64,000 nucleotides of DNA from an uncultured Paenibacillaceae bacterium (GTDB lineage Bacteria; Bacillota; Bacilli; Paenibacillales; K13): contig CAJXLT010000002.1 of assembly GCA_913056365.1 (NCBI GenBank), positions 186,001 to 250,000 on the forward strand, written 5' to 3'. The notes beneath the pieces were generated by a model. That model searched no databases, was not told where the DNA came from, and was given only the letters and a program-made list of their open reading frames with translations. The translations under genes and the position numbers were made by a program. This document shows, piece by piece, positions 1-64,000 of this stretch. Position 1 is the stretch's first letter. Each line of letters starts with the position of its first letter.

Positions 1-378
1 CATCCCCATTTTCAGTTCGGCTTATGGGAGAGTCACCTTTTCATCCAGTTTGCACTAATATACGAATGCGACCGCAAGCCGCTGTTCGGCGACCGCTGGC
101 TCAAGCACCTCGACGAAATAATGCATGCCGTTCCAGACCATTATGTCTGGTCCATGAACCATATGAAGCCGGAAGCTACCCCACACCATTCGCTTACCCG
201 CTCTGACTTTGAAGCGATGGCCAAGCGGCTGCGCGAAGTGAAATCATCCGAGCTGCTCTGCGGCATTCACATACAACGCGACGATCCAACTGCTGCGAAC
301 GGACCAGAACTCGGAGATACGGTTACGAATGTATTCGAAACCTTGATGCCGCTCTATCGATTGGCGGTGCATTCATAA
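1..378 (+). CDS. yktB: DUF1054 (YktB-like) protein, 5' end outside window
   Basis: The frame is open from base 1 and ends at a TAA at 376-378. Reading it from the edge gives HPHFQFGLWESHLFIQFALI, the typical core of the DUF1054 family, so the true start lies upstream of the window and the ATG at 121 in the ORF track is internal. The family is small, cytosolic and of unknown function. In Bacillus subtilis yktB lies near speA, and an arginine-decarboxylase-like gene also follows here, which supports the assignment. A strong hairpin closes the gene. Confidence 0.75.
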   Translation, partial: HPHFQFGLWESHLFIQFALIYECDRKPLFGDRWLKHLDEIMHAVPDHYVWSMNHMKPEATPHHSLTRSDFEAMAKRLREVKSSELLCGIHIQRDDPTAANGPELGDTVTNVFETLMPLYRLAVHS

Positions 379-394
379 GTTGCTGTCTAATACA

Positions 395-434
395 ACAAGA
401 GCTGCACACCCGATTGTGGGTGTGCAGCTCTTGT
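395..434. terminator. Bidirectional hairpin between convergent genes
   Basis: A perfect 17-bp inverted repeat (ACAAGAGCTGCACACCC with its complement) has a 6-nt loop. It lies between the end of the DUF1054 gene and the end of the convergent MFS gene. T-runs are weak on both sides, but the position and stem strength suggest a shared terminator. Confidence 0.75.
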
Positions 435-444
435 TCGGTACGGA

Positions 445-1599
445 TCATGCGTCAGCTTGCTGCGTGCTGCGATCCAGTACGATGAAGCGGTGCAGGATGA
501 ACAGTGCAGATAGGCATACGACAGCGCCGAAGAGGAAGGGCAGAGCAATCTTCAGATGATACAGCGCAGTTCCAATCAACGGACCGCCAATGCGTCCCAA
601 GCTGTCCATGGAGGAGCTAAGCCCTGAGGCAATCCCTTGTCCTACTGTTGTCTTCTGAGTGATCAGCGAGGTGACACAAGGACGGACGAGCGCATTGCCT
701 GCGGAGAAGACAGCGAGAAACAAGGCGCCGGTCCAAAAGTTCGTCGAGAAGATCATAAGTACAAAGCCCAATGCGGACAGCACTAACCCGAGACGCATAT
801 ACTTCGGCTCATCGCCGCGCTTGATATAGCGGCGCACGACACCGCCCTGAATCAACGCGCCTACGATGCCGCTAATTAAGAACATCCACCCCATCTGCAC
901 CTTCGATATATCAAATTGCACCATGTAGTAATACTGCAGCGTCCCTTCTAATGCCGCAAGTGTGAACGTAACAATGAACGCAATCATATACAGATGCTTC
1001 ATCCGTCCCTTGAATGCGATCCATCTGGATTGACGCGGTGCATCGATCTGCTTCCGGCGTTCTGGCGGCAGCGATTCACGCAGGCTTGCTGCAACGAAGA
1101 GGAACGTCAGGAAGGCTAGCACGCTCGACATATAGAACGGCACATCATTCCCATACACACTAAGCAGTCCCCCAACTGCAGGTCCGAAGATGAAGCCGAG
1201 TCCAATCGACATCCCGACAAGCCCCATTCCTTTGGTCCTGTCATCATGGGACGTAATATCTGCAACATACGCTACTGCGCACGCGGTTACTGCACCCGAG
1301 AACAGTCCCCCTAATACTCGTGACAAGTACATAAGGAACAAGCTGTCCAAGCCAATTGCGAATACGAAGAAGCTTAAGCTAAAACCGAGAATGCCAGTCA
1401 TTAATACCGGTCGGCGGCCGATACGGTCGGACAGCCGTCCCCATAACGGTGATACAATAAAACCGACTAGCGAATATACGGCGAGCATAAGATTGAGATG
1501 AAAGTGAGACACCACATCCGGCAATATTGGAATAATGATGCCGAAACCAATAAATGTGGTGACTAATAATATCATAATGATCGACATCTGCTTACGCAT
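445..1599 (-). CDS. MFS drug/solute efflux transporter
   Basis: About 384 residues with twelve predicted hydrophobic segments, the length of the 12-TM TetA/Bmr-like exporters. The sequence GRLSDRIGRRPVL after the second helix is the canonical MFS loop 2-3 motif, and GPAVGGLL is the motif C region typical of drug/H+ antiporters. The start chosen is the ATG at 1599 (MRKQMSIIM), which follows AGGGGG by 11 nt; the upstream extension in the ORF track has no ribosome binding site. The substrate cannot be told from sequence. It is a single gene convergent with the DUF1054 gene and divergent from speA. Confidence 0.85.
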   Translation of the reverse strand: MRKQMSIIMILLVTTFIGFGIIIPILPDVVSHFHLNLMLAVYSLVGFIVSPLWGRLSDRIGRRPVLMTGILGFSLSFFVFAIGLDSLFLMYLSRVLGGLFSGAVTACAVAYVADITSHDDRTKGMGLVGMSIGLGFIFGPAVGGLLSVYGNDVPFYMSSVLAFLTFLFVAASLRESLPPERRKQIDAPRQSRWIAFKGRMKHLYMIAFIVTFTLAALEGTLQYYYMVQFDISKVQMGWMFLISGIVGALIQGGVVRRYIKRGDEPKYMRLGLVLSALGFVLMIFSTNFWTGALFLAVFSAGNALVRPCVTSLITQKTTVGQGIASGLSSSMDSLGRIGGPLIGTALYHLKIALPFLFGAVVCLSALFILHRFIVLDRSTQQADA

Positions 1600-1847
1600 G
1601 GACGAATGTGTCCCCCTATCTGTTGTATAAACCTTTCCATATCGTATCATAATTCAATCAATAGACGAGCGCTATTATGTGAACAAATCGTAAAAAACTT
1701 CTCTACTCAAACCGTCGTTGTTTCCGCTTTTTTTTATGTGCGATATTTGTTATACTCAAGCATGTTTCATCATCATATACTAAGTAGTTCGACATCCGCA
1801 ACTATGCGATAAACTTGCTACTTGTTGTCCGAAGGGAAGATCATGAC

Positions 1848-3320
1848 ATGGATCAAGCGAACACCCCGCTCTTTGATGCATTGATGCGTCATGCCGAGCG
1901 CAATCCGATACAGTTTCACATTCCCGGCCATAAGAAAGGCGCAGGCATGGACGAGACCTTCCGCCGCTTTATCGGCGACAATGCTCTTTCCATCGACTTA
2001 ATTAATATTGCACCGCTTGACGACTTACACAATCCTGACGGGATCATACGCCACGCACAGGAGCTTGCCGCGCAAGCGTTCGGCGCTGATCATACTTATT
2101 TCTCCGTTCAGGGAACTAGCGGTGCCATTATGACCATGATCATGACTGTCTGCGAACCCGGAGACAAGATCATCGTTCCGCGCAACGTGCACAAATCCGT
2201 TATGTCCGCTATTATCTTCGCAGGAGCGAAGCCTGTGTTCATCTCTCCAGCAATGGATGAGCGGCTGGGAATTGCCCATGGGATCACACTACAAGCAGTG
2301 AAACGTGCACTTCAGCTTCATCCCGATGCCAAAGCGGTACTAGTCATCAATCCGACCTACTTCGGGGTTTGTACGAACTTGCAGGAAATCGTTGATACGG
2401 TTCACAAGCACGGTATGCCGGTATTAGTGGATGAAGCGCACGGCGTACACATTCACTTTCATGACGACCTTCCCTTATCTGCCATGCAGGCTGGTGCCGA
2501 TATGGCTGCAACAAGCGTACATAAGCTCGGCGGCTCCTTGACTCAGAGCTCAGTGCTCAACGTAAGGGAAGGCCTCATTAATCCGAAGCGAGTCCAATCG
2601 ATCATTAGTATGCTAACGACGACCTCCACTTCGTACTTGTTGCTTGCTTCCTTAGACGCAGCCCGCCGTCATCTCGTTATGAACGGTAAGCAGCTTGCCG
2701 ATCGGGCGCTTGAGCTAGCCAACGAAGCACGAAGCCAGATTAATGAAATCTCTAACTTATATTGCTTCGGAAGAGAAGTATTGGGTTCTGAGGCAGCATA
2801 CGATTACGATCCGACGAAGTTAACCATTCATGTGCGCAAACTTGGCATTACCGGGTATGAGGTCGAGAATTGGCTTCGCAACGAATACAACATTGAAGTA
2901 GAGCTTAGCGATATGTACAACATTCTGTGTCTGATTACGCCGGGTGATGATCGCAATACCGTACAACTGCTTGTCCGTGCGCTTACTCGATTATCTGCTG
3001 AGATGCACAAGCAACGCGACACCGATGACGAAATTGTCATTAAGACACCGGAGATCCCGCACTTATCCTTATCACCGCGGGATGCGTTCTACGCAGATAC
3101 CGAAGTGATCCCGCTTCGAGAAAGTGTCGGCAGAATCATAGCCGAATTCATCATGGTGTACCCGCCGGGCATCCCGATCTTGCTGCCGGGCGAAGTTGTC
3201 ACCCCAGACAATATCGAATATATTAACGAACATCTGAAGGTAGGACTTCCTGTACAGGGTCCAGAGGACAAGACTATCCAGAACGTCAAGGTCATCGTAG
3301 AGACGACAGCAATCTCATAA
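1848..3320 (+). CDS. speA: Orn/Lys/Arg decarboxylase family protein, probable arginine decarboxylase
   Basis: The 490 residues match the length of the short Bacillus SpeA-type decarboxylases. It is a fold-type I PLP enzyme: N-terminal FHIPGHKKG, the SVQGTSGA phosphate-binding region, VDEAHGVH with the PLP-pyridine-contacting aspartate, and SVHKLGGSLTQ with the Schiff-base lysine. The likely reaction is arginine to agmatine for polyamine synthesis; lysine specificity cannot be excluded. The ATG at 1848 follows GAAGGGAAG by about 8 nt; the ORF-track TTG at 1815 is rejected. The nearby DUF1054 gene mirrors the speA-yktB neighbourhood of B. subtilis. Confidence 0.85.
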   Translation: MDQANTPLFDALMRHAERNPIQFHIPGHKKGAGMDETFRRFIGDNALSIDLINIAPLDDLHNPDGIIRHAQELAAQAFGADHTYFSVQGTSGAIMTMIMTVCEPGDKIIVPRNVHKSVMSAIIFAGAKPVFISPAMDERLGIAHGITLQAVKRALQLHPDAKAVLVINPTYFGVCTNLQEIVDTVHKHGMPVLVDEAHGVHIHFHDDLPLSAMQAGADMAATSVHKLGGSLTQSSVLNVREGLINPKRVQSIISMLTTTSTSYLLLASLDAARRHLVMNGKQLADRALELANEARSQINEISNLYCFGREVLGSEAAYDYDPTKLTIHVRKLGITGYEVENWLRNEYNIEVELSDMYNILCLITPGDDRNTVQLLVRALTRLSAEMHKQRDTDDEIVIKTPEIPHLSLSPRDAFYADTEVIPLRESVGRIIAEFIMVYPPGIPILLPGEVVTPDNIEYINEHLKVGLPVQGPEDKTIQNVKVIVETTAIS

Positions 3321-3391
3321 AGCGCTGTTGTCAAAGCGCGTGTCCAATGCTATGATGATCATGGTCAGCAATTCACGAGAGGTGAGAGACA

Positions 3392-3859
3392 ATGGCGCAG
3401 AGTGCATACTTATATTTTGTCGATGGCTCAGAGGTTGACTCCATGACTTTGGAAGAGTTGAAGGCAAGGCTGAACCGCTATGTAGAGCAAACATCCGTTA
3501 CCGGGAGCCAACTTGGCTGGGACTATGCGGATGCAGCGTTTCCTTATACGATCGAGACGAAGCCAGAAGCCGAGGACAAGTGGTTTTATTTGAAAGGCAA
3601 AACACCGTTATACAACCACATTATTTTTGGAATCGGTTCCAGAGAACCGGAAGAAGCAGTCGATAATGAAGCGGCTGACGATAACGCTGAAGCCGAAGAG
3701 AGTAAGCAAGTCCATTACATACAAGTAGTGCTTCCAGATGGCAGCACGCATGGCGACAAAGCCAAAGCAAACGAATTTGTGAAATACTTGGGCAAGCACC
3801 TGAAGACTGAAACCCACCTCTTCAATGGGAGGATCATGTATTTCAATCCGCGCAAGTAA
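3392..3859 (+). CDS. DUF1885-like protein
   Basis: A 155-residue soluble protein starting MAQSAYLYFVDGSEVDSMTL, after an AGAGGTGAGAG ribosome binding site. The N-terminal half (helix-rich, GSQLGWDYADAAFPYTIE) and a C-terminal block ending LFNGRIMYFNPRK resemble the small Bacillales DUF1885 family. An acidic low-complexity insert (NEAADDNAEAEESK, about residues 92-106) separates them. Function is unknown. It lies 71 bp after speA on the same strand and is closed by a hairpin. Confidence 0.55.
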   Translation: MAQSAYLYFVDGSEVDSMTLEELKARLNRYVEQTSVTGSQLGWDYADAAFPYTIETKPEAEDKWFYLKGKTPLYNHIIFGIGSREPEEAVDNEAADDNAEAEESKQVHYIQVVLPDGSTHGDKAKANEFVKYLGKHLKTETHLFNGRIMYFNPRK

Positions 3860-3891
3860 GTTAGCTTACGCTTCTCTAACGCATAGCAACA

Positions 3892-3930
3892 GGGGCTGTC
3901 CTAACCGGTAAACCCGGCCAAGACAGCCCC
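3892..3930. terminator. Bidirectional hairpin terminator
   Basis: The 9-bp stem GGGGCTGTC/GACAGCCCC encloses a smaller CCGG-based stem and is followed by TTCTTC. It sits between two convergent genes (DUF1885-like and DUF1292). Confidence 0.75.
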
Positions 3931-3945
3931 TTCTTCATGAAATCA

Positions 3946-4242
3946 CTATTCCGATTCTGCTTCTGCGAGACGATTGTACACTTCTACTACTTGTTCCCAT
4001 TCCGAATCATCATCAATGGTTACCAAGTACACATCATCGCCTTCCTCTTCAATTCGGAAGATCAAGCCTTCCGCTTCCGGCGCGTCCTTCTCTAGAAGGA
4101 CAGCATAATTGCGATTATCCGATTCGAACGTGTACACCATAATCATCTCATGGTCAACGCCGCTCTCATCCGTAATAATAAAGGACGGCTCTTCTTCACC
4201 GCATCCGCAATCTGGTCCGTGCTCGTGATTGTGCTCGCTCAT
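3946..4242 (-). CDS. DUF1292 (YrzB-like) family protein
   Basis: A 98-residue very acidic protein. The N-terminus is rich in His/Cys (EHNHEHGPDCGCGEEE) and is followed by the DUF1292 beta-rich core (FIITDESGVDHEMIMVYTFE, YAVLLEKD, IFRIEEEGDD). The start at 4242 has GAGGG about 6 nt upstream. The family is widespread in Firmicutes and has no established function; the His/Cys head could bind a metal, but this is inference. Confidence 0.75.
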   Translation of the reverse strand: MSEHNHEHGPDCGCGEEEPSFIITDESGVDHEMIMVYTFESDNRNYAVLLEKDAPEAEGLIFRIEEEGDDVYLVTIDDDSEWEQVVEVYNRLAEAESE

Positions 4243-4324
4243 AGTTACCCTCATTTCTACGTGACGTTGCACCCATCGTACCATTTACAACAAGGGCAGG
4301 TCAATCTGAGAAAGGGGTTGCCAA

Positions 4325-4933
4325 TTACTCGCCCTTATTCTTGCTGCGAATGACCTTCTCCGACACGAGCGCATAGTCACTGTCCGAACTGTGCTTCATA
4401 TATACTTTGATAGTATATTTGCCCGTATGCTTGAAATCAAGATTAATAGGCTCTGTTGTCAGCCAGAATTCTTGGCCTACATCCTTCAGTTGATCCTCGT
4501 ATATGTAGCCATAAACTGTGCTTCCGAACGGATCAACGATATTAATTTTCAACGATGAGATATCCGTCTGTAAATTATCGACCTGAGTCTCGATAAAGAA
4601 CTCATATTTGCCCTTGAACACAGTGCCGAAGCGGACAAGCTCTTTTTTGGATACTTGGAAAGGGAAGATATGAACGTTCGGCTTGTAAATGTGCAAGGAT
4701 TGTTCGTTCTCATTCCATTTCGTCAGCGCTTGAAGTGTGTCCTTCATGGCAGGCAGTGAGAGCAAGATTTTGCCGGCTTCCAGCTGCAAGCTCGAATCAC
4801 TTGCTTCATTTCCGTTAATAGAAATCTTCACAGGTTTAGCTTTATAACTCTCATAGACGTCATCCGCCCATACAGACATCGTTACCAGGGAGACAAGCGC
4901 AAGAGTGAGCAACAGCACTCTTCCTATTTTCAT
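4325..4933 (-). CDS. Secreted protein with stalk-like (copper amine oxidase N-like) domain
   Basis: 202 residues. Residues 1-23 are a clear Sec signal peptide with a likely cleavage after SVWA. The segment KPVKISINGNEASDSSLQLEAGKILLSL resembles the repeat unit of copper-amine-oxidase-N/stalk domains common on Paenibacillus surfaces. The C-terminal half (YEFFIETQVDN, GKYTIKVYMKHS) looks like a beta-sandwich. GGAGG lies 7 nt before the ATG. No enzymatic motif is visible; it is probably extracytoplasmic. Confidence 0.6.
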   Translation of the reverse strand: MKIGRVLLLTLALVSLVTMSVWADDVYESYKAKPVKISINGNEASDSSLQLEAGKILLSLPAMKDTLQALTKWNENEQSLHIYKPNVHIFPFQVSKKELVRFGTVFKGKYEFFIETQVDNLQTDISSLKINIVDPFGSTVYGYIYEDQLKDVGQEFWLTTEPINLDFKHTGKYTIKVYMKHSSDSDYALVSEKVIRSKNKGE

Positions 4934-5019
4934 GCATATACCTCCATCATGTAGATTGCTTCATTTTGTTGTTTATACGCTTGTTCCCCTCCGGAAGTTG
5001 CGACAATCCGAAAAAAAAG

Positions 5020-5509
5020 TTAGCGCAGCGGCTCGAAGAATGCAGCTACTCGTTCCACATACTTGGGCCGATCCAAGTGATAGGTGTCTGCATGTCCGGC
5101 TCCGGTCGACTGCCACATGATGAATGTATCGGGATAATGACCAGCCATCTTCACACTTTCGGTATATGGGATTTTATCATCAGTGTAGCTGTGAATGAAT
5201 AAGACAGGGCGCGTAGCCATGGGCGATAATTAAGGTCATAGGGTCTTCCCGATCCGCTGCAGGCATATACCAGCCCTGCAAGGGAATGTCTCCCTCCCAG
5301 CTCGTAAACTCAGCCTCTTCATAGGACAGTCCATATTCAGCAGGCGAACTTGTTAAGGCTTCCTTAACCGGGTGGGTCAAATTCCACCCTACGTAGATGG
5401 ATACAGCACAGCTTGCCAATACAGCAAGCAGCACTACACTAACTAGCATCCATACAGCAATCTTCACTGGACTGCGTCTGCGTGCTGCAATCGTAACGGG
5501 ACTAGACAT
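5020..5509 (-). pseudogene. Alpha/beta hydrolase with large internal deletion
   Basis: The N-terminal part begins at 5509 (MSSPVTIAARRRSPVKIAVW, GGGAGG upstream). It has one membrane anchor, then the hydrolase strand MTLIIAHGY, and runs out of frame at 5180. The C-terminal part reads in another frame from about 5220: TRPVLFIHSYTDDKIPY with the catalytic Asp, and STGAGHADTYH with the catalytic His. The middle of the fold, including the GxSxG nucleophile and roughly 150 codons, is missing. The junction is at about 5210-5225. The remnants resemble membrane-anchored YqkD-type hydrolases, which are about 300-330 residues long. Confidence 0.75.
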
Positions 5510-5570
5510 GATATCCTCCCAACCAGATGAATATAAATATGTATGAAAACTGCATGTAAGAATAGGCTGA

Positions 5571-6227
5571 CTAGACCAGTGTCTGCAACCCATGATAGAA
5601 TACGTGCCAAGCAAAGTATAGAAAAATTCCCGCAGAAATAAATGAAAGCACTCGAACGACCTTCGCACCGAGCAGCTTCCCCGATCTGCTGCTGATCCAG
5701 GCCATGGCGACCGACCATAGAAGCCCTGCAACAAAAAATCCGATTATAAAAGGAAGCCAAACTTGCGAATCTCGCACATTCACATCCGCCACAATCGCGC
5801 CCGACGTCGCTGCAAAAGCGAGAATCAATGACGGCGAAGACAGGGCAAGTCCGATTCCAGCTGCGAACAGCTTCCACTCACTCCGCTTGCCAACCGTACG
5901 GTCAATTGCTGAGGACATCTCATCATCTATCCGTACCTTATGTGCGCGCATGCTTTCTCGCAGCATGCGCCAAGCAAGCCATAGGAGGATCGGAGTCCCG
6001 AGAAGCCATAATATCCAGCTCACCGCTCGGTATTCAAAAACGACTGCAAGACCAGCTAATGCCAGTGAAAGGTAAATCAAATCACCGATGCCAGAACCTA
6101 GCCCGATAGCGAAGGATGATCGAAATCCTCGCTCCATACCCATCTTCAAAATCGCAATGTTAACAAGCCCCAAATCCATGCATAACGATAACGAATACAA
6201 GAATCCTTTCATCCCTACGATCAACAA
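5571..6227 (-). CDS. LysE family translocator
   Basis: 218 residues with about six hydrophobic helices and the LysE/RhtB layout: N-terminal GLVNIAILKMGMERGF, then FAIGLGSGIGDLIYLSLAL, and a conserved SPSLILAF loop in the middle. This family exports amino acids or related metabolites; the substrate is unknown here. The TTG at 6227 is preferred because AGGGAGG lies 8 nt upstream. It ends 61 bp before the damaged hydrolase. Confidence 0.75.
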   Translation of the reverse strand: MLIVGMKGFLYSLSLCMDLGLVNIAILKMGMERGFRSSFAIGLGSGIGDLIYLSLALAGLAVVFEYRAVSWILWLLGTPILLWLAWRMLRESMRAHKVRIDDEMSSAIDRTVGKRSEWKLFAAGIGLALSSPSLILAFAATSGAIVADVNVRDSQVWLPFIIGFFVAGLLWSVAMAWISSRSGKLLGAKVVRVLSFISAGIFLYFAWHVFYHGLQTLV

Positions 6228-6255
6228 CGCCAGTTCCTCCCTAACCCCTCATCCC

Positions 6256-6615
6256 TTAATACAAGCTTAATCGTTGCACATATTCTAGCGCTTGATCCTT
6301 CGGCATTGGCGGCAAGCCTACGACAGTTAGCGCGCCTCTCGGCACTTCTGTCAATCCGCTGTCCTGAATATGGTAGAAGTCGTGTTGAATTAGCGCCTCC
6401 AGCTCGCTTTGCTTCCCGCGCAATACAATCTTCTTCATGCCTTCACGGAACCATTGCTTGAAGTAATCATGATATTCCGGAAATTTCGAAGATACCGGAC
6501 TAGCCAAATCTAGCGCCATCCAGGTTGCAGCATGCGCAATTTGTGCTGCAAGCTTGCCTGGTGACATACTTAATTCCTCGTTTACTACGTAATATTGTAC
6601 AATATCATTTGCCAT
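6256..6615 (-). CDS. PTH2-type peptidyl-tRNA hydrolase
   Basis: 119 residues, the size of the PTH2 family. IVQYYVVNEELSMSPGKLAAQIAHA contains the PTH2 signature GKxAAQxxHA, followed by KKIVLRGKQSELEAL. PTH2 enzymes cleave peptidyl-tRNA; they are the archaeal/eukaryotic form and occur sporadically in bacteria beside the usual Pth. An AAGGAGGG site lies 9 nt before the ATG. Catalytic competence is inferred from the conserved Lys/Gln/His positions. Confidence 0.75.
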   Translation of the reverse strand: MANDIVQYYVVNEELSMSPGKLAAQIAHAATWMALDLASPVSSKFPEYHDYFKQWFREGMKKIVLRGKQSELEALIQHDFYHIQDSGLTEVPRGALTVVGLPPMPKDQALEYVQRLSLY

Positions 6616-6764
6616 CAGGTCATTCCCTCCTTGTCGTCCACGTTCGCCACTTGCGGATTATGCCCGTCCGTTTCACTTGCATCATCCTGAATACTTCAAT
6701 TAGCGCCTATTGTATCACGAATCGACACCGCCTACTAGATATTTCCTTGCGTTCTACTGAAACA

Positions 6765-7595
6765 TCAACGTCTGCGCATGAGCAGCTTCTCAAGATACGA
6801 AACGGCCTGATACATACATGTAGCTACAATAGCTATAATGGCAAGACTGCCAATGACTAGGGTGAAATTGAATACTTGAAAACCGTAAATAATCAAATAC
6901 CCGAGACCTTGCTTCGACACTAGAAACTCCCCGACGATGACACCAATCCAGGATAAACCGACATTCACCTTAAGGGTCGAAATAATCGTCGGTAACGATG
7001 CCGGGAGGATGACGCTTGTGAAGAGACTGGCTCGACTTCCGCCATACAAGCGCACGACTAACACATAATTCGGGTCCACTTCCTTGAAGCTGTTGAACAC
7101 AACGAGTGTCGTGATAATAACCGTAACTGCCAGCGTCATCGCAATAATCGAAGGCATGCCAGGACCGAGCCCGACAATGAGCAACGGACCCAATGCGACC
7201 TTCGGCATACTGTTCATCACTACGATGAATGGGTCCAGCACCTTCGCTAAGAATGGCGACCACCACAATAATGCAGCCATCGCCGTACCGCACAGCGTCC
7301 CTAATAGGAAGCCGGCAATCGTCTCAGCTACTGTGATCCCAACGTGCGGCAGCAATGTTCCATCGATAAGCTTGTCAAGCAATAACGTTCCAATCTTGCT
7401 TGGGTAGCTGAACAACAGCACATCGATCCATGCATTCCTCCCTGCGACTTCCCATAGACTGAGCAAGAAGGTGAGAGTTACCAACTGGACAGTCAGCACC
7501 CGAGTTTGTTCATTGCGTTTTCGTTGCCGATAGCTGGTATATACTTGATCAGCCAGTGATAATACGGTTTGATTATTGTCCAGTTGCTTCGCCAT
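6765..7595 (-). CDS. NitT/TauT-type ABC transporter permease
   Basis: 276 residues with about six helices. The inner-membrane permease signature is present as YGGSRASLFTSVILPASLPTIISTLKVNVG (EAA-like loop), as in SsuC/TauC/ThiX. It overlaps the upstream ATPase gene by 23 bp and is the last gene of a binding protein-ATPase-permease operon. The likely substrate class is sulfonates, nitrate-like anions or pyrimidine precursors; the sequence alone does not decide. Confidence 0.85.
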   Translation of the reverse strand: MAKQLDNNQTVLSLADQVYTSYRQRKRNEQTRVLTVQLVTLTFLLSLWEVAGRNAWIDVLLFSYPSKIGTLLLDKLIDGTLLPHVGITVAETIAGFLLGTLCGTAMAALLWWSPFLAKVLDPFIVVMNSMPKVALGPLLIVGLGPGMPSIIAMTLAVTVIITTLVVFNSFKEVDPNYVLVVRLYGGSRASLFTSVILPASLPTIISTLKVNVGLSWIGVIVGEFLVSKQGLGYLIIYGFQVFNFTLVIGSLAIIAIVATCMYQAVSYLEKLLMRRR

Positions 7596-8376
7596 CCTTC
7601 TCAGCCTCCCCGTTCATGACCAGCAGCTCGTTCCAAATTTCGTTGAACAGTTCATGAAATCCCGCTACCTCTCTTGCTGCGAACGGGATCGCCCTGCGCA
7701 TGGCGTCAGGTACTGCAAATTCCTTGCGAATTGTACCAGGATCGCGGTCAAGTACAATGACGCGATCACTCATCGCAATCGCTTCCGAAATATCGTGCGT
7801 CACGAGTATCGCCGTCTTGCAATGGGTCTTCAATGTCTCTGATACAAGATCCTCCAGCTGAAGCTTCGTCTGATAGTCAAGTGCTGAGAATGGTTCGTCA
7901 AGCAAGAGCAAGTCGGGTTCGGTAGCCAGCGTACGCACCAAGGCCGCACGTTGTCTCATCCCGCCAGATAGCTGTTGCGGATATAATGACTCGCAATGAC
8001 CTAACCCCATCTCATGCAACAAATGCTGTGTATACCGACGCGTGTCCGGAGTAAGGCGATTCAGCAGCCGCAATCCAGTCAAGCCATTATCGAGAATGGA
8101 TTTCCATGGGAACAAATAATCGTGCTGCAGCATATAGCCAACCTGCGGAGAAGGCTTCACAATTTTGTTCCCTCCAACTTGAACTTCACCACGCGTAGGC
8201 TGCAGCAATCCGGCAATCAAGGACAGCAGTGTCGTCTTCCCGCAGCCGCTGGGGCCGACAAGACTAACGAATTGTCCGGGTTGTACAGTGAGATCGATAT
8301 GTTCTAATGCAAGAGTCGCTCCCCTTTCCGTTACATACACATAGGTTACGTCTTGCATATGCACAGCAGCCTCCAC
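7573..8376 (-). CDS. NitT/TauT-type ABC transporter ATP-binding protein
   Basis: Walker A is GPSGCGKTT, the Q-loop is YMLQHDYLFPW, the signature LSGGMRQRAAL, Walker B LLLLDEPFSALD and the H-loop LVTHDISEA. It energises uptake with the neighbouring permease. The GTG at 8376 is preferred to the TTG at 8382, because AAGGAGG is about 8 nt before the GTG and only 2 nt before the TTG. Confidence 0.88.
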   Translation of the reverse strand: MEAAVHMQDVTYVYVTERGATLALEHIDLTVQPGQFVSLVGPSGCGKTTLLSLIAGLLQPTRGEVQVGGNKIVKPSPQVGYMLQHDYLFPWKSILDNGLTGLRLLNRLTPDTRRYTQHLLHEMGLGHCESLYPQQLSGGMRQRAALVRTLATEPDLLLLDEPFSALDYQTKLQLEDLVSETLKTHCKTAILVTHDISEAIAMSDRVIVLDRDPGTIRKEFAVPDAMRRAIPFAAREVAGFHELFNEIWNELLVMNGEAEKDGEATGQ

Positions 8377-8431
8377 GGGCAATTCCTCCTTTCAGACAAC
8401 GAAGACAAGCTTCCATCGATTGTTGCTTGCG

Positions 8432-9436
8432 CTACTTCACATGCTCCACGGCGTTCTCCGCATATTGATTGTTAACCAGGATGGCGTGATCGACACGCTT
8501 CGGCAGCTCTCCAGCCTCCTCCATAACATCCTGCAGCCGATTCCATTCTGCTTCATCTATGCTTGGATGCAGCGCATATGAATCTTGATCGCGATAGCGT
8601 TCGATGACAAGCCGGATCACTTCCGTGTCTGTATCTTCGAAATATGGGGATATAACCTTAGCTGCTTCAGCAGTATCCGCCTCCATTAGCCACTGCTGTG
8701 CGCGATACACAGCATTCGTGAATTTCTGAACAATCACTTCATTCTGTTCTATATAGCTCTGCTTGCTCATAAACACCGTATAAGGAAGCAGTCCACTCTC
8801 CACACCGAACGAGGCAAGCACATAGCCTTTACCTTCCATCTCGAACACAGTAGCCTGCGGTTCGAACAGCTGTACATAATCGCCCGTTCCAGAGGCGAAC
8901 GATGAGGCAATATTGGCAAAATCAATATGTTGGATAAGCTCCAAATCTTCTTGAGGATCAATGCCGTGTTGCTTTAGCGTAAATTCACCGGCCATTTGTG
9001 GCATGCCGCCCTTGCGTTGACCGAGGAAAGTGCTACCTTTCAGCTGTTCCCAATCAAAACTGTTCGCTTCTTGCCTCGATACGAGAAACGTACCGTCTGT
9101 TTGCGTAAGTTGTGCGAAATTCACCACCGGATCATCCGAGCCTTGCAAATAAACATATATCGAAGTTTCTGATCCGACTAATGCCACATCGATACCGCCA
9201 GACAGCAGGGTAGTCATCGTTTTGTCCCCGCCCCAAGTCGTAGTCAGCTCGACGTCAAGTCCCTCCTCTGCGAAATAACCTTGCTCGATAGCTATATATT
9301 GAGGGGCGTAGAAGATAGATCGGGTCACTTCCCCGACACGTACAACAGTCAGTTCCTTATTCCCGTCTCCGCAGGACGCTAGCACAAGCGGCAACAACAA
9401 TATGCAGCACAACATGACTTGCACAGATTTCCTCAA
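8432..9436 (-). CDS. ABC transporter substrate-binding lipoprotein (NMT1/SsuA-like)
   Basis: 334 residues. The lipobox LVLASC-G at about residue 22 marks a lipid-anchored binding protein. The body is the NMT1/SsuA fold: YAPQYIAIEQGYFAEEGLDVEL, then LLSGGIDVALVGSE, typical of binding proteins for taurine, sulfonate, nitrate or HMP precursors. The TTG start has AAAGGTG upstream. No TPP riboswitch was seen in the leader, so thiamine-precursor transport is not supported. Confidence 0.85.
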   Translation of the reverse strand: MRKSVQVMLCCILLLPLVLASCGDGNKELTVVRVGEVTRSIFYAPQYIAIEQGYFAEEGLDVELTTTWGGDKTMTTLLSGGIDVALVGSETSIYVYLQGSDDPVVNFAQLTQTDGTFLVSRQEANSFDWEQLKGSTFLGQRKGGMPQMAGEFTLKQHGIDPQEDLELIQHIDFANIASSFASGTGDYVQLFEPQATVFEMEGKGYVLASFGVESGLLPYTVFMSKQSYIEQNEVIVQKFTNAVYRAQQWLMEADTAEAAKVISPYFEDTDTEVIRLVIERYRDQDSYALHPSIDEAEWNRLQDVMEEAGELPKRVDHAILVNNQYAENAVEHVK

Positions 9437-9575
9437 CGCTGTTCACTCACCTTTCCCCATAACCTCTTCTCCATTGTATGCCGCCGCCTAGCAAAAGGTT
9501 AAACCGCTTGACCGCCATTGCTAGATAACCTCATCTGTCTATCCGCCCCTACATGTTTACTCACCCATTCTGCAT

Positions 9576-9610
9576 AAAAAAAGAATCCCGCAGCTTTCAC
9601 GGAACTCTTC
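9576..9610 (-). terminator. Rho-independent terminator after the SDR gene
   Basis: On the minus strand AAGAGTTCCG pairs with CGGGATTCTT (two G-U pairs) around a short loop and is followed by seven Ts. It separates the SDR gene from the ABC importer operon. Confidence 0.85.
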
Positions 9611-9650
9611 ATTGTTCGCAGTATTGTATTCCATAATCCAACAGCGTCAA

Positions 9651-10400
9651 TCAACGCTTGTGCATCGCACCGCCGTCCACGATAATCGTCGAGCCTGTAA
9701 TATATTGAGACAACGGTGATGACAAGAACAGGGCCGTCCCTACCATATCTTCCGGTTCAGCTACTCGTCCGAGCGGGATACCTCTTCCTGCTGCTTGCTT
9801 GCTCTCCTCTGATAAGTTCGTCAATGCTGTTGCAACCGTCCCTGGCGCCAAGCAATTGACACGAATTTGTTCTGGTCCCAGCTCAACAGCCAATGATTGT
9901 GCCAGAGACTCAATAGCTGCTTTCGTACTCGTATAGACGGCTTGCGACGGCAAAGTCCGATGCGCATTAATGGAGCTGGTGACGATGATCGAGCCTTGCT
10001 TCCCATGCCGCCTCATCTTGGCCGCAGCAACTTGCATGCAATAGAAAGTGCCGGACAAGTTCACATCCATCAGTCGGCGGTATTCCTCCGGCGTTGTTTC
10101 CGTGAAGTGCTTGAAGTATGTAAAGCCAGCGCAATGGACCAGCACGTCTAAGCCGTCCTGCAAGGCATCTGCTTCGAACAAGGAAGCGACTTGCTCCTCA
10201 GAACTGACATCGCACACCTGAATGTCAATATGCCGTCCCTCCTGCTTCATCTCCGCTTGCAGCGCCTGCAAGTTGTCCTGATTCACGTCTGAAGCGACTA
10301 CCGTTGCGCCCTCTCTTGCGAATCCGACTGCCATGCTTCGGCCGATTCCGCTTGCCGCACCTGTTACGACTACTTTCGTACCTTCGAAATGTACATTCAT
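9651..10400 (-). CDS. Short-chain dehydrogenase/reductase
   Basis: 249 residues, a classical SDR. TGAASGIG is the NAD(P)-binding motif, HCAG replaces NNAG, the catalytic serine lies in IIVTSSINAH and the YxxxK pair in YTSTK. C-terminal ITGSTIIVDGGAMHKR is typical of FabG/glucose-1-dehydrogenase-like enzymes. The acidic residue after strand 2 (ASDVN) suggests NAD preference. Substrate unknown. It is a single gene with its own terminator. Confidence 0.85.
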   Translation of the reverse strand: MNVHFEGTKVVVTGAASGIGRSMAVGFAREGATVVASDVNQDNLQALQAEMKQEGRHIDIQVCDVSSEEQVASLFEADALQDGLDVLVHCAGFTYFKHFTETTPEEYRRLMDVNLSGTFYCMQVAAAKMRRHGKQGSIIVTSSINAHRTLPSQAVYTSTKAAIESLAQSLAVELGPEQIRVNCLAPGTVATALTNLSEESKQAAGRGIPLGRVAEPEDMVGTALFLSSPLSQYITGSTIIVDGGAMHKR

Positions 10401-10593
10401 ACTATCTGCCCTTTCCTCTTGTAGTATAGCGATTCACGCCGCAAGACAGCGAAATGAACGGCAATCCGTATATGCGCTCCATGTATTCGACCCCGGAAGC
10501 AATAGCTCCTCTTTTATTCTGTAAGCTAATAAAAATTTCGACCATTGTCCATAGCCAAGCCGTTGTAGTTACTGAGAGGAATGACTGATACGC

Positions 10594-11175
10594 TTATGGG
10601 CTCAAATGCGCAGCACAGTTGTACAAGTTACATGCGATGCCTTCGGGATGGAATTTCAACAGCGTCACAGAAGTGTTGTGCAACTTCTCCTCCGTTGGCA
10701 CTTCAGGGATAAGACGCTTTAAGGCATAGCCAATCAACCCGCCATGACTGACTGCTATTATCCGCTTCCCTTGGTGGACATCAGCCAATCGGCGAATGGC
10801 TGTCTCCCCTCTGACCATGATCTGAACCGGCTGCTCGCGCCCGAGATCTACCTTCCACCATTCCTTGCCCCAGCGAGCTATGCGTTCCTCTTCGGTCGTG
10901 CCTTCAATTTGCCCGCAATTCATTTCACGCAGCTCCGGCTCTAGCATCACATTAGCAGCGATACCTAGTCGAGCTGCAATGATCTCCGCAGTTTCTCTTG
11001 CTCTGCCAAGATCACTTGAAATAATCGCATCCCACTCTTCAGTAGCCAATCGTTCCGCTAATCGGCGCGCCTGCTCACGTCCTTCTTCATTCAAGGGAAT
11101 ATCGGTCCAGCCTTGCGCCTTCCCTGTGACGTTCCAGTCCGTGATACCATGTCGAACGCATGCAATAACGGTCAT
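10594..11175 (-). CDS. Histidine phosphatase family protein (PGM/CobC-like)
   Basis: The phospho-acceptor motif VRHGITDWN is at the N-terminus; ISSDLGRARETAEIIA and AVSHGGLIGYAL supply the second catalytic histidine. About 193 residues, like the small phosphoglycerate-mutase-like phosphatases. The ATG at 11175 is chosen, as AGGAG lies 8 nt upstream; the GTG at 11181 is too close to it. It follows the DUF2164 gene closely. Substrate unknown. Confidence 0.85.
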   Translation of the reverse strand: MTVIACVRHGITDWNVTGKAQGWTDIPLNEEGREQARRLAERLATEEWDAIISSDLGRARETAEIIAARLGIAANVMLEPELREMNCGQIEGTTEEERIARWGKEWWKVDLGREQPVQIMVRGETAIRRLADVHQGKRIIAVSHGGLIGYALKRLIPEVPTEEKLHNTSVTLLKFHPEGIACNLYNCAAHLSP

Positions 11176-11199
11176 CTGCACAGCTCCTCTCCCTAGCCT

Positions 11200-11448
11200 C
11201 TATTTCCTGTCCGATTTTTCCATTCCATATAGCTCATCATCAATTCCTGCCCAGCGCTCGCTGAGCATGCCGCGCACATCGGACAACGCTTTATTGTAGA
11301 CAGCAGGACCGATAAGCTCAAGCATCATGTCGAGCAAAGTTTCTGCCGCTAATGCGCCAATCTCCTCGCCTCGCTCCTCTGCGAAAAAACGCTGCACTTC
11401 ACGAATCCATGCGTCCTTCTGCTCCTTCGGCAGTTTCAACATCAACAT
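11200..11448 (-). CDS. DUF2164 family protein
   Basis: 82 residues matching the DUF2164 pattern: KLPKEQKDAWIREVQRFFAEERGEEIGALAAETLLDMMLELIGP. All-helical, cytosolic, function unknown. A strong GGGGAGGG site precedes the start. It lies 24 bp upstream of the histidine phosphatase start, so the two are likely cotranscribed. Confidence 0.8.
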   Translation of the reverse strand: MLMLKLPKEQKDAWIREVQRFFAEERGEEIGALAAETLLDMMLELIGPAVYNKALSDVRGMLSERWAGIDDELYGMEKSDRK

Positions 11449-11494
11449 AGTCTACCCTCCCCGCCTGAAAGTGTTCATAAATGCAATAATCTGC

Positions 11495-11935
11495 TTATAG
11501 TAAGATTGCCTGACGCTGCCGCTGAATGGCTTCCATCCACGCTGCACAGTCCACATTGGTGAACGCTGCAGCAGATAAGCTGCCGTCGGCTTCACGGTAT
11601 GTAATAATAAGCAGTCGGCTAAGACTCACCATTGCCTTGAATGTATGGGCTTCATCGATCCCAATCAGAGTGGACAGCGGGATATCGAGCGAGCCGTTGC
11701 CCACATACCGCTTGAACTGGATGGAGGCTGTGGTGAGAACGAATATGCCGGCGCCGCTCCAAGATTTGACACTGTCGGTACCAGAATCGACCCCGAAGCA
11801 GCTGCCTGCATAAGCAAGTCGAATGATGCTTTCCCTTGCAAACCTTTGACGCAGTTGAACGATACGCGCTATTCCAAGCAGAAATATGACGCCAATTGCC
11901 ATTGCAACTGTGATTGCTATCCATTCTACACCCAT
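11495..11935 (-). CDS. Single-pass membrane protein, unknown
   Basis: 146 residues from the ATG at 11935 (MGVEWIAITVAMAIGVIFLLG), preceded by GAGGATGG. One N-terminal membrane helix (about residues 5-25) is followed by a cytosolic domain with alternating beta strands (GIFVLTTASIQFKRYVG, LSTLIGIDEAHTF, LLIITYREADG) and a final helix. The pattern resembles a PH/GRAM-like fold, but this is inference. No family was recognised. Confidence 0.55.
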   Translation of the reverse strand: MGVEWIAITVAMAIGVIFLLGIARIVQLRQRFARESIIRLAYAGSCFGVDSGTDSVKSWSGAGIFVLTTASIQFKRYVGNGSLDIPLSTLIGIDEAHTFKAMVSLSRLLIITYREADGSLSAAAFTNVDCAAWMEAIQRQRQAILL

Positions 11936-12051
11936 TATACGTCCATCCTCTCTTGCTTTCATCCATACGCACGGTATCATCTGCGTTCGATTCACAAGCG
12001 ACCACATATTAGACGAAATATGACTGACATGAATCTTGTATTCAATCTTCC

Positions 12052-12789
12052 TTAAGTCTTGTGGAATGCGCGATACACGGCTGTACGCAGCTCGATCACA
12101 TAGGGGACCGTCTCTGGCATATCTGCTGTTTCTGCCAATCGTACTGCTGCTTCGATGTCATATGGCACCCGGATGAATTGCACGGACAACGCGGAGCGCT
12201 GCTGTTGTTCAAGCTTCCCTTCCAGGATGACATAGGCAGACTCTGGACTGTCCAGCGGATTGCCTACACTCCCTGTATTAAACAGCTGCCTGTGCTGCAA
12301 GTGCTGCATATATGTGTGGTGTATATCGCCGTATCCGACAATGTCCGGCTCGTGATCCGTATGCTCCGTCCATTCCGTATTGGCAAACATCGCAGTGCGC
12401 ATACCAAGCTCATCCCATGGTTGGACGCGATGATACAAGCTTTGGGGAGATGCATGCAGCAAGCGGATTCGTCTCCCGCTCATCATAAATTCGTGACTAA
12501 ACGGAAGCTCGCGCAAGTACTGCATCCTCTCCGCTCCTAATCGTTCCTGCTGCCACAAGGCATGAGGTCGTTCTTGCTGCAGGCTGATGCTCTCATCCCA
12601 GTTGCCCCGTACAACAATATCGCATCGCTCGCGGATGCAATCTACCGCCATATCTGGCTGTGGCCCCTTGCCTACTAGGTCCCCAAGACAATAAACATGC
12701 GTAATGCCGCGATCTGCAATATCTGCTAGTACAGCTTCCAGTGCAGGCATATTCCCGTGTATATCTGAAATAATGGCTATCCGGTCCAC
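12052..12789 (-). CDS. Calcineurin-like metallophosphoesterase
   Basis: 245 residues. The motifs of the fold appear in order: SDIHGNMPAL, YCLGDLVGKGP, VVRGNWDE, LHASP and GDIHHTYMQ, ending with FNTGSVGNPLD. This matches the MJ0912/YfcE-like phosphodiesterases, which use two metal ions. The substrate cannot be assigned. GTG start preceded by GAGGTTGG. Confidence 0.8.
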   Translation of the reverse strand: MDRIAIISDIHGNMPALEAVLADIADRGITHVYCLGDLVGKGPQPDMAVDCIRERCDIVVRGNWDESISLQQERPHALWQQERLGAERMQYLRELPFSHEFMMSGRRIRLLHASPQSLYHRVQPWDELGMRTAMFANTEWTEHTDHEPDIVGYGDIHHTYMQHLQHRQLFNTGSVGNPLDSPESAYVILEGKLEQQQRSALSVQFIRVPYDIEAAVRLAETADMPETVPYVIELRTAVYRAFHKT

Positions 12790-12814
12790 TGTTAACCAAC
12801 CTCGCTTTCCCCTA

Positions 12815-13798
12815 TCATATTAACACCTGCCATGCCTGCTGATCGAGTGTCACATGATGGTTAGGAATAAGGGACATCTCAAACTCGTCTATCAAATCTG
12901 CTGCCTGGATAGGTTCAGGTTCAGGCAGCAAACCAGCCAAGTAGGCTAGCAAGCCGATGATCTGTTGCGGCTGCGTGCCAGATGCACGCAGCGCGTTCAG
13001 TGTGATCGAGCCGTGCCGCTTGGCAAGCCTGCGGCCGTCTTCGCCTACTAGGAGCGGTACATGAGCATATTGCGGCGCAGCCCAATCCATAGCTGCGAAG
13101 AGTGCCAGCTGTCTAGGAGTAGAATCCAATAGATCTCCCCCGCGCAGCACATCTGTTATCCCCATCAACGCATCATCAACTACAACCGCTAGCTGGTATC
13201 CGATGATGCCATCGGCCCGCTTCACGACGAAATCACCGCCTGCAGGAGCGGCGAAGCACTGTTCTCCCAATACCCCGTCTAAGAAGGATTGGGAACGGTC
13301 GGGCATGGCAAAGCGCAGGGATGGTGTCTTGAGCTGTGCTTTCTGCTTGCGCTCTTCTTCCGTCAACTCTCGACATAATCCAGGATACACTGGACCTAGC
13401 GAAGCCAGTCCGTGCGGCGCGCTGGCAATCGCCATCAGCTCTGCTCTGCTGCAATAGCACGGATATAAGTGTCCTAGTGCGAGAAGCTTGTCCAGCGCTC
13501 GCTCATATAGCTGCAACCGCTCATTCTGAATATAAGGCGCGCAATCACCTTCAAGCCCCGGACCCTCATCCCAGTCTAATCCCAGCCAGTCCATATCTCT
13601 ATAGATTTGCTCAACGTAGTGAGGCTTGCACCGCGGCTTGTCAATATCCTCTATGCGAAGCAGGAACTGCCCGCCTGCCTTCCGCATCTGCAGCCAGCCA
13701 AGCAGTGCGGGCAAAGCATTGCCCAGATGCAAAAAACCAGACGGAGTAGGCGCGAACCGGCCTCGTCGCACAGCCTGATTGTTGGATATGCTTTCCAT
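12815..13798 (-). CDS. gluQ: Glutamyl-Q tRNA(Asp) synthetase
   Basis: 327 residues, a truncated GluRS catalytic core without an anticodon-binding domain. HIGH is seen as HLGN in RFAPTPSGFLHLGNALPAL, KMSKS is LAKRHGS, and YPCYCSR gives part of the zinc site. The enzyme attaches glutamate to queuosine in tRNA(Asp). It lies 29 bp downstream of glutamate racemase on the same strand. Confidence 0.85.
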   Translation of the reverse strand: MESISNNQAVRRGRFAPTPSGFLHLGNALPALLGWLQMRKAGGQFLLRIEDIDKPRCKPHYVEQIYRDMDWLGLDWDEGPGLEGDCAPYIQNERLQLYERALDKLLALGHLYPCYCSRAELMAIASAPHGLASLGPVYPGLCRELTEEERKQKAQLKTPSLRFAMPDRSQSFLDGVLGEQCFAAPAGGDFVVKRADGIIGYQLAVVVDDALMGITDVLRGGDLLDSTPRQLALFAAMDWAAPQYAHVPLLVGEDGRRLAKRHGSITLNALRASGTQPQQIIGLLAYLAGLLPEPEPIQAADLIDEFEMSLIPNHHVTLDQQAWQVLI

Positions 13799-13827
13799 TC
13801 GCGCTCATCCTTTCAATCATTGCCATC

Positions 13828-14610
13828 CTATTCGTCATATTGTTGCTGCAAGTGCTCGAAGATTCGCGACAAGCGCTTCACCTCATCTGTCGACGAGGAG
13901 GAATGGAAGCGAATCTCACCGTTCCCTATCCCGTTGCCAGCAGCTGAGTAAGCTTCCAGCTTGCGCATCAGATGAAGAATGGTCCCGCGGTTCCCATCGA
14001 TCAATGCAGCTTCTACCGGCAGTAAATGGGCGAAGACTTGCTTGAAATACACATAATGCGTACAACCCATCACGAATGCGCCGTATTGGCTTACATCATA
14101 CGGAGCTAACGCTTCCTGCAAGTATGCTTCCACTTCTGGTCCGGTGAACTGCTCCTTCTCTGCGAAGCGAACAAGCTCAGGCAATGCAAGCGGATCAACC
14201 AGCTGCTCAGCCTCGATGCCGGCTACTAGCTCAGCGAACTTGCTCTCCTTCAACGTTAGCCGTGTCGCCGACACAAGCACACGCTTGCGGCTTGCCTGTA
14301 CGAGCTGCACGGCCGGCTTGACTGCAGGCTCCATGCCAATGATCGGCATCCGGTATCGGTCTCGAAGCGCTTGTATGGCTATACTCGTCGCTGTATTACA
14401 CGCAATGACGACAGCATGCACGTCATACTGCTCAGTCATTGCTTGTATCGCATGACATACGAGATGCTCTACTTCCTGCTTGCTTCTTACTCCGTAAGGA
14501 ACATGACGGGTATCCGCATAATAAATATAGTCTTCATTCGGCATCAGCCTTATGGCTTCATGCAAGACAGTTAATCCTCCGATGCCGGAGTCGAAAAATA
14601 CAATGCTCAT
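13828..14610 (-). CDS. murI: Glutamate racemase
   Basis: 260 residues with FDSGIGGLTVL at the N-terminus, the first catalytic cysteine in VIACNTAT and the second in GCTHY. It converts L- to D-glutamate for peptidoglycan. AAGGAG precedes the ATG. The length and the HVPYG motif agree with the MurI/RacE family. Confidence 0.92.
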   Translation of the reverse strand: MSIVFFDSGIGGLTVLHEAIRLMPNEDYIYYADTRHVPYGVRSKQEVEHLVCHAIQAMTEQYDVHAVVIACNTATSIAIQALRDRYRMPIIGMEPAVKPAVQLVQASRKRVLVSATRLTLKESKFAELVAGIEAEQLVDPLALPELVRFAEKEQFTGPEVEAYLQEALAPYDVSQYGAFVMGCTHYVYFKQVFAHLLPVEAALIDGNRGTILHLMRKLEAYSAAGNGIGNGEIRFHSSSSTDEVKRLSRIFEHLQQQYDE

Positions 14611-14638
14611 ACGAGTCTCCTTGTAAGCTGGCTTCAGA

Positions 14639-15022
14639 TTAAGGTGATTTCTTCTTCACCCGATCTTCGTGACGATAACGAAGCGCCGACCAAGTTTCAT
14701 CCAAGCTCACTTGACGAACTGGCCGCAGCTGATAAGCGATGAATGTATCCCATAGCAAATCACGATGAATATCCGACTTCAACTTGGACGACTTCTTCGG
14801 ATAAGCTAACCACAAGATGCTGTCTCCTTCAGCTAATGAAGCCGCAACTTCTTCCTTCCACTGCTCCACTTCTGCTGCATTGCGTGCGAAGAACAGGATG
14901 AAATCTGCCCCCTTCTGCAAGTCTGTTGAGGCCTCTATGTCCCAAGTGAAGGTTTCTGGCGCATGAAGCAACAGCGCCTTGCCCCCCTTATATTGCAGTT
15001 TCTTCCTTAATTCCGCGCTCAT
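14639..15022 (-). CDS. DUF3052-like protein
   Basis: 127 residues from the ATG at 15022 (AGGAGG upstream). KALLLHAPETF, ADFILFFARNAAEVEQW, ILWLAYPKKSSKLKSDIHRD and VSLDETWSALRYRHED form the core of a small cytosolic family annotated as DUF3052 or unnamed in Firmicutes and Actinobacteria. The highly basic tail is RVKKKSP. Function unknown. It is 29 bp from murI and is probably the first gene of that operon. Confidence 0.55.
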   Translation of the reverse strand: MSAELRKKLQYKGGKALLLHAPETFTWDIEASTDLQKGADFILFFARNAAEVEQWKEEVAASLAEGDSILWLAYPKKSSKLKSDIHRDLLWDTFIAYQLRPVRQVSLDETWSALRYRHEDRVKKKSP

Positions 15023-15082
15023 TGGTAGCCTCCTGATTGTATAAGTTTGTATTATGCTTGCGCTGATACCGGGTATTCGCAC

Positions 15083-15741
15083 GGATTGCCATGCAGATAA
15101 TAGCGCGCCAACCGATCGAAGCTCCGTCTATAGCTATCTGTATGCTTGAAGCCAGTCCTTAATCAATCTCACCACGTATTCACCCGTCCGTCTTGTATGC
15201 AATCAGTATATCACAAAAGCACATTTATCGGTTGCCCAACTGCACCCATTCTGCATCTGTTACAGCTTCTTACCATACACCGGTCTCAATAGTGTGCAAG
15301 TAAGCGCTTTGCCACCTTGATCCGTCAGCTCAGCATACAGGCGTGTTCTGCAATAACGGACAATTGTGTTTTTATTCACGACAGATTGGTACATAGGATG
15401 CGATTAACGGAATTTTATGGACTTATTGCGTACTTCGAAGCTGGTTTCCTTAGTCGAATGCGCATATACGACCACTTTATTCTGCTATTTCAGTAAATTT
15501 CCAACATTAATGAGAATACGAACAATATTACCCGTTATTCCGATTACTCCCTACCCAAGTGAAAAACTCGCCTTGAAGCCATCGAGCTTCAAAGCGAGTT
15601 CCTATCTACAACGTCAATCGCCGGTTCTCCAAACTGCAAGCGCGGCAACCGATCGATTACAAGTCGTCATGCACAACTATCAATGAGCACCGCGCCACTA
15701 ACTTACCCCTATCTAATCTTTGTACACAGTGCTAGTCATAC
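15083..15741. other. Non-coding stretch between DUF3052-like and GH94 genes
   Basis: About 660 bp without a convincing gene. The minus strand has an extended -10-like TGATATACT (AGTATA at 15205-15210 on the plus strand), about 180 bp upstream of the DUF3052-like start, and a terminator at 15562-15600. A minus-strand 36-codon open frame near 15070-15175 (ending CEYPVSAQA) has no start or ribosome binding site. Nothing else was recognised. Confidence 0.5.
15562..15600 (-). terminator. Terminator downstream of GH94 gene
   Basis: On the minus strand AACTCGCTTTGAAG folds onto CTTCAAGGCGAGTT, followed by a short T-run. It lies about 140 bp past the GH94 stop codon. Confidence 0.75.
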
Positions 15742-18168
15742 TCAACCAAGCACGACTAGCACTTCATTCTTCTCATTCAGCTTGCGGTCTGGCAGCACAT
15801 TGTCGTTAAGCTCCTCACCGTTCAAGATAAGCTTCACAACACCTTTCTCCACACCGTTCGGATTTTCGACCTTGATCTGAAGCTGCTTGCCCCTGAACTC
15901 CCGATACATCGTAAAGCTTCTCCATGCCGACGGAATGCACGGATCCAGTCGCAATCCATCGAATTCAGGCTGCACGCCCATAATTCCCTCGACCAATGAA
16001 ACCATGACAGTCGATGCGGTACCCGTCAGCCAATGCACGTGACCGCGTCCGTAGAATGGACTGTCTGTACCTTCAATTGACTGACCATGTACATAGGGCT
16101 CCAGCTTGCGAATTTCCGCCCTGTCATTCATCGAAGCCGGATTGCTCTCAGTGAAGTACTCATATGCCCGCTCCCCGCGTCCAAGCATCGTCTCTGCGAG
16201 AATTAGCCACCCCTGTGGCTGTGAGAAGATGCCCGCGTTCTCCTTCGTAGTCCCATTGAACAGAGCCATGCGCGCAACAGGCAGACCGAACTTCTTGAAC
16301 GGCGGGTAGAACAGCATCGCGCCATATGCCGTATTCAACTGCTCATAAACCCGGTCCATTGCTGTCAATGCTTGCTCCGGTGTGGCACACCCGCTCAGGA
16401 TGGACCACGTTTGCGGATTCAACCAGAGACTCGCCTCCTCATTCTCGCGAGAGCCTATTACGTAGCCGTCCTCCGTAAATCCGCGGACGAATCGATCCCC
16501 TTCCCACGCATGCTTCTGAATATGATCATACAACGATGTGCGCAGCTGATCAGCCCAACGGACCTGCTCATCATCTTGCTTATGCGCGGCAATTTCCATA
16601 TAGACACGCAGTGCTAGGTACAACTGAAAAGCCACGAACAACGATTCGCCGCGAGCGCCTAACCGGAGCGCATCGTTCCAATCAGCATGCAGCCCGACAG
16701 GCATACCGTGCTCACCCAGACGATCGATGCTGAACTGAATCGCTCTGCGCAAATGCTCATAGACAGTCCCTTCACCTTGATCCGAGTACGGAATGACTTC
16801 ATCCACATACGCCCAGTTGCCACTTTCCTTCAAATAACGAACGGCAGTCGGGAATAGCCACAACGCATCATCTGCACGGTAGAACGGATGTCCGGTCTCG
16901 CGCGCATACTCCGGATCATCCGGCGTTCCTTCATGACCAGGTCTGTGGTCGAACTTCACCAAAGGGAGCCCTCCGCCGTTCGACACTTGGGCGGACAGCA
17001 TTAGCGTCAGCCGTTCTCGAGCCAGCTCCGGCTCCAAGTGCATAATCCCTTGAATATCCTGCACAGTATCGCGATACCCCAACCCATTGCGCAAGCCGCA
17101 ATATTGGAAGGAAGCTGCCCTCGACCAGATGAACGTAATGAAGCATTGGTAGGCATTCCAGACATTCACCATTTGGTTAAAGTTATCGTCCGGCGTCTGC
17201 ACTTGGAAGCGATTCAGCTTGCTGTGCCAATAGCTCTTCAGCTCCTGCAGCTCTTCCTCGACGATCGCCATATTCTCATAACGGCTTATGATTGCTCTAG
17301 CATCCTCCTCCGCATATGCGCCAAGCATGAACACCATCTCTTTCGTCTCACCTGGTTCTAGATCCACATCAATCTGCAAGGCACCGCATGAATTGCCATT
17401 ATAATTCAACGTGTTCGTACAGGCGCCGTACTCGACAGAAGCTGGATTCTGGTAACCGCGATAATCCCCGACGAAGATATCTCGGTCTCCATCATATCGG
17501 CTCACTTCGGAACCTTGCACACCGAAGAACCGCCAGATGCCGTCCCCGGCTGCATCACTCAGTCCAGAAGTCCCTCCATCCACTTCCGATACGTGCTCAT
17601 TAATGGCCTGAAGAATCATATTATCCCGATAATAGGTCTTGCTAATAAACTGCGTATATTGCAGATTAACAGTATCTTGCTCATAGTTAGCATCGTTCGT
17701 AAACTCCACATAGCCGAACAGAGCTAGCTTGCGCGGTCTGTCGTCCTGATTCGTCACCTTGAACCGCCATACTTCATACGTCTTGTCAAGCGGAACGTAG
17801 TACAGCGTGTCGGTTTCAATCTTCTTATATTTGGATTTGATCGCCGTATAAGCAGTACCGTGGCGGCACTCTGACTCGTATTGACTCAGATCCTTACCTA
17901 CCGGCTGCCAAGCAGCTGACCAATAATCGCCCTCTTCACTGTCTCTTATGTAAATATAACGACCCGGCTGATCGGCTGGTGTACTATTGAAGCGGTAGCG
18001 GATCAGGCGCCCATTCGCTCCTGACTTCACGAAGCTGTATCCCCCGGCATTATTGGAAATAATCGCACCATAGTCCGGCGAGCCCAAATAATTGGCCCAA
18101 GGAGCAGGTGTATTCGGCTGCGTAATGACATATTCCTTGTTCACCCCGTCAAAAAAACCGTACCTCAT
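15742..18168 (-). CDS. GH94 disaccharide phosphorylase (cellobiose/chitobiose phosphorylase-like)
   Basis: 808 residues, full length for single-domain GH94 enzymes. The N-terminus YGFFDGVNKEYVITQPNTPAPWANYLG and ISNNAGGYSF are hallmarks of cellobiose and diacetylchitobiose phosphorylases. The catalytic acid lies in GLHADWNDALRLG, and phosphate- and sugar-binding motifs include WLTGTAS. It would cleave a beta-linked disaccharide with phosphate, giving a sugar 1-phosphate and a free sugar. There is no signal peptide, so it is cytosolic. The specificity (glucose or GlcNAc) is not decided by motifs seen here. GGAGGG lies 7 nt before the ATG; promoter and operator are visible upstream. Confidence 0.85.
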   Translation of the reverse strand: MRYGFFDGVNKEYVITQPNTPAPWANYLGSPDYGAIISNNAGGYSFVKSGANGRLIRYRFNSTPADQPGRYIYIRDSEEGDYWSAAWQPVGKDLSQYESECRHGTAYTAIKSKYKKIETDTLYYVPLDKTYEVWRFKVTNQDDRPRKLALFGYVEFTNDANYEQDTVNLQYTQFISKTYYRDNMILQAINEHVSEVDGGTSGLSDAAGDGIWRFFGVQGSEVSRYDGDRDIFVGDYRGYQNPASVEYGACTNTLNYNGNSCGALQIDVDLEPGETKEMVFMLGAYAEEDARAIISRYENMAIVEEELQELKSYWHSKLNRFQVQTPDDNFNQMVNVWNAYQCFITFIWSRAASFQYCGLRNGLGYRDTVQDIQGIMHLEPELARERLTLMLSAQVSNGGGLPLVKFDHRPGHEGTPDDPEYARETGHPFYRADDALWLFPTAVRYLKESGNWAYVDEVIPYSDQGEGTVYEHLRRAIQFSIDRLGEHGMPVGLHADWNDALRLGARGESLFVAFQLYLALRVYMEIAAHKQDDEQVRWADQLRTSLYDHIQKHAWEGDRFVRGFTEDGYVIGSRENEEASLWLNPQTWSILSGCATPEQALTAMDRVYEQLNTAYGAMLFYPPFKKFGLPVARMALFNGTTKENAGIFSQPQGWLILAETMLGRGERAYEYFTESNPASMNDRAEIRKLEPYVHGQSIEGTDSPFYGRGHVHWLTGTASTVMVSLVEGIMGVQPEFDGLRLDPCIPSAWRSFTMYREFRGKQLQIKVENPNGVEKGVVKLILNGEELNDNVLPDRKLNEKNEVLVVLG

Positions 18169-18196
18169 CCTTCATCCCTCCATTTGTCCGCTCAAG

Positions 18197-18208
18197 GAAA
18201 ACGTTTTC
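18197..18208. promoter_or_regulatory. cre/LacI-type operator of the GH94 gene
   Basis: The perfect palindrome GAAAACGTTTTC has the CG centre of CcpA/LacI operators. Within the 14-bp window it matches 12 of 14 positions of the cre consensus TGWNANCGNTNWCA. It lies 29 bp upstream of the GH94 ATG and just downstream of the predicted -10, so binding would block transcription. Confidence 0.7.
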
Positions 18209-18219
18209 TGTCAACGACT

Positions 18220-18248
18220 AGCATAGCAAAGTCCCACAAGTACTGCAA
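18220..18248 (-). promoter_or_regulatory. Sigma-A-type promoter of the GH94 gene
   Basis: On the minus strand TTGCAG, a 17-bp spacer and TATGCT give a good sigma-A promoter about 50 bp upstream of the GH94 start. The palindromic operator follows the -10 by 11 bp. Confidence 0.65.
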
Positions 18249-18295
18249 TAGTACAAATGTCCTCTGCAGACTAATCAGCTATACAGAAATGATAC

Positions 18296-18448
18296 TTACC
18301 TCTTCCGCATCGCTCTGCGCTCGGCATAATCCACACACTTGAAGCATACCTTGACAGGCTTGCCTGCATCATTGACATAGTTCCTTGGTTCCACAGCTTT
18401 AGTGCCGCAAATATAGCATTTTGAAGAACGAAATAACCAACCGAACAC
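18296..18448 (-). CDS. Small zinc-ribbon protein
   Basis: About 50 residues from the GTG at 18448, chosen because AAGGAGG lies 7 nt upstream; the 74-residue ORF-track version starts without a ribosome binding site. Two CxxC knuckles, CYICG and CFKC, are separated by about 20 residues and followed by a basic tail (YAERRAMRKR). This indicates a structural Zn-binding fold that may contact nucleic acid, which is inference. No family name recognised. Confidence 0.6.
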   Translation of the reverse strand: MFGWLFRSSKCYICGTKAVEPRNYVNDAGKPVKVCFKCVDYAERRAMRKR

Positions 18449-18562
18449 AACATCGCCTCCTTGCAAGACCGACTTGAAATGCTCCACCCTTTTCGGTCGG
18501 TCCTGCAACGCTAAAGGCAAGCATGTGATTAACTATTTGTGAAGGAAATCTTCTCCATGAGA

Positions 18563-19156
18563 TTATGCGAGTGGGGTATTATGATGCTGTAAAGTGAAAC
18601 CTTCATTAATGATACTAGACCGACTGCTCATATTGCAATAAATAGGATCAAAGTTGTGCTTCCGGTAAATCGCCATTAAGGCTTCATTAAATGCAAAGAT
18701 TTCATTAAGAGAAGGAATCGGCATGAATTCTGCTTTCGTTCCTCTTTTAGGTTGAAAGATGCTGTAATCCGGAACAACACCCAATTCAGATAATTCTCTA
18801 ACGCCATCAATGAGTACATATACGGGCTGCAATCCTAATACAAAATTACTTCGCACCTTCCCAAATCCAAATACATCCACAGCTTCCCTATACTTGTTAA
18901 GGAGAACGTGATATGGCGTCTTGCCGGGGCAAATTTTCGTATAGTCTTTCTCCCCTGCAACCTCCATATTGTACTGCACCCACTTCACTCCAGTTTCCTT
19001 GGCAGCGTGCAGTTGCTCCATATTATCGTGCGGGCAAATATTCAAATAGGTGTCAAATCTGGATAGAGGAATTGCTTGATTCAAAGTATGCATAATATCA
19101 TATGTGAAATCCCATACACTTTTTTCATCGGATAAATTGCCTGCCATGAACACCAA
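18563..19156 (-). pseudogene. Radical-SAM-like C-terminal half, N-terminus missing
   Basis: About 197 residues that look like the second half of a radical SAM barrel of the HydE/biotin synthase type: VFMAGNLSDE, YLNICPHDNMEQLHAAKETG, VQYNMEV, KICPGKTPYHVLL, FGFGKVRSNFVLGLQP and LGVVPDYSIFQPKRGT. No CxxxCxxC cluster motif exists. The frame is open upstream to a TGA at 19223-19225 and still reads like protein (TFLLEHEQVGPHQHLVF), but no ATG or Shine-Dalgarno is present there. Either a frameshift split it from the preceding gene, or a deletion removed the cluster-binding part. A deliberate cluster-less paralogue is the alternative. Confidence 0.5.
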
Positions 19157-19170
19157 ATGTTGGTGAGGAC

Positions 19171-20025
19171 CTACTTGCTCGTGTTCCAGAAGGAATGTAA
19201 GAGTCTTGACGTATATACTTTGTCAATCACAATCCAGTCTCCCTCCTCAGGGAGCAGCAACGAATAGTTGAATTCTTCTTCTCTATCGCGCCGGTAAAGC
19301 TGATAGGGATCGTTCTGGCGGTGAACTTCGGTAAAATATATGTGCGGGTCATGCGTACCATTTCCGTACCCTAATGCTAGAGACAACCCCGCAGTCAGAA
19401 CAAACAGCTTGTTCTTCCCCAGCTCAGCAATTTGAGACCATACCCGATGATTCTGATAAACCTTGTCAAGATGAAACATCTTTATCTGTGGCCAGTACTC
19501 GGGAATTATCCCCTCTTTGTATTTATGAACGATATGCTCATTTAGACGCTGGGCGAACGGTGAAAGAGATGTAAAATTTTTAATAGCATGCAGCCCCCTC
19601 CCATCGTATGGAATGTACGAAATTTTTTGATGTAGACTGAGCCGTTCGTAAATTTCCGTCAAGACCCATTGCTTGAATTTATGAAGTTCCGAGTTGGAAG
19701 GACCACATATCGCAATTTCTGTATCAAGTCCATCTCCGTATATTCGTTTCAATGCGGTGTTACTTAAATAACGATCGAGTTCAAGTTGTATCAAATCATA
19801 GCAATCGATAATGGTTTGACTGTCACACAAGTTGAGCGGGTATTCCGGATTGCCTATATCACAGAGCATGACTTCAGGATATCTCAGTACATAAGTAATC
19901 TCCTGTATGGAACAGCCGTCATCTAGTATCTTCTTGGTCTCCGCATAATGCGACGTACTTACGCCGCTTACTGTCCGATTGCAATGAGCGGCACTTGTTA
20001 ACTGGATTGGGACGAATTGGCGCAA
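19171..20025 (-). CDS. Unrecognised protein, weak phosphoribosyltransferase-like C-terminus
   Basis: 284 residues from a TTG start with GGAGGAGG about 9 nt upstream. Late motifs LFVLTAGLSLALGYG, DPHIYFTEVHRQND and DWIVIDKVYTSR resemble the strand-loop pattern of PRPP-binding phosphoribosyltransferases, but the usual DDxxxTGxT loop is not intact. The frame stops 14 bp before the radical-SAM-like ORF. The sequence after IDKVYTS in the next frame continues like protein, so the two may be one frameshifted gene of about 480 codons. It is third in an operon with NTP_transf_5- and TMK-like genes. Confidence 0.5.
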   Translation of the reverse strand: MRQFVPIQLTSAAHCNRTVSGVSTSHYAETKKILDDGCSIQEITYVLRYPEVMLCDIGNPEYPLNLCDSQTIIDCYDLIQLELDRYLSNTALKRIYGDGLDTEIAICGPSNSELHKFKQWVLTEIYERLSLHQKISYIPYDGRGLHAIKNFTSLSPFAQRLNEHIVHKYKEGIIPEYWPQIKMFHLDKVYQNHRVWSQIAELGKNKLFVLTAGLSLALGYGNGTHDPHIYFTEVHRQNDPYQLYRRDREEEFNYSLLLPEEGDWIVIDKVYTSRLLHSFWNTSK

Positions 20026-20064
20026 TTTCGATTCACCTCCTCCGATCTAACACCCTGATTCCTG

Positions 20065-21702
20065 TCATGTGAGCGGACTCAACTCGATTTCTCCTTCGAA
20101 GAATGGCGATGGCCAGACTAAATGTGTGTGCAACTCCCAATCGTCAGATAAATAATCAAAATACCTGACCCTGAACTTAAAGCACCTTCCATGATGCAAG
20201 GTAAAAGGAAGCTCCTTACAAGGAATTGTTCCCGTTAGCAAATAGCCGGATGCATGCAACCCTTGCACATGCCAGTCGTGATCTTGTACGATTTCTCCTG
20301 TCTCACCGATCAGTCGTCTCAACTGGGCTTGTTGATCGCACAGACCCGCGCAAAATTGTGCCGACGCGTTGCGGTCATTCGCGTAAAACTGGATCGCTAT
20401 CCCATCCGTAAATCCCCATGGAAAGCGCCACGGATCCTCTTTTGCCAGCCCGATGACCCGGGTAGTATGAACACGAAGTTGCATATGAACGAACTGCTCA
20501 TCCCATTGAAGGCACCAAGAGAAGGCTGGTAGTCCCTTACTCCCTTCCCTTCCTTCCTGAATACATGATTCAAGCCTGTCCATACCAGCTTCATAGGCAG
20601 AACCAACCGTAATCCAGTCAGCGAACTGGTCTTGTACGTACGGGCTTGCTCTATATGCTGGGAAGCTGCAAAGGCGTTCTTCTCGAGCGGCTTGCTTAAT
20701 TGCCTGCAGTTCTTCTGACGGATGGAACGCAAATTTCCAGAAAGATGTCGTATAGCTTCCATATTTCCAAGTATCATCAAGCAACCGCTCTATGGAGCAA
20801 GATGCTGCAAACTGCCGATACAACACTAGCAACCGTTCATTGCTCGCCCCCACATATGCATACAGATCTAGGAGCCTCTTAATAGCGACACGCATGATAA
20901 CAGTGGCATTCAGTATTTCAGATCGAGACGTGATGACATTGAGATTGTCAGGGGCATTGAAATAATACATTTGCAACGCTCTCCAAAAGTCCAGAAGTTT
21001 CTTGACAGTAACTCGGGGCGCCACTAGCGTATCGTTAGGTTCCATCTCGGTTACATGATGGTAGACGTGCCAGGCGCACAGAATGAGTGTATCGACAGCA
21101 CCAGGACTGGTATATCCCTTCTCGTGATCATAAACGGCATCATGGAAAACGCTTTCTATTTGTAAACCATGAAAGTTACGAGTCTGATGCAGCTCTACTT
21201 TGAATCTTTCTTGATATTCGTTTTTTTCAGCACTTACTAGAACGACTGCATCGTGCTGCCAACGAACCATCGCTTCGAGACTATGAATGAGCGGACGATG
21301 GTAATAGCCGTTGGACAACAAGACTTCTCTGGCTTTCAATAATTCGTCCTTCGATACAAGCATATCAATGTCACGTGAAGATCGCTCTCCTGCATCCGGA
21401 TATAATTTCTCCGAAAAGTCCACACCTTTCAAGCAGACACACTTGATTCCGGCTGACATCAACAATTGAGTCAGTCGTCGGGTCTCTTGCAGATACGTCA
21501 CATGCCTCTGTCGATTCAGCAACCAAATTTCTCTGGACCAGCGGATGCTGTGCATATCCATATCCGGCGACTCCGCAATCATCCTGGCTGCTAATCCTTC
21601 TGATTTGAATGTCACAGACAAATCCTTCAATTCGTCTACATCATTGGCGGTCAGAGATTTATAAGGTAAATCCAATGCTGCTCGAATCAATCGTTTTATC
21701 AT
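20065..21702 (-). CDS. NTP_transf_5-type nucleotidyltransferase with CBM9-like C-terminal domain
   Basis: 545 residues. Residues 1 to about 350 fit the NTP_transf_5 family: CVCLKGVDFSEKLYP, then SSRDIDMLV with the paired aspartates of nucleotidyltransferases, and LCAWHVYHHV later. Residues from about 400 to 545 (FSWCLQWDEQFVHMQLRVHT, DGIAIQFYAND) resemble a CBM9/DOMON-type beta sandwich that usually binds sugars. Such nucleotidyltransferases often sit in peptide or glycan modification clusters. Its substrate is unknown. AAAGGAG precedes the ATG. The gene lies between the TMK-like and the unrecognised gene and is cotranscribed with them. Confidence 0.65.
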   Translation of the reverse strand: MIKRLIRAALDLPYKSLTANDVDELKDLSVTFKSEGLAARMIAESPDMDMHSIRWSREIWLLNRQRHVTYLQETRRLTQLLMSAGIKCVCLKGVDFSEKLYPDAGERSSRDIDMLVSKDELLKAREVLLSNGYYHRPLIHSLEAMVRWQHDAVVLVSAEKNEYQERFKVELHQTRNFHGLQIESVFHDAVYDHEKGYTSPGAVDTLILCAWHVYHHVTEMEPNDTLVAPRVTVKKLLDFWRALQMYYFNAPDNLNVITSRSEILNATVIMRVAIKRLLDLYAYVGASNERLLVLYRQFAASCSIERLLDDTWKYGSYTTSFWKFAFHPSEELQAIKQAAREERLCSFPAYRASPYVQDQFADWITVGSAYEAGMDRLESCIQEGREGSKGLPAFSWCLQWDEQFVHMQLRVHTTRVIGLAKEDPWRFPWGFTDGIAIQFYANDRNASAQFCAGLCDQQAQLRRLIGETGEIVQDHDWHVQGLHASGYLLTGTIPCKELPFTLHHGRCFKFRVRYFDYLSDDWELHTHLVWPSPFFEGEIELSPLT

Positions 21703-21735
21703 ACAAGCTCCTTTCCAGCCATATAAGGCTTGATA

Positions 21736-22431
21736 CTAAACTACATGCGATCGTTCGGTGCTAGCAGCCTTAATCTCTGAAATTCGGTCTGCAATGGTGT
21801 GAACAATCTGACTTCGGCTTAGTTGATCTGTATGCAGCACATTCCAATTGCTCTCCGCGGCGAGTTTTAAATACGTTTCTGAGACCTTGCTCTGAAACGA
21901 AACAAATCGTTCACGCGCATCGCCAATGTGGTTATCAAATTCGCCCAGCTCCGGCTTGGAGAAGGATGTTCTTCTGCTCCAGCAAATCGCAGGGTCTGCA
22001 TGCAACAGAAACACTGCATCGCCAGTTTGCAAACCGGAGAAGATACTGTGTAACAGCGTCTTATTGAAATGTTCTTTTGTCATGAATCGAGCCAAAATTT
22101 TATAATACCATGCATCAATGACAACTATTTTATTTTGCGCTTTCATAGGTGAAATATGGTATTGATCCAATAACTGATACCAGAGCGCATGCATGAACAA
22201 CCAACACTCATCCGGCATCTCCCGAAGTGGATCATCATTGTTATATTTCCAGAAAATTTCCTTGAATTGCTTCATAAACGCATGAATGTATGGCGTTTGT
22301 TCAGGAACATCCTTTCTGGTAATCTGCGTAGCATCATATCCCCGCTCGTTGAGAGCCTCCACTACCTGCGCCACCGTACTGGATTTCCCGCTCGCATCAA
22401 TACCTTCAATCGTCACAAATAATCCGCTCAA
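21736..22431 (-). CDS. Thymidylate kinase-like P-loop protein
   Basis: 231 residues. The Walker A motif GIDASGKSS and FVTIEGID are typical of thymidylate kinases. The DR(F/Y) motif of housekeeping Tmk is replaced by IDAWYYK, and a lid-like CWSRRTSF segment is present. The protein is therefore probably a specialised nucleotide or nucleoside kinase. TTG start with AAGGAGG 9 nt upstream. It is the first gene of a four-gene minus-strand operon, divergent from the ABC exporter. Confidence 0.7.
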   Translation of the reverse strand: MSGLFVTIEGIDASGKSSTVAQVVEALNERGYDATQITRKDVPEQTPYIHAFMKQFKEIFWKYNNDDPLREMPDECWLFMHALWYQLLDQYHISPMKAQNKIVVIDAWYYKILARFMTKEHFNKTLLHSIFSGLQTGDAVFLLHADPAICWSRRTSFSKPELGEFDNHIGDARERFVSFQSKVSETYLKLAAESNWNVLHTDQLSRSQIVHTIADRISEIKAASTERSHVV

Positions 22432-22545
22432 ATGGATTTTCCTCCTTCAATCCGATTTCATAGTATTTGCAATTTTCCAACTTTTCGTTATCATGTCAAT
22501 ATAAATACAATCATGCGAATTAAAAATCATGATGATGAATTTTTC

Positions 22546-22574
22546 TTGACACCTTTTGATAACGCTTTCATTAT
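22546..22574 (+). promoter_or_regulatory. Sigma-A-type promoter of the ABC-2 exporter operon
   Basis: TTGACA (22546-22551), a 17-bp spacer and CATTAT (22569-22574) lie about 84 bp upstream of the first permease start. The spacer contains a cre site. Confidence 0.65.
22557..22570. promoter_or_regulatory. cre (CcpA) site inside the exporter promoter
   Basis: TGATAACGCTTTCA matches every position of the cre consensus TGWNANCGNTNWCA. It lies between -35 and -10, so CcpA bound here would repress. Confidence 0.65.
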
Positions 22575-22657
22575 AAACCGGATGTAATAAACATGTGAAT
22601 CCCACATTTTGGATTTTTCTGTTACAAATCTGATCCATTCCAAAGAAGGTGAACGAC

Positions 22658-23458
22658 TTGATTAAGTACGTTTCGATTTCCATTATAGCTTTCAAGCATT
22701 TGTACGTGTATAAATTGGATATACTTCTCCGCCTAATCACTGCGTTTTTAACCGTTTTTGCTCTGAAGGAGCTATGGACCGTCATTTACCACAGCGGAGA
22801 CAATGTAGCCGACTCCAGTGGCGTCTCCCTTGTATCCATGACAACTTATGCCATGGCATCTCATATTTTGCGTGCCATTCTAGCACAGGATCTGTCTATT
22901 GAAGTCGAGCATCGCGTCAGAAACGGTGATATCGTCTTCGACATTATGAAGCCATGGAATTATATGATCATGCAACTATCCAGAGTTATCGGCCAAAGCT
23001 TGTACAGCACGCTGTTCATCGTAATCCCGTTACTTTTGACATGCTCATTGATGTTTCCATTTGAGTCGCCTGATGATCCGCTACAACTTATGACTGTCCT
23101 GATTAGCGTAACGCTAGCGTTCTTCATTAACTTTATGATCAACTTTCTCATTTCCTTATTGGCCTTTTTGTTTACGTCTGTATGGGGATTTGAGTTTGTG
23201 AAATGGGTACTGATTGAAGTGTTTTCTGGCTTATGGATTCCGATTTGGTTCTTTCCCGAAGCCGCGAGTAGAATACTTTTTATGCTGCCATTCCAAGCTA
23301 TCTACCATACACCCTTGTCCATCTTCATCGGTCGTTTTTCAGAACTGGAAGCATTGAAACATATCGGAGTGCAAGCAATTTGGCTAGTCCTATTGGCAAT
23401 TCTCTCTCAAAGTGCGTACGTGTTTTTAAGACGTCAATTACAAATAGCGGGGGGGTAA
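22658..23458 (+). CDS. ABC-2 family transporter permease (COG4587-like)
   Basis: About 266 residues with six membrane segments, typical of the ABC2_membrane_6-type half permeases that occur in pairs. The TTG at 22658 is preferred over the GTG at 22649, because AAGGTG lies 6 nt before the TTG and overlaps the GTG. A VEHRVRNGDIVFDIMKPWNYM segment matches the cytosolic coupling region of this family. It overlaps the next permease by one base (TAATG). The family is an uncharacterised export or uptake system. Confidence 0.75.
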   Translation: MIKYVSISIIAFKHLYVYKLDILLRLITAFLTVFALKELWTVIYHSGDNVADSSGVSLVSMTTYAMASHILRAILAQDLSIEVEHRVRNGDIVFDIMKPWNYMIMQLSRVIGQSLYSTLFIVIPLLLTCSLMFPFESPDDPLQLMTVLISVTLAFFINFMINFLISLLAFLFTSVWGFEFVKWVLIEVFSGLWIPIWFFPEAASRILFMLPFQAIYHTPLSIFIGRFSELEALKHIGVQAIWLVLLAILSQSAYVFLRRQLQIAGG

Positions 23459-24261
23459 TGAAGATACGTTACTTTAAGCTATGGCTCAGCTTGGAGCATG
23501 CAAATTTAAAAGCAAGAACAACCTACCTGTTTAACTTTGTCGTCGGCATAGTCAGTGTGTCGATCCTTGGCTTATCTACCGTCTTTATTACTTGGATCAT
23601 TACACGACAAATTCCGGTCATTGGCGGTTGGAATTTCTATCAAATGTTATTTATCTATTCCATGTGGCGGGTTTCACACGCGCTTTTTAATATATTTGGC
23701 AATCATATTAGTTCGATCGACTATTTTCTGAGAGAAGGGCAATTGGACCGTTTATTAGTCAGACCGCTTCCAGTGCTATTTAGTTTTTTTACCCTTAGAA
23801 TCAATATTGGCGGTATCGGAGACCTTCTGGCCGGACTAACGGGACTTTACTATGCGTACTCACATATATTTGAATGGCATGTCGCCACTGTCTTTTTAAT
23901 ATTATTCCTATCTATTAACGGCGCTGTTATTGAATGGTCTCTCTTTACCATGATCGCTTCTCTCGCCTTTTGGACACTTCAGTCGAACGGACTTCGTTCC
24001 ATCATGGAGACATTCCTATACACATTTACACGATTTCCGCAAAATATATACAGCATTAAGATCCAACTGATCATGACATTTATTTTCCCAATCGGGTTTA
24101 TGAGCTTCTATCCGTCGCAAGCGTTGTTTGGCAATACAGAAAGCACCCCATTCTTCCAAGCTCTCGCCTATTTGTCACCGCTTGTGGCCATTCTCATGGC
24201 TACACTGACCGTTTGGATATGGAATCAAGGTATGAAAGTTTACAAAGGAGCTGGTTCTTAA
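23458..24261 (+). CDS. ABC-2 family transporter permease (COG3694-like)
   Basis: About 267 residues from the ATG at 23458, which overlaps the previous stop. The longer start in the ORF track lies within the upstream gene. Six helices; FLREGQLDRLLVRPLPVLFSF is the family's cytosolic loop. With the preceding gene it should form the heterodimeric membrane part of the transporter. Confidence 0.75.
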   Translation: MKIRYFKLWLSLEHANLKARTTYLFNFVVGIVSVSILGLSTVFITWIITRQIPVIGGWNFYQMLFIYSMWRVSHALFNIFGNHISSIDYFLREGQLDRLLVRPLPVLFSFFTLRINIGGIGDLLAGLTGLYYAYSHIFEWHVATVFLILFLSINGAVIEWSLFTMIASLAFWTLQSNGLRSIMETFLYTFTRFPQNIYSIKIQLIMTFIFPIGFMSFYPSQALFGNTESTPFFQALAYLSPLVAILMATLTVWIWNQGMKVYKGAGS

Positions 24262-24262
24262 T

Positions 24263-25273
24263 ATGAAATGTATTGAAGTTCAAGATTTGGTGAAAGAATA
24301 CCCTGTTTTCGAGAAGGCAAACCATTCATTTCGCCTGCTTCAGTCCATTTGGGGCAGAAAGCGGTTTGACAAGCGTGTAGTGGACGGATTGTCATTTGCC
24401 ATCGACAGAGGGGAATTCGTAGGATACCTAGGCCCGAATGGAGCAGGAAAATCGACCACATTAAAAATGTTGTCCGGTGTGCTTACCCCCACTGCAGGCT
24501 CGATTAAAGTAGAAGGAGCGGTGCCGCATAAGCAGCGCATCGAGCATGCCAAACGTATCGGGGTGGTGTTCGGACAAAGGACCCAATTATGGTGGGATCT
24601 TCCGTTACTTGATTCCTTCAAACTGCTCGCAAAAGTGTATGACGTGCCTCGTTCCGTAGAACAGCATAATATTGCGCAGTTTGTTGAACTATTGGACCTT
24701 CATGATTTCTTGCATACGCCAGTGAGACAGCTCAGTCTGGGACAGCGCATGCGCGGTGAGATCGCTGCTGCCTTGCTCCATAATCCCCATATCCTGTTCC
24801 TAGATGAGCCGACTATCGGCTTAGATATTGTAGCTAAGGAGAAGATTCAGACGTTCCTCAAGGAAATCAATCAGGAATTGAACGTCACTGTACTGCTGAC
24901 TACACACAACATGGACGACGTGGAGAAATTGTGTGACCGCGTCATCTTAATCGATAGCGGCAAGATTGTGTTCAACGGACAGACCTGCCAGCTGCTGCGT
25001 TCATTCGGAGAGAAAAAACGTCTACTAATTGAAGTATCCACTACCTTTAATGAGAATGAATGGAATGGTCCGCCATTTTTCATACATGAACGGAATAGCT
25101 TGCAATTTGAGATTACAGAGAACAAGGATATAGCGACAATTGTGAATCAAGTATCTCAGCTTACAATCATTCAGGACATTAAGATTATGGAGTCGAAAAT
25201 AGAAGATGTGCTGCGCAGTTTGTATCTTGAAAAGGAAACATCTACTAGATTGGACATGGACAAGAAAGCGTAG
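24263..25273 (+). CDS. ABC-2 transporter ATP-binding protein (COG4586-like)
   Basis: 336 residues. Walker A GPNGAGKST, signature LSLGQRMRGE, Walker B ILFLDEPTIGLD and H-loop LTTHNMDDVE are all present. GVVFGQRTQLWWDLPLLDSF is characteristic of the COG4586 group, which travels with the two permease types seen here. AAAGGAGC lies upstream. The gene ends the exporter operon; a modest GGTTACT/AGTAACC hairpin follows at 25310-25344. Confidence 0.85.
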   Translation: MKCIEVQDLVKEYPVFEKANHSFRLLQSIWGRKRFDKRVVDGLSFAIDRGEFVGYLGPNGAGKSTTLKMLSGVLTPTAGSIKVEGAVPHKQRIEHAKRIGVVFGQRTQLWWDLPLLDSFKLLAKVYDVPRSVEQHNIAQFVELLDLHDFLHTPVRQLSLGQRMRGEIAAALLHNPHILFLDEPTIGLDIVAKEKIQTFLKEINQELNVTVLLTTHNMDDVEKLCDRVILIDSGKIVFNGQTCQLLRSFGEKKRLLIEVSTTFNENEWNGPPFFIHERNSLQFEITENKDIATIVNQVSQLTIIQDIKIMESKIEDVLRSLYLEKETSTRLDMDKKA

Positions 25274-25463
25274 TTTCCCCCTAGAATAGCATTTTGAAGC
25301 TTTTATTAAGGTTACTCTTAGACAAATCTACGACATAAGTAACCTCATGATATATCCACTTTCACCCTTTTTTTAGTCTTACTTTTAATTAGGGTATTCC
25401 TTATGATGCCTGAAACATTTAACATAGAGCTACTATACCAAGAAGAGAGGTAACTGACCAAAG

Positions 25464-25874
25464 ATGATCATGTCAGCTCAACAATTACAATCGCCGCTTG
25501 CCTCCATCTCGACCTTGAAAGATGTCATTAATTGCGGGACCATTCGCTACGCGTATAACGCCCGTCTCGCGCACTACACGGATCCGTTCGACTACATGCA
25601 GCTTCATTGTGACAAAAAAAATATCACCTATGCGATCTACGGTGAACATCTCTCTTTGAACGGCATACAGTTTGTGTTGCCCCATTCTTTCATGAAATCC
25701 ATTTACCATGTGTTTATTTTCCCTGCTGAAGTAATGGTAGATCCACTGCAAATGGAAATTGACGATGAATTGATCATGTTCTTATACTTGATCCTAGATT
25801 TATACGAGCAAGGCAAATTACTAGCGAAAGAATCGGCAGACGGTAAGGTACGACGAATCAAATCTTTCGGCTAA
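25464..25874 (+). CDS. Standalone copy of an undescribed domain (see 27908 gene)
   Basis: 136 residues, no known motif. Its body aligns along its length with the N-terminal region of the condensation protein encoded at 27908: shared IRYAYN, PFDYM-L-C, IY-V, DPL-M-IDD-L, FLY, LY--GKLL. The absence of signal peptide and membrane helices suggests a cytosolic protein. Starts at 25464 and 25470 are both possible, with AGAGAGG upstream. It is followed by a long hairpin. Function unknown; a partner or inhibitor of the fused protein is possible. Confidence 0.65.
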   Translation: MIMSAQQLQSPLASISTLKDVINCGTIRYAYNARLAHYTDPFDYMQLHCDKKNITYAIYGEHLSLNGIQFVLPHSFMKSIYHVFIFPAEVMVDPLQMEIDDELIMFLYLILDLYEQGKLLAKESADGKVRRIKSFG

Positions 25875-25910
25875 TTGCAGTATCTTCGTTCAGAATCGTT
25901 AAGAACACCT

Positions 25911-25958
25911 CATGATTTCCAGGCCTTCTGCCAATCGGCAAAAGACCTGGAAATCATG
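25911..25958. terminator. Long hairpin between convergent genes
   Basis: The 13-bp stem CATGATTTCCAGG/CCTGGAAATCATG contains an inner TGCC/GGCA stem. It separates the standalone-domain gene from the convergent lipoprotein gene. No T-run is present. Confidence 0.65.
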
Positions 25959-25979
25959 TCTATACGAAACTATCTAGTC

Positions 25980-26846
25980 TCACTCATTTATTTCAATTAA
26001 TGCTTTCATGACTTCTTCCCATTGTTTAGCATGATCCTGGTCTACGACACTCCCTTTTCTGGTCGTTAAACTCACCGAAGGATGTTCGGACTCAGGGCTT
26101 TCTACGATATGCAGGAATACAACATATTCATGATTCGCTTTGTATTGCTTGGGAAGTGAGAGTTTTTCGAAATTGTGTATACGTTCATCACCCTTATAGA
26201 GTTGGATAAGATCATAATTGAACCTTCGGATCATGTCACTTTCATAAGTAAAATCATTCGTCTGAATATGGATGATATAGTCTGATTCCTGAATGAGTTG
26301 GCTAAGGCTATCCGGTTTTTCTTTAATCTTTCTTTTTTCCTTTATCTTCTCATACCCCGGGGACTTCTTTATTTTCCCGATAATATCGTCTAATTTCTCC
26401 CCTTCATGGGGCCCGGAAGTAATCGTCTTATTTTCCACAGGAATATCTAGATGCGGATTGGCCAATATATATATGCTGTTCGGGTATTTTTCGGAATCAA
26501 ATTGCTCTAGGAACAGCACCTCCGACTCCTTTTCTTTGGCAAATGCAGTGACCGCATAGACTTCGATTTGCGATTTTTTCTTCAATGAACCTTTGATAAC
26601 TTCTTCTACTTCGATTATATACTTTGTTTGATTCTTGCTTCCATATTCAACGGGTCGGGTAAGTGCACCAACTATGATCTCGTCAGCCAATTCTGTCAAT
26701 CCTTCAATCTCGCGATATTTTTCACTGACTAGGGCGTTTGGCAAAGTTGACATATCTTCCTCTTCAGTGGCCGCATGAGTGCACGCAGCAAGGAGTAGGG
26801 TCAATAATGCTAATATATAAAACAGACGTGTTCCTTTTTTCATCAT
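25980..26846 (-). CDS. Lipoprotein of unknown function
   Basis: 288 residues. The N-terminus MKKGTRLFYILALLTLLLAAC ends in a lipobox, so it is likely lipid-anchored outside the cell. Two similar beta-rich halves can be discerned: ADEIIVGALTRPV with KYIIEVEEVIKGSL, and SDYIIHIQTNDF with RFNYDLIQLYKGDE. They look like two copies of the same fold, separated by a Lys-rich linker (KIKEKRKIKEK). No enzymatic motif. It lies just downstream of the metalloprotease gene, suggesting cotranscription. Confidence 0.6.
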   Translation of the reverse strand: MMKKGTRLFYILALLTLLLAACTHAATEEEDMSTLPNALVSEKYREIEGLTELADEIIVGALTRPVEYGSKNQTKYIIEVEEVIKGSLKKKSQIEVYAVTAFAKEKESEVLFLEQFDSEKYPNSIYILANPHLDIPVENKTITSGPHEGEKLDDIIGKIKKSPGYEKIKEKRKIKEKPDSLSQLIQESDYIIHIQTNDFTYESDMIRRFNYDLIQLYKGDERIHNFEKLSLPKQYKANHEYVVFLHIVESPESEHPSVSLTTRKGSVVDQDHAKQWEEVMKALIEINE

Positions 26847-26867
26847 TGGGAATTCCCCCCTTATATT

Positions 26868-27500
26868 TTAGTAGACCTGTACCAAATGTTCTTTATCCCT
26901 AGTTGTTAAGCTGTTTGTGTTGCTATACGTACTATGATACATTAAATCGTCATCATTGTTTGAATGCCCTCTCCATCCTAGACCATGCCCAAACTCATGT
27001 GTCAATACCTTATCATAGAATTGCGAATTTTCATTCGAATCATATGGAATGAAAATTTCAATACTTAATTGAATTTGACCATATTTATTGGTGTTATTAT
27101 ATGCCCATACTCCTTCAAAAATGGAATGGCTCCATTTGGTCCAACCATCAAATGATGATGGCAAACCAGATTCGATATCCCTTAAATCACTAATATTGCC
27201 GCCATATATTCTAAAGTTTGAATTGGATTCACTTGCTACGCTATCAATAGATATCCCAGCATTTCTCCAGGCGTTTCTAGCTGTATTCACATGGCTTATA
27301 AAGGTGATACTTGAAAAACCACTAAGTGTTTCCGAATAAGTTTTTGGCGCTAATTGCCAACGTGCAATTTCGCTAAACACATTTCCTCCATGGTAAGCGT
27401 GCCAATGATCTAGAGTCCCTAAATTATTGGTTGCATATGTGCTGACTTGCAAGAGGAGTACTAGCGGTAGAACAAAGAAAAATACCCTTTTCAATTTCAT
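26868..27500 (-). CDS. Secreted matrixin-like zinc metalloprotease
   Basis: About 210 residues from the ATG at 27500 (GGGAGG upstream). Residues 1-23 form a signal peptide. HEFGHGLGWRGH is the extended HExxHxxGxxH zinc site of metzincins, followed by DDDLMYHSTYS with the Met of the Met-turn. There is no visible pro-domain with a cysteine switch. It should be an extracellular peptidase. It is paired with the lipoprotein gene and lies opposite the flanking plus-strand genes. Confidence 0.75.
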   Translation of the reverse strand: MKLKRVFFFVLPLVLLLQVSTYATNNLGTLDHWHAYHGGNVFSEIARWQLAPKTYSETLSGFSSITFISHVNTARNAWRNAGISIDSVASESNSNFRIYGGNISDLRDIESGLPSSFDGWTKWSHSIFEGVWAYNNTNKYGQIQLSIEIFIPYDSNENSQFYDKVLTHEFGHGLGWRGHSNNDDDLMYHSTYSNTNSLTTRDKEHLVQVY

Positions 27501-27907
27501 TTTCTGACCTCCCAGTAAAGTTGATTGAAAGCTGGCCAGCATTTCTATCACACTATAACCAGAAAACAGTAAATCTGTTAATCCCTAATTCATCCTACAA
27601 CCTCATTCCAGAAGTCGTAGACGAATATAAGACTCGAATTGATCACCCGCTACACGGACTTAGATCATGTGGTACAACTACCTCTTGGTGGAGGCACGTC
27701 CCATCTACGGACTCCACCCTTCTCATCTGACGAACCCCATTCTATAAACGGGTCTATTCATCTCACTAGGTTCATTCCTTTGTCTCTTTCACCCGCACAT
27801 TTCACCCATGCCAATCGTCACCCTTTTTTGATATTAGGGATTGACTTCATATGTAGGAATATTTACGATGAAATTATCCTGAACAAGAAATGAGGGAATT
27901 GATTACA
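27501..27907. other. Intergenic region between divergent metalloprotease and condensation-domain genes
   Basis: About 400 bp with AT-rich segments and no gene. It must contain both promoters. On the plus strand a TTGACT at 27841 is a possible -35, but no convincing -10 at 17 bp was seen. The start of the downstream gene is set by GAGGGA at 27892-27897. Confidence 0.45.
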
Positions 27908-29611
27908 ATGAATTCGCATGAAACCTCGAACTATGAACGATCGATCTATAATATAAAGGAATCCATTAATCAAGCAGCGATTCGTTATGCATACAATTCG
28001 ATCGTATCTAGTTATATCGGACCATTTGATTATATGATGCTACAATGTGACGGTGTCAATCTCAATTATTCATTGCATACTAAGCATGCTTCGCAAGATA
28101 GTATTCAGATTATTCTGCCGCTAAAATTGATCAAGCCGATTTATGAAGTCTTATTGCCTTATGCTGAAGATATAGAAGATCCTTTATCCATGAACATAGA
28201 CGATAATCTCGCGGTCTTCTTATACTATGTCTCAGAGTTATATGATACTGGCAAGCTGTTAGGAACGCACATAGAAGGCACGCAAGCTGTGCACATTCAC
28301 GCTCTAGCCACTTCACATATTTCGCTTCCGCTCACCCATCCGCAGAAGCGAATATGGGCTATCGAACGAATCTATAATGAAGAGAAGACAGGTATGCATA
28401 ATTTGGGCTTACTCATTCACATAGACGGCGTCGTTCAATTTGACATTTTACAAACAGCCATCCAGACTGTTCTGTCCCAGCATGATGGAATTAGACTCCA
28501 GTTCACAGAACAAGGCGCCCAATATGTTGCCGAATACGAGCAAGAAGCGTTGCCTTTCGTTGACTATTCCAGCAAATCTTACGAAGAAGCATTGGGCTTG
28601 TTGGAAGACAGCGTTCAATTGTATATGCCTATCGTGGACTCACCATTATATGCGATCACACTTGTCCGATTTACCAATCAACAGTCCGGCTACATGATTA
28701 AGACACACCATGCTATTTCGGACGGCTGGAGCATACAGCTTATAACAGATCAAATTCGCGACTTGTACACAGCATTGTCAACGAATCAACCTTACGAATT
28801 CAAAGTACAATCGTATTTGGATTATATGAAGAAGGAACAATCCTACTTGGAATCCAAGCGCGCTCAGCAGGACAAGCAGTTCTGGCTTGAAATGTTTGCT
28901 GAACTGCCTGCTCGCCTGCGTCAGCATTCCATACAACAAGTACAGACAAGAGGAAGGAGAGAGGTGTATACTGTTGACCGCACGATTACCCGGCAGCTGA
29001 ATCAACTGCTCCAAGCGGACGGCACCAAAGCCTCTACGAACTCTTTCTTTATTACAGTATTCTTCTTGTATGAATGGATGACTACCGGCAGAACAGACAT
29101 TATCGTCGGAACGCCTGTACTCAATCGGTCAGGTGCGAAGGAAAAGAGCATGTTCGGCATGTTTACGAGTACGATGCCATTCCGATATGCGATACCGGAT
29201 GACATATCGTTCATCAAGATGCTTCATACGCTCAGCTCTAAGCTTATGCAATGTTACTTCCATCAGAGATATCCTTACGACATGCTAATCAAGGAGCTCA
29301 GATCGTCGCATGAATTCCTTAGTGATTTATTTTCGATATCCGTAAATTATTACAACACGAAGCTAGCCCCTCAGTTTGACCGCTATTCCGTGAACAATGT
29401 AGAGTTGTACAGCGGTCACCAGTTCTTCCCTTTGAATATCATTATTAAGGAGTGGACTGAATTACAAGTAGCATATGATTACCGTCTGGACATGTATACG
29501 TCTGCTGAAGTGAGTACCCTGCACAACAACATTGTAACGATCATGAAGCTTTGTCTGCGCCATCCCCAAATCAGTATTCATGAATTACGAGAACATATGG
29601 AAAGGATCTAG
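27908..29611 (+). CDS. Novel N-terminal domain fused to a lone condensation domain
   Basis: About 567 residues from the ATG at 27908 (GAGGGA upstream). Residues from about 15 to 125 form the domain shared with the 25464 gene. Residues from about 140 onward are a full NRPS-type condensation domain: LTHPQKRIWAIERIY (C1-like), HHAISDG at 267-273 with the catalytic second His and the Asp, and IVGTPVLNRSG and MLIKELRSS further on. No adenylation or carrier domain is present here or nearby. It could acylate or condense a freely diffusing carrier substrate, or act as a pseudo-enzyme. The hybrid kinase gene follows after 6 bp. Confidence 0.75.
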   Translation: MNSHETSNYERSIYNIKESINQAAIRYAYNSIVSSYIGPFDYMMLQCDGVNLNYSLHTKHASQDSIQIILPLKLIKPIYEVLLPYAEDIEDPLSMNIDDNLAVFLYYVSELYDTGKLLGTHIEGTQAVHIHALATSHISLPLTHPQKRIWAIERIYNEEKTGMHNLGLLIHIDGVVQFDILQTAIQTVLSQHDGIRLQFTEQGAQYVAEYEQEALPFVDYSSKSYEEALGLLEDSVQLYMPIVDSPLYAITLVRFTNQQSGYMIKTHHAISDGWSIQLITDQIRDLYTALSTNQPYEFKVQSYLDYMKKEQSYLESKRAQQDKQFWLEMFAELPARLRQHSIQQVQTRGRREVYTVDRTITRQLNQLLQADGTKASTNSFFITVFFLYEWMTTGRTDIIVGTPVLNRSGAKEKSMFGMFTSTMPFRYAIPDDISFIKMLHTLSSKLMQCYFHQRYPYDMLIKELRSSHEFLSDLFSISVNYYNTKLAPQFDRYSVNNVELYSGHQFFPLNIIIKEWTELQVAYDYRLDMYTSAEVSTLHNNIVTIMKLCLRHPQISIHELREHMERI

Positions 29612-29617
29612 ACTGCG

Positions 29618-31753
29618 ATGCGTCTGACAGCAAGTGCTTCAGCTATCCAAGTATGGGAACAATCACACAATATGGATTTTTTGCACATTGTTTTATCCTC
29701 TATTTTTTTATTTGTCGGAAGTATGATTTTTTTCCTGTCTTATTACAATAAGCAAAAGCTGTATATGTATATGGGACTGTTCATCTTAGGAATGGCGATC
29801 TACGCCTTCACGCTTACGAACGTCAAACAACTGTTCTATTCCAATGAAGATGTGTGGATTCATATCAAAATATATACAGAATTTTTATTGCCTGTCGTTC
29901 TCTATTTGTTCTACGAACATCTATTTGGGGCGGAGCGTTTTATTCGACTTGCTTGGAAGGTCCATATTACATTCGCTCTGCTTAGTATCCTGTTTATTCA
30001 GTTCAATATTTTTGAATTATCGCAAACTTTCCTGCCATTTAATTTATTATGCCTGCTCTCATTATCTGTTATGCTGTTTTATACGATTAGGAAAGTGTTC
30101 CAAGGCGACCAAGAAGCCAAAATTTATATGAGCGGGGTCACTATATTTCTCATTACCGGTATTCATGATGTGCTGCGGGCGCTAGGAATCGTTGATTCAC
30201 GTGTGCAGCTATTGGTACTAGGATTTTTCGGATTAATTGTAGCCCTCTCCCTTATTGTCGGCATGCGGATACGGGCGGTATATAAGAGGCTGGAACAGCA
30301 CAATCAGTCTCTTGCGGTGCTAGATGAGCTTAAGGATGAATTTCTTGCCAATACCTCGCATGAACTGCGGACGCCTCTGAACGGGATTATCGGTATTGCC
30401 GAGTCGCTATTAGACGGTGCAGCAGGTCCTGTCAGCGAAGCGATGCGACGCAACTTGAACATGATTGCAGCGAGTGGTATGCGACTCTCCAATCTCGTGA
30501 ATGATATTCAAGACTATGCCAAGCTGAAGCACAAGGACATCCAACTCATACTCGAACCGGTTCGCGTACACGATATTGTAGAGACGGTCGTTGCCTTCTT
30601 GAAGCCTTTAGCGGAGAAGAAGCAATTACAGCTGAGCTGTCATATATCGCAATTGCCAAACATTCAAGCAGACAAAAATCGGTTGCAGCAAATTCTCTAC
30701 AATCTGATTGGCAATGCGATCAAATACACGCATGAAGGAACGATAGAAGTACTTGGCAAGAATGAAGGCAGTGAAATCATATTTGAAATCAAGGATACGG
30801 GTATAGGCATACCGGAAGACAAATGGGCAAGTATCTTCGTCGCCTTCGAGCAAGCAGACGGCTCCGCATCGCGATCCTATGATGGTACAGGACTCGGCTT
30901 GTCGATCACGAAGCACTTAGTCGAATTGCATGGAGGTGAGATTCACCTGCAATCCCATGTAGGGCAAGGTTCTACCTTTACATTCACCCTCCCCTGTTCC
31001 GAATCGGCTGAGGAATTAACCGAAATAGATGAGCGCACTAATACTGAGCCTGCCCGCTCCTCTGCTTGGATCTCGGCATCTGACACATGTATGGAGTATG
31101 AATCGGCAAGAAGCGATGTGGAAGGGAATATTCTCATTGTGGAGGATGATCCGATTAATGTGCAGGTCATCCAAAATCATTTAGCTTTGCGGAATTGGGG
31201 GACGAAGGTAGTAAGCAACGGTCTTGATGCCTTAGAGATAATCAGTCGATACAAGATTGATCTCGTCTTGCTAGACATCATGATGCCGAAGCTATCGGGG
31301 TACGAAGTGTGCAAGCGTATACGTCAGACATTCCCTGCAGAAGAATTACCAGTCATTATGCTCACAGCTATGAATACCGCGGAGGATATTTCGAAGGGCT
31401 ATGCATCTGGCGCGAATGACTACTTGCTCAAGCCATTCTCCAAGATGGAGCTGCTCGCTCGCATCGAAGCACACTTGCGGCTACGGGAATTGGAGTTGCA
31501 GAAGGCTCGATCTCTGTTTACGAAAACCGAGCTGGCAATCCTGTCTTATTACGCTAAGTATTCAGGTGAGACGCGTCGGCAAATCTTGGATCGCTTCAAT
31601 GCGAAACGGTCACATCCGATCACAGAGAAGACACTCGCCACTCATATTACGAACATCTTGAAGAAGGTCAAAGCTAGCAGTATGATGGAAGCCGCTCAAA
31701 CCGCAAAGCGCAAAAATCTTCTACAATCATCGGAAAGCACTAAGCATGCTTAG
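29618..31753 (+). CDS. Membrane hybrid histidine kinase with receiver and LuxR-like HTH
   Basis: 711 residues. Residues 20 to about 218 carry about seven membrane helices (7TM-DISM-like sensor without an extracellular domain). HisKA has the phospho-acceptor in NTSHELRTPLNG (His248). The ATPase domain shows LIGNAIKYT, KDTGIGIPEDK and GTGLGLS. A receiver follows with IVEDDPINVQ, LVLLDIMMPKLSGY and KPFS. The final ~70 residues (FTKTELAILSYYAK, ITEKTLATHITNILKKVKASS) resemble a LuxR-type DNA-binding HTH. The whole pathway from sensing to DNA binding would thus be in one membrane protein. Probably coexpressed with the condensation protein. Confidence 0.8.
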   Translation: MRLTASASAIQVWEQSHNMDFLHIVLSSIFLFVGSMIFFLSYYNKQKLYMYMGLFILGMAIYAFTLTNVKQLFYSNEDVWIHIKIYTEFLLPVVLYLFYEHLFGAERFIRLAWKVHITFALLSILFIQFNIFELSQTFLPFNLLCLLSLSVMLFYTIRKVFQGDQEAKIYMSGVTIFLITGIHDVLRALGIVDSRVQLLVLGFFGLIVALSLIVGMRIRAVYKRLEQHNQSLAVLDELKDEFLANTSHELRTPLNGIIGIAESLLDGAAGPVSEAMRRNLNMIAASGMRLSNLVNDIQDYAKLKHKDIQLILEPVRVHDIVETVVAFLKPLAEKKQLQLSCHISQLPNIQADKNRLQQILYNLIGNAIKYTHEGTIEVLGKNEGSEIIFEIKDTGIGIPEDKWASIFVAFEQADGSASRSYDGTGLGLSITKHLVELHGGEIHLQSHVGQGSTFTFTLPCSESAEELTEIDERTNTEPARSSAWISASDTCMEYESARSDVEGNILIVEDDPINVQVIQNHLALRNWGTKVVSNGLDALEIISRYKIDLVLLDIMMPKLSGYEVCKRIRQTFPAEELPVIMLTAMNTAEDISKGYASGANDYLLKPFSKMELLARIEAHLRLRELELQKARSLFTKTELAILSYYAKYSGETRRQILDRFNAKRSHPITEKTLATHITNILKKVKASSMMEAAQTAKRKNLLQSSESTKHA

Positions 31754-31760
31754 TGCTTTC
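31733..31760 (+). terminator. Palindromic terminator overlapping the kinase stop codon
   Basis: GAAAGCACTAAGCATGCTTAGTGCTTTC is a perfect 28-bp palindrome that includes the last codons and the TAG of the kinase gene. The following T-run is weak. Confidence 0.65.
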
Positions 31761-31803
31761 TATATCTCTGTTTCATCACCATCTTCATCTCTTCTCATTC
31801 ATT

Positions 31804-32136
31804 TCAACTCATGGCGAAGTAATAGGAATAATGATACCGGCACTTCGGATTGAATGAGCTCTGACATTCGGGGCAAGCGGCCTCGCAAGCTATATAATCT
31901 TGAATCGTTAGCTCCGTTCGGCACACTCCACACAGAATCGCCTGCTCGTTCCATTCCGAACGCTGCCACACAACAGGCGAATGATCAACCGCTTCCTCGT
32001 GACAGTAAATGCAACCATAGTAACGGTCACAGCATTTGAACCGAATGGCGATACGGTCTAGTTCACTGTGGTAATGACTGCATCTAGTCTGTTCATCAAT
32101 GGCGCCGATGACGCATATGTTCCTTGCATCTGCCAA
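31804..32136 (-). CDS. CHY zinc finger protein
   Basis: 110 residues matching the CHY zinc finger family: IDEQTRCSHYHSELDRIAIRF, KCCDRYYGCIYCHEEA, LCGVCRTELTIQDY and CPECQSSFNP. It binds several zinc ions through the paired Cys/His sites. Eukaryotic relatives (Hot13) act in zinc or redox handling; the bacterial role is not known. The TTG start at 32136 has only a distant AGGAAG. It follows the thioesterase gene on the same strand. Confidence 0.8.
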   Translation of the reverse strand: MADARNICVIGAIDEQTRCSHYHSELDRIAIRFKCCDRYYGCIYCHEEAVDHSPVVWQRSEWNEQAILCGVCRTELTIQDYIACEAACPECQSSFNPKCRYHYSYYFAMS

Positions 32137-32169
32137 TATATATGCTCACTTCTTCCTATCCTAATATTC

Positions 32170-32676
32170 TTAAGCAGTTGATCCATCTTCAGAATCGGAA
32201 TTGGACCTTCGCAGAGCCTTGCGGCGCTTGCGCTGTTCATATCGCTGTGAGGCTGATTCATAATGCCTTCGCTCCTCCTCCGTCTCCGGAACTACCGGAG
32301 GAACGGGAACCGGCTTCTTCGCGTCATCCAATGCAACGAAGGTCAAGTAGGATGTTGCTGTAAGCTTGCGCTCTCCAGTGTACAAGTTTTCCGATTCAAC
32401 CTTCACATAGACTTCCATCGAGCTGCGGTGCGTCCAGCTTACGAATGATTCCAGAATCATCGCCTCGCCTTCCCGAATCGGTGCGAGGAAGTCTAGGCTA
32501 TCGCTAGAGGCCGTTACTACCGAGGATCGTGAATGACGCATGCTGGCAATCGCGGCCACCTTGTCAATCTTACTCATGACATAGCCGCCGAACACCGTTC
32601 CATGATAATTCGTATCTGCTGGCAAAATAATTTCCGTCATGATTGTTCTAGATTCGCTCGTAAGCTTGCCTTCCAT
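32170..32676 (-). CDS. Acyl-CoA thioesterase (hotdog fold, YkhA-like)
   Basis: 168 residues from the ATG at 32676, where AAGGTGG lies 6-7 nt upstream. The hotdog core TNYHGTVFGGYVMSKIDKVAAIAS has the active-site Asp/Asn region of cytosolic long-chain acyl-CoA hydrolases; SSDSLDFLAPIREGE and YVKVESENLYTGER follow. The C-terminal tail of about 40 residues is strongly charged (RYEQRKRRKALRRSNSDSEDG). It hydrolyses acyl-CoA to free acid and CoA. Confidence 0.85.
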   Translation of the reverse strand: MEGKLTSESRTIMTEIILPADTNYHGTVFGGYVMSKIDKVAAIASMRHSRSSVVTASSDSLDFLAPIREGEAMILESFVSWTHRSSMEVYVKVESENLYTGERKLTATSYLTFVALDDAKKPVPVPPVVPETEEERRHYESASQRYEQRKRRKALRRSNSDSEDGSTA

Positions 32677-32729
32677 CGTCTTCCACCTTTCTTCCTCATC
32701 ATTCGGAATGCACTCCACTCTCACGGACC

Positions 32730-33365
32730 TTAAGCTCGATGCATGTGCACAAGCACAGACAGACAGTCGTCGATCATGCCTGGAATAGCAGATGCGTCCT
32801 CTTCAACGAGCGAGTGTTCATAACGAAACTGCGCTTCCAGCCACAAGACCCCGCTCGACAACGAGGTTAATGTACCAGAATAATGGAGATGCAGCTCTGG
32901 TGCGTTAAGACGTTCCCGCCAGATTTGAGCAGCGATCCGTTCCACAGCTTGTCCTGCTAATCTCAATGCGCCGAGTGACAGCTGCTCTGGGTGCAGCTCC
33001 GCTACTTTGGCAGATTGCTCCGTCGTATTGACGGGCAAAAGAAGCAATGCTTCCAACAGACAACCGGTTGCAGGAGATGGTGATCCTGCCTTGAACGCAG
33101 CAAGCTTCTCAGCAGCAAAATCTAAGAATTGACTGGACAAGCGAAGCTCCAACTTCGGCGGATATTTTGGCGCAATCTCAGACGAAGGTACTTCTACCGT
33201 CATCCGAAAGCTTCTTGACAATGCAGCAAGGTCTACCAAATCCTGACGCTCTGTCACGACAAGCTCACCAGCCAAGTCAAGCTCATAGAGCGCACCTTCC
33301 ATCAAGACACGCAGGTTATCAAATATTGTCGGGTCAGTCATTGTTGATCGGCCCACATTCATCAC
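32730..33365 (-). CDS. Hypothetical protein, unknown
   Basis: About 200-211 residues, soluble, alpha/beta. No motif recognised. Internal features are PPKLELRLSSQFLDFAAEKLAAF and a C-terminal acidic LVEEDASAIPGMIDDCLSVLV. Start uncertain: GTG at 33365, ATG at 33362, GTG at 33356 (best spacing from AAAGG) or ATG at 33341. It lies just upstream of the thioesterase on the same strand. Confidence 0.5.
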   Translation of the reverse strand: MMNVGRSTMTDPTIFDNLRVLMEGALYELDLAGELVVTERQDLVDLAALSRSFRMTVEVPSSEIAPKYPPKLELRLSSQFLDFAAEKLAAFKAGSPSPATGCLLEALLLLPVNTTEQSAKVAELHPEQLSLGALRLAGQAVERIAAQIWRERLNAPELHLHYSGTLTSLSSGVLWLEAQFRYEHSLVEEDASAIPGMIDDCLSVLVHMHRA

Positions 33366-33471
33366 GCCTTTGCTAGCATCAGATATGTTGCATCATAACA
33401 AAATATGGGCCTTCATTCAAAACAATTGTCTCGCGCTTACGGACGTATTGCCTTGTATATCAATATTCCTG

Positions 33472-34380
33472 TCATCGGCCATTGACGATTCTTTCCTTCT
33501 GTATCACTTTGTATTGCTCTATCGCTCCGATCTCGAGGCTGCTCAACGATACAGGAACGAAATTCGCATATGCCGCAACAGCATCATGCTGCGCAATTCG
33601 ATTGCCTCGATTGTCCGACCTGACATCCTGCTTCGTGACAGGATAAGCGTACTCATCTAACATCTTCTCTAACTCCCGGTTGTTGTCTGGAGAGTTCATC
33701 ATATGCATATACCCCAGCACACCTGATACATATGCAGCTGACATACTAGTTCCAGATTTGACTGTATATTGGCCATCCAACGCCGCACTCTCTACTAACC
33801 AGCCTGTTGCTACGTAATCTACATGCTCCCCATAATTGCCGAAGAACTGATGCCCTTCCTGCTCATAGCCGGAAATACTGTACACGCCGTCATATTTAGC
33901 CGGATAGCCGACATCATCGATTCCTTGGTTGCCGGATGCCGCAACGAAGGTGACACCTTTCGCCAATCCATAATGAATTGCCCATTGCGTCATAGGCTGG
34001 TACGGTTCAACAAAGCTCATATTGATTACATCGGCCCCTTGACTAATTGCATACAATATAGCTGCATGTGAGTGCTTCACATCATTATCGTTATCGATCA
34101 TACGCACAGACAGAATGCGAGCTCCCGGTGCTTCACTGGCAATGATGCCCGCAACATGGGTGCCATGTCCGTCCTGGTCTTCTGAGTTCCAGTCGAAATC
34201 AATAAAATCAAATCCTTGGATCACTCGCCCCTTCAGCAGTTCGTGGGAATCGTCAACGCCTGTATCCAATACCGCAATGACGACCTCATCTGTGCGAAAA
34301 TCCGCCTTGCCATACAAGTATAAAAAAGGACTGATGATCAGGACGAAGCAGAGGAATAAGCGATGCAGACGAAATTTCAT
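33472..34380 (-). CDS. Secreted S8 (subtilisin-like) serine protease
   Basis: About 303 residues from the ATG at 34380, with GGAGGTGG upstream. A signal peptide or anchor (LFLCFVLIISPFLYLYG) is followed almost directly by the catalytic domain: VIAVLDTGVDDSHE (Asp), DGHGTHVAGIIAS (His), FVAASGNQG (oxyanion Asn) and SGTSMSAAYVSG (Ser). The usual I9 pro-domain of about 70 residues is missing, so folding must differ from classical subtilisins. Its promoter region has PhoP-box-like repeats. Confidence 0.85.
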   Translation of the reverse strand: MKFRLHRLFLCFVLIISPFLYLYGKADFRTDEVVIAVLDTGVDDSHELLKGRVIQGFDFIDFDWNSEDQDGHGTHVAGIIASEAPGARILSVRMIDNDNDVKHSHAAILYAISQGADVINMSFVEPYQPMTQWAIHYGLAKGVTFVAASGNQGIDDVGYPAKYDGVYSISGYEQEGHQFFGNYGEHVDYVATGWLVESAALDGQYTVKSGTSMSAAYVSGVLGYMHMMNSPDNNRELEKMLDEYAYPVTKQDVRSDNRGNRIAQHDAVAAYANFVPVSLSSLEIGAIEQYKVIQKERIVNGR

Positions 34381-34480
34381 GTACAGCCACCTCCTGCCTA
34401 AAATGTCCATAGTCGGATTTTTTTATATTGTAAGCGTTATCATTTATATGTTTATTATATGCTATTCATGCATAGTGCTG

Positions 34481-34519
34481 TTAACATTCCGCTAACATTC
34501 TCTTAACAATTTGTTTACA
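34481..34519. promoter_or_regulatory. Four-copy PhoP-box-like hexamer repeat
   Basis: TTAACA, CTAACA, TTAACA and TTTACA begin at 34481, 34492, 34503 and 34514, an exact 11-bp period. PhoP boxes of Bacillus are TT(A/T/C)ACA repeats with about 5-bp spacing. It lies 100 bp from the subtilase start and 145 bp from the methyltransferase start, so either or both genes may respond to phosphate limitation. Confidence 0.6.
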
Positions 34520-34663
34520 AATCTCGATTATTCGTCATAAAAGCAATCATTATTTGTTAGTTTATAGATATAACCTATTAAGTATATAGATTTTATATAT
34601 TTTTATTATCGTGATAATTCTGTCATTATATAGTTCAATAAGTGATGGAATGAGGGATGTACT

Positions 34664-35434
34664 ATGATGCAGCAACGATGGGATGCAGATTTGTACGATC
34701 AGAAGTTGGGCTTCGTCGCACAATATGGCAAGGATGTCCTCCAATGGCTAGCGCCAGCTGCGGGAGAGCGTATACTGGATATCGGTTGCGGAACTGGCGA
34801 TTTGACCGAAGAGATTCACCAGTATGGTGCGCAAGTTAACGGGATGGATTTGGATGAGGAGATGATTCAAGAGGCAAGAAGGAAGTATCCGCACATCCGC
34901 TTCGATGTAGCGAATGCCGAGCAATTCACCGTTGAAGAGCCTTACGATGGCGTATTCAGCAATGCAGCGCTTCATTGGATGACACAACCTGCTGCTGTCC
35001 TGCAGTGTGTATGGCAAGCGCTCAAGCCGGGCGGCCGGTTTGTCGGGGAATTCGGCGGAAGCGGGAATGTCGCAGTCATCATTCAAGCGATTCAATCTGT
35101 TATGCTTGAACGGTATGCTGTCGATACACGTCCAAGGAACCCGTGGTACTTCCCGACGATCGGCGAATATAGCAGCTTGCTTGAAGCACAAGGATTTCGC
35201 GTTGTACAAGCTGCACACTTCGACCGCCCCACTGTGTTAAGTGATGAAGAGCGCGGACTGCGCCATTGGTTAACCGGCTTCGCCGGATCTCTGTTGCGCG
35301 GGCTGACCGAAGAAGAGCTTGCGGACGTATATGAGCAGATTGAAGCTAAAACCAGACACTTGCTGTATGATGATGGCATCTGGCATGCAGATTACGTGCG
35401 TATCCGAATTTCAGCTGTGAAGCCTCACACTTGA
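34664..35434 (+). CDS. Class I SAM-dependent methyltransferase
   Basis: 256 residues. Motif I is ILDIGCGTGDLTEEI, with the SAM-contacting acidic residue in GMDLDEEMIQEA and motif II-IV DGVFSNAALHWM. It resembles trans-aconitate or ubiquinone/menaquinone-type methyltransferases, and the acceptor is unknown. It begins MMQQRWDADLYDQKLGFV, preceded by GAGGGA. It is a single gene divergent from the subtilase. Confidence 0.8.
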   Translation: MMQQRWDADLYDQKLGFVAQYGKDVLQWLAPAAGERILDIGCGTGDLTEEIHQYGAQVNGMDLDEEMIQEARRKYPHIRFDVANAEQFTVEEPYDGVFSNAALHWMTQPAAVLQCVWQALKPGGRFVGEFGGSGNVAVIIQAIQSVMLERYAVDTRPRNPWYFPTIGEYSSLLEAQGFRVVQAAHFDRPTVLSDEERGLRHWLTGFAGSLLRGLTEEELADVYEQIEAKTRHLLYDDGIWHADYVRIRISAVKPHT

Positions 35435-35459
35435 TCTGACGAGTGATTGATCGTTCACG

Positions 35460-35930
35460 CTAGTGATCTTCATTACGGTGAAGACGGTTCAGCAGATTGC
35501 GAATATCTTCCTCGGACCCGCCTTTTGCCTTCAGCTCGGTCAAGCCTTCGAGCAGCTCGCGTTGGAACAGCTGGTCCTCCTCGGATTCTGATGTTGCTGG
35601 GGAGAACCAGACCAAGCTGCCATCTGGACCATCGCGCAGGAAGGCACTCTGCCAACAGTCAGGGTACGCATAGGACTGCTCGCCTAGCACAAGCGCAAGC
35701 ACATCATCTGCATGCAGCGGCAGCAGCTGGTGGTACACTTCCTCTTGCATGCCAGCAGCTGCATCCCGATGCACATATGCATATAACAAATAATGCTCCC
35801 CGGTCATACAATCTTTCTCCACGGAATATTGCTCCAGCTCAGTAGCTTCCAGTTGGTGCACCGTCTCCAGTCTATCTTCGAGTAGCTCCCCTGGAATTTT
35901 GTTCATGGTACGAAAAGATACAGCTTCCAT
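35460..35930 (-). CDS. Hypothetical protein, unknown
   Basis: 156 residues from the ATG at 35930, where AAAGGTGAG precedes it; the longer ORF-track version lacks a ribosome binding site. Cytosolic and acidic, with LHADDVLALVLGEQSYAYPDCW and a helical C-terminus (ELKAKGGSEEDIRNLLNRLHRN). No family recognised. It follows the membrane lysozyme-like gene on the same strand. Confidence 0.5.
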   Translation of the reverse strand: MEAVSFRTMNKIPGELLEDRLETVHQLEATELEQYSVEKDCMTGEHYLLYAYVHRDAAAGMQEEVYHQLLPLHADDVLALVLGEQSYAYPDCWQSAFLRDGPDGSLVWFSPATSESEEDQLFQRELLEGLTELKAKGGSEEDIRNLLNRLHRNEDH

Positions 35931-36024
35931 CTCTCTACTCACCTTTCTGACAATTCTGTGTTGAAGCGCATCGATAAGTTGATTCGTTCCTGCCCATGAC
36001 ATATGCAACAAAATATTCGCTCGA

Positions 36025-37149
36025 TCAATTTGGTGTGCGCAACGGGATGTCACGCTCCATCTGCTCGAAGATCGCCTTAACGCCTTGCCACCAATTCGGA
36101 TCCTCTGCATATTCTCGATTAATCCATTGGAACGGATGCATATCTTCAGGCTGGTCTAGACTTAACCGTACAATCGTCTTCGCTGCAATTCGGCTGGAAT
36201 CCGCTATATCTGTATTATACTCCCACCAGCTATGATACACATTGAAGGGATTATTCGCGATTTGTTCAGCTTCGGGATTGTCGATTTGTACATAGCCGTT
36301 CTCTTGCCCAGATACTGCAAACAGCAGATAAGGATGCAGATTGAAGCTTTCCGATATATCCAGCATCGTTGTAAAATACGGTTCTTCAGCCAATTTGGAC
36401 TGTTTGCGTATCAGCCAGTTCTGCAACTGCTCCATATTCACATACCGGTGCTGAAAGTGGCGTGGCAGCCCGTTCTCCATGAGGGGCGCTTGCGGCGCAG
36501 CTGGCAGGAAGATGATGTCTGTCTGAATGGTCGTCTCTTCTGCAAGAACGAGCGTGTCCGAGCTTTGCTCATAGGTCAGCACGGCAACACCAAAGCCGAC
36601 GAGCGCAAGCAGTAACCCGGCAACTGCAGCATGACGAAACCATCCTGGGCTGCGCCACTTACCCATTTCGTTCGGTTCTACCGCCACGTCGGCCTGTATA
36701 TCGGCATTCGCTCTCGGCATTATATTCAGCAAAGGCAGATTCGCGCGTGCTAGTTCAGACCAATTGGACAATTCGTGTGGAGTCGGCTTGCTTCCTGTGC
36801 GAGCGGCTATCCAATCAGCTACTGCTTCTAGTCCCGAACCCTTAAGTTGATGCATGCGCAAGCATTCTTCTAGCACATCACGATCGGTTAGACTGCCTTT
36901 CTCCGAACATAGCTGATGAACGAGCCTAAGCCGCAGCGCTTCCTTCTCTGCTTCAGCGAGTTCAGGAAGCCGGCTTTGTACCATGCGGTGCAGCGCATCG
37001 GCAAATACAGCCGCGCGCTCTTGTGCATCGCGTCCGTCAAGCTTGCCAGCAATCAGCTTCCTCAACCTGCGGAGAGCAATTGGACCAATCCACTCTCGAT
37101 CCAAGTCCGCATGGGCAAGTGCATCGTCGTTCATCTTCGGCGCATTCAT
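36025..37149 (-). CDS. Membrane-anchored protein with lysozyme/glucosaminidase-like domain
   Basis: 374 residues. An N-terminal cytosolic helical region (about 1-160) is followed by one membrane helix near 172-190. The outer C-terminal part reads FNLHPYLLFAVSGQENGYVQ, NNPFNVYHSWWEYNTDI and IAAKTIVRLS. That layout, with the Glu in SGQENGY, fits lysozyme-like/LytD-type glucosaminidase folds, which cut peptidoglycan. Activity is inferred. GAGGTGG precedes the ATG. The gene lies directly past the Tad operon terminator and could open the wall for the pilus, which is speculation. Confidence 0.6.
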   Translation of the reverse strand: MNAPKMNDDALAHADLDREWIGPIALRRLRKLIAGKLDGRDAQERAAVFADALHRMVQSRLPELAEAEKEALRLRLVHQLCSEKGSLTDRDVLEECLRMHQLKGSGLEAVADWIAARTGSKPTPHELSNWSELARANLPLLNIMPRANADIQADVAVEPNEMGKWRSPGWFRHAAVAGLLLALVGFGVAVLTYEQSSDTLVLAEETTIQTDIIFLPAAPQAPLMENGLPRHFQHRYVNMEQLQNWLIRKQSKLAEEPYFTTMLDISESFNLHPYLLFAVSGQENGYVQIDNPEAEQIANNPFNVYHSWWEYNTDIADSSRIAAKTIVRLSLDQPEDMHPFQWINREYAEDPNWWQGVKAIFEQMERDIPLRTPN

Positions 37150-37311
37150 CCTTGCATGCCACCTCTACCGTTCCAAGTGTGATTACCCAACATCTTCGGC
37201 TTCGGTTCGCGAATTCCTTCCTTCGTGTCCCAATCATCATCATAACTTCTGCAGCTAAGTCACTAGTCCTTGTTCAGCTGCTACGAATTCGAGCAATCCC
37301 AATGCGTCATC

Positions 37312-37369
37312 AAAAAAAAGCGCCCCACTACCGCAGCATCAACACAATGGCGACGCGGGTTGGGGCACT
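37312..37369 (-). terminator. Terminator of the Tad operon
   Basis: On the minus strand AGTGCCCCA pairs with TGGGGCGCT around an inner CGC/GCG stem and is followed by eight Ts. It begins just after the last gene of the operon. Confidence 0.85.
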
Positions 37370-37378
37370 TCGTTTCCA

Positions 37379-37714
37379 TCATTCTACCTTCAACATACGA
37401 TATACGGTGTCCACACTCTGGAACGCATAGCGCTTGTCCACACATTGCGTATTGTCGAACAATAACAGACAGGGAACGCTAGTCAGCTCCCACTTCCGCC
37501 TAACCCAAGGCAAGAAATTAATATTCGCCCGCACTACAGGCACCGTGTTGTCCATGGTCATGACAATAGCGATCATGCGATCTGCCAGCTTGCAAGTTCC
37601 GCAGAACGGCGTATGGATGAACACCGCGAAGCGCCCACCTTCCCGCACGCGCTCCAGCAGCTGCGCTTCCGTATAATCTCGCGTGTTCCCTCTCGAGGCG
37701 TCTACGCCTTCCAT
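37379..37714 (-). CDS. Thioredoxin-like protein
   Basis: 111 residues. The active-site motif is PFCGTCK in FAVFIHTPFCGTCKLAD, and the cis-proline is in TSVPCLLLF. It is a small cytosolic thiol-disulfide protein of the YtpP type. The start overlaps the end of the upstream redoxin gene by 13 bp, so translation is probably coupled. Confidence 0.8.
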   Translation of the reverse strand: MEGVDASRGNTRDYTEAQLLERVREGGRFAVFIHTPFCGTCKLADRMIAIVMTMDNTVPVVRANINFLPWVRRKWELTSVPCLLLFDNTQCVDKRYAFQSVDTVYRMLKVE

Positions 37715-38307
37715 TTAATATTGCAGCCAAGGCTTGGGCGTTGGTTAGAGTCTACAGCCTGGCCTGCGAGAATGGCATCTAGTGCCGCACGTATATCCTT
37801 GCCGGTTACAGGAATGCCGCTGTCCGGACGGGAATCGTCCAGTTGTCCACGGTATACGAGCTCTAACTGACCGTTGAAAATATAGAAATCCGGTGTGCAA
37901 GCCGCATCGTATGCCTTGGCTGTGTCTTGTGTCTCATCGTACAAATACGGGAACGAGTAGCCCTTCTCCTTGGCCAAATCCGCCATTTTGTCAGGTGCAT
38001 CGTCTGGATACTGCTCCACATCGTTCGCATTGATCGCAACGAAGGATACACCTTTTGCTTGATAGTCGGCACTCAATTGAATGAGTTGCTCCTCTACGTG
38101 CTTGACGAACGGACAATGATTGCAAATAAACATGATGACCGTTGCTTGATCGGATTTCAGCTCGCTAAGAGAACGGGTTTGTCCAGTCAACGGCTCCATA
38201 AGCTGGAAGTCAGGCGCTTTGGAACCGAGCGGGATCATGTTAGAGGGTGTCCTAGCCACTTTACTCATCCTTTCGGCGATTGTGTAATGGGATAGCTTCC
38301 TCTTCAT
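37702..38307 (-). CDS. Thioredoxin-family (AhpC/TSA-like) protein
   Basis: 201 residues. MFICNHCPFVKHVEEQL is the CxxC site of a family found across Bacillales and actinobacteria, followed by FVAINANDVEQYPDD and ACTPDFYIFNG, ending with LGCNIKWK. No signal peptide. The ATG at 38307 has AGGAA 8 nt upstream; an internal ATG at 38268 has a badly placed site. It overlaps the FHA gene by about 47 bp. Confidence 0.8.
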   Translation of the reverse strand: MKRKLSHYTIAERMSKVARTPSNMIPLGSKAPDFQLMEPLTGQTRSLSELKSDQATVIMFICNHCPFVKHVEEQLIQLSADYQAKGVSFVAINANDVEQYPDDAPDKMADLAKEKGYSFPYLYDETQDTAKAYDAACTPDFYIFNGQLELVYRGQLDDSRPDSGIPVTGKDIRAALDAILAGQAVDSNQRPSLGCNIKWKA

Positions 38308-39787
38308 TATACCGTTCCTGATTTCCCGCGTTCAAGTCCTTAACGATGAGGCATGTTCCCGGAAGCTCCAAGCGGTCGCCTTGCTGCAATCGAGTTAGCT
38401 TGTAAGGAGCCAGCCATTCCCCATTCACACGTGTCCCATTCCGTGAGCCCAAATCCTGGACAGACCAACCCTGCTCAGCATGCCAATGGAACTCTACATG
38501 GGTCGAGGAAATCCCCGGCTCTTCCAGCAGCAAATCTGACTCCGCTACTGATCTCCCCAGTACAGTACCCGATTGCGCAATCGTATGAAGCGTATCTGCT
38601 TGCACTCCTTCCTGTTCAAGGACAAGGAATGGCTGTGGCGCCCACTCCTCATCAGATAACAATACAGTTGCGGGAGTGCTTGCAGGTGCATCCCTTGTGG
38701 ACGGAGGAGCTTCTGCAGCACTCGATGGATGGTCATGATCTGCAACTACCGCTTCACTCGACTTCAATATGACTGTCTGATTCGGAAGCTGTTCATAGTA
38801 TTCCGCTTCCGGCAGAACAGCGTCGAAGCTTTCCCAGCCTTCCTCCTCCGTATGAACCAACACTACTTTGTTGCGTGTCCAAGGGAGCTTGCCGAATAAC
38901 AACAACATGACCGCAATGCCGCATGCTAGGCAAGCATACAGTATCATCTCCGTAGGCTTCCACCAGAAAACCTGCAATAAGATGATAACGGCAACTGCCG
39001 CAAGCGCAACGCGAACCCACAATTCTCGTTGACGCCACCACGGAATCCCGTTATCCGTCGAAGCGGATTGTCGATTGTCCGTTCCCCTACTGTCCTGCCG
39101 CAGTTCCTCGGATGGGAACAATCTATCGGCATGTGCTGCGTTCAGTGATGAGCTATCTCCAATATGCTCTTGTTTTGCTGGAGGCTGATCTGTCACGGCA
39201 TAAATCACAGCATCACGAGAAGGCTTGCCCGGTGTACCTTCGAGAAGTAGCTTCAATCTCTTGTGCACTGATTCAGCTGTGCAGCCCGGGCTTTGCAGCA
39301 GCGCGAGCAATTCAGCGACTCCGCGGCCATTCTCAACCTGCAAGTAAGCTGTCCATCTCACAGCTAACTTAAGCAGCGCCTCTCCAATATTATCCGTATG
39401 CGGTACAGCGAGCGGCAAGTATACAAGCTGCGGTCTCCCTTCGAGTTCGAAGATAACCTCCTCAGCTAATACAAAGTTGCGTTCCAGCAGCATATGCGCT
39501 CTCGCTGATAGCAAGATGCTCGTCACATCATACAGCAGCTTATAATATTGCGCTAACGTCAGACCGCTGCGTCCTAACTGCCTGCTTATGGGCTGCCGCT
39601 CCCGCAAGTAACAGCGAAATCGACTCCTATCTGCATCGGAATCGAGGACAGCCGGCATCAAGCCGGTAATTTCATTCTCTCGCAGCATTGCCGCTTGCAA
39701 TTCAGATAGATGATCTGCATCGTTCGAGAATTGTCCAGTAATTAATAAGCAAGGCTCGCGCAAGCGATCGTAATCAAATCGCAGCAT
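38261..39787 (-). CDS. FHA-domain membrane protein (DUF6382-like N-terminus)
   Basis: 508 residues. Residues 1 to about 185 match the DUF6382-type N-terminal region. Two membrane helices lie at about 257-275 and 280-298. A linker rich in Ser/Pro/Ala leads to an FHA domain (about 386-482) with GRS, SSTH and SRNGT, the phosphothreonine-binding residues. FHA domains read phosphothreonine, and a Ser/Thr kinase is encoded at the head of the same operon. GGAGG lies upstream of the ATG. Confidence 0.8.
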   Translation of the reverse strand: MLRFDYDRLREPCLLITGQFSNDADHLSELQAAMLRENEITGLMPAVLDSDADRSRFRCYLRERQPISRQLGRSGLTLAQYYKLLYDVTSILLSARAHMLLERNFVLAEEVIFELEGRPQLVYLPLAVPHTDNIGEALLKLAVRWTAYLQVENGRGVAELLALLQSPGCTAESVHKRLKLLLEGTPGKPSRDAVIYAVTDQPPAKQEHIGDSSSLNAAHADRLFPSEELRQDSRGTDNRQSASTDNGIPWWRQRELWVRVALAAVAVIILLQVFWWKPTEMILYACLACGIAVMLLLFGKLPWTRNKVVLVHTEEEGWESFDAVLPEAEYYEQLPNQTVILKSSEAVVADHDHPSSAAEAPPSTRDAPASTPATVLLSDEEWAPQPFLVLEQEGVQADTLHTIAQSGTVLGRSVAESDLLLEEPGISSTHVEFHWHAEQGWSVQDLGSRNGTRVNGEWLAPYKLTRLQQGDRLELPGTCLIVKDLNAGNQERYNEEEAIPLHNRRKDE

Positions 39788-39800
39788 GGGTTCCTCCTGT

Positions 39801-40322
39801 TCATTCGAATATATGGCGCAAATAGAGCAATACGGCTCCTGGTGCTGCTGCCAGCATCAAGGGCATCTTCGCCACCCGCTGCCGGCTTGGACCACTTAAC
39901 CAAGCTCGGTCTCTCGTACTGACAAGCAACAGCAGCTGTAAGCACCAATTGCGCATCCGTTTCGTCCTATGCTCTTCCCAAATCAACCACACAATACCGA
40001 TGCAACCAGCAAGCAGAATCGTATATCCCCATAACAAAATCGCATGCCAAGCGCCTATCCATGCACCTGCAGCCCAAAACAGCTTAACATCTCCTGCCCC
40101 AACTGCCCGGAACAAATAAAACGGAAGCGTAATTGCCAATCCAATCCCCATTCCTAAGCATGACGACTGAAGCCCTGTCCATCCATCACTCGATACTTGC
40201 AATGTGACTCCCGCAATGGCGAAGCCGCAAGTCAGCCAGTTCGGAATTTTGCGCTCCTTCAAATCCGTCCATAGTGCCAGACTCCATAACAGGGTGAAGC
40301 CTGCCCCAATCAGCATCCCCAT
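39801..40322 (-). CDS. Prepilin peptidase (TadV/CpaA-type, A24)
   Basis: 173 residues, four to six helices. The two catalytic aspartates are in WTDLKERKIPN and GAGDVKLFW. It cleaves the leader of Flp-type pilins; it is the short CpaA form without the N-methylation domain. The ATG at 40322 follows GGAGGGG; the upstream extension overlaps the TadE-like gene. Confidence 0.85.
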   Translation of the reverse strand: MGMLIGAGFTLLWSLALWTDLKERKIPNWLTCGFAIAGVTLQVSSDGWTGLQSSCLGMGIGLAITLPFYLFRAVGAGDVKLFWAAGAWIGAWHAILLWGYTILLAGCIGIVWLIWEEHRTKRMRNWCLQLLLLVSTRDRAWLSGPSRQRVAKMPLMLAAAPGAVLLYLRHIFE

Positions 40323-40326
40323 CCGA

Positions 40327-40857
40327 TCAGCCCCCCTCCCCTGTCCATAAGCGTTCATAGGCATGCGCGTGCAAGTCTACATCTCTAGAGAAGAACGGAA
40401 CGTGCAATCGGTGGGTATACACCAGATGTACGCCGAACATTCTTGATCCAGTTCCTTGCCAATCGGGAATAGCAACAGAATGAACGGCAAGCCGAGACGG
40501 GTCCAACAATGTTCGTTCTATATGACTGCGCACTAGTGGCAGCAAGGCTGCCTTCCATACTTCCTCCGTCAATTGTCGGCCCTGAGCACGAACGATTTCC
40601 TGCAAGGGAGCAGGCAAGGAAGCGGCCAGCTCTTCCAGTCGTGTCAGGAATGATGGCTCTTGAATGAAGGTAAGCACATACGCATTCGCTGCGATTTCCT
40701 TCACAGTTTCAGCAGCTGCATGACGCAATGCCAATTGGACCGCAATCGATTGAGCGAAAGACAAGAATAACAACAGCAAAGCAATAATGACAGGCAACAC
40801 AATAGCTGCTTCCAACGTAATGCCGCCATCCGTTCGTTTCCGGAATTGTCTGACCAC
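40327..40857 (-). CDS. TadE/TadF-like pseudopilin
   Basis: About 176 residues. RTDGGITLEAAIVLPVIIALLLLFLSFAQ is a type IV pilin-like N-terminus with the +5 glutamate. The rest is an extracytoplasmic domain. The GTG at 40857 follows GGGAGGGG by 5 nt and is preferred to the ATG at 40884. TadE/F minor pilins assist assembly of the Flp pilus. Confidence 0.75.
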   Translation of the reverse strand: MVRQFRKRTDGGITLEAAIVLPVIIALLLLFLSFAQSIAVQLALRHAAAETVKEIAANAYVLTFIQEPSFLTRLEELAASLPAPLQEIVRAQGRQLTEEVWKAALLPLVRSHIERTLLDPSRLAVHSVAIPDWQGTGSRMFGVHLVYTHRLHVPFFSRDVDLHAHAYERLWTGEGG

Positions 40858-40871
40858 CTCATCCCCTCCCT

Positions 40872-43061
40872 TCAGTAAGACCATGCCGCTTCCTTCCCGA
40901 TTATGATCTGACCAGGCAGCCGGTCAACGGCTTTTCCTCGCAACTTTGCATGCGCATACGTATAGGCGTCGTGCAAATTCTGACCCGTATTGGCATGAAC
41001 CAGCGTCTGCATCCTTGCTATACACTTCTCAGATTGTGGATGCAACAGTAGAAACATGCGCAAATAATCTTTGTAATCAAATGCTAACGCTTCTGTAAGT
41101 CTCGCTGAAAGCTCCACGCGCTCTCCTTGAACTAGCTTTCTCATATCGTTCAAGGCTTCCGCGGCTCCTTCTGCAAGTGCCCATAGAAACGTAAGCCACG
41201 GTGACAGGAAGGTAAGAACTTGCCGATCCGGTTCAAATAAAGCTTCCACGGTGCGAATGGCCAGCCGCGTCATGAACATCTCAGTGAAGGCAGCACTATG
41301 ATTGGCAGCACAGCTGCCAAGTCCGTAGATGACATATTCCGCTTCCTGATTCGCGAGCATATGCGCTCCTGCGTGAGCCTTCTCATGGGACAGCCCATCA
41401 TACGTGCGGTAAGTAAATTTGTTCATTACAAACTCGCTAACATAGGCTTTGTCACGTGCCCCAAGCATTACGCCTGACAGCTGATCAGCGAGGGAGAATG
41501 CTTGATTGCCTGCTGTTTCGGCTTCCATTGAGTCCAGCTGCTCATCCTCCTGCTCCTGCTCCTCCCCAAAGCCGTTGTATAGCTGATTGTACTGACCCAA
41601 CTGCGCATACACAGTTTGATTCATACCAGGACAATCATAGAACAGCTCCTTCAGCTGACTAAGCGCCTTCTCAGTTCGTTCCTTCTCGGCTTGCTTCTGA
41701 TTCGCTACTTTCGCTTGCTGCCGTTTCCTCTGCTGATCGAAGGAATTCCAAGCATTCCATTCCGACGAAGACTTATCCCGCCACGCTTCACTCAGCTGTA
41801 CTAGCCGATCATGAATCTTGACGAAATCCTTTCCAGTTGCAAGCTCCATTGTGAGGAAGCTCGAGCGCAAGGCGCCGAACTGTCCGACAGTTTCTGCTGC
41901 GCCGATCGCTGTATCTGTGAACAGAGAACCGGGATATACAGATACACTTCGCTCAGCAGCTTCACCCGCTTCTTCAACCTTGCTGCGCAGCTGTTCATTC
42001 CGTTCCCTTGCTTGGTCCAGATGGCGCTCAATCGATTCCAATCGACTCGTTAGCCAATCATAGTGCTCATTGAGCTGAAACTCTACCTCGCCAATTAGCG
42101 CCCAATACCGGATTAATCGATCCAACTGCTCAGACAGCTCTTGCATGCGAACGGATAGGTTACGGATCGCTTCATTCAGTGTAGCGATCCGCTCCCCGAG
42201 CTGACTTATTGCTTGAGCAGCACCAGGGTTCGGTCCCCCTTGCATCGACATCGCCAACTGTTGCATTTGATTTTGCAGCCCCTTTCTGCTCTCTTCTAGC
42301 TCAGATTGCTCTTGTTGCAAGGCTTTCAGCTCTTGGCGGATGACATCGATGTCCAGTAGCCCAATTTGTTCTGCAAGCTCATACAGCTCTGTAAGATTCG
42401 TCGTCAACTGCAGGAACACCGTACTTGTACGACCTTGCGGGGACAGCATTCGTCCTAATTGATCGCTCGTGTCGTCCAATGCCTCTTCACGCTGACGAAT
42501 CAATGATTCGAGCTGCTTCAATGATGAGCGAAGCTGTGAACCATTGCTTAGCTGATTCGCAACACCTTTGTCCTGGAACGGCTCCATAATTCGCAGTACA
42601 TATTCAACAGGAGCACGGTATTTCATCTCCTCCAGCACTTGCGCTTCGAATACTTCCTTGTTCGCGAGTGAATGATCGAACTGGATACTTGTCTCTTGAA
42701 CCTCGATAGGAGAAGCCGACCAGAAGGATGCCGGCTGCAATACGCTCATATTCGCTTCCAATACTTCGTCGAAGACGGATTCTGCCTGCTTCTCATCTAC
42801 GCCATACAGTCCGTATTGCTGCAAATTATGGTCATAAGCGGACAGTGCAGAACGAACGGCTGCTTTCAAGGCAGACTCCGCCTCGCGTTCGGCAGTCCAT
42901 ACTTTTCCGAGTTCTAATAACACAGTTTGAGACAGCAGCAAGGCGGATAATGTGATCATCATCATGACCGATACAGCTCCGGACTCCCCCCGAGCCAGCT
43001 TGCTTATCCAACGCAGCTGCTTGCGCTTTCTTCGTCTCTTGCTCGATCCTCTTGCACGCAT
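40872..43061 (-). CDS. DUF5702-type Tad-associated protein with long coiled coil
   Basis: 729 residues. The N-terminus is strongly basic (SSKRRRKRKQLRW) and is followed by a Tad-like helix GESGAVSVMMMITLSALLLSQ. Residues about 175-375 are a heptad-rich coiled coil (RLIRYWALIGEVEFQLNEHY and surrounding). The remainder has AVSVM-type surface-protein features but no enzymatic motif. DUF5702 proteins occur in Firmicutes Tad loci and are thought to act outside the membrane in assembly. GAGGAG precedes the ATG. Confidence 0.7.
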   Translation of the reverse strand: MRARGSSKRRRKRKQLRWISKLARGESGAVSVMMMITLSALLLSQTVLLELGKVWTAEREAESALKAAVRSALSAYDHNLQQYGLYGVDEKQAESVFDEVLEANMSVLQPASFWSASPIEVQETSIQFDHSLANKEVFEAQVLEEMKYRAPVEYVLRIMEPFQDKGVANQLSNGSQLRSSLKQLESLIRQREEALDDTSDQLGRMLSPQGRTSTVFLQLTTNLTELYELAEQIGLLDIDVIRQELKALQQEQSELEESRKGLQNQMQQLAMSMQGGPNPGAAQAISQLGERIATLNEAIRNLSVRMQELSEQLDRLIRYWALIGEVEFQLNEHYDWLTSRLESIERHLDQARERNEQLRSKVEEAGEAAERSVSVYPGSLFTDTAIGAAETVGQFGALRSSFLTMELATGKDFVKIHDRLVQLSEAWRDKSSSEWNAWNSFDQQRKRQQAKVANQKQAEKERTEKALSQLKELFYDCPGMNQTVYAQLGQYNQLYNGFGEEQEQEDEQLDSMEAETAGNQAFSLADQLSGVMLGARDKAYVSEFVMNKFTYRTYDGLSHEKAHAGAHMLANQEAEYVIYGLGSCAANHSAAFTEMFMTRLAIRTVEALFEPDRQVLTFLSPWLTFLWALAEGAAEALNDMRKLVQGERVELSARLTEALAFDYKDYLRMFLLLHPQSEKCIARMQTLVHANTGQNLHDAYTYAHAKLRGKAVDRLPGQIIIGKEAAWSY

Positions 43062-43064
43062 GAA

Positions 43065-44093
43065 TCATTGCTCCTCTATATCATGAATGACCACGGTGAT
43101 TCCTCTTGCTTCAAGCTTACGCCGCAAGTGGTCTGGCGGTCCGACTTTGCCGGTTTGTCCTGTTCTGCGGAAAAAATGCCAAACAACACCTGTCACATCT
43201 GGATGACCTTGGATCAGTTCCGCATCCTTCGGAAGCTGAACCTCCTCTAGCTGCTTGGACGTGAACGTCAAGTACGCCTGATGCACAACTCCACTTGCAT
43301 CCAATGCGTCGATACGCCGCTTGCCGTGCGTAGTGTCGAATTGCGTCTCCTTACCCCCAACGACCGTTCGCAAATAAGCGGCTGCTTGTCCATGTCGGGC
43401 GAACGATGCTTGCTCCTCTCTTCCGATAAAGCGCGCAACCGCATCACCTGCACGTCGATTCGTAATTTGCCGATCGCGCAATGCCTTGCCATACCGCACC
43501 GCCAAATCTACATTTCGTATGAATTCCGCCGGTTCAACGATAATAGAAGACGCTCTCGTAGCTAGTCGAAGCTCATCGTTACCTTGTCCGAAAATGACCG
43601 GCATTGTTGCAGCCAACTCCGCCTGCACTGTCCGGCGAATGAGCGAATTGTTGTAGAGCAGCTTCCCTTGAACGGATTCAGGCAGATGATTAGCTGCTTC
43701 AGCTAGCTTGCCGACAGGTCCATTTCCCTCGTTATTGCTATGCTGTGGCAGCGTAACGGAAGCAGAAGCTTCTCCAGTCAGCAGCTTGAAGATCCCCCCG
43801 ACTCCGTCTGCGCCTAATCGCCAATATAAGCTGTTACGGGGAGTATGAGCAGAACCTGTATGCCAGTTACTGTGAGGATGATTCCATGCGAAGGCTGTCC
43901 GTTCTGCCGCTTCATGCGCCGTCTTGCTTAATCCGATAAAGTGATACATATACAATCCTGCCACCATGAAGCAAATAAGACTGAACAGCATAACCGGAAC
44001 GACAATCGACGATTCGAGTATGAAGCTACCACGCTCATTCCTTACCAACAACCGCCAGTGCCGTACAACCAACCTAAGTTGTTCCAGGCTCAA
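43065..44093 (-). CDS. TadE-like minor pilin, larger paralogue
   Basis: About 342 residues. NERGSFILESSIVVPVMLFSLICFM is the pilin-like N-terminal helix with the glutamate after the serine pair. The extracytoplasmic part carries no known motif. The TTG at 44093 has GGTGAGG 6 nt upstream and overlaps the Flp gene end; the ORF-track GTG at 44105 sits directly on that site. Adjacent genes are the Flp pilin and the DUF5702 protein. Confidence 0.7.
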   Translation of the reverse strand: MSLEQLRLVVRHWRLLVRNERGSFILESSIVVPVMLFSLICFMVAGLYMYHFIGLSKTAHEAAERTAFAWNHPHSNWHTGSAHTPRNSLYWRLGADGVGGIFKLLTGEASASVTLPQHSNNEGNGPVGKLAEAANHLPESVQGKLLYNNSLIRRTVQAELAATMPVIFGQGNDELRLATRASSIIVEPAEFIRNVDLAVRYGKALRDRQITNRRAGDAVARFIGREEQASFARHGQAAAYLRTVVGGKETQFDTTHGKRRIDALDASGVVHQAYLTFTSKQLEEVQLPKDAELIQGHPDVTGVVWHFFRRTGQTGKVGPPDHLRRKLEARGITVVIHDIEEQ

Positions 44094-44295
44094 GAATATC
44101 CTCACCCTCCAGCTTATCCATCTCAGACTGCGTGTTCTCGAACAAGGAATTCACCCATTCGATTATCCACTTTCGGAACACAATCGCTATCGCGACAAGC
44201 ACGGCTATAATGAGCAATATTTCCAGCGTACCTAGCCCGTCTTCCTCTTTCCAGAATCGCTTCCAGCCCGCAGTAAGCTTCTCGCTAACTTTCAT
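44074..44295 (-). CDS. Flp1-type pilin
   Basis: 73 residues: the short leader ends at EEDG, before LGTLEILLIIAVLVAIAIVF. That matches the Flp/type IVb prepilin cleavage site with a glutamate at +5, followed by a long hydrophobic helix. The prepilin peptidase encoded downstream should remove the leader. AAGGAGGTG lies 7 nt before the ATG, the strongest ribosome binding site of the operon, as expected for the major subunit. It overlaps the TadC stop. Confidence 0.8.
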   Translation of the reverse strand: MKVSEKLTAGWKRFWKEEDGLGTLEILLIIAVLVAIAIVFRKWIIEWVNSLFENTQSEMDKLEGEDILEPGTT

Positions 44296-45029
44296 CCAAT
44301 ATCACCTCCTTGCATCATCATGACAGCCGGCGCACCCACAATGAGCAGCACAGCTATAAATATCATCATCATCGGAAACAACAGCTTAGAGGAAGCTTCT
44401 TCGCCTAACGTACGCGCCAATAACTTGCGCTCCTCCCACATCTTGACCGAAAGTGTCTGTAAGGAATGCGCCAATTCCGGTCCTCCCCTTCGGTGGTGAA
44501 GCATAAGCGTATGAACAAATAGAGAGATCTCCTGAACAGCACACCGACGCGTTAGCCATTCCATCGCTTCTGTGAAGGAAGCGCCCTTATCCATACGATA
44601 ATGCGCCTCTTGGATAACTGCTCGCAGCACAGGTTGATTGCGATTGGCCGTCTCTTCCTGCTTCGAGCACTTGGCTAACGCTTTGCGCAACGTCTCCCCC
44701 GCCTCAAGAAGTAAGGTCAGCTTCGACAGCACAAGCGGCAGCTCTAGTCGAATAGCCCGTCTATAATGGGCAATGCGTTGATCAAGTGACTTCAACGCAG
44801 CCATAGGAAGCAGTCCCAATACGAGAGCAAGTATGAATAGAAGTGCGACCTGAAATCCTGAAAGTACATATAACACCAGTCCAGCTCCAGCTATATACGC
44901 GAACAGCTTGAGTTTCTGGCGTGAGAATTGCTTAGCTACGCGCTTGGCTTCGCCTACATCGTACAGAAGATGCATTCTCCGGAATACGGCTTGCTCCCAC
45001 AAGACTAGCCAATGTCTCATATTGAACAT
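44292..45029 (-). CDS. TadC-type platform protein (T2SS F domain)
   Basis: 245 residues with N- and C-terminal membrane helices. The T2SSF core has LPLVLSKLTLLLEAGETLRKAL and HYRMDKGASFTEAMEWL. It is the inner membrane platform of the pilus. GGAGGAGG precedes the start. It is encoded next to TadB. Confidence 0.85.
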   Translation of the reverse strand: MFNMRHWLVLWEQAVFRRMHLLYDVGEAKRVAKQFSRQKLKLFAYIAGAGLVLYVLSGFQVALLFILALVLGLLPMAALKSLDQRIAHYRRAIRLELPLVLSKLTLLLEAGETLRKALAKCSKQEETANRNQPVLRAVIQEAHYRMDKGASFTEAMEWLTRRCAVQEISLFVHTLMLHHRRGGPELAHSLQTLSVKMWEERKLLARTLGEEASSKLLFPMMMIFIAVLLIVGAPAVMMMQGGDIG

Positions 45030-45047
45030 TTCGTCTTCCCCCTCCTC

Positions 45048-45788
45048 CTACAGCTCGATCCTCGTTATACGGATCATAATCGCGATAGCTGCAGTCAGCA
45101 GCACGAGCGCACCCATCATGACCATCCATCCAAATCCGCTATAGAGCGGGGCCATATAGTCTGGGGACGCCATTCTCAACAAAACTACAAATACGATGGG
45201 AGTAAAGGCGAGCATCCGAGCTTCGAGCTTCTTCTGTGCGACTAGCACCTGGATTTCTTGACTGACCCTAATGCGTTCACTGATCGTATAGGCAGCACGC
45301 CTTGCAACCTCGATTAAGTTGCCGCCGCTGCGCTTACAGATGATGAATACTTCTGCGAATTCAGCAATCTCTTCGATGCCGGATCGATCCGCGAAATCCT
45401 TCAGTACGCTTTCGGCAGTATCCCCGACTGCCAGACGTCCCACCATCATCTTCAATTCCTTCACGATCGGTATATGTGGGCTTTGATACAGCAGCTGCAT
45501 ATCGTGATACGTTGCTTGCAGCGCACTCTCCACAGATCGTCCTGCTGACAGAGCCGAAGCCAATACGTCCAGCATCTGTTGGAATTGCATGGCAAGACTG
45601 CTCTGCATACGCTGTACACACCAGCTTCTGTACAGTCGCGGAGCAAACCAGAGCACCGGCATGAATAGTAGAGCTGCGTACCAGACATCGAAGAATAGCC
45701 AGCCTGCTCCGAATGCCATGAGCGTGCACATTAAGATGACAGCAACCCATTCCCAAGGCTGCAACCGATATTCACGATAATCTCTCAT
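45048..45788 (-). CDS. TadB-type platform protein (T2SS F domain)
   Basis: About 246 residues from the ATG at 45788, which overlaps the TadA stop (ATGA); the longer ORF lies within tadA. QQMLDVLASALSAGRSVESALQ and FIICKRSGGNLIEVARRAA form the T2SSF domain, with membrane helices at both ends. It pairs with TadC in the pilus base. Confidence 0.85.
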   Translation of the reverse strand: MRDYREYRLQPWEWVAVILMCTLMAFGAGWLFFDVWYAALLFMPVLWFAPRLYRSWCVQRMQSSLAMQFQQMLDVLASALSAGRSVESALQATYHDMQLLYQSPHIPIVKELKMMVGRLAVGDTAESVLKDFADRSGIEEIAEFAEVFIICKRSGGNLIEVARRAAYTISERIRVSQEIQVLVAQKKLEARMLAFTPIVFVVLLRMASPDYMAPLYSGFGWMVMMGALVLLTAAIAIMIRITRIEL

Positions 45789-47035
45789 CCGGTGTTCATG
45801 CTCCTTCCCTCTCTGCTGCTGCCAATGTGCGCTGGATTCGGCAGATCCAAGCCGGCCAGCTCCAGCTTTCGTCTGCGCTGCAACGGTTCGCCTGTATGCT
45901 GCAGACGGCCATCGCCAGCGCGTGTGAACAGCGGATGCATCTGAACTTGACCGTCTACACAACCGCAAACCTCGTAGATCGCCATCACGTTCCGCTTCCC
46001 GTTCGGCATGCGGGCAAGGTGGATGATGATTTCGATTGCGGAAGCGATCTGCGCGCGAATGACTTCAACCGGAAGCAGAGCACCGCTAAGCACCATCGTC
46101 TCCAATCTGCTGATCATGTCCTGCGGGCTGTTCGCATGACCAGTCGAGAGAGAACCATCGTGACCTGTATTCATCGCCTGCAGCATGTCCAGTGCTTCCG
46201 CCCCTCTGACCTCGCCGACAATAATACGGTCTGGCCGCATGCGTAGCGAAGCGCGTATGAGGTTGCGAATACTGATCTCACCTTTCCCTTCCGAGTTGGC
46301 ATTACGTGTCTCCATACTGACTAGATTCGATACATTGCGAATTTGCAGCTCAGCAGCATCCTCGATGGTCACGATGCGGGAATGACGAGGAATGAAGTCG
46401 GATAAGGCGTTCAAGAAAGTCGTCTTGCCTGAGCCAGTGCCACCGCTGACGAATATGTTATACCCTGCTTGCACGAATACGTTCAGCCATTGACTAGCTT
46501 CATCTGTTAGAGAACCGAGCTCGACAAGCTTATCCATCCGCAGCGGCTGCTCCGGAAATTTCCGAATCGTAAGCACTGGGCCTTTCAACGCAATCGGAGG
46601 CAAGACAACATGTACCCGCGATCCGTCCGGCAATCTGGCATCTACGATAGGCTCCGATTCGTTGACAATTCGGTTCACCTGTCCGACAATCATCTGAATC
46701 AAATCCTCCAGCCGTTCCTGACTCTCGAAGCGATCGGCGATCTGTATGCTCTTGCCAGCGCGTTCTATGAAAATCTCGTCATGCCGGTTGACCATAATTT
46801 CCGTTACTTCTGGATCATCGACGAGCGGCTGCAGCACGTCCAAACCGCGGAACGAAGCATAGATACGCTCGATCAGCCTCTTCTTCTCTTCCAGCGTTAG
46901 CGCAGCGCTCTCTTCACTGTCGAACACTTGCCGCTCAATGAGCCGCAGAATCGCCGACTCGGACATGTCTCCTGTGTCCATCAGTTGATTGCGCACTGCT
47001 TGCTTCAGCACCATCCATAGCTCATTGTTGTTCAT
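45785..47035 (-). CDS. TadA/CpaF-type pilus assembly ATPase
   Basis: 416 residues. Walker A is SGGTGSGKTTFLNAL, followed by the RIVTIEDAAEL Asp box, Walker B region RPDRIIVGEVRG and the His box GHDGSLSTGHANS. The N-terminal domain carries EIFIERAGKS. This ATPase powers pilus extension and perhaps retraction at the cytosolic face. It overlaps TadZ upstream by 4 bp. Confidence 0.92.
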   Translation of the reverse strand: MNNNELWMVLKQAVRNQLMDTGDMSESAILRLIERQVFDSEESAALTLEEKKRLIERIYASFRGLDVLQPLVDDPEVTEIMVNRHDEIFIERAGKSIQIADRFESQERLEDLIQMIVGQVNRIVNESEPIVDARLPDGSRVHVVLPPIALKGPVLTIRKFPEQPLRMDKLVELGSLTDEASQWLNVFVQAGYNIFVSGGTGSGKTTFLNALSDFIPRHSRIVTIEDAAELQIRNVSNLVSMETRNANSEGKGEISIRNLIRASLRMRPDRIIVGEVRGAEALDMLQAMNTGHDGSLSTGHANSPQDMISRLETMVLSGALLPVEVIRAQIASAIEIIIHLARMPNGKRNVMAIYEVCGCVDGQVQMHPLFTRAGDGRLQHTGEPLQRRRKLELAGLDLPNPAHIGSSREGRSMNTG

Positions 47036-48264
47036 GCCAGCCCCATCCTCGTACCTCGGAATACCGACAACCTTGCTTCCTCAGACGGATCTCCGGCATG
47101 TGTAATACTTCTTCGTTCTTCCAATGATTCAATTACCTTGCACACCGCTTGTGTGTAGACAGATTGATCTTGTAGCAGTCGGCCGCGATTGCACTTCCAT
47201 GCCGGCACATAAGGAAGCGCAGTGTGAACCCGGTACGGCAAGCGCTCATCAGGCTCGTCAATAGATTGCAGATCCGTCGCTTTACCGTTGATGAACAGCC
47301 ATGCCTTCTCTGGGCGGCGTTCCTTGCGCAGTTGCATGCGCTCCAGCAGATGGGCGGTTTTCTCCCGACAGCCTGTACTTCCGTCCACTAAGCAGATAAC
47401 CGTATCAGCTTGAGACAATGCGTCCTGAGCATGCTTATGCCAAGCACTGGACAAATCGATAATGACGACCTCGTACTGCAAGTTGTCTAGCAGCATACGG
47501 CGTAGCTGGTCTAACTCGTTACCGCCAAACTCCGCATAATCTTCCGGATGTCGCAACGGTTTGACCCAATCACAAGCACCTTCCTGCAATCTTCCTATCG
47601 CTCTTCGCAATGCTTCTTCAGCAAGACTGCTCCCTGCTTCTGAACTGTTCGACTCCCTGGAACGTACAATGTAGAGCCATTCAGCTAACGGATCGTCCGT
47701 CCCGAATAGAGGCATGGAAGGCATGTCCTCCATGTTGAGATACACCGCTTTCCTAGTGCGACCCCACACCTTAGCCAGTGTTAGCGCCAACGTCGTCTTC
47801 CCTGTACCTCCGGCAGCGGAATACACCGCAATTGTACGACCGGATGCCGTATGTTCGCTCAGGCGGTGACGGTGCAAGCTCTCTGCTGTGTGCGCATGCT
47901 TCTGTACTTCTTCAAGCAATGCAGGCAGCGGTTGGTAGGCATACAGACGGCGAGGCTGTCCTGACTCGTTCCCCGATCCATTGCTGGATGCGTTCACGAT
48001 CCTCTCACCTACTAACAACAAACAATCCTGCTGGCCGCCGACCTTCTCTATGACTGGCAGGAACTGAGGTGTACAGAGACAAACATCCCACAGCGGCTTG
48101 CCGCTTACATAACGCTCTAGCTGTTCCGTTGCGGCGAAGGAAGTAACCTTCAAGCTCCGACACCAGTCTGGATGCGTGTGTACAAAGTAGGCGAAGGCTT
48201 GCACGAACTCACGCTCCTCTGAGCATAGAAGCAGATGAAGCACGCGATTATTCGTCACTTGCAT
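47032..48264 (-). CDS. TadZ/CpaE-like localisation ATPase
   Basis: About 410 residues from the ATG at 48264 (AAGGAGG 6 nt upstream). An atypical receiver-like N-terminal domain is followed by a MinD/ParA-type ATPase, with AVYSAAGGTGKTTLALTLAK as the deviant Walker A. TadZ proteins place the pilus machine in the cell. A terminator lies between it and the kinase gene. Confidence 0.82.
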   Translation of the reverse strand: MQVTNNRVLHLLLCSEEREFVQAFAYFVHTHPDWCRSLKVTSFAATEQLERYVSGKPLWDVCLCTPQFLPVIEKVGGQQDCLLLVGERIVNASSNGSGNESGQPRRLYAYQPLPALLEEVQKHAHTAESLHRHRLSEHTASGRTIAVYSAAGGTGKTTLALTLAKVWGRTRKAVYLNMEDMPSMPLFGTDDPLAEWLYIVRSRESNSSEAGSSLAEEALRRAIGRLQEGACDWVKPLRHPEDYAEFGGNELDQLRRMLLDNLQYEVVIIDLSSAWHKHAQDALSQADTVICLVDGSTGCREKTAHLLERMQLRKERRPEKAWLFINGKATDLQSIDEPDERLPYRVHTALPYVPAWKCNRGRLLQDQSVYTQAVCKVIESLEERRSITHAGDPSEEARLSVFRGTRMGLA

Positions 48265-48292
48265 GACATTCCTCCTTTTCTTAAGAAACAAC

Positions 48293-48335
48293 AAAAAAAG
48301 CACACACTGATGGCATCATAGTCATCAGCGGTGCT
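48293..48335 (-). terminator. Terminator or attenuator between kinase and TadZ genes
   Basis: On the minus strand AGCAC...CTGATG pairs with CATCAG...GTGCT and runs into seven Ts. It lies 29 bp before the TadZ start. If read through, the kinase and Tad genes form one operon. Confidence 0.75.
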
Positions 48336-48445
48336 TCCGCTTTGTTGTTTATTGAGTTATATGGGTCATGCTACTTCCTAATCACCAACAGTATAGCCTA
48401 GCTTCCAAGCGTTGACAAGTCCTTATTTTCGAAAAAAACAGTCTA

Positions 48446-50050
48446 TTATGATTTTGCGCAATTGTCTACAGCATGTGTCCGCAGCGACATTAGCTGCTGA
48501 AGGAGAGGAGCGAGAGCAGCATCTATGCGCTGTCCTGCTGCTTTCTCAAATTGAACAAGTCCGCCGTTCCAGATCGCCTTCGTAACAGCGGCATGCGGAA
48601 TATTTGGAACTACACATGACGGGCGCACTGGCATCGTTCTCAACCATGGTTTAACAATATCAGCGGAAGCCTTGTTAGCAACCCAGTGTATAGGTATGTT
48701 AGATTCCGTGTATGATTCCAGCATCGCCGCAGCCCAATTCGCTTCTCTGCTGCCTGCCTTAGCCGGGAAAGGATCAACAGCGCAGACAATCGCCGCAGCG
48801 CGAGGCAGCAGCGCTCGAATGGTATCTTGGTCCCAGCAAGTACCGATATCTGCGAACACTAGCCCGCTCTCACATAAATCGATCATGCGGCGCAGCTGCA
48901 CAGCATCTGTCTTCATACCGGCAGGACGATCTGGGGGAAGCGGGTACCACAATGTCCCATACTGCTGCCAGCGTGCGGCCGCACGAAGCCCGTCTTGCTC
49001 AAGCGCCCGATTGCACAGGAACCGATAGCTTCTCGGGCGATGCTCTTCACCGTTAAGTAAGTGATAATGCTCTGCACGGCCTCCGGGCAGCTCAAGCACA
49101 CCGCATGGCATTCCTGCACGCATCCATGCCGCTGCAAGCGCCATCGTCAAGAACGTTGAACCCGCTCCGCTATACAAGCCGCCAACAAGAATCAAGGATG
49201 GCAAGCGGTCTTCATGTAATGTAGCCAAGGATACTGCGGCTAGATGAGAATCCAACTGTTCAAATGCACGCCTTGCTTCACTAGCCGATTGGAATCGAAG
49301 CGCTGGATCACCTTGCAGCAAGCGAAGTAGGATATCCATAAGTTGCGGCAGTTCATCGGTCGGTAAGCTGAGAGCAGACCGACCTGCCGGCGATACCCCG
49401 CGATTCACCAAGTAATACAGCAGTCCACCTAGCTGGTACAAGTCGCTGCGTGTATCTACCGCTCTCCCTGCAAGCTGCTCCGGCGAAGCAAATTGCGGTG
49501 TGCCGTAACGACCCAGTGTCCTAGTTGATTGTGATTGCTCTGTCAAGCCGACTGACAGTGATCTCTCTTGCAAGCTGGCAATGCCGAAATCAATCAGCCG
49601 CACATGCCCTTGCTTATCAAGCATGACATTCGAAGGCTTCAAGTCACGATGCATGATAGCAGTCGGTCCGGTGTCGTGCAAATATGCTAATAACTCACTC
49701 AGCTGCTTCCCGATACGAACGACTTCGTGAAGCGGAAGTCTGCGTCCATGACGTTGAAACCGCTGCTCGACCGTCTCTCCTTCGACGTACTCCATAATGA
49801 TCCAGCCTTCTTCGTCTTCCTTCCACACATCGATCACTTCCGGTAAATACGGATGATCAAGCGTGACGAGTACTTTCGCCTCCCGCTCCCATATTCGCTG
49901 TGTCAGGCTTCCGCCTTGAACGAGCTTGGCCGCGCGCAGCTTACCATGCACCTTCAAGTCCCTCACGAGAAATACACTGCCCATACCGCCTGCTCCTAGC
50001 GGCTGCACCATTTCATAGCGGCCACCGAGCAACGTTCCCATCTTCTTCAT
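48446..50050 (-). CDS. Ser/Thr protein kinase fused to a degenerate MinD-like domain
   Basis: About 534 residues. The kinase domain (about 1-270) has all key residues: GAGGMGSV glycine loop, AAKLV lysine, HRDLKPSN catalytic loop, DFG at 155-157 and ASPEQ. From about 285 a second domain begins SLILVGGLYSGAGSTFLTMAL, like the first strand and P-loop of CpaE/MinD ATPases, but GKT is replaced by GST. No transmembrane helix. It probably phosphorylates Tad components; the FHA protein of the operon is a plausible reader. Start M2 at 50050 gives the best spacing from GGGAGGGG. Confidence 0.8.
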   Translation of the reverse strand: MKKMGTLLGGRYEMVQPLGAGGMGSVFLVRDLKVHGKLRAAKLVQGGSLTQRIWEREAKVLVTLDHPYLPEVIDVWKEDEEGWIIMEYVEGETVEQRFQRHGRRLPLHEVVRIGKQLSELLAYLHDTGPTAIMHRDLKPSNVMLDKQGHVRLIDFGIASLQERSLSVGLTEQSQSTRTLGRYGTPQFASPEQLAGRAVDTRSDLYQLGGLLYYLVNRGVSPAGRSALSLPTDELPQLMDILLRLLQGDPALRFQSASEARRAFEQLDSHLAAVSLATLHEDRLPSLILVGGLYSGAGSTFLTMALAAAWMRAGMPCGVLELPGGRAEHYHLLNGEEHRPRSYRFLCNRALEQDGLRAAARWQQYGTLWYPLPPDRPAGMKTDAVQLRRMIDLCESGLVFADIGTCWDQDTIRALLPRAAAIVCAVDPFPAKAGSREANWAAAMLESYTESNIPIHWVANKASADIVKPWLRTMPVRPSCVVPNIPHAAVTKAIWNGGLVQFEKAAGQRIDAALAPLLQQLMSLRTHAVDNCAKS

Positions 50051-50336
50051 CATACCCCTCCCTTCAGAATGGTTGGGACATTCTTCCTTATTCCATGAGT
50101 ATAGCTTGCAACATTCGTATGTACAAGTATTCTTACACGGTCTGTCGCAGAGCGATTCGTATATACCTCCGTATTTGGGAGCATCATGCCGGATTTGTAT
50201 ATGCTCGGGTTCTCACTTCCGGTCAGCCATCACCAATGTATGAGATGACGTTCAAGGCATGCAAATGCTAGTTTATAATTTCCGTTCTTTCCCTGTATAC
50301 TTATAACAGATACACAAAAGGAGTGGATCATGAATC

Positions 50337-50504
50337 ATGTCCCAACCTGCTACAGATGATAAGCGAAGTAAAGTATTGAAGAAGAGTATCGACTCACTGA
50401 TTCAAATTGACAATCAATCCGGCTTGAATGCTCATCAACAAATCTTAATGAACAAGTTTCTGAAAGAACTCCATCACACGCATCATGCGAAATCATCCAC
50501 ATAA
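50337..50504 (+). CDS. Small 55-residue protein
   Basis: Below the ORF-track limit. MSQPATDDKRSKVLKKSIDS continues to HHAKSST and a TAA at 50502. It is charged, probably helical, cytosolic. AAAAGGAG lies 13 nt upstream, while a competing ATG at 50330 (6 nt from the site) would give a nine-codon overlapping leader. A strong terminator follows directly. No family recognised; the shape recalls small sporulation proteins. Confidence 0.55.
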   Translation: MSQPATDDKRSKVLKKSIDSLIQIDNQSGLNAHQQILMNKFLKELHHTHHAKSST

Positions 50505-50520
50505 CGATGACATGACGAAG

Positions 50521-50556
50521 AAGCTGACTGCGCTTTACACGCGGTCAGCTTTTTTT
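50521..50556 (+). terminator. Rho-independent terminator
   Basis: A 12-bp stem (AAGCTGACTGCG/CGCGGTCAGCTT, one G-U) with a 7-nt loop is followed by a run of Ts. It ends the small gene and faces the YheC/YheD gene. Confidence 0.9.
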
Positions 50557-50571
50557 CCATTTGCGATACAG

Positions 50572-51363
50572 CTATATACGTTTGTTCACTTTCGTCCTTC
50601 TTCGCCGTTTACTATTGATTTTGTGCCGAATTTGGCTAATCTTCGCATACAGCTTCTCATTCTCGTGATGCTTGAACAAGCGTACGCCCGGTGCTGTATT
50701 CGCCTCCAACAGCCACACCTTGCCATCTTGGTCAACGGCTAAGTCCAAGCCGAGACTACGAAGACCAGGGTAGGCTTCGCCTAACGCGCCAGCGACATGT
50801 CTCGAAATCGCGATAAGCTCGTGCTCGATTCTCTCTATCTGATCAACATCGAATTCCGTTGCTGTTGCCAACGCCTGCCGAACCGTGATGGGCACGCCGC
50901 CGCGCGTTCGATTCGTCGTAATTTGAGCAGGCGGCGCCATCTTCCCCATCGCACCCATGCAATGCCAGACGGAGCCTGGTTTCATGAGCAATACCCGAAA
51001 GTCAATAAGCCGATCTTCGTTGCAGATCAATGTGATCCCTTGCTGGATCACGTATTTCCGCCTTTGCTTCCGGTGGCGGATTACACGATACAAGGCTTGC
51101 GGCGTAGCGAACGTGCGAGTCGGATAGCCCTGTTGATCCAGAATCAACTGCTTGTTCAAGCGGGAAACCTTCATCACACCGCGTCCGCCCATACCGTGTT
51201 CTGGCTTGACATATACGGCATCGAATTCATCCAACAGCTCGCACATGGACTGTTCGGTCAACCGTTCCATCCTAGGCAGCGCGTCTTTCAGCAGCAGTTC
51301 GTTCAATAGGGCGGCGTGCTTTTCCCATTTGCTTGATACATACAGACGGTGTCTCGGGTCCAT
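50572..51363 (-). CDS. YheC/YheD-type endospore coat-associated ATP-grasp protein
   Basis: 263 residues, an ATP-grasp domain: AVYVKPEHGMGGRGVMKVSR, DFRVLLMKPGSVWHCMGAMGKM and LEANTAPGVRLF with the metal-binding Glu/Asn. The family is associated with spore coats in Bacillus; the reaction is unknown. The basic C-terminal tail is KINSKRRRRTKVNKRI. GGAGGG precedes the start. Confidence 0.82.
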   Translation of the reverse strand: MDPRHRLYVSSKWEKHAALLNELLLKDALPRMERLTEQSMCELLDEFDAVYVKPEHGMGGRGVMKVSRLNKQLILDQQGYPTRTFATPQALYRVIRHRKQRRKYVIQQGITLICNEDRLIDFRVLLMKPGSVWHCMGAMGKMAPPAQITTNRTRGGVPITVRQALATATEFDVDQIERIEHELIAISRHVAGALGEAYPGLRSLGLDLAVDQDGKVWLLEANTAPGVRLFKHHENEKLYAKISQIRHKINSKRRRRTKVNKRI

Positions 51364-51420
51364 TCATATCGCCCTCCTCCGGATATATCTATGCGGAAGA
51401 AGGTTGTTCGGTTTGGGCGC

Positions 51421-52410
51421 TTATACAGGTTGATTCAATTCCTTGGCAGCAATCGCGCTTGCAACCTGCTCACCATGAAATCGTCCGTTCTCAATATAAA
51501 TCACATTCGCACGACTGCCTGCCGCAACTACACCAGCAATATACACACCTTGTACATTCGTTTCCATCGTTTCCGAATCATAAGCCGGCTGACCAGTCTC
51601 CAAATCAGTCTGCACACCCATACTTTGCAAGAAACTGCGGTCCGGACGAAATCCAGTAAGCACCAGCACATCGTCATTCGGGAGCTCCTCACGTGTCCCG
51701 TCTCTGCTCACAACAATCGAATTCGGCTTAATTTCTAACAGCTTCGTCTTCCAATACATGTGAATCTTATCTTTCTCTACTCGACTCAAGAATAACGGCT
51801 TCACCCATGACTTCACGTTCTCTGTCAGTTCCTCACCGCGATAGACGACCGTGACATCCGCTCCCGCGCGATACAGCTCAAGCGCAGCATCCACAGCAGA
51901 ATTACGCCCCCCGATAATCGCTACCTTACGGCCGACATACGGATGCGCTTCGCGAAATACATGCGATACCTTCGGCAAGTCTTCGCCATATACGCCCAAG
52001 TAATTCGGCCAATCAAAATACCCTGTCGCCACGATAATATTAGCTGTCTCATAACAGGCCTGAATGCCGTGCCGATCCTCCGTATGCACAGCGAATGTCC
52101 CATCGTCCCGCTTGCTCACCTGCTTCACTTCCTCATAGGTGCGGACACGAATCCCTCGCCTGCGTACGACAGTAGAGTAATATTCCAGCCCCTCCCGCCG
52201 AGATGGCTTGTCGTTCGGTGTCACGAATGGTACTCCGCCGATCTCCAACAGGTCAGGCGTACTATGAAATTGCATAAATGTAGGGTACTCATATACGGAC
52301 TGCACAATACAGCCTTTCTCAATGACGAGTGGTTCAATCCCTCGATCCTGCAGCGCTGCAGCTGTTGCCAACCCGCATGGTCCAGCGCCGATTACAATCG
52401 CTTTTTCCAT
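51421..52410 (-). CDS. ypdA: YpdA-type putative bacillithiol disulfide reductase
   Basis: About 329 residues from the ATG at 52410 (GGAGGAG upstream). MEKAIVIGAGPCGLATAAAL binds FAD, IIGGRNSAVDAALEL binds NADPH, and VYIAGVVAAGSRAN is the C-terminal FAD motif. YpdA reduces oxidised bacillithiol in Bacillales using NADPH. It is followed by the ABC ATPase and DNA repair genes, without obvious functional link. Confidence 0.85.
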   Translation of the reverse strand: MEKAIVIGAGPCGLATAAALQDRGIEPLVIEKGCIVQSVYEYPTFMQFHSTPDLLEIGGVPFVTPNDKPSRREGLEYYSTVVRRRGIRVRTYEEVKQVSKRDDGTFAVHTEDRHGIQACYETANIIVATGYFDWPNYLGVYGEDLPKVSHVFREAHPYVGRKVAIIGGRNSAVDAALELYRAGADVTVVYRGEELTENVKSWVKPLFLSRVEKDKIHMYWKTKLLEIKPNSIVVSRDGTREELPNDDVLVLTGFRPDRSFLQSMGVQTDLETGQPAYDSETMETNVQGVYIAGVVAAGSRANVIYIENGRFHGEQVASAIAAKELNQPV

Positions 52411-52442
52411 GATTTCTCCTCCCCTTGATGTCCAGTTGCTTC

Positions 52443-53213
52443 CTATCCTTCTCTCACCTTGGCCCAAGGCCGATCCTTATACCATTCCAATTCTGCCTGC
52501 ACGTCATAGGCTCGGGCAATGAGATCACTAGTGACAACCTCATGCTTCGCTCCTGCGGCTTCAATGCGTCCGGCGCCTAACAGCAGCACATGGGTGAATA
52601 ACGGCATGATTTCTTCGATATGATGTGTCACATATAGAAACTGAACCCCTCTGTCACTGAGCAGCTGCAAATCTGCGAGAAATCGCTCGCGCTCATATAA
52701 GTCCAGACCGGAGCAGGGCTCATCGAGAATGAGCAGCTTCGGATTGGCCATCATCGCTCTTGCCAGCATTACTTTCTTACGCTCACCCTGAGACAAAGTA
52801 CCAAGCGCCTGATCAGTCAGATGGGCGATACGCAGTTCCTTCAGCAGTTCTCTTGCACGATGCTCAACCTCAGCTGGCACAGCTTGATACAGTCGCAAAT
52901 AAGCATGAACACCGCTGGCAACTACTTCCCATACCGGGTCGCGAAGCGCCAGCTTATCCATCAGCGATTGGCTAATGTAGCCGATACGCTTGCGTACTTC
53001 TCGTACATCACACTGTCCATACGTCTCGCCGAGCACTTGAACGGTGCCCGATGTCGGGAACAAATAACCGTTGATCATTTCGAGCATCGTCGTCTTCCCC
53101 GAGCCGTTGCGCCCAAGAATGACCCAATGCTCCTCATTGTTCATCGTGAACGATACATTGTGCAGGATGGTGCGGGTATCCCGCTTCCAGCTGACCTGAT
53201 CGAATGTAATCAT
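52443..53213 (-). CDS. ABC transporter ATP-binding protein (YlmA-like)
   Basis: About 256 residues. Walker A is GRNGSGKTTML, signature LSQGERKKVML, Walker B LLILDEPCSGLD and H-loop VTHHIEEI. No permease gene is next to it. It resembles B. subtilis YlmA and similar lone ATPases. The ATG at 53213 is chosen over that at 53222 because the GAGGGG site sits too close to the latter. Confidence 0.8.
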   Translation of the reverse strand: MITFDQVSWKRDTRTILHNVSFTMNNEEHWVILGRNGSGKTTMLEMINGYLFPTSGTVQVLGETYGQCDVREVRKRIGYISQSLMDKLALRDPVWEVVASGVHAYLRLYQAVPAEVEHRARELLKELRIAHLTDQALGTLSQGERKKVMLARAMMANPKLLILDEPCSGLDLYERERFLADLQLLSDRGVQFLYVTHHIEEIMPLFTHVLLLGAGRIEAAGAKHEVVTSDLIARAYDVQAELEWYKDRPWAKVREG

Positions 53214-53271
53214 AGGAATCATTTCCCCTCTAGTCCTCTACGCTTTCTTACCTAACCGAACGAATACTCGA

Positions 53272-53628
53272 TTATGGCTTGCTTCGATGTGCTTGTGCCA
53301 GCTCCAGCAACAAGGCATCCGGCATCGGTCCGTTGTGCACAGCAACATGCTCTGGCTTCGAGGAATAGAGCAGCTGATACATGTTCATCCGGCCGGTAAC
53401 ACTCGAAGTGTGCAGATACACATGTTCCGCATATAAGCCTCTCTCGACAATCTGCCGAACAAGGTCGAAGCCCGTCGGCTCACCCCAGCCGAGATCATGA
53501 TCGAGGGACAAGATGTGCACCTCGCACGATTCCAGCAGCTGCAAGCATTCATCGGCGTTGCGTGCAAGCACGAACCCTTCCGGGCAACGGCGAATATCAT
53601 CTAGATACACATTCAGCTTCTCAGCCAT
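53272..53628 (-). CDS. Cyclic-phosphate-processing receiver-like (cREC) protein
   Basis: 118 residues. KLNVYLDDIRRCPEGFVLARN and ILSLDHDLGWGEPTGFDLV form a receiver-like fold with the LDDxR and LDHDLG motifs of the cREC family, thought to act on cyclic phosphate ends of RNA or nucleotides. This role is from family knowledge and unproven here. The start at 53628 follows AAGGGAG; it lies 28 bp after endonuclease IV, consistent with nucleic acid repair. Confidence 0.65.
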   Translation of the reverse strand: MAEKLNVYLDDIRRCPEGFVLARNADECLQLLESCEVHILSLDHDLGWGEPTGFDLVRQIVERGLYAEHVYLHTSSVTGRMNMYQLLYSSKPEHVAVHNGPMPDALLLELAQAHRSKP

Positions 53629-53656
53629 CTCGCATGCGCTCCCTTCTCCCGGGCAG

Positions 53657-54487
53657 TCAAGTAGTCCAAGCAGTAAGCAGCTCCAGCTCATCGCGGTGCG
53701 TCTTCCCCTTGGGCACTGGTGTTTCCAATATCATGGGCAGATTGTTCGACCATGTGCAGCGCAAAAATTGCCGAAACCGCTCCACGCCAATCATTCCATG
53801 CCCGATCGGTGCATGGCGGTCTCGCCTTGAACCGTGCCCGAATCGAGAATCATTCATATGCACAGCATGCACGTGCTGAATATACCCAAGCTGCATACCG
53901 CGTTCGAATGTGACCGACCAGCCCTGCTCGTCCCAGAGACCGCTGGCATAGGCGTGGCAGGTGTCTAGGCAGAATCCGATCCGATCCGCATGCTTGGACA
54001 GCTGGCGTATGTGCACGTGCTCCTCGAAGGCAGTCCCCTTCTCTGAACCTTCTCCTGCCATATTCTCCAGAAGAATCAATACTTCTCCTTCATACCGATC
54101 CAGAACCTCATCTATACATTGTAAACTATTTTTATATCCTTGCAACGGGTCTTTATTATGAAATTTGCCAAAATGCACAACGACGCCAAGCGATCCACAA
54201 GCCTCTGCAATAACCAGATCATTGACGAGAGACGCCATCATACTCACACGCGCATGCTCAGGTACCGCGATATTAATCGGATAAGCCGAATGCGCAATGG
54301 AACGAATACCGTGCTCTGCGCAATAGAAGCGACAGCGCGCAGCATCTTGTTCGTTGAATGACGGCTTTAATGCTAGGCTGCGCGGGTTCTTCGGAAAGTA
54401 TTGAAAGGCGCGTCCTCCTAGCCTATGTGCGAAGCGAGCAGCTTCATAATAACCGCGCCTGGTGCTGACATGACTGCCGAACAACAT
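53657..54487 (-). CDS. nfo: Endonuclease IV (AP endonuclease)
   Basis: 276 residues, TIM barrel. MLFGSHVSTRRGYYEA, IAHSAYPINIA, VVHFGKF, LLENMAGEG with the zinc glutamate, GFCLDTCHAYASG, HMNDSRFGHGSRRDRH and MILETP follow the family order. It cuts DNA 5' of abasic sites, using zinc. The ATG at 54487 follows AAGGGGGG; the ORF-track start is too long. It is downstream of the Fpg gene by 13 bp. Confidence 0.9.
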   Translation of the reverse strand: MLFGSHVSTRRGYYEAARFAHRLGGRAFQYFPKNPRSLALKPSFNEQDAARCRFYCAEHGIRSIAHSAYPINIAVPEHARVSMMASLVNDLVIAEACGSLGVVVHFGKFHNKDPLQGYKNSLQCIDEVLDRYEGEVLILLENMAGEGSEKGTAFEEHVHIRQLSKHADRIGFCLDTCHAYASGLWDEQGWSVTFERGMQLGYIQHVHAVHMNDSRFGHGSRRDRHAPIGHGMIGVERFRQFLRCTWSNNLPMILETPVPKGKTHRDELELLTAWTT

Positions 54488-54500
54488 CACAGTCCCCCCC

Positions 54501-55310
54501 TTAATGCTGACATACCGAGCAGAAGAACATCTTGCGCCCAGATGAAGTTTCCTTCTGTATAGCAGCACCACAGCGCGGGCATGGCTCGTCCTCCCGATCA
54601 TAGACTTGGCAGCGTTCCGTATACTTCCCAGTCAATCGATCACCTGTATAAAATGGCTGCTCCATGTAACCGCCATATTGAATAGCAGTGCGCAACACAC
54701 GCTGGATCGAATCATACAAGCGCTCCCAATCATTCTCCGATAGCGATGGACAAGCTCGAGCCGGACGAATACCGGCCTCATAGCATATTTCATCCGCATA
54801 GCAGTTGCCAATACCGGCGATCACATGCTGATTGACCAGCTGCAGCTTCAACCGCCCCCGCTTCTTCGCCATTCGCACTAGCCACTGCTCCATGGTCAGT
54901 TCGGGCTGAAGCGGCTCCGGACCAAGCGGGTGAAGCCGTTCCGCTAATCCGGTTGCGTCTAGCAAATGCAAGTAACCTAGTCGCAATCCGATGAAATACA
55001 AGGAGCCCTTGACCGTATCCAAGCGAACCTGAATAGTCCGATCCGGCTTGTCTGCTTCCTTACCCCAGAACATCCAGCCGCCAAGCATTAAGTGCAGAAG
55101 CAAATGCTCGCCTGAATCAAGCGTAAAGATGAGATGCTTCGCTCTTCGTCTAATACTTGTCACTGTTCGCCCTATAACCTTGCGGGTGAAGTGGACGGTC
55201 GACACGTTCAGCGACTTCTCTCGACCTATGTATACGTCTGTGATGACATATCCTCTCAGCTGTTCTGTCAGCAGCCGCCGATACGTCTCCATCTCAGGCA
55301 ACTCCGGCAT
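54501..55310 (-). CDS. Fpg/MutM-family DNA glycosylase
   Basis: 269 residues. MPELPEMETY supplies the catalytic N-terminal proline, so the ATG at 55310 is the true start and not the two ATGs before it; AAGAAGG sits 8 nt upstream. A C-terminal zinc finger reads CPRCGAAIQK and FFCSVCQH. The family removes oxidised purines and cuts at the site, and endonuclease IV encoded next can process the product. GGWMFWG and other changes suggest a paralogue rather than the main MutM. Confidence 0.82.
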   Translation of the reverse strand: MPELPEMETYRRLLTEQLRGYVITDVYIGREKSLNVSTVHFTRKVIGRTVTSIRRRAKHLIFTLDSGEHLLLHLMLGGWMFWGKEADKPDRTIQVRLDTVKGSLYFIGLRLGYLHLLDATGLAERLHPLGPEPLQPELTMEQWLVRMAKKRGRLKLQLVNQHVIAGIGNCYADEICYEAGIRPARACPSLSENDWERLYDSIQRVLRTAIQYGGYMEQPFYTGDRLTGKYTERCQVYDREDEPCPRCGAAIQKETSSGRKMFFCSVCQH

Positions 55311-55384
55311 CATCATAGCCTTCTTTCCATCGTTTAGAATGAATCCGTTCGACCCGGCTTCTCATGATACATAAAAGTACATAT

Positions 55385-55500
55385 TTCCTGCGATTGTGCA
55401 GGCTTTGCTTTCGAATCTCGGGGGGAGTCCGAAATTCCTGCGATTGTGCAGGCTTTGCTTCTCAAATTCGAGGAAATCTCGAAATTCCTGCGATTGTGCA
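55385..55500 (+). repeat. Intergenic repeat family A, 50-bp period
   Basis: TTCCTGCGATTGTGCAGGCTTTGCTT starts at 55385 and 55435, with a shortened copy at 55485: exactly 50-bp spacing. The segments between them can fold (TTCGAG/CTCGAA). Related degenerate copies follow near 55547 and 55595. On the complementary strand the units give peptide-like KQSLHNRRNF frames, but no gene is likely. Confidence 0.75.
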
Positions 55501-55636
55501 TCTTTCTCAGCACGATACCGCCGGATAAGCCATTTCACACTCAAGGTTCCTGCATAATCGCAGGCTTTTGCAGAATAACCATATTTCTACGGCAAATTCC
55601 TGCACTTTCGCATTTTTTTCAGGGTGTGATTTCAAC

Positions 55637-55730
55637 TCGTGCGAATTCGGTACTTCTGGCACATCCGTACCTCAGATGAATGTGTGACGTTCATTCGTGC
55701 GAATTCGGTACTTCATGTACATCCGTACCC
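55637..55730 (+). repeat. Intergenic repeat family B, two copies
   Basis: TCGTGCGAATTCGGTACTTC starts at 55637 and 55695 (58-bp period), each followed by a variable stretch and CATCCGTACC. GGTAC and GTACC can pair to give a hairpin in each copy. Confidence 0.7.
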
Positions 55731-55740
55731 GAACAGACAG

Positions 55741-55785
55741 CAGTCCCGCCGACTGCGGCCTGTTGGCCATGCGTCTGCGGGACTG
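55741..55785. terminator. Hairpin downstream of the MrfB gene
   Basis: The 9-bp stem CAGTCCCGC/GCGGGACTG encloses GGCC/GGCC. It has no T-run, so termination is only possible. Confidence 0.45.
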
Positions 55786-55863
55786 CCGGTACTGATTAAG
55801 CTTCCCTAATTAAGCTGAAATTATGGATAGACGGATCGTGACATGTCAGCGACAACGCACGCG

Positions 55864-57288
55864 TTATCCGGTACGGTCTTGCGACGCCGCCTTGCGGCGC
55901 AGGCGATCAATACGCTTCGTAATCTCGTTCAGCTGTGCACGCTGCTTGCCGCTGTCACGTCCGCGGGCAAGCGACAGGCGGCGCAGGGCTAGCTCCTTCG
56001 CCTGCTCCGCATAATGGAGCGCGAGAGGAATATCCTTCAATCGATGCTCATAGGTCATCGCGAGCTGTACCCTCGCTTCAATAGCGGCAGCAGGGGAAGC
56101 ATCGCTGTCTTGCAAGCTTTCCTTCCAGAGCTGAACAGCTGTATGAAGCTCCCCCTTCTTCTTAAGCACTATAGCGAGTTCGTACTGTATGCCCTGCCTT
56201 GCCTCCGGCTGCAGCTCCATCAGATAGCGATATGCCGCTTCTGCTCGATCGTGCATCCCTTGATTGTCGAACCATACGCCTGCGCGGAACACTTCGCTTG
56301 CTTCCAGCGAATCGAATGACGCCGAGCCGTCAGCCAGCGCCGCGAAGTGCGCAGCCAGCAAATTAAGCGTTAGAATATCCCACTCATTATGATGGAACAC
56401 CCCTTCGAGGATGGATGGCTTCTGCTCGGCCAAGTATTTCACGTACAGCTCAGGAGCAAGAGATCCGGGCACATCGTCATGACGATATACGCCTAATCGT
56501 CTCTCTTCGACCATGCTCAATCGACAGCTAGGCAATGTCTTGCGGTATAAGCTTCGCGAAGGGTATAGGAAATCCAGATGGGCAAATCGATCCAGCTCGC
56601 CGACCTCCATGCGATGCATAACAAACCGATTGCGTACGACCGGCCAATCGAAGGTACGCCCATTGTAAGTGACGAGATGCGTATACGTCGCAAGCAACCG
56701 CTTCAATTCATGCAGCATAGCCCGTTCTTCGGCCGGATTACGAATCAGCATCTGATCGACAACAAAGACCTGTTCCCGGAAGTAGCCGATACCGATCATG
56801 AAAGGAACATTCCCCGTCCCTACACCAAGCCCTGTCGTCTCTGTGTCGAGGAACAGCATGCGTTCACAGAGCGGCGGTGCAGAGGACGAGTGCGCCAACT
56901 CCGCCAATTCCTCGTCAGCTGATGCCGGAAGCAGCGGCGCTCCCTTGCGCAGCCTCGACTTAGACTTGTCCCCCGGCTTCACTGCTACTTGCTCCAACAC
57001 ATCCGCGCAGCTTAGCAGATCACCTAGCTTCGCATAACCGTGCCGATGCGCAAGCGGAAACTGACGCCTGCGGCGGATGAAGCTGCCGCACGCATTGACA
57101 GCGAGATGAGCATCAAGCGGCGCCCACTCGGCACTTTGCACTACACGCGCGATCTCATCTGCTTCGGGTACTTGCGCGTTCGTCTGGCCTTCGCGCTCGC
57201 CACTGTCGACAGCTTTTTCCTCCTGCTGCTCGAGGTCTGGCGCTTGCGAGCGTTGCCTTTGCTTCAACAATTGGTCACGCAGTCTCAT
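55864..57288 (-). CDS. mrfB: MrfB (YprB) exonuclease-like protein with TPR
   Basis: 474 residues. Residues from about 142 form a DEDDh-type exonuclease: MLFLDTETTGLG, LVTYNGRTFDWPVV and HHNEWDILTLN. The C-terminal part (about 345-460) has TPR-like helices (HDRAEAAYRYLMELQPEARQ). In B. subtilis MrfA and MrfB act in repair of mitomycin C DNA damage, apart from UvrA-dependent excision. The gene overlaps mrfA by 4 bp (ATGA). The N-terminal 130 residues are less conserved. Confidence 0.85.
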   Translation of the reverse strand: MRLRDQLLKQRQRSQAPDLEQQEEKAVDSGEREGQTNAQVPEADEIARVVQSAEWAPLDAHLAVNACGSFIRRRRQFPLAHRHGYAKLGDLLSCADVLEQVAVKPGDKSKSRLRKGAPLLPASADEELAELAHSSSAPPLCERMLFLDTETTGLGVGTGNVPFMIGIGYFREQVFVVDQMLIRNPAEERAMLHELKRLLATYTHLVTYNGRTFDWPVVRNRFVMHRMEVGELDRFAHLDFLYPSRSLYRKTLPSCRLSMVEERRLGVYRHDDVPGSLAPELYVKYLAEQKPSILEGVFHHNEWDILTLNLLAAHFAALADGSASFDSLEASEVFRAGVWFDNQGMHDRAEAAYRYLMELQPEARQGIQYELAIVLKKKGELHTAVQLWKESLQDSDASPAAAIEARVQLAMTYEHRLKDIPLALHYAEQAKELALRRLSLARGRDSGKQRAQLNEITKRIDRLRRKAASQDRTG

Positions 57289-59573
57289 GCTTCGCCCTCC
57301 TTGGCCGCCGCAAGCAGCTCCATCGCCAACGACTTGCCGGTTAAGCCAACTTCTTCAATCGGGCCGACGCATGCCGGGCAACCGCTCATACACGTACAAG
57401 CCTCCATATGCGCAATCGCCTTGTCCAGCAGCTCGCCATGTACCTCATACAGCCGTTCACTCAGTCCTATACCGCCGGGATAGCGGTCGTAGAAAAAGAC
57501 AGTCGGCCGCTTCGTATGCACGGCCTTCACCTGCGGCACGACACGAATATCCATCGGATCGCACATCAAGTACAGCGGAGCAATATGGACTAACACATTC
57601 GCCAGCCCAAGCAGGGCGAATTGCAAGTCATTAGTGCTGCGTCCTTCACTAAACCGTTCATCGAAGGAGAACCAGTAGGAGGTAGTATGCAGCTCTTCCT
57701 CAGGGAGATGAATCGGCCCGGCGCCAATATTCTCATGCGTGCCAAGCTTGATCTTCTTGAAGATCGTCGCCTTGGCGTTCACCGTCACCTCGCCGAAGCA
57801 GCGGGAGAGTATGCCAGTCGTCTCCTCACGATCCGTATGCAGCACCTTAAGCTGCACAGCAAGATTGGCATCCGTGTAGTAATCTACGCTAACCTGCCGA
57901 ACGAACGCCTTCTTCTCCTCGAAGTCGAGCTTCTCTACTTGGTACTGAACACCCTCATGAATGTATATCGCTTCCTCATGCAACAAGGTCGGCGCGCTGA
58001 AACGGTCAACCTCGCCTATTACCTTACTCCCCTCCGACATATCGATGATGACGAAGTTCTCCTGTGCCGCCGCTCGCAACGATACATTGTGTGCGGGGAA
58101 GGACTGCTCCATCCAATACCATCTGCCGTCCGCATGATGCAGTGTGCGCTCCTCTGTCAGAAACTCGAGAATGTCGATAATCGAAGTAGCTCCGAACGCT
58201 TCATCCTGTTCGAAGGGCAGCTCATACGCGGCACACTTCACTTGATCGAGTAATATCATCAGATTGTCCGGATGAATGAGCGCCTGCTCGGGTGGACGAT
58301 CGAAGAAAAACTGCGGATTTTGAATCATATACTGGTCCAATGGATTGCTGCTCGCCACCATGAACGTAATCGAGCTTTCCTGTCTGCGTCCAGCCCTCCC
58401 TGACTGCTGCCAAGTGCTCGCGACAGTGCCTGGATAGCCGTTCAGCACACATGCCTGCAGTTGTCCGATATCGATGCCGAGCTCCAGCGCGTTCGTACTG
58501 ACTACGCCGCGAATCTCTCCGTTACGCAAGCCGCGCTCAATCTCACGCCGCTGCTTCGGCAGATAGCCACCGCGATAGCCGCGTATCGACCGGGCACCTA
58601 ATTCGTTGCGAATCAGCTCTTGCAGATAGGTCAATAATATCTCGACGCGTACTCGGCTACGTGCGAAAACAATCGTCTGAATGCCTTGCCTGAGCAGCAT
58701 GCCTGCGATCTTCTTCGTCTCCAGCACACTGCTGCGGCGAATGCCGAGCTGACGGTTGACGACAGGGGGATTGTAGAAGACGACGTGCTTCTCCCCTGTC
58801 GGCGCGCCATTATTGTCGATGAGCGTGACACGCTCACCGATCAATCTCTCTGCATGCTCCTTCGGGTTCGCAATCGTAGCCGATGCGCATATAAACTGAG
58901 GAGCAGAGCCGTAAAACCGGCATATTCGCTTCAAGCGGCGAATGACGTTCGCCACATGGCTGCCGAATACGCCTCTGTATGCGTGCAGCTCGTCGATTAC
59001 AATATACTTCAAGTTCTCGAAGAGCTTGACCCACTTCGTATGATGCGGCAAAATCGCAGCATGCAGCATATCTGGGTTCGTCACGACGATATGGCCGGCA
59101 TTGCGAATCGCCTGCCGAACTGTTGGCGGCGTATCGCCATCGTACGTATGCGTCTTAATGTCCACTTCCATGAAGTCAACCATATGCTGGAGCTCTGCAA
59201 CCTGATCCTGAGCCAACGCCTTCGTCGGGAACAAGTACAATGCCCGCGCCTCATCATCACCTAGAACGCCTTGCAATACCGGAAGATTGTAGCACATCGT
59301 CTTACCCGAAGCAGTAGGGGTTACAGCTACGACATGATCCCCCCGAGTAATCGCTTCGAATGAATCTGCCTGATGCACATACAGGTCGCCAATGCCCTTC
59401 TGCTGTAACGCTTCCTGCAGCTTCGCATGGAGCCGATTCGGAAATGGCGCAGTTCTCGCAGGGCGCGGCGGGATCGTATGCCAGCATGTCACATTAGCCA
59501 TCAGCTCACGATTGTTCTTCATCTGGTCGATCCATTCCTGGATGGACGACACCTTCCCTGTAAGTCGATTCAT
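57285..59573 (-). CDS. mrfA: MrfA (YprA) DEAD/DEAH-box helicase
   Basis: 763 residues from the ATG at 59573, where AAGGG lies 9 nt upstream; the ORF-track start is longer. Helicase motifs include TPTASGKTMCYNLP (I), VIDELHAYRGVFG (II), CASATIANP (III), VSTNALELGIDIG and QQSGRAGRRQ (VI). A C-terminal DUF1998-type domain carries CTCMSGCPACVG, a four-cysteine metal site. It is an ATP-driven 3' to 5' helicase of mitomycin repair in B. subtilis. MrfB follows, translationally coupled. Confidence 0.9.
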   Translation of the reverse strand: MNRLTGKVSSIQEWIDQMKNNRELMANVTCWHTIPPRPARTAPFPNRLHAKLQEALQQKGIGDLYVHQADSFEAITRGDHVVAVTPTASGKTMCYNLPVLQGVLGDDEARALYLFPTKALAQDQVAELQHMVDFMEVDIKTHTYDGDTPPTVRQAIRNAGHIVVTNPDMLHAAILPHHTKWVKLFENLKYIVIDELHAYRGVFGSHVANVIRRLKRICRFYGSAPQFICASATIANPKEHAERLIGERVTLIDNNGAPTGEKHVVFYNPPVVNRQLGIRRSSVLETKKIAGMLLRQGIQTIVFARSRVRVEILLTYLQELIRNELGARSIRGYRGGYLPKQRREIERGLRNGEIRGVVSTNALELGIDIGQLQACVLNGYPGTVASTWQQSGRAGRRQESSITFMVASSNPLDQYMIQNPQFFFDRPPEQALIHPDNLMILLDQVKCAAYELPFEQDEAFGATSIIDILEFLTEERTLHHADGRWYWMEQSFPAHNVSLRAAAQENFVIIDMSEGSKVIGEVDRFSAPTLLHEEAIYIHEGVQYQVEKLDFEEKKAFVRQVSVDYYTDANLAVQLKVLHTDREETTGILSRCFGEVTVNAKATIFKKIKLGTHENIGAGPIHLPEEELHTTSYWFSFDERFSEGRSTNDLQFALLGLANVLVHIAPLYLMCDPMDIRVVPQVKAVHTKRPTVFFYDRYPGGIGLSERLYEVHGELLDKAIAHMEACTCMSGCPACVGPIEEVGLTGKSLAMELLAAAKEGEA

Positions 59574-59742
59574 CTCCAGCATCCCTTCCCCAACTCTATA
59601 GTGAACGATTCGTATGAACGATAAATTGTTGTGCATGATATACCGTGTAGAATGATTACTCATTACGAACTCTCTTCTATTTTACAGAATATACGTTCCC
59701 CTAGCAACGAAAACCTTCAAATGGGTCCCTGCCTTGCACAAC

Positions 59743-59789
59743 AAAAAAAGACTGACCTAAAGTCCGGTTACAGACTAGTAGGACAGTCT
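59743..59789 (-). terminator. Terminator after the small gene at 59811
   Basis: On the minus strand AGACTGTCCT pairs with AGGTCAGTCT (one mismatch) and is followed by seven Ts. It shields the mrfA promoter region from upstream reading. Confidence 0.85.
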
Positions 59790-59810
59790 CTTAAGCGGGA
59801 GCGTAGACCG

Positions 59811-60020
59811 TTAAGTAGCGGAATCGTCATGATCATAGCGGAATCCGTCCTGCAGGACGCTAGCATCATTGCTCTGCGCAGACTGCAGTTGGTGCGAAGA
59901 TTGCCGAAGCTTGTTCAATACCCCACTATAATTCAAAGCTGACTGATAGCTTACCCCGTTGTTAATCCCTTCCTGCAGCGCCTGCTCAATAACCGCCATA
60001 TCTTGCGCATCCAGATCCAT
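59811..60020 (-). CDS. Small 69-residue protein, unknown
   Basis: MDLDAQDMAVIEQALQEGIN is followed by a polar, Ser/Gln-rich stretch (RQSSHQLQSAQSND) and an acidic tail. AAGGGAGG lies 9 nt before the ATG and a strong terminator follows. Soluble and probably helical at the start. No family recognised. Confidence 0.6.
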   Translation of the reverse strand: MDLDAQDMAVIEQALQEGINNGVSYQSALNYSGVLNKLRQSSHQLQSAQSNDASVLQDGFRYDHDDSAT

Positions 60021-60182
60021 GCCTGCTGCCTCCCTTTCTTGAATCTATATCCTTCAACTAGGTTGTACAGCCTAACAGCTTTCTATGCGTGCGATAGTTG
60101 TAAGAGCTGCATCATCAACTAGCTCAGGCGGGACAATGTAAGAATCAATCTCATGATTTGGGGTGCTTAGCTTACCCATGTT

Positions 60183-61247
60183 CTACTTATCATCTAGAAT
60201 AGCCATAACCTCCATTAGAAAATGGGCACTCAACTGAACGCTTAAATCCAGCGACTCGTCTTGCGGCCGTTTCCCCCAATGATAATGAAATAATCCATGA
60301 ACCTCGGAAGAACCTCTATGCCACAACTGCTCGGCATTATGTCGCAAAAAAGCTGTAATCTGTTGCGATCTCTCCGGATCTACAGCGATCAACTGAGCCA
60401 AGTAACGCACCAGGATACCCTTGAATAATCCTGCATCTCCTTGATCATCACCTTCACCATACATAGCTCCAGTCTCTGCATCAACGAATATATTCATCGT
60501 ATGTGTTGCTGTTAGCTGTGCATGATCAAGATAACTAGATTCTCCTGTTACCCTATAGAGCTCAACCGCAGCACCGATATAAACGCCCTGGCAATACGTG
60601 AACTTCCAGTCTGAATCGATCCTGCCATCTCCCAATCGGTTGATTCCATCCATAACAAAGCCCGTTTCTGGATGAACCAATGTTGACCGGAGCCAATCGA
60701 ATATATTCCTAGCAAAATCAAGATCTGATTGCTTGCCAAATAACCGGAATAGCCTAGCTCCCAATATCGCTGCAGGACCGTTCGCAGGGGTGTTTTTATA
60801 ATCAAGTTGGGATTTCTGCCAAGCGATCCCGCCACCCTGGTGATCATTCCAACCCGTTTGGATATCTTCCCACAGTTCGAATACTGCTTTCAAATAGACA
60901 TCGTCTCGAGTCTGTTCGTACACACGCAATAAGGCCAAGGCCATCCATTCCATGTCATCATACAACGCATTTATAATACTTCCACCATTACGGAACAGAA
61001 TCCCCTTATATTCCTGCTCTATCATCTCCAGCACAGCTCCGTCCTTCGTACGTTCGTACACATCAACTAGACTGTCAAGCGCGTGTGCATACCACCAGTA
61101 ATGGAACGTCAGATTACAACGATTATCCATGCAAGGATACGTATTGTTAAACATGTTCAAGTCTTCGTTCCAATAATGCTGAACTAGGCGATTGAAGGCT
61201 TCGTCCGCCCTGTCAGTCCAAGTTAAATAATCATTCATCTTTATCAT
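60183..61247 (-). CDS. GH76 family glycosidase, cytosolic
   Basis: 354 residues, (alpha/alpha)6 barrel of the GH76 type. YDDMEWMALALLRVY carries the paired aspartates of the active site; RCNLTFHYWWYAHALDSLVD and GGGIAWQK are also characteristic. GH76 enzymes cut alpha-1,6-mannan. No signal peptide, so it should act on imported mannooligosaccharides brought in by the ABC system encoded next to it. GGAGGGAG precedes the start. Confidence 0.82.
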   Translation of the reverse strand: MIKMNDYLTWTDRADEAFNRLVQHYWNEDLNMFNNTYPCMDNRCNLTFHYWWYAHALDSLVDVYERTKDGAVLEMIEQEYKGILFRNGGSIINALYDDMEWMALALLRVYEQTRDDVYLKAVFELWEDIQTGWNDHQGGGIAWQKSQLDYKNTPANGPAAILGARLFRLFGKQSDLDFARNIFDWLRSTLVHPETGFVMDGINRLGDGRIDSDWKFTYCQGVYIGAAVELYRVTGESSYLDHAQLTATHTMNIFVDAETGAMYGEGDDQGDAGLFKGILVRYLAQLIAVDPERSQQITAFLRHNAEQLWHRGSSEVHGLFHYHWGKRPQDESLDLSVQLSAHFLMEVMAILDDK

Positions 61248-61279
61248 GGTCTCCCTCCATCGGAAAGGCGCTAGACTAT

Positions 61280-62194
61280 TTATTCTTTAATCCCAGAAAA
61301 AGCAATACCTTGCATAAAATACTTTTGCAAATAAATAAAAATAAGAACAATTGGAATCATCACAGCGCACGAAGCAGCCATCAGCGGACCAAAATCCGTA
61401 TTCCTGTTATAGGAAAAAGCCTGCAAACCCATTTGTACCGTAGCTTTATTAGGATCATTCAATATAATCAATGGCCATAAAAAGTTATTCCAGCCTGCCT
61501 GGAACGTAAATATGGCCAAGGTTGCCAGTGCTGGTTTCGTCAAAGGAAGATAAAGCTGCCAATAAATACGAAACTCTCCGCATCCTTCAATACGTGCCGC
61601 CTCCATTAAATCATTAGGCAAGCTCATAAAAAATTGACGCATCAAGAAGATGGCAAACGTACCCGAGGCACCAGGAAGAATAACCCCCCAAAACGAATTA
61701 AGCAATCCATATCCACCTGTCCCCAATATACTATTGCCTCCAAATAACGGAACATGCACTAGAACGATATACTGTGGAATAAACACAACAACCGGAGGAA
61801 TCATCATCGCCATAAGCAACATTCGAAATAAGAAAGTTCTGCCTCTAAACCGCAATTTAGCAAAAGCATAACCCCCAAGCGACCCGAACAATAAATTTAG
61901 ACAAACACCCGCGAGCGCAATAACGAATGAGTTATAAAAAAACCTGCCAAAAGGCACCAATGTGAATGCTTCTCGATAATGCTCGATTGTCAACTGAGAT
62001 GGAATCCATTGCATTGGAATTTGAAAAATCTCACGGTCCGGTCTAATAGACGTAAGAAAGCTCCAGATGAATGGAAGCGTCATCATAATTGCAATTAAGA
62101 CGCAGACACTATAGAAAAGGAGGTTGGTGACGACTTTTTTCCTTGCTAATCGTGGAATATGAGTAGCATTCACGACCACATTTAATTGTTTCAT
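61280..62194 (-). CDS. Carbohydrate ABC permease, MalG-type
   Basis: 304 residues from the ATG at 62194 (GAGGAGGTGG upstream); the longer ORF overlaps the preceding permease gene. Six helices. The EAA loop is EAARIEGCGEFRIYWQLYLPLTKPALA. It lies 13 bp after the MalF-type gene. It should pair with it to import an oligosaccharide, likely a mannoside given the GH76 gene. Confidence 0.88.
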   Translation of the reverse strand: MKQLNVVVNATHIPRLARKKVVTNLLFYSVCVLIAIMMTLPFIWSFLTSIRPDREIFQIPMQWIPSQLTIEHYREAFTLVPFGRFFYNSFVIALAGVCLNLLFGSLGGYAFAKLRFRGRTFLFRMLLMAMMIPPVVVFIPQYIVLVHVPLFGGNSILGTGGYGLLNSFWGVILPGASGTFAIFLMRQFFMSLPNDLMEAARIEGCGEFRIYWQLYLPLTKPALATLAIFTFQAGWNNFLWPLIILNDPNKATVQMGLQAFSYNRNTDFGPLMAASCAVMIPIVLIFIYLQKYFMQGIAFSGIKE

Positions 62195-62207
62195 TCCTGC
62201 CACCTCC

Positions 62208-63089
62208 TCATATATTGGCGCCATCGCGGTTCATTTTAAGATTAACGAATGTAAATACGACTAGAACTATAGCTAGAATGAAGGCCTGTGCGGAGGCATA
62301 GCCCATTTGCAATTGATTAAAGCCCATGTTGTAAATATGATACACTACAGTTTTCGTCGAATTAGCTGGCCCTCCCTGCGTTAGCACATAGGCCTGATCG
62401 AACAATTGAAGCGCCATAATAATACTCATCGTACTCACAAAAAATGTAACAGGCTTCAGCATCGGCCACGTAACATAATAAAAGCGTTGTACTTTGTTAG
62501 CACCATCTATTTTGGCAGATTCATACAAATGATCAGGTACTCCTTGTAAACCAGCCAAATATATAATCATATTGCTGCCTACGGTCATCCATAATGTGAT
62601 GACGACAATAGACAGCAATGCCGTATTCGTCTGGGCAAGCCAAGCCGGTCCAACAATGCCAATATAGGATAATAATTCATTGACCAAACCATATTCCGGG
62701 TTCAATAACCATAACCAAACTGTAGATGCCGCAACAGCCGAAGTGACCGTAGGCATATAATACATGGTACGAAAAAACTTCATCCCTGGCTTTTTCTGGT
62801 TGACCAATAGGGCAATTAGACACGATAGGATCACTATGGCCGGGACATATATGACAGTAAAAATTAGCACGTTCTTAAATGAAACCCAAAAAATATAATC
62901 CCCAATAAGCCGCTCGTAGTTGGCCAACCCAATCCAGTCTGATCTACTTAGCACATCATAATTGGTAAAGCTAATAAACAACGCCATCCCGACTGGCACG
63001 ACCATAAATACAAAAAATAGAAACATCGCTGGCGAGATAAATAAATAGGCCATGCGCGACTCGTGCTTGCCAACTCTTCCTGCTGCCAT
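62208..63089 (-). CDS. Carbohydrate ABC permease, MalF-type
   Basis: 293 residues with six helices. The coupling loop is LYESAKIDGANKVQRFYYVTWPMLKPV, and the periplasm-facing region has RTMYYMPTVTSAVA. GAGGAGGG lies upstream. It forms the membrane part of the importer together with the MalG-type protein; no ATPase gene lies in the window, so a shared MsmX-type ATPase is likely. Confidence 0.88.
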   Translation of the reverse strand: MAAGRVGKHESRMAYLFISPAMFLFFVFMVVPVGMALFISFTNYDVLSRSDWIGLANYERLIGDYIFWVSFKNVLIFTVIYVPAIVILSCLIALLVNQKKPGMKFFRTMYYMPTVTSAVAASTVWLWLLNPEYGLVNELLSYIGIVGPAWLAQTNTALLSIVVITLWMTVGSNMIIYLAGLQGVPDHLYESAKIDGANKVQRFYYVTWPMLKPVTFFVSTMSIIMALQLFDQAYVLTQGGPANSTKTVVYHIYNMGFNQLQMGYASAQAFILAIVLVVFTFVNLKMNRDGANI

Positions 63090-63183
63090 ATAAAACCCTC
63101 CTCATTGCAAGCAATGTGTACCCTAATTCCATATCAATAGTAGAGGAGAGTCATCCTCTCCTCTACTATCGGGATACTGTTCC

Positions 63184-64000
63184 TTATTCCAATTGATTGT
63201 TCTTTAGAATGTCATTACCTTGCTTCTCTGCCTTCTCCAGTGCATCCTCTATGGATTGATCTCCATTTAGGAATAACTCGAGATTCGGAATTAGAGCATC
63301 GGTCTCCATAATAGAGTACCCTGGATGGCGCGGTCGAATTTGGGCATAGTCCAAAATATCAAGAAAAGGTTTCAAGTAAGGATCTTCCTGGAAGAAAGGA
63401 TCCTCTTCGGCTTTTTTGTTGCCAGGGATATTGAAGCTTGTTTTCGCCCATAGCAACGCATTCTCAGGATTGGCTGTCCACCATTTCAAAAACGCCCAAG
63501 CGCCTTCTTTTTCTTGTGACGCCTCAGGGATGACAAGTCCGAAGCCACCCATAACACTCGCTTTTCCGCCTGGTCCTGCTGGCATATCTACTACGCCAAA
63601 ATCAAGTTCATCGCCATATTTTTTATACGTGCTAATCATCCATGGTCCTGTATTCAACATCGCTACTTTGCCAGTGACAAAGGCATCTGTGCCTTCTCCC
63701 ATGCCTTGCTCGAAACCAAGCTTATAAACCTTATCTTCATTCAGTAGTTGATCCCATAGCTGCAAAGCCTGCTTACCCGCTTCGGTATTAAATCCGGTCT
63801 GGCCATCTTCCGTAATCATCTCGCCGCCAGCTTGCCAGTGATACATATTGTATTCCCACGGTCCAAATGAAAATCCAGCTCGTTCTAGCTTATCTCCATC
63901 CCACACGGTCAGTTCTCTAGCTGCATGTCTAAGCTCTTCCCAAGTAGTTGGCGGAGTTAGTCCCTTCTCCTCAAATAACGTCTTATTGTAAAATAGCGCC
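63184..64000 (-). CDS. Sugar-binding protein (extracellular solute-binding family 1), 5' end outside window
   Basis: The frame stays open to base 64000. Beyond the ORF-track start it reads LFYNKTLFEEKGLTPPTTWEEL, the classical hinge of family 1 solute-binding proteins. Further on come GKVAMLNTGPWMISTYKKYG and GGFGLVIPEASQEKEGAWAF. It is the binding protein of the adjacent MalF/MalG-type importer; the signal peptide lies outside the window. Confidence 0.88.
   Translation of the reverse strand, partial: ALFYNKTLFEEKGLTPPTTWEELRHAARELTVWDGDKLERAGFSFGPWEYNMYHWQAGGEMITEDGQTGFNTEAGKQALQLWDQLLNEDKVYKLGFEQGMGEGTDAFVTGKVAMLNTGPWMISTYKKYGDELDFGVVDMPAGPGGKASVMGGFGLVIPEASQEKEGAWAFLKWWTANPENALLWAKTSFNIPGNKKAEEDPFFQEDPYLKPFLDILDYAQIRPRHPGYSIMETDALIPNLELFLNGDQSIEDALEKAEKQGNDILKNNQLE

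Follow-up and report, generated by a model that had tools for sequence, protein, structure and literature searches.

The window analysed here, 64,000 nucleotides of a contig from an uncultured Paenibacillaceae bacterium, carries two forward-strand genes whose products share a domain. The first gene (25464-25874, +) is an open reading frame for a protein of 136 aa and the second (27890-29611, +) encodes 573 aa; both frames sit where the initial annotation had placed them. In the larger protein the shared domain, called the orphan domain below, occupies residues ~1-134 (27890-28291, +), with similarity to the 136-aa protein over residues 5-125. It is followed by a free-standing condensation (C) domain (PF00668, Pfam E 1e-65; residues 146-566, 28325-29587, +), so that the domain end proposed earlier, at 28310, falls close to the true boundary. 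The Pfam match covers nearly the whole model (positions 5-444 of 456), and the catalytic motif HHxxxDG is intact as HHAISDG (residues 273-279; 28706-28726, +). Six nucleotides after the condensation gene begins the gene of a hybrid histidine kinase (29618-31753, +), in which Pfam identifies a 7TMR-DISM 7TM part, HisKA, HATPase, a receiver domain, and a LuxR/GerE-type tail. This kinase is 46% and 42% identical to unlinked kinases of two other genomes (G203 and G083, respectively), neither of which adjoins a C gene, and a search for papers that treat a condensation domain together with 7TMR-DISM found none. A lipoprotein-like gene (25980-26846) and a gene for a short, secreted peptidase of the matrixin type (M10; 26868-27551), both on the minus strand, separate the two copies of the orphan domain. 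The G+C content of this part of the window (0.39-0.43) is lower than that of its flanks.

The likeness between the 136-aa protein and the N-terminal domain of the condensation protein is far beyond chance. BLASTP aligns the smaller protein to residues 5-125 of the larger one without gaps, with 52/121 residues identical (43%) and 76/121 similar (105 bits, E 7e-32), and the motifs IRYAYN, PFDYM, IY-V, DPL-M-IDD, and LY--GKLL singled out in the initial annotation are all aligned and conserved. Its proposal of one domain, present alone and fused to a condensation domain, is thus supported, and its failure to recognise a known domain was borne out by profile searches, which placed the orphan domain in no described family. 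Neither the two copies nor the related extension of a second condensation protein (from genome G083, see below) matches a Pfam family at E<1, TubC-type docking domains and MbtH included. The orphan domain has no NCBIfam match and nothing above noise in PADLOC, its best hit in PHROGs reaches only E 0.11, and the best among PDB sequences, also at E 0.11, corresponds to chance. AlphaFold models of both copies, built from two-row alignments, are of low confidence (mean pLDDT ~51), have no more in common than a succession of three strands and a C-terminal helix, and retrieve no structural relative by Foldseek at E<=0.001. An MbtH-like or PqqD-like fold was considered on topological grounds and was set aside, as sequence support for it is nil.

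The 4.65-Mb genome to which the window belongs (G000) holds no third copy of the orphan domain. When 399 genomes of the order and 400 of the class were searched by profile, no relatives appeared outside this genus, and none came from two genome-contig scans, a scan of viral sequences, or a tblastn search of phages and plasmids. One match in another genome (G253, E 1e-4) was dismissed as chance, given its internal stop and phage-like neighbour genes. Judged from these searches, the orphan domain is confined to this genus, together with a likely, very diverged relative in another family (G083).

Within the genus, the sister species G001 retains the 136-aa gene in the corresponding position, shortened at its end. 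The two standalone copies agree at 57/95 aligned residues, with dN 0.28, dS ~2.8 (a saturated value), and dN/dS ~0.1. Upstream of the gene, a 27-nt block (25374-25400, +), possibly a promoter or operator, is identical in G001 at 22/27 positions. Taken together, the low dN/dS and the conserved upstream block argue that the standalone gene was under purifying selection. Upstream of the fusion gene, the signals are weak and consist of a partial match and an identity of 12 nt (TCACCCTTTTTT); this identity and a 20-nt pattern were unconvincing for the fusion gene as signs of a promoter common to both copies, and we rejected that idea.

G001 lacks a segment of ~6.2 kb, corresponding to window positions 25760-32003 (blastn break 25764/32000, with a short TGAC microhomology), which spans the end of the 136-aa gene, the entire fusion and kinase genes, and part of a CHY zinc-finger gene (31804-32136). 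Given that two genes are cut at the break points, the difference is due to a single deletion in G001 rather than an insertion in the window genome, and the common ancestor carried the unit. Farther upstream, ~7 kb of the window (18488-25460) has no counterpart in G001, which carries an alpha/beta hydrolase gene there instead; in the window, this stretch holds genes for a 197-aa protein, a 284-aa protein, an NTP_transf_5 nucleotidyltransferase, and a thymidylate-kinase-like protein on the minus strand, as well as three ABC transporter genes on the plus strand.

A comparable unit exists in G083, a genome from another family of the order. Its condensation protein (581 aa, L058:7821-9566; compared from an internal start, 543 aa) likewise carries an extension ahead of the C domain, its catalytic motif is intact (HHSICDG), and its gene is overlapped by 4 nt by that of a 7TM hybrid histidine kinase, which is 37% identical to the window kinase. 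The window kinase starts nearly at the 7TM part and is without the long extracellular region of its homologues in L058 and L059. Both free-standing C domains keep HHxxxDG and most near-invariant positions, and BLAST and phmmer alignments of the two fusion proteins begin at a shared DP motif, ~45 residues before the C domain. The G083 extension scores z 3.4-4.0 with the 136-aa protein and below 2 with the fused copy in semi-global alignment, and profile searches gave no match between it and the orphan domain. On these weak scores, the extension is a probable relative of the orphan domain. No further example of this extension was found in the other 104 genomes of the G083 family or in 200 additional genomes of the order. 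In other C proteins of 500-660 aa (G061, G367, G095, and G135), the C domain starts close to the N terminus and nothing comparable precedes it. The C-domain tree is compatible with a common origin of the two free-standing C domains and lends it no support (AU p 0.107), and the window kinase is less similar to the L058 kinase (37%) than to the unlinked kinases of G203 and G083. The G083 unit also bears on the order of events. The initial annotation had read the pair as a duplication followed by fusion; since in G083 the extension is already fused and a standalone copy was not found, it is equally possible that the 136-aa protein descends from a fusion protein by loss of the C domain.

The C domains closest to that of the window are the N-terminal C domains of single-module C-A-T-E synthetases of ~1,500 aa, to which it is 36-41% identical. 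Many of these synthetases precede a hydrolase/ABC exporter and some a glycosyltransferase; in the C-domain tree, the window domain sits on a long branch and in no starred group. Two such synthetases are encoded in the genome of the window. One (L049) has an intact starter motif, HHVIADG. The other (L050; 1,501 aa; G000:C1:1073534-1077970, L050:9501-14006, -) reads HSIITDR, as against HHIIADG in its G001 orthologue (L051), and shares its cluster with genes for a nitroreductase, a glycosyltransferase, and a fusion protein of beta-lactamase-like and ABC parts. The counterpart synthetase of G083 (L092) is also broken, with HPMVADA. In a survey of starter C domains of C-A-T-E synthetases (67 distinct domains, 55 genomes of the order), which was drawn from matches to the window C domain and may miss strongly decayed domains elsewhere, the catalytic second His is lost only in these two; one further domain (L093, G246:C1:707905-717205) reads NHLIADG, with the first His alone changed. 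The two genomes with a broken starter motif are also the only two in which we found a free-standing extension-C and kinase unit. By a naive estimate, such a coincidence has a chance of ~7e-4 per genome pair. The comparison was built after its first half, L050, had been seen; the G083 question was set down before its motif was read, and only that half counts as a prediction.

The two motif losses are independent, because the substitutions differ, the motif of L051 has survived, and L050 groups with L051 in the A-T-E tree (100/100), in which L092 has a different position (80/90). The decay is also confined to the C domain: the end branches of L050 and L051 measure 0.68 and 0.22 for the C domain versus 0.27 and 0.25 for A-T-E, and the A, T, and E motifs are intact in both L050 and L092. 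The two clusters share their layout of synthetase, nitroreductase, glycosyltransferase, and hydrolase/ABC genes. In clusters of the same layout from four other genomes (G001, G156, G324, and G380), the starter C domain is intact and a free-standing unit was not found. In both G000 and G083, the free-standing unit and the synthetase reside on different contigs. The loss is reciprocal between the sister species, G001 being without the free-standing unit and keeping HHIIADG in cis, and G000 showing the reverse. The G001 synthetase (L051:4959-9771, G001:C31) is itself divided into two overlapping frames that split within the A domain; the pathway may be gone from G001 or in the course of being lost, or the split may stem from an indel in the draft assembly.

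In lipopeptides, the acyl group is determined by the starter condensation domain, which as a rule belongs to the synthetase itself. We favour, tentatively and with a little less than even confidence, an interpretation in which the 573-aa protein is a starter-type C domain working in trans, the orphan domain recognises the partner, and the kinase regulates the unit. The protein would supply the first condensation, probably the acylation of a carrier-bound amino acid, to the C1 synthetase L050 and would thereby replace the synthetase's own starter C domain, the catalytic motif of which is gone. Given that a detached C domain must find its partner, the appended ~120-residue domain is, by analogy, the obvious candidate for a docking module, which might guide the C domain to the synthetase or to the acyl donor. 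Control of the unit probably lies with the 7TM hybrid kinase encoded downstream, which has a DNA-binding tail, and the 136-aa copy may occupy the same surface, be it as a competitor, a regulator, or an assembly helper that stabilises the contact. Catalysis in trans, docking, substrate, signal, and the job of the 136-aa protein are all points that we infer, and the pattern behind them comprises two instances joined by co-occurrence. Further points weigh against this interpretation: unit and synthetase are on separate contigs, the same genome encodes a second synthetase (L049) with an intact starter motif, neither the C-domain tree nor the kinase comparison ties the two units together, and the G083 extension resembles the orphan domain by weak scores. 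The sister species add a further argument. Their common ancestor possessed both a free-standing C domain and a working domain in cis; G001 then lost the former and G000 the latter, as expected of overlapping functions, which favours the trans interpretation. The initial annotation had suggested a regulatory or recruitment role in the same pathway. Recruitment is plausible and fits catalysis in trans; the likely partners, however, are the adjoining hybrid kinase and a synthetase encoded on a different contig.

The same observations could be arranged differently. The C protein might make a small acylated signal of its own from separate carriers, with the adjacent kinase sensing the product, the orphan domain recruiting a carrier, and the broken synthetase motif being coincidental. 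The C and kinase genes do lie side by side in the two lineages (separated by 6 nt in the window and overlapping by 4 nt in G083), no gene for an A or T domain lies beside the pair, and acyl amides are known products of free-standing C domains (PMC13142362). We nevertheless regard this scenario as rather unlikely, since it leaves unexplained both the match between free-standing and broken starter C domains and the reciprocal loss in G001, and since the window kinase is devoid of the extracellular sensor region of its homologues. Alternatively, the N-terminal domain might not dock at all and instead be a fast-diverging regulatory or folding module, with the 136-aa protein acting on the fusion protein as an inhibitor or as a partner of the antitoxin kind. 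Copies that are only 43% identical, together with a barely recognisable G083 relative, seem too divergent for a module that binds a conserved partner, and purifying selection on the standalone copy would suit such a role. We consider this improbable, as nothing speaks for it positively and G083 has the extension and, as far as we found, no standalone copy. That the pair is a decaying remnant of an old C-domain system without present function, as its deletion in G001, the low G+C content, and the long C-domain branch might suggest, is very improbable in view of three intact reading frames, a preserved HHxxxDG motif, and a dN/dS of ~0.1 for the standalone domain.

Returning to catalysis in trans, a bolder version can be formulated, in which a lineage-specific docking domain allowed a detached starter C domain to replace a dead cis domain twice independently, each time under its own kinase, and in which the standalone copy is a built-in competitor. 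We think this full version unlikely; if true, it would amount to a nonribosomal assembly line whose first step is regulated and can be exchanged. The more general trans interpretation, should it hold, would provide a natural case of a dead in-cis domain replaced by a separate protein with its own recognition domain and show how a starter step can be detached and regulated. It would also offer a natural docking pair for the engineering of assembly lines, and a first function for a domain described in no library. Even without a role in trans, it is notable that two families link a sensor kinase to a free-standing C domain that is intact.

The individual parts of the unit can be placed next to known systems. 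Similar to the N-terminal starter C domains of C-A-T-E synthetases, the window C domain belongs to PF00668 and carries HHxxxDG; unlike them, it is a separate protein with an additional N-terminal domain and adjoins a histidine kinase. VibH (PDB 1l5a, matched in our PDB search) and OaaC (PMC13142362) are likewise C domains without A or T domains of their own that rely on separately encoded carriers. OaaC-type domains often carry DHxxxDS (PMC13142362), whereas the window protein keeps HHxxxDG and adds the N-terminal domain. In the literature searched, neither such an N-terminal domain nor a broken cis counterpart was found for free-standing C enzymes. The TubC-type N-terminal docking domains of NRPSs resemble the orphan domain in its proposed role, partner recognition ahead of a C domain; the orphan domain is longer and has no Pfam match in any copy. 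The kinase shares its 7TM, HisKA, HATPase, receiver, and GerE-type parts with 7TMR-DISM hybrid histidine kinases and differs from its homologues in the absence of the long extracellular part. The C domain is of a known kind, and what sets the unit apart as a variant is the domain appended to it and the reciprocity between cis and trans.
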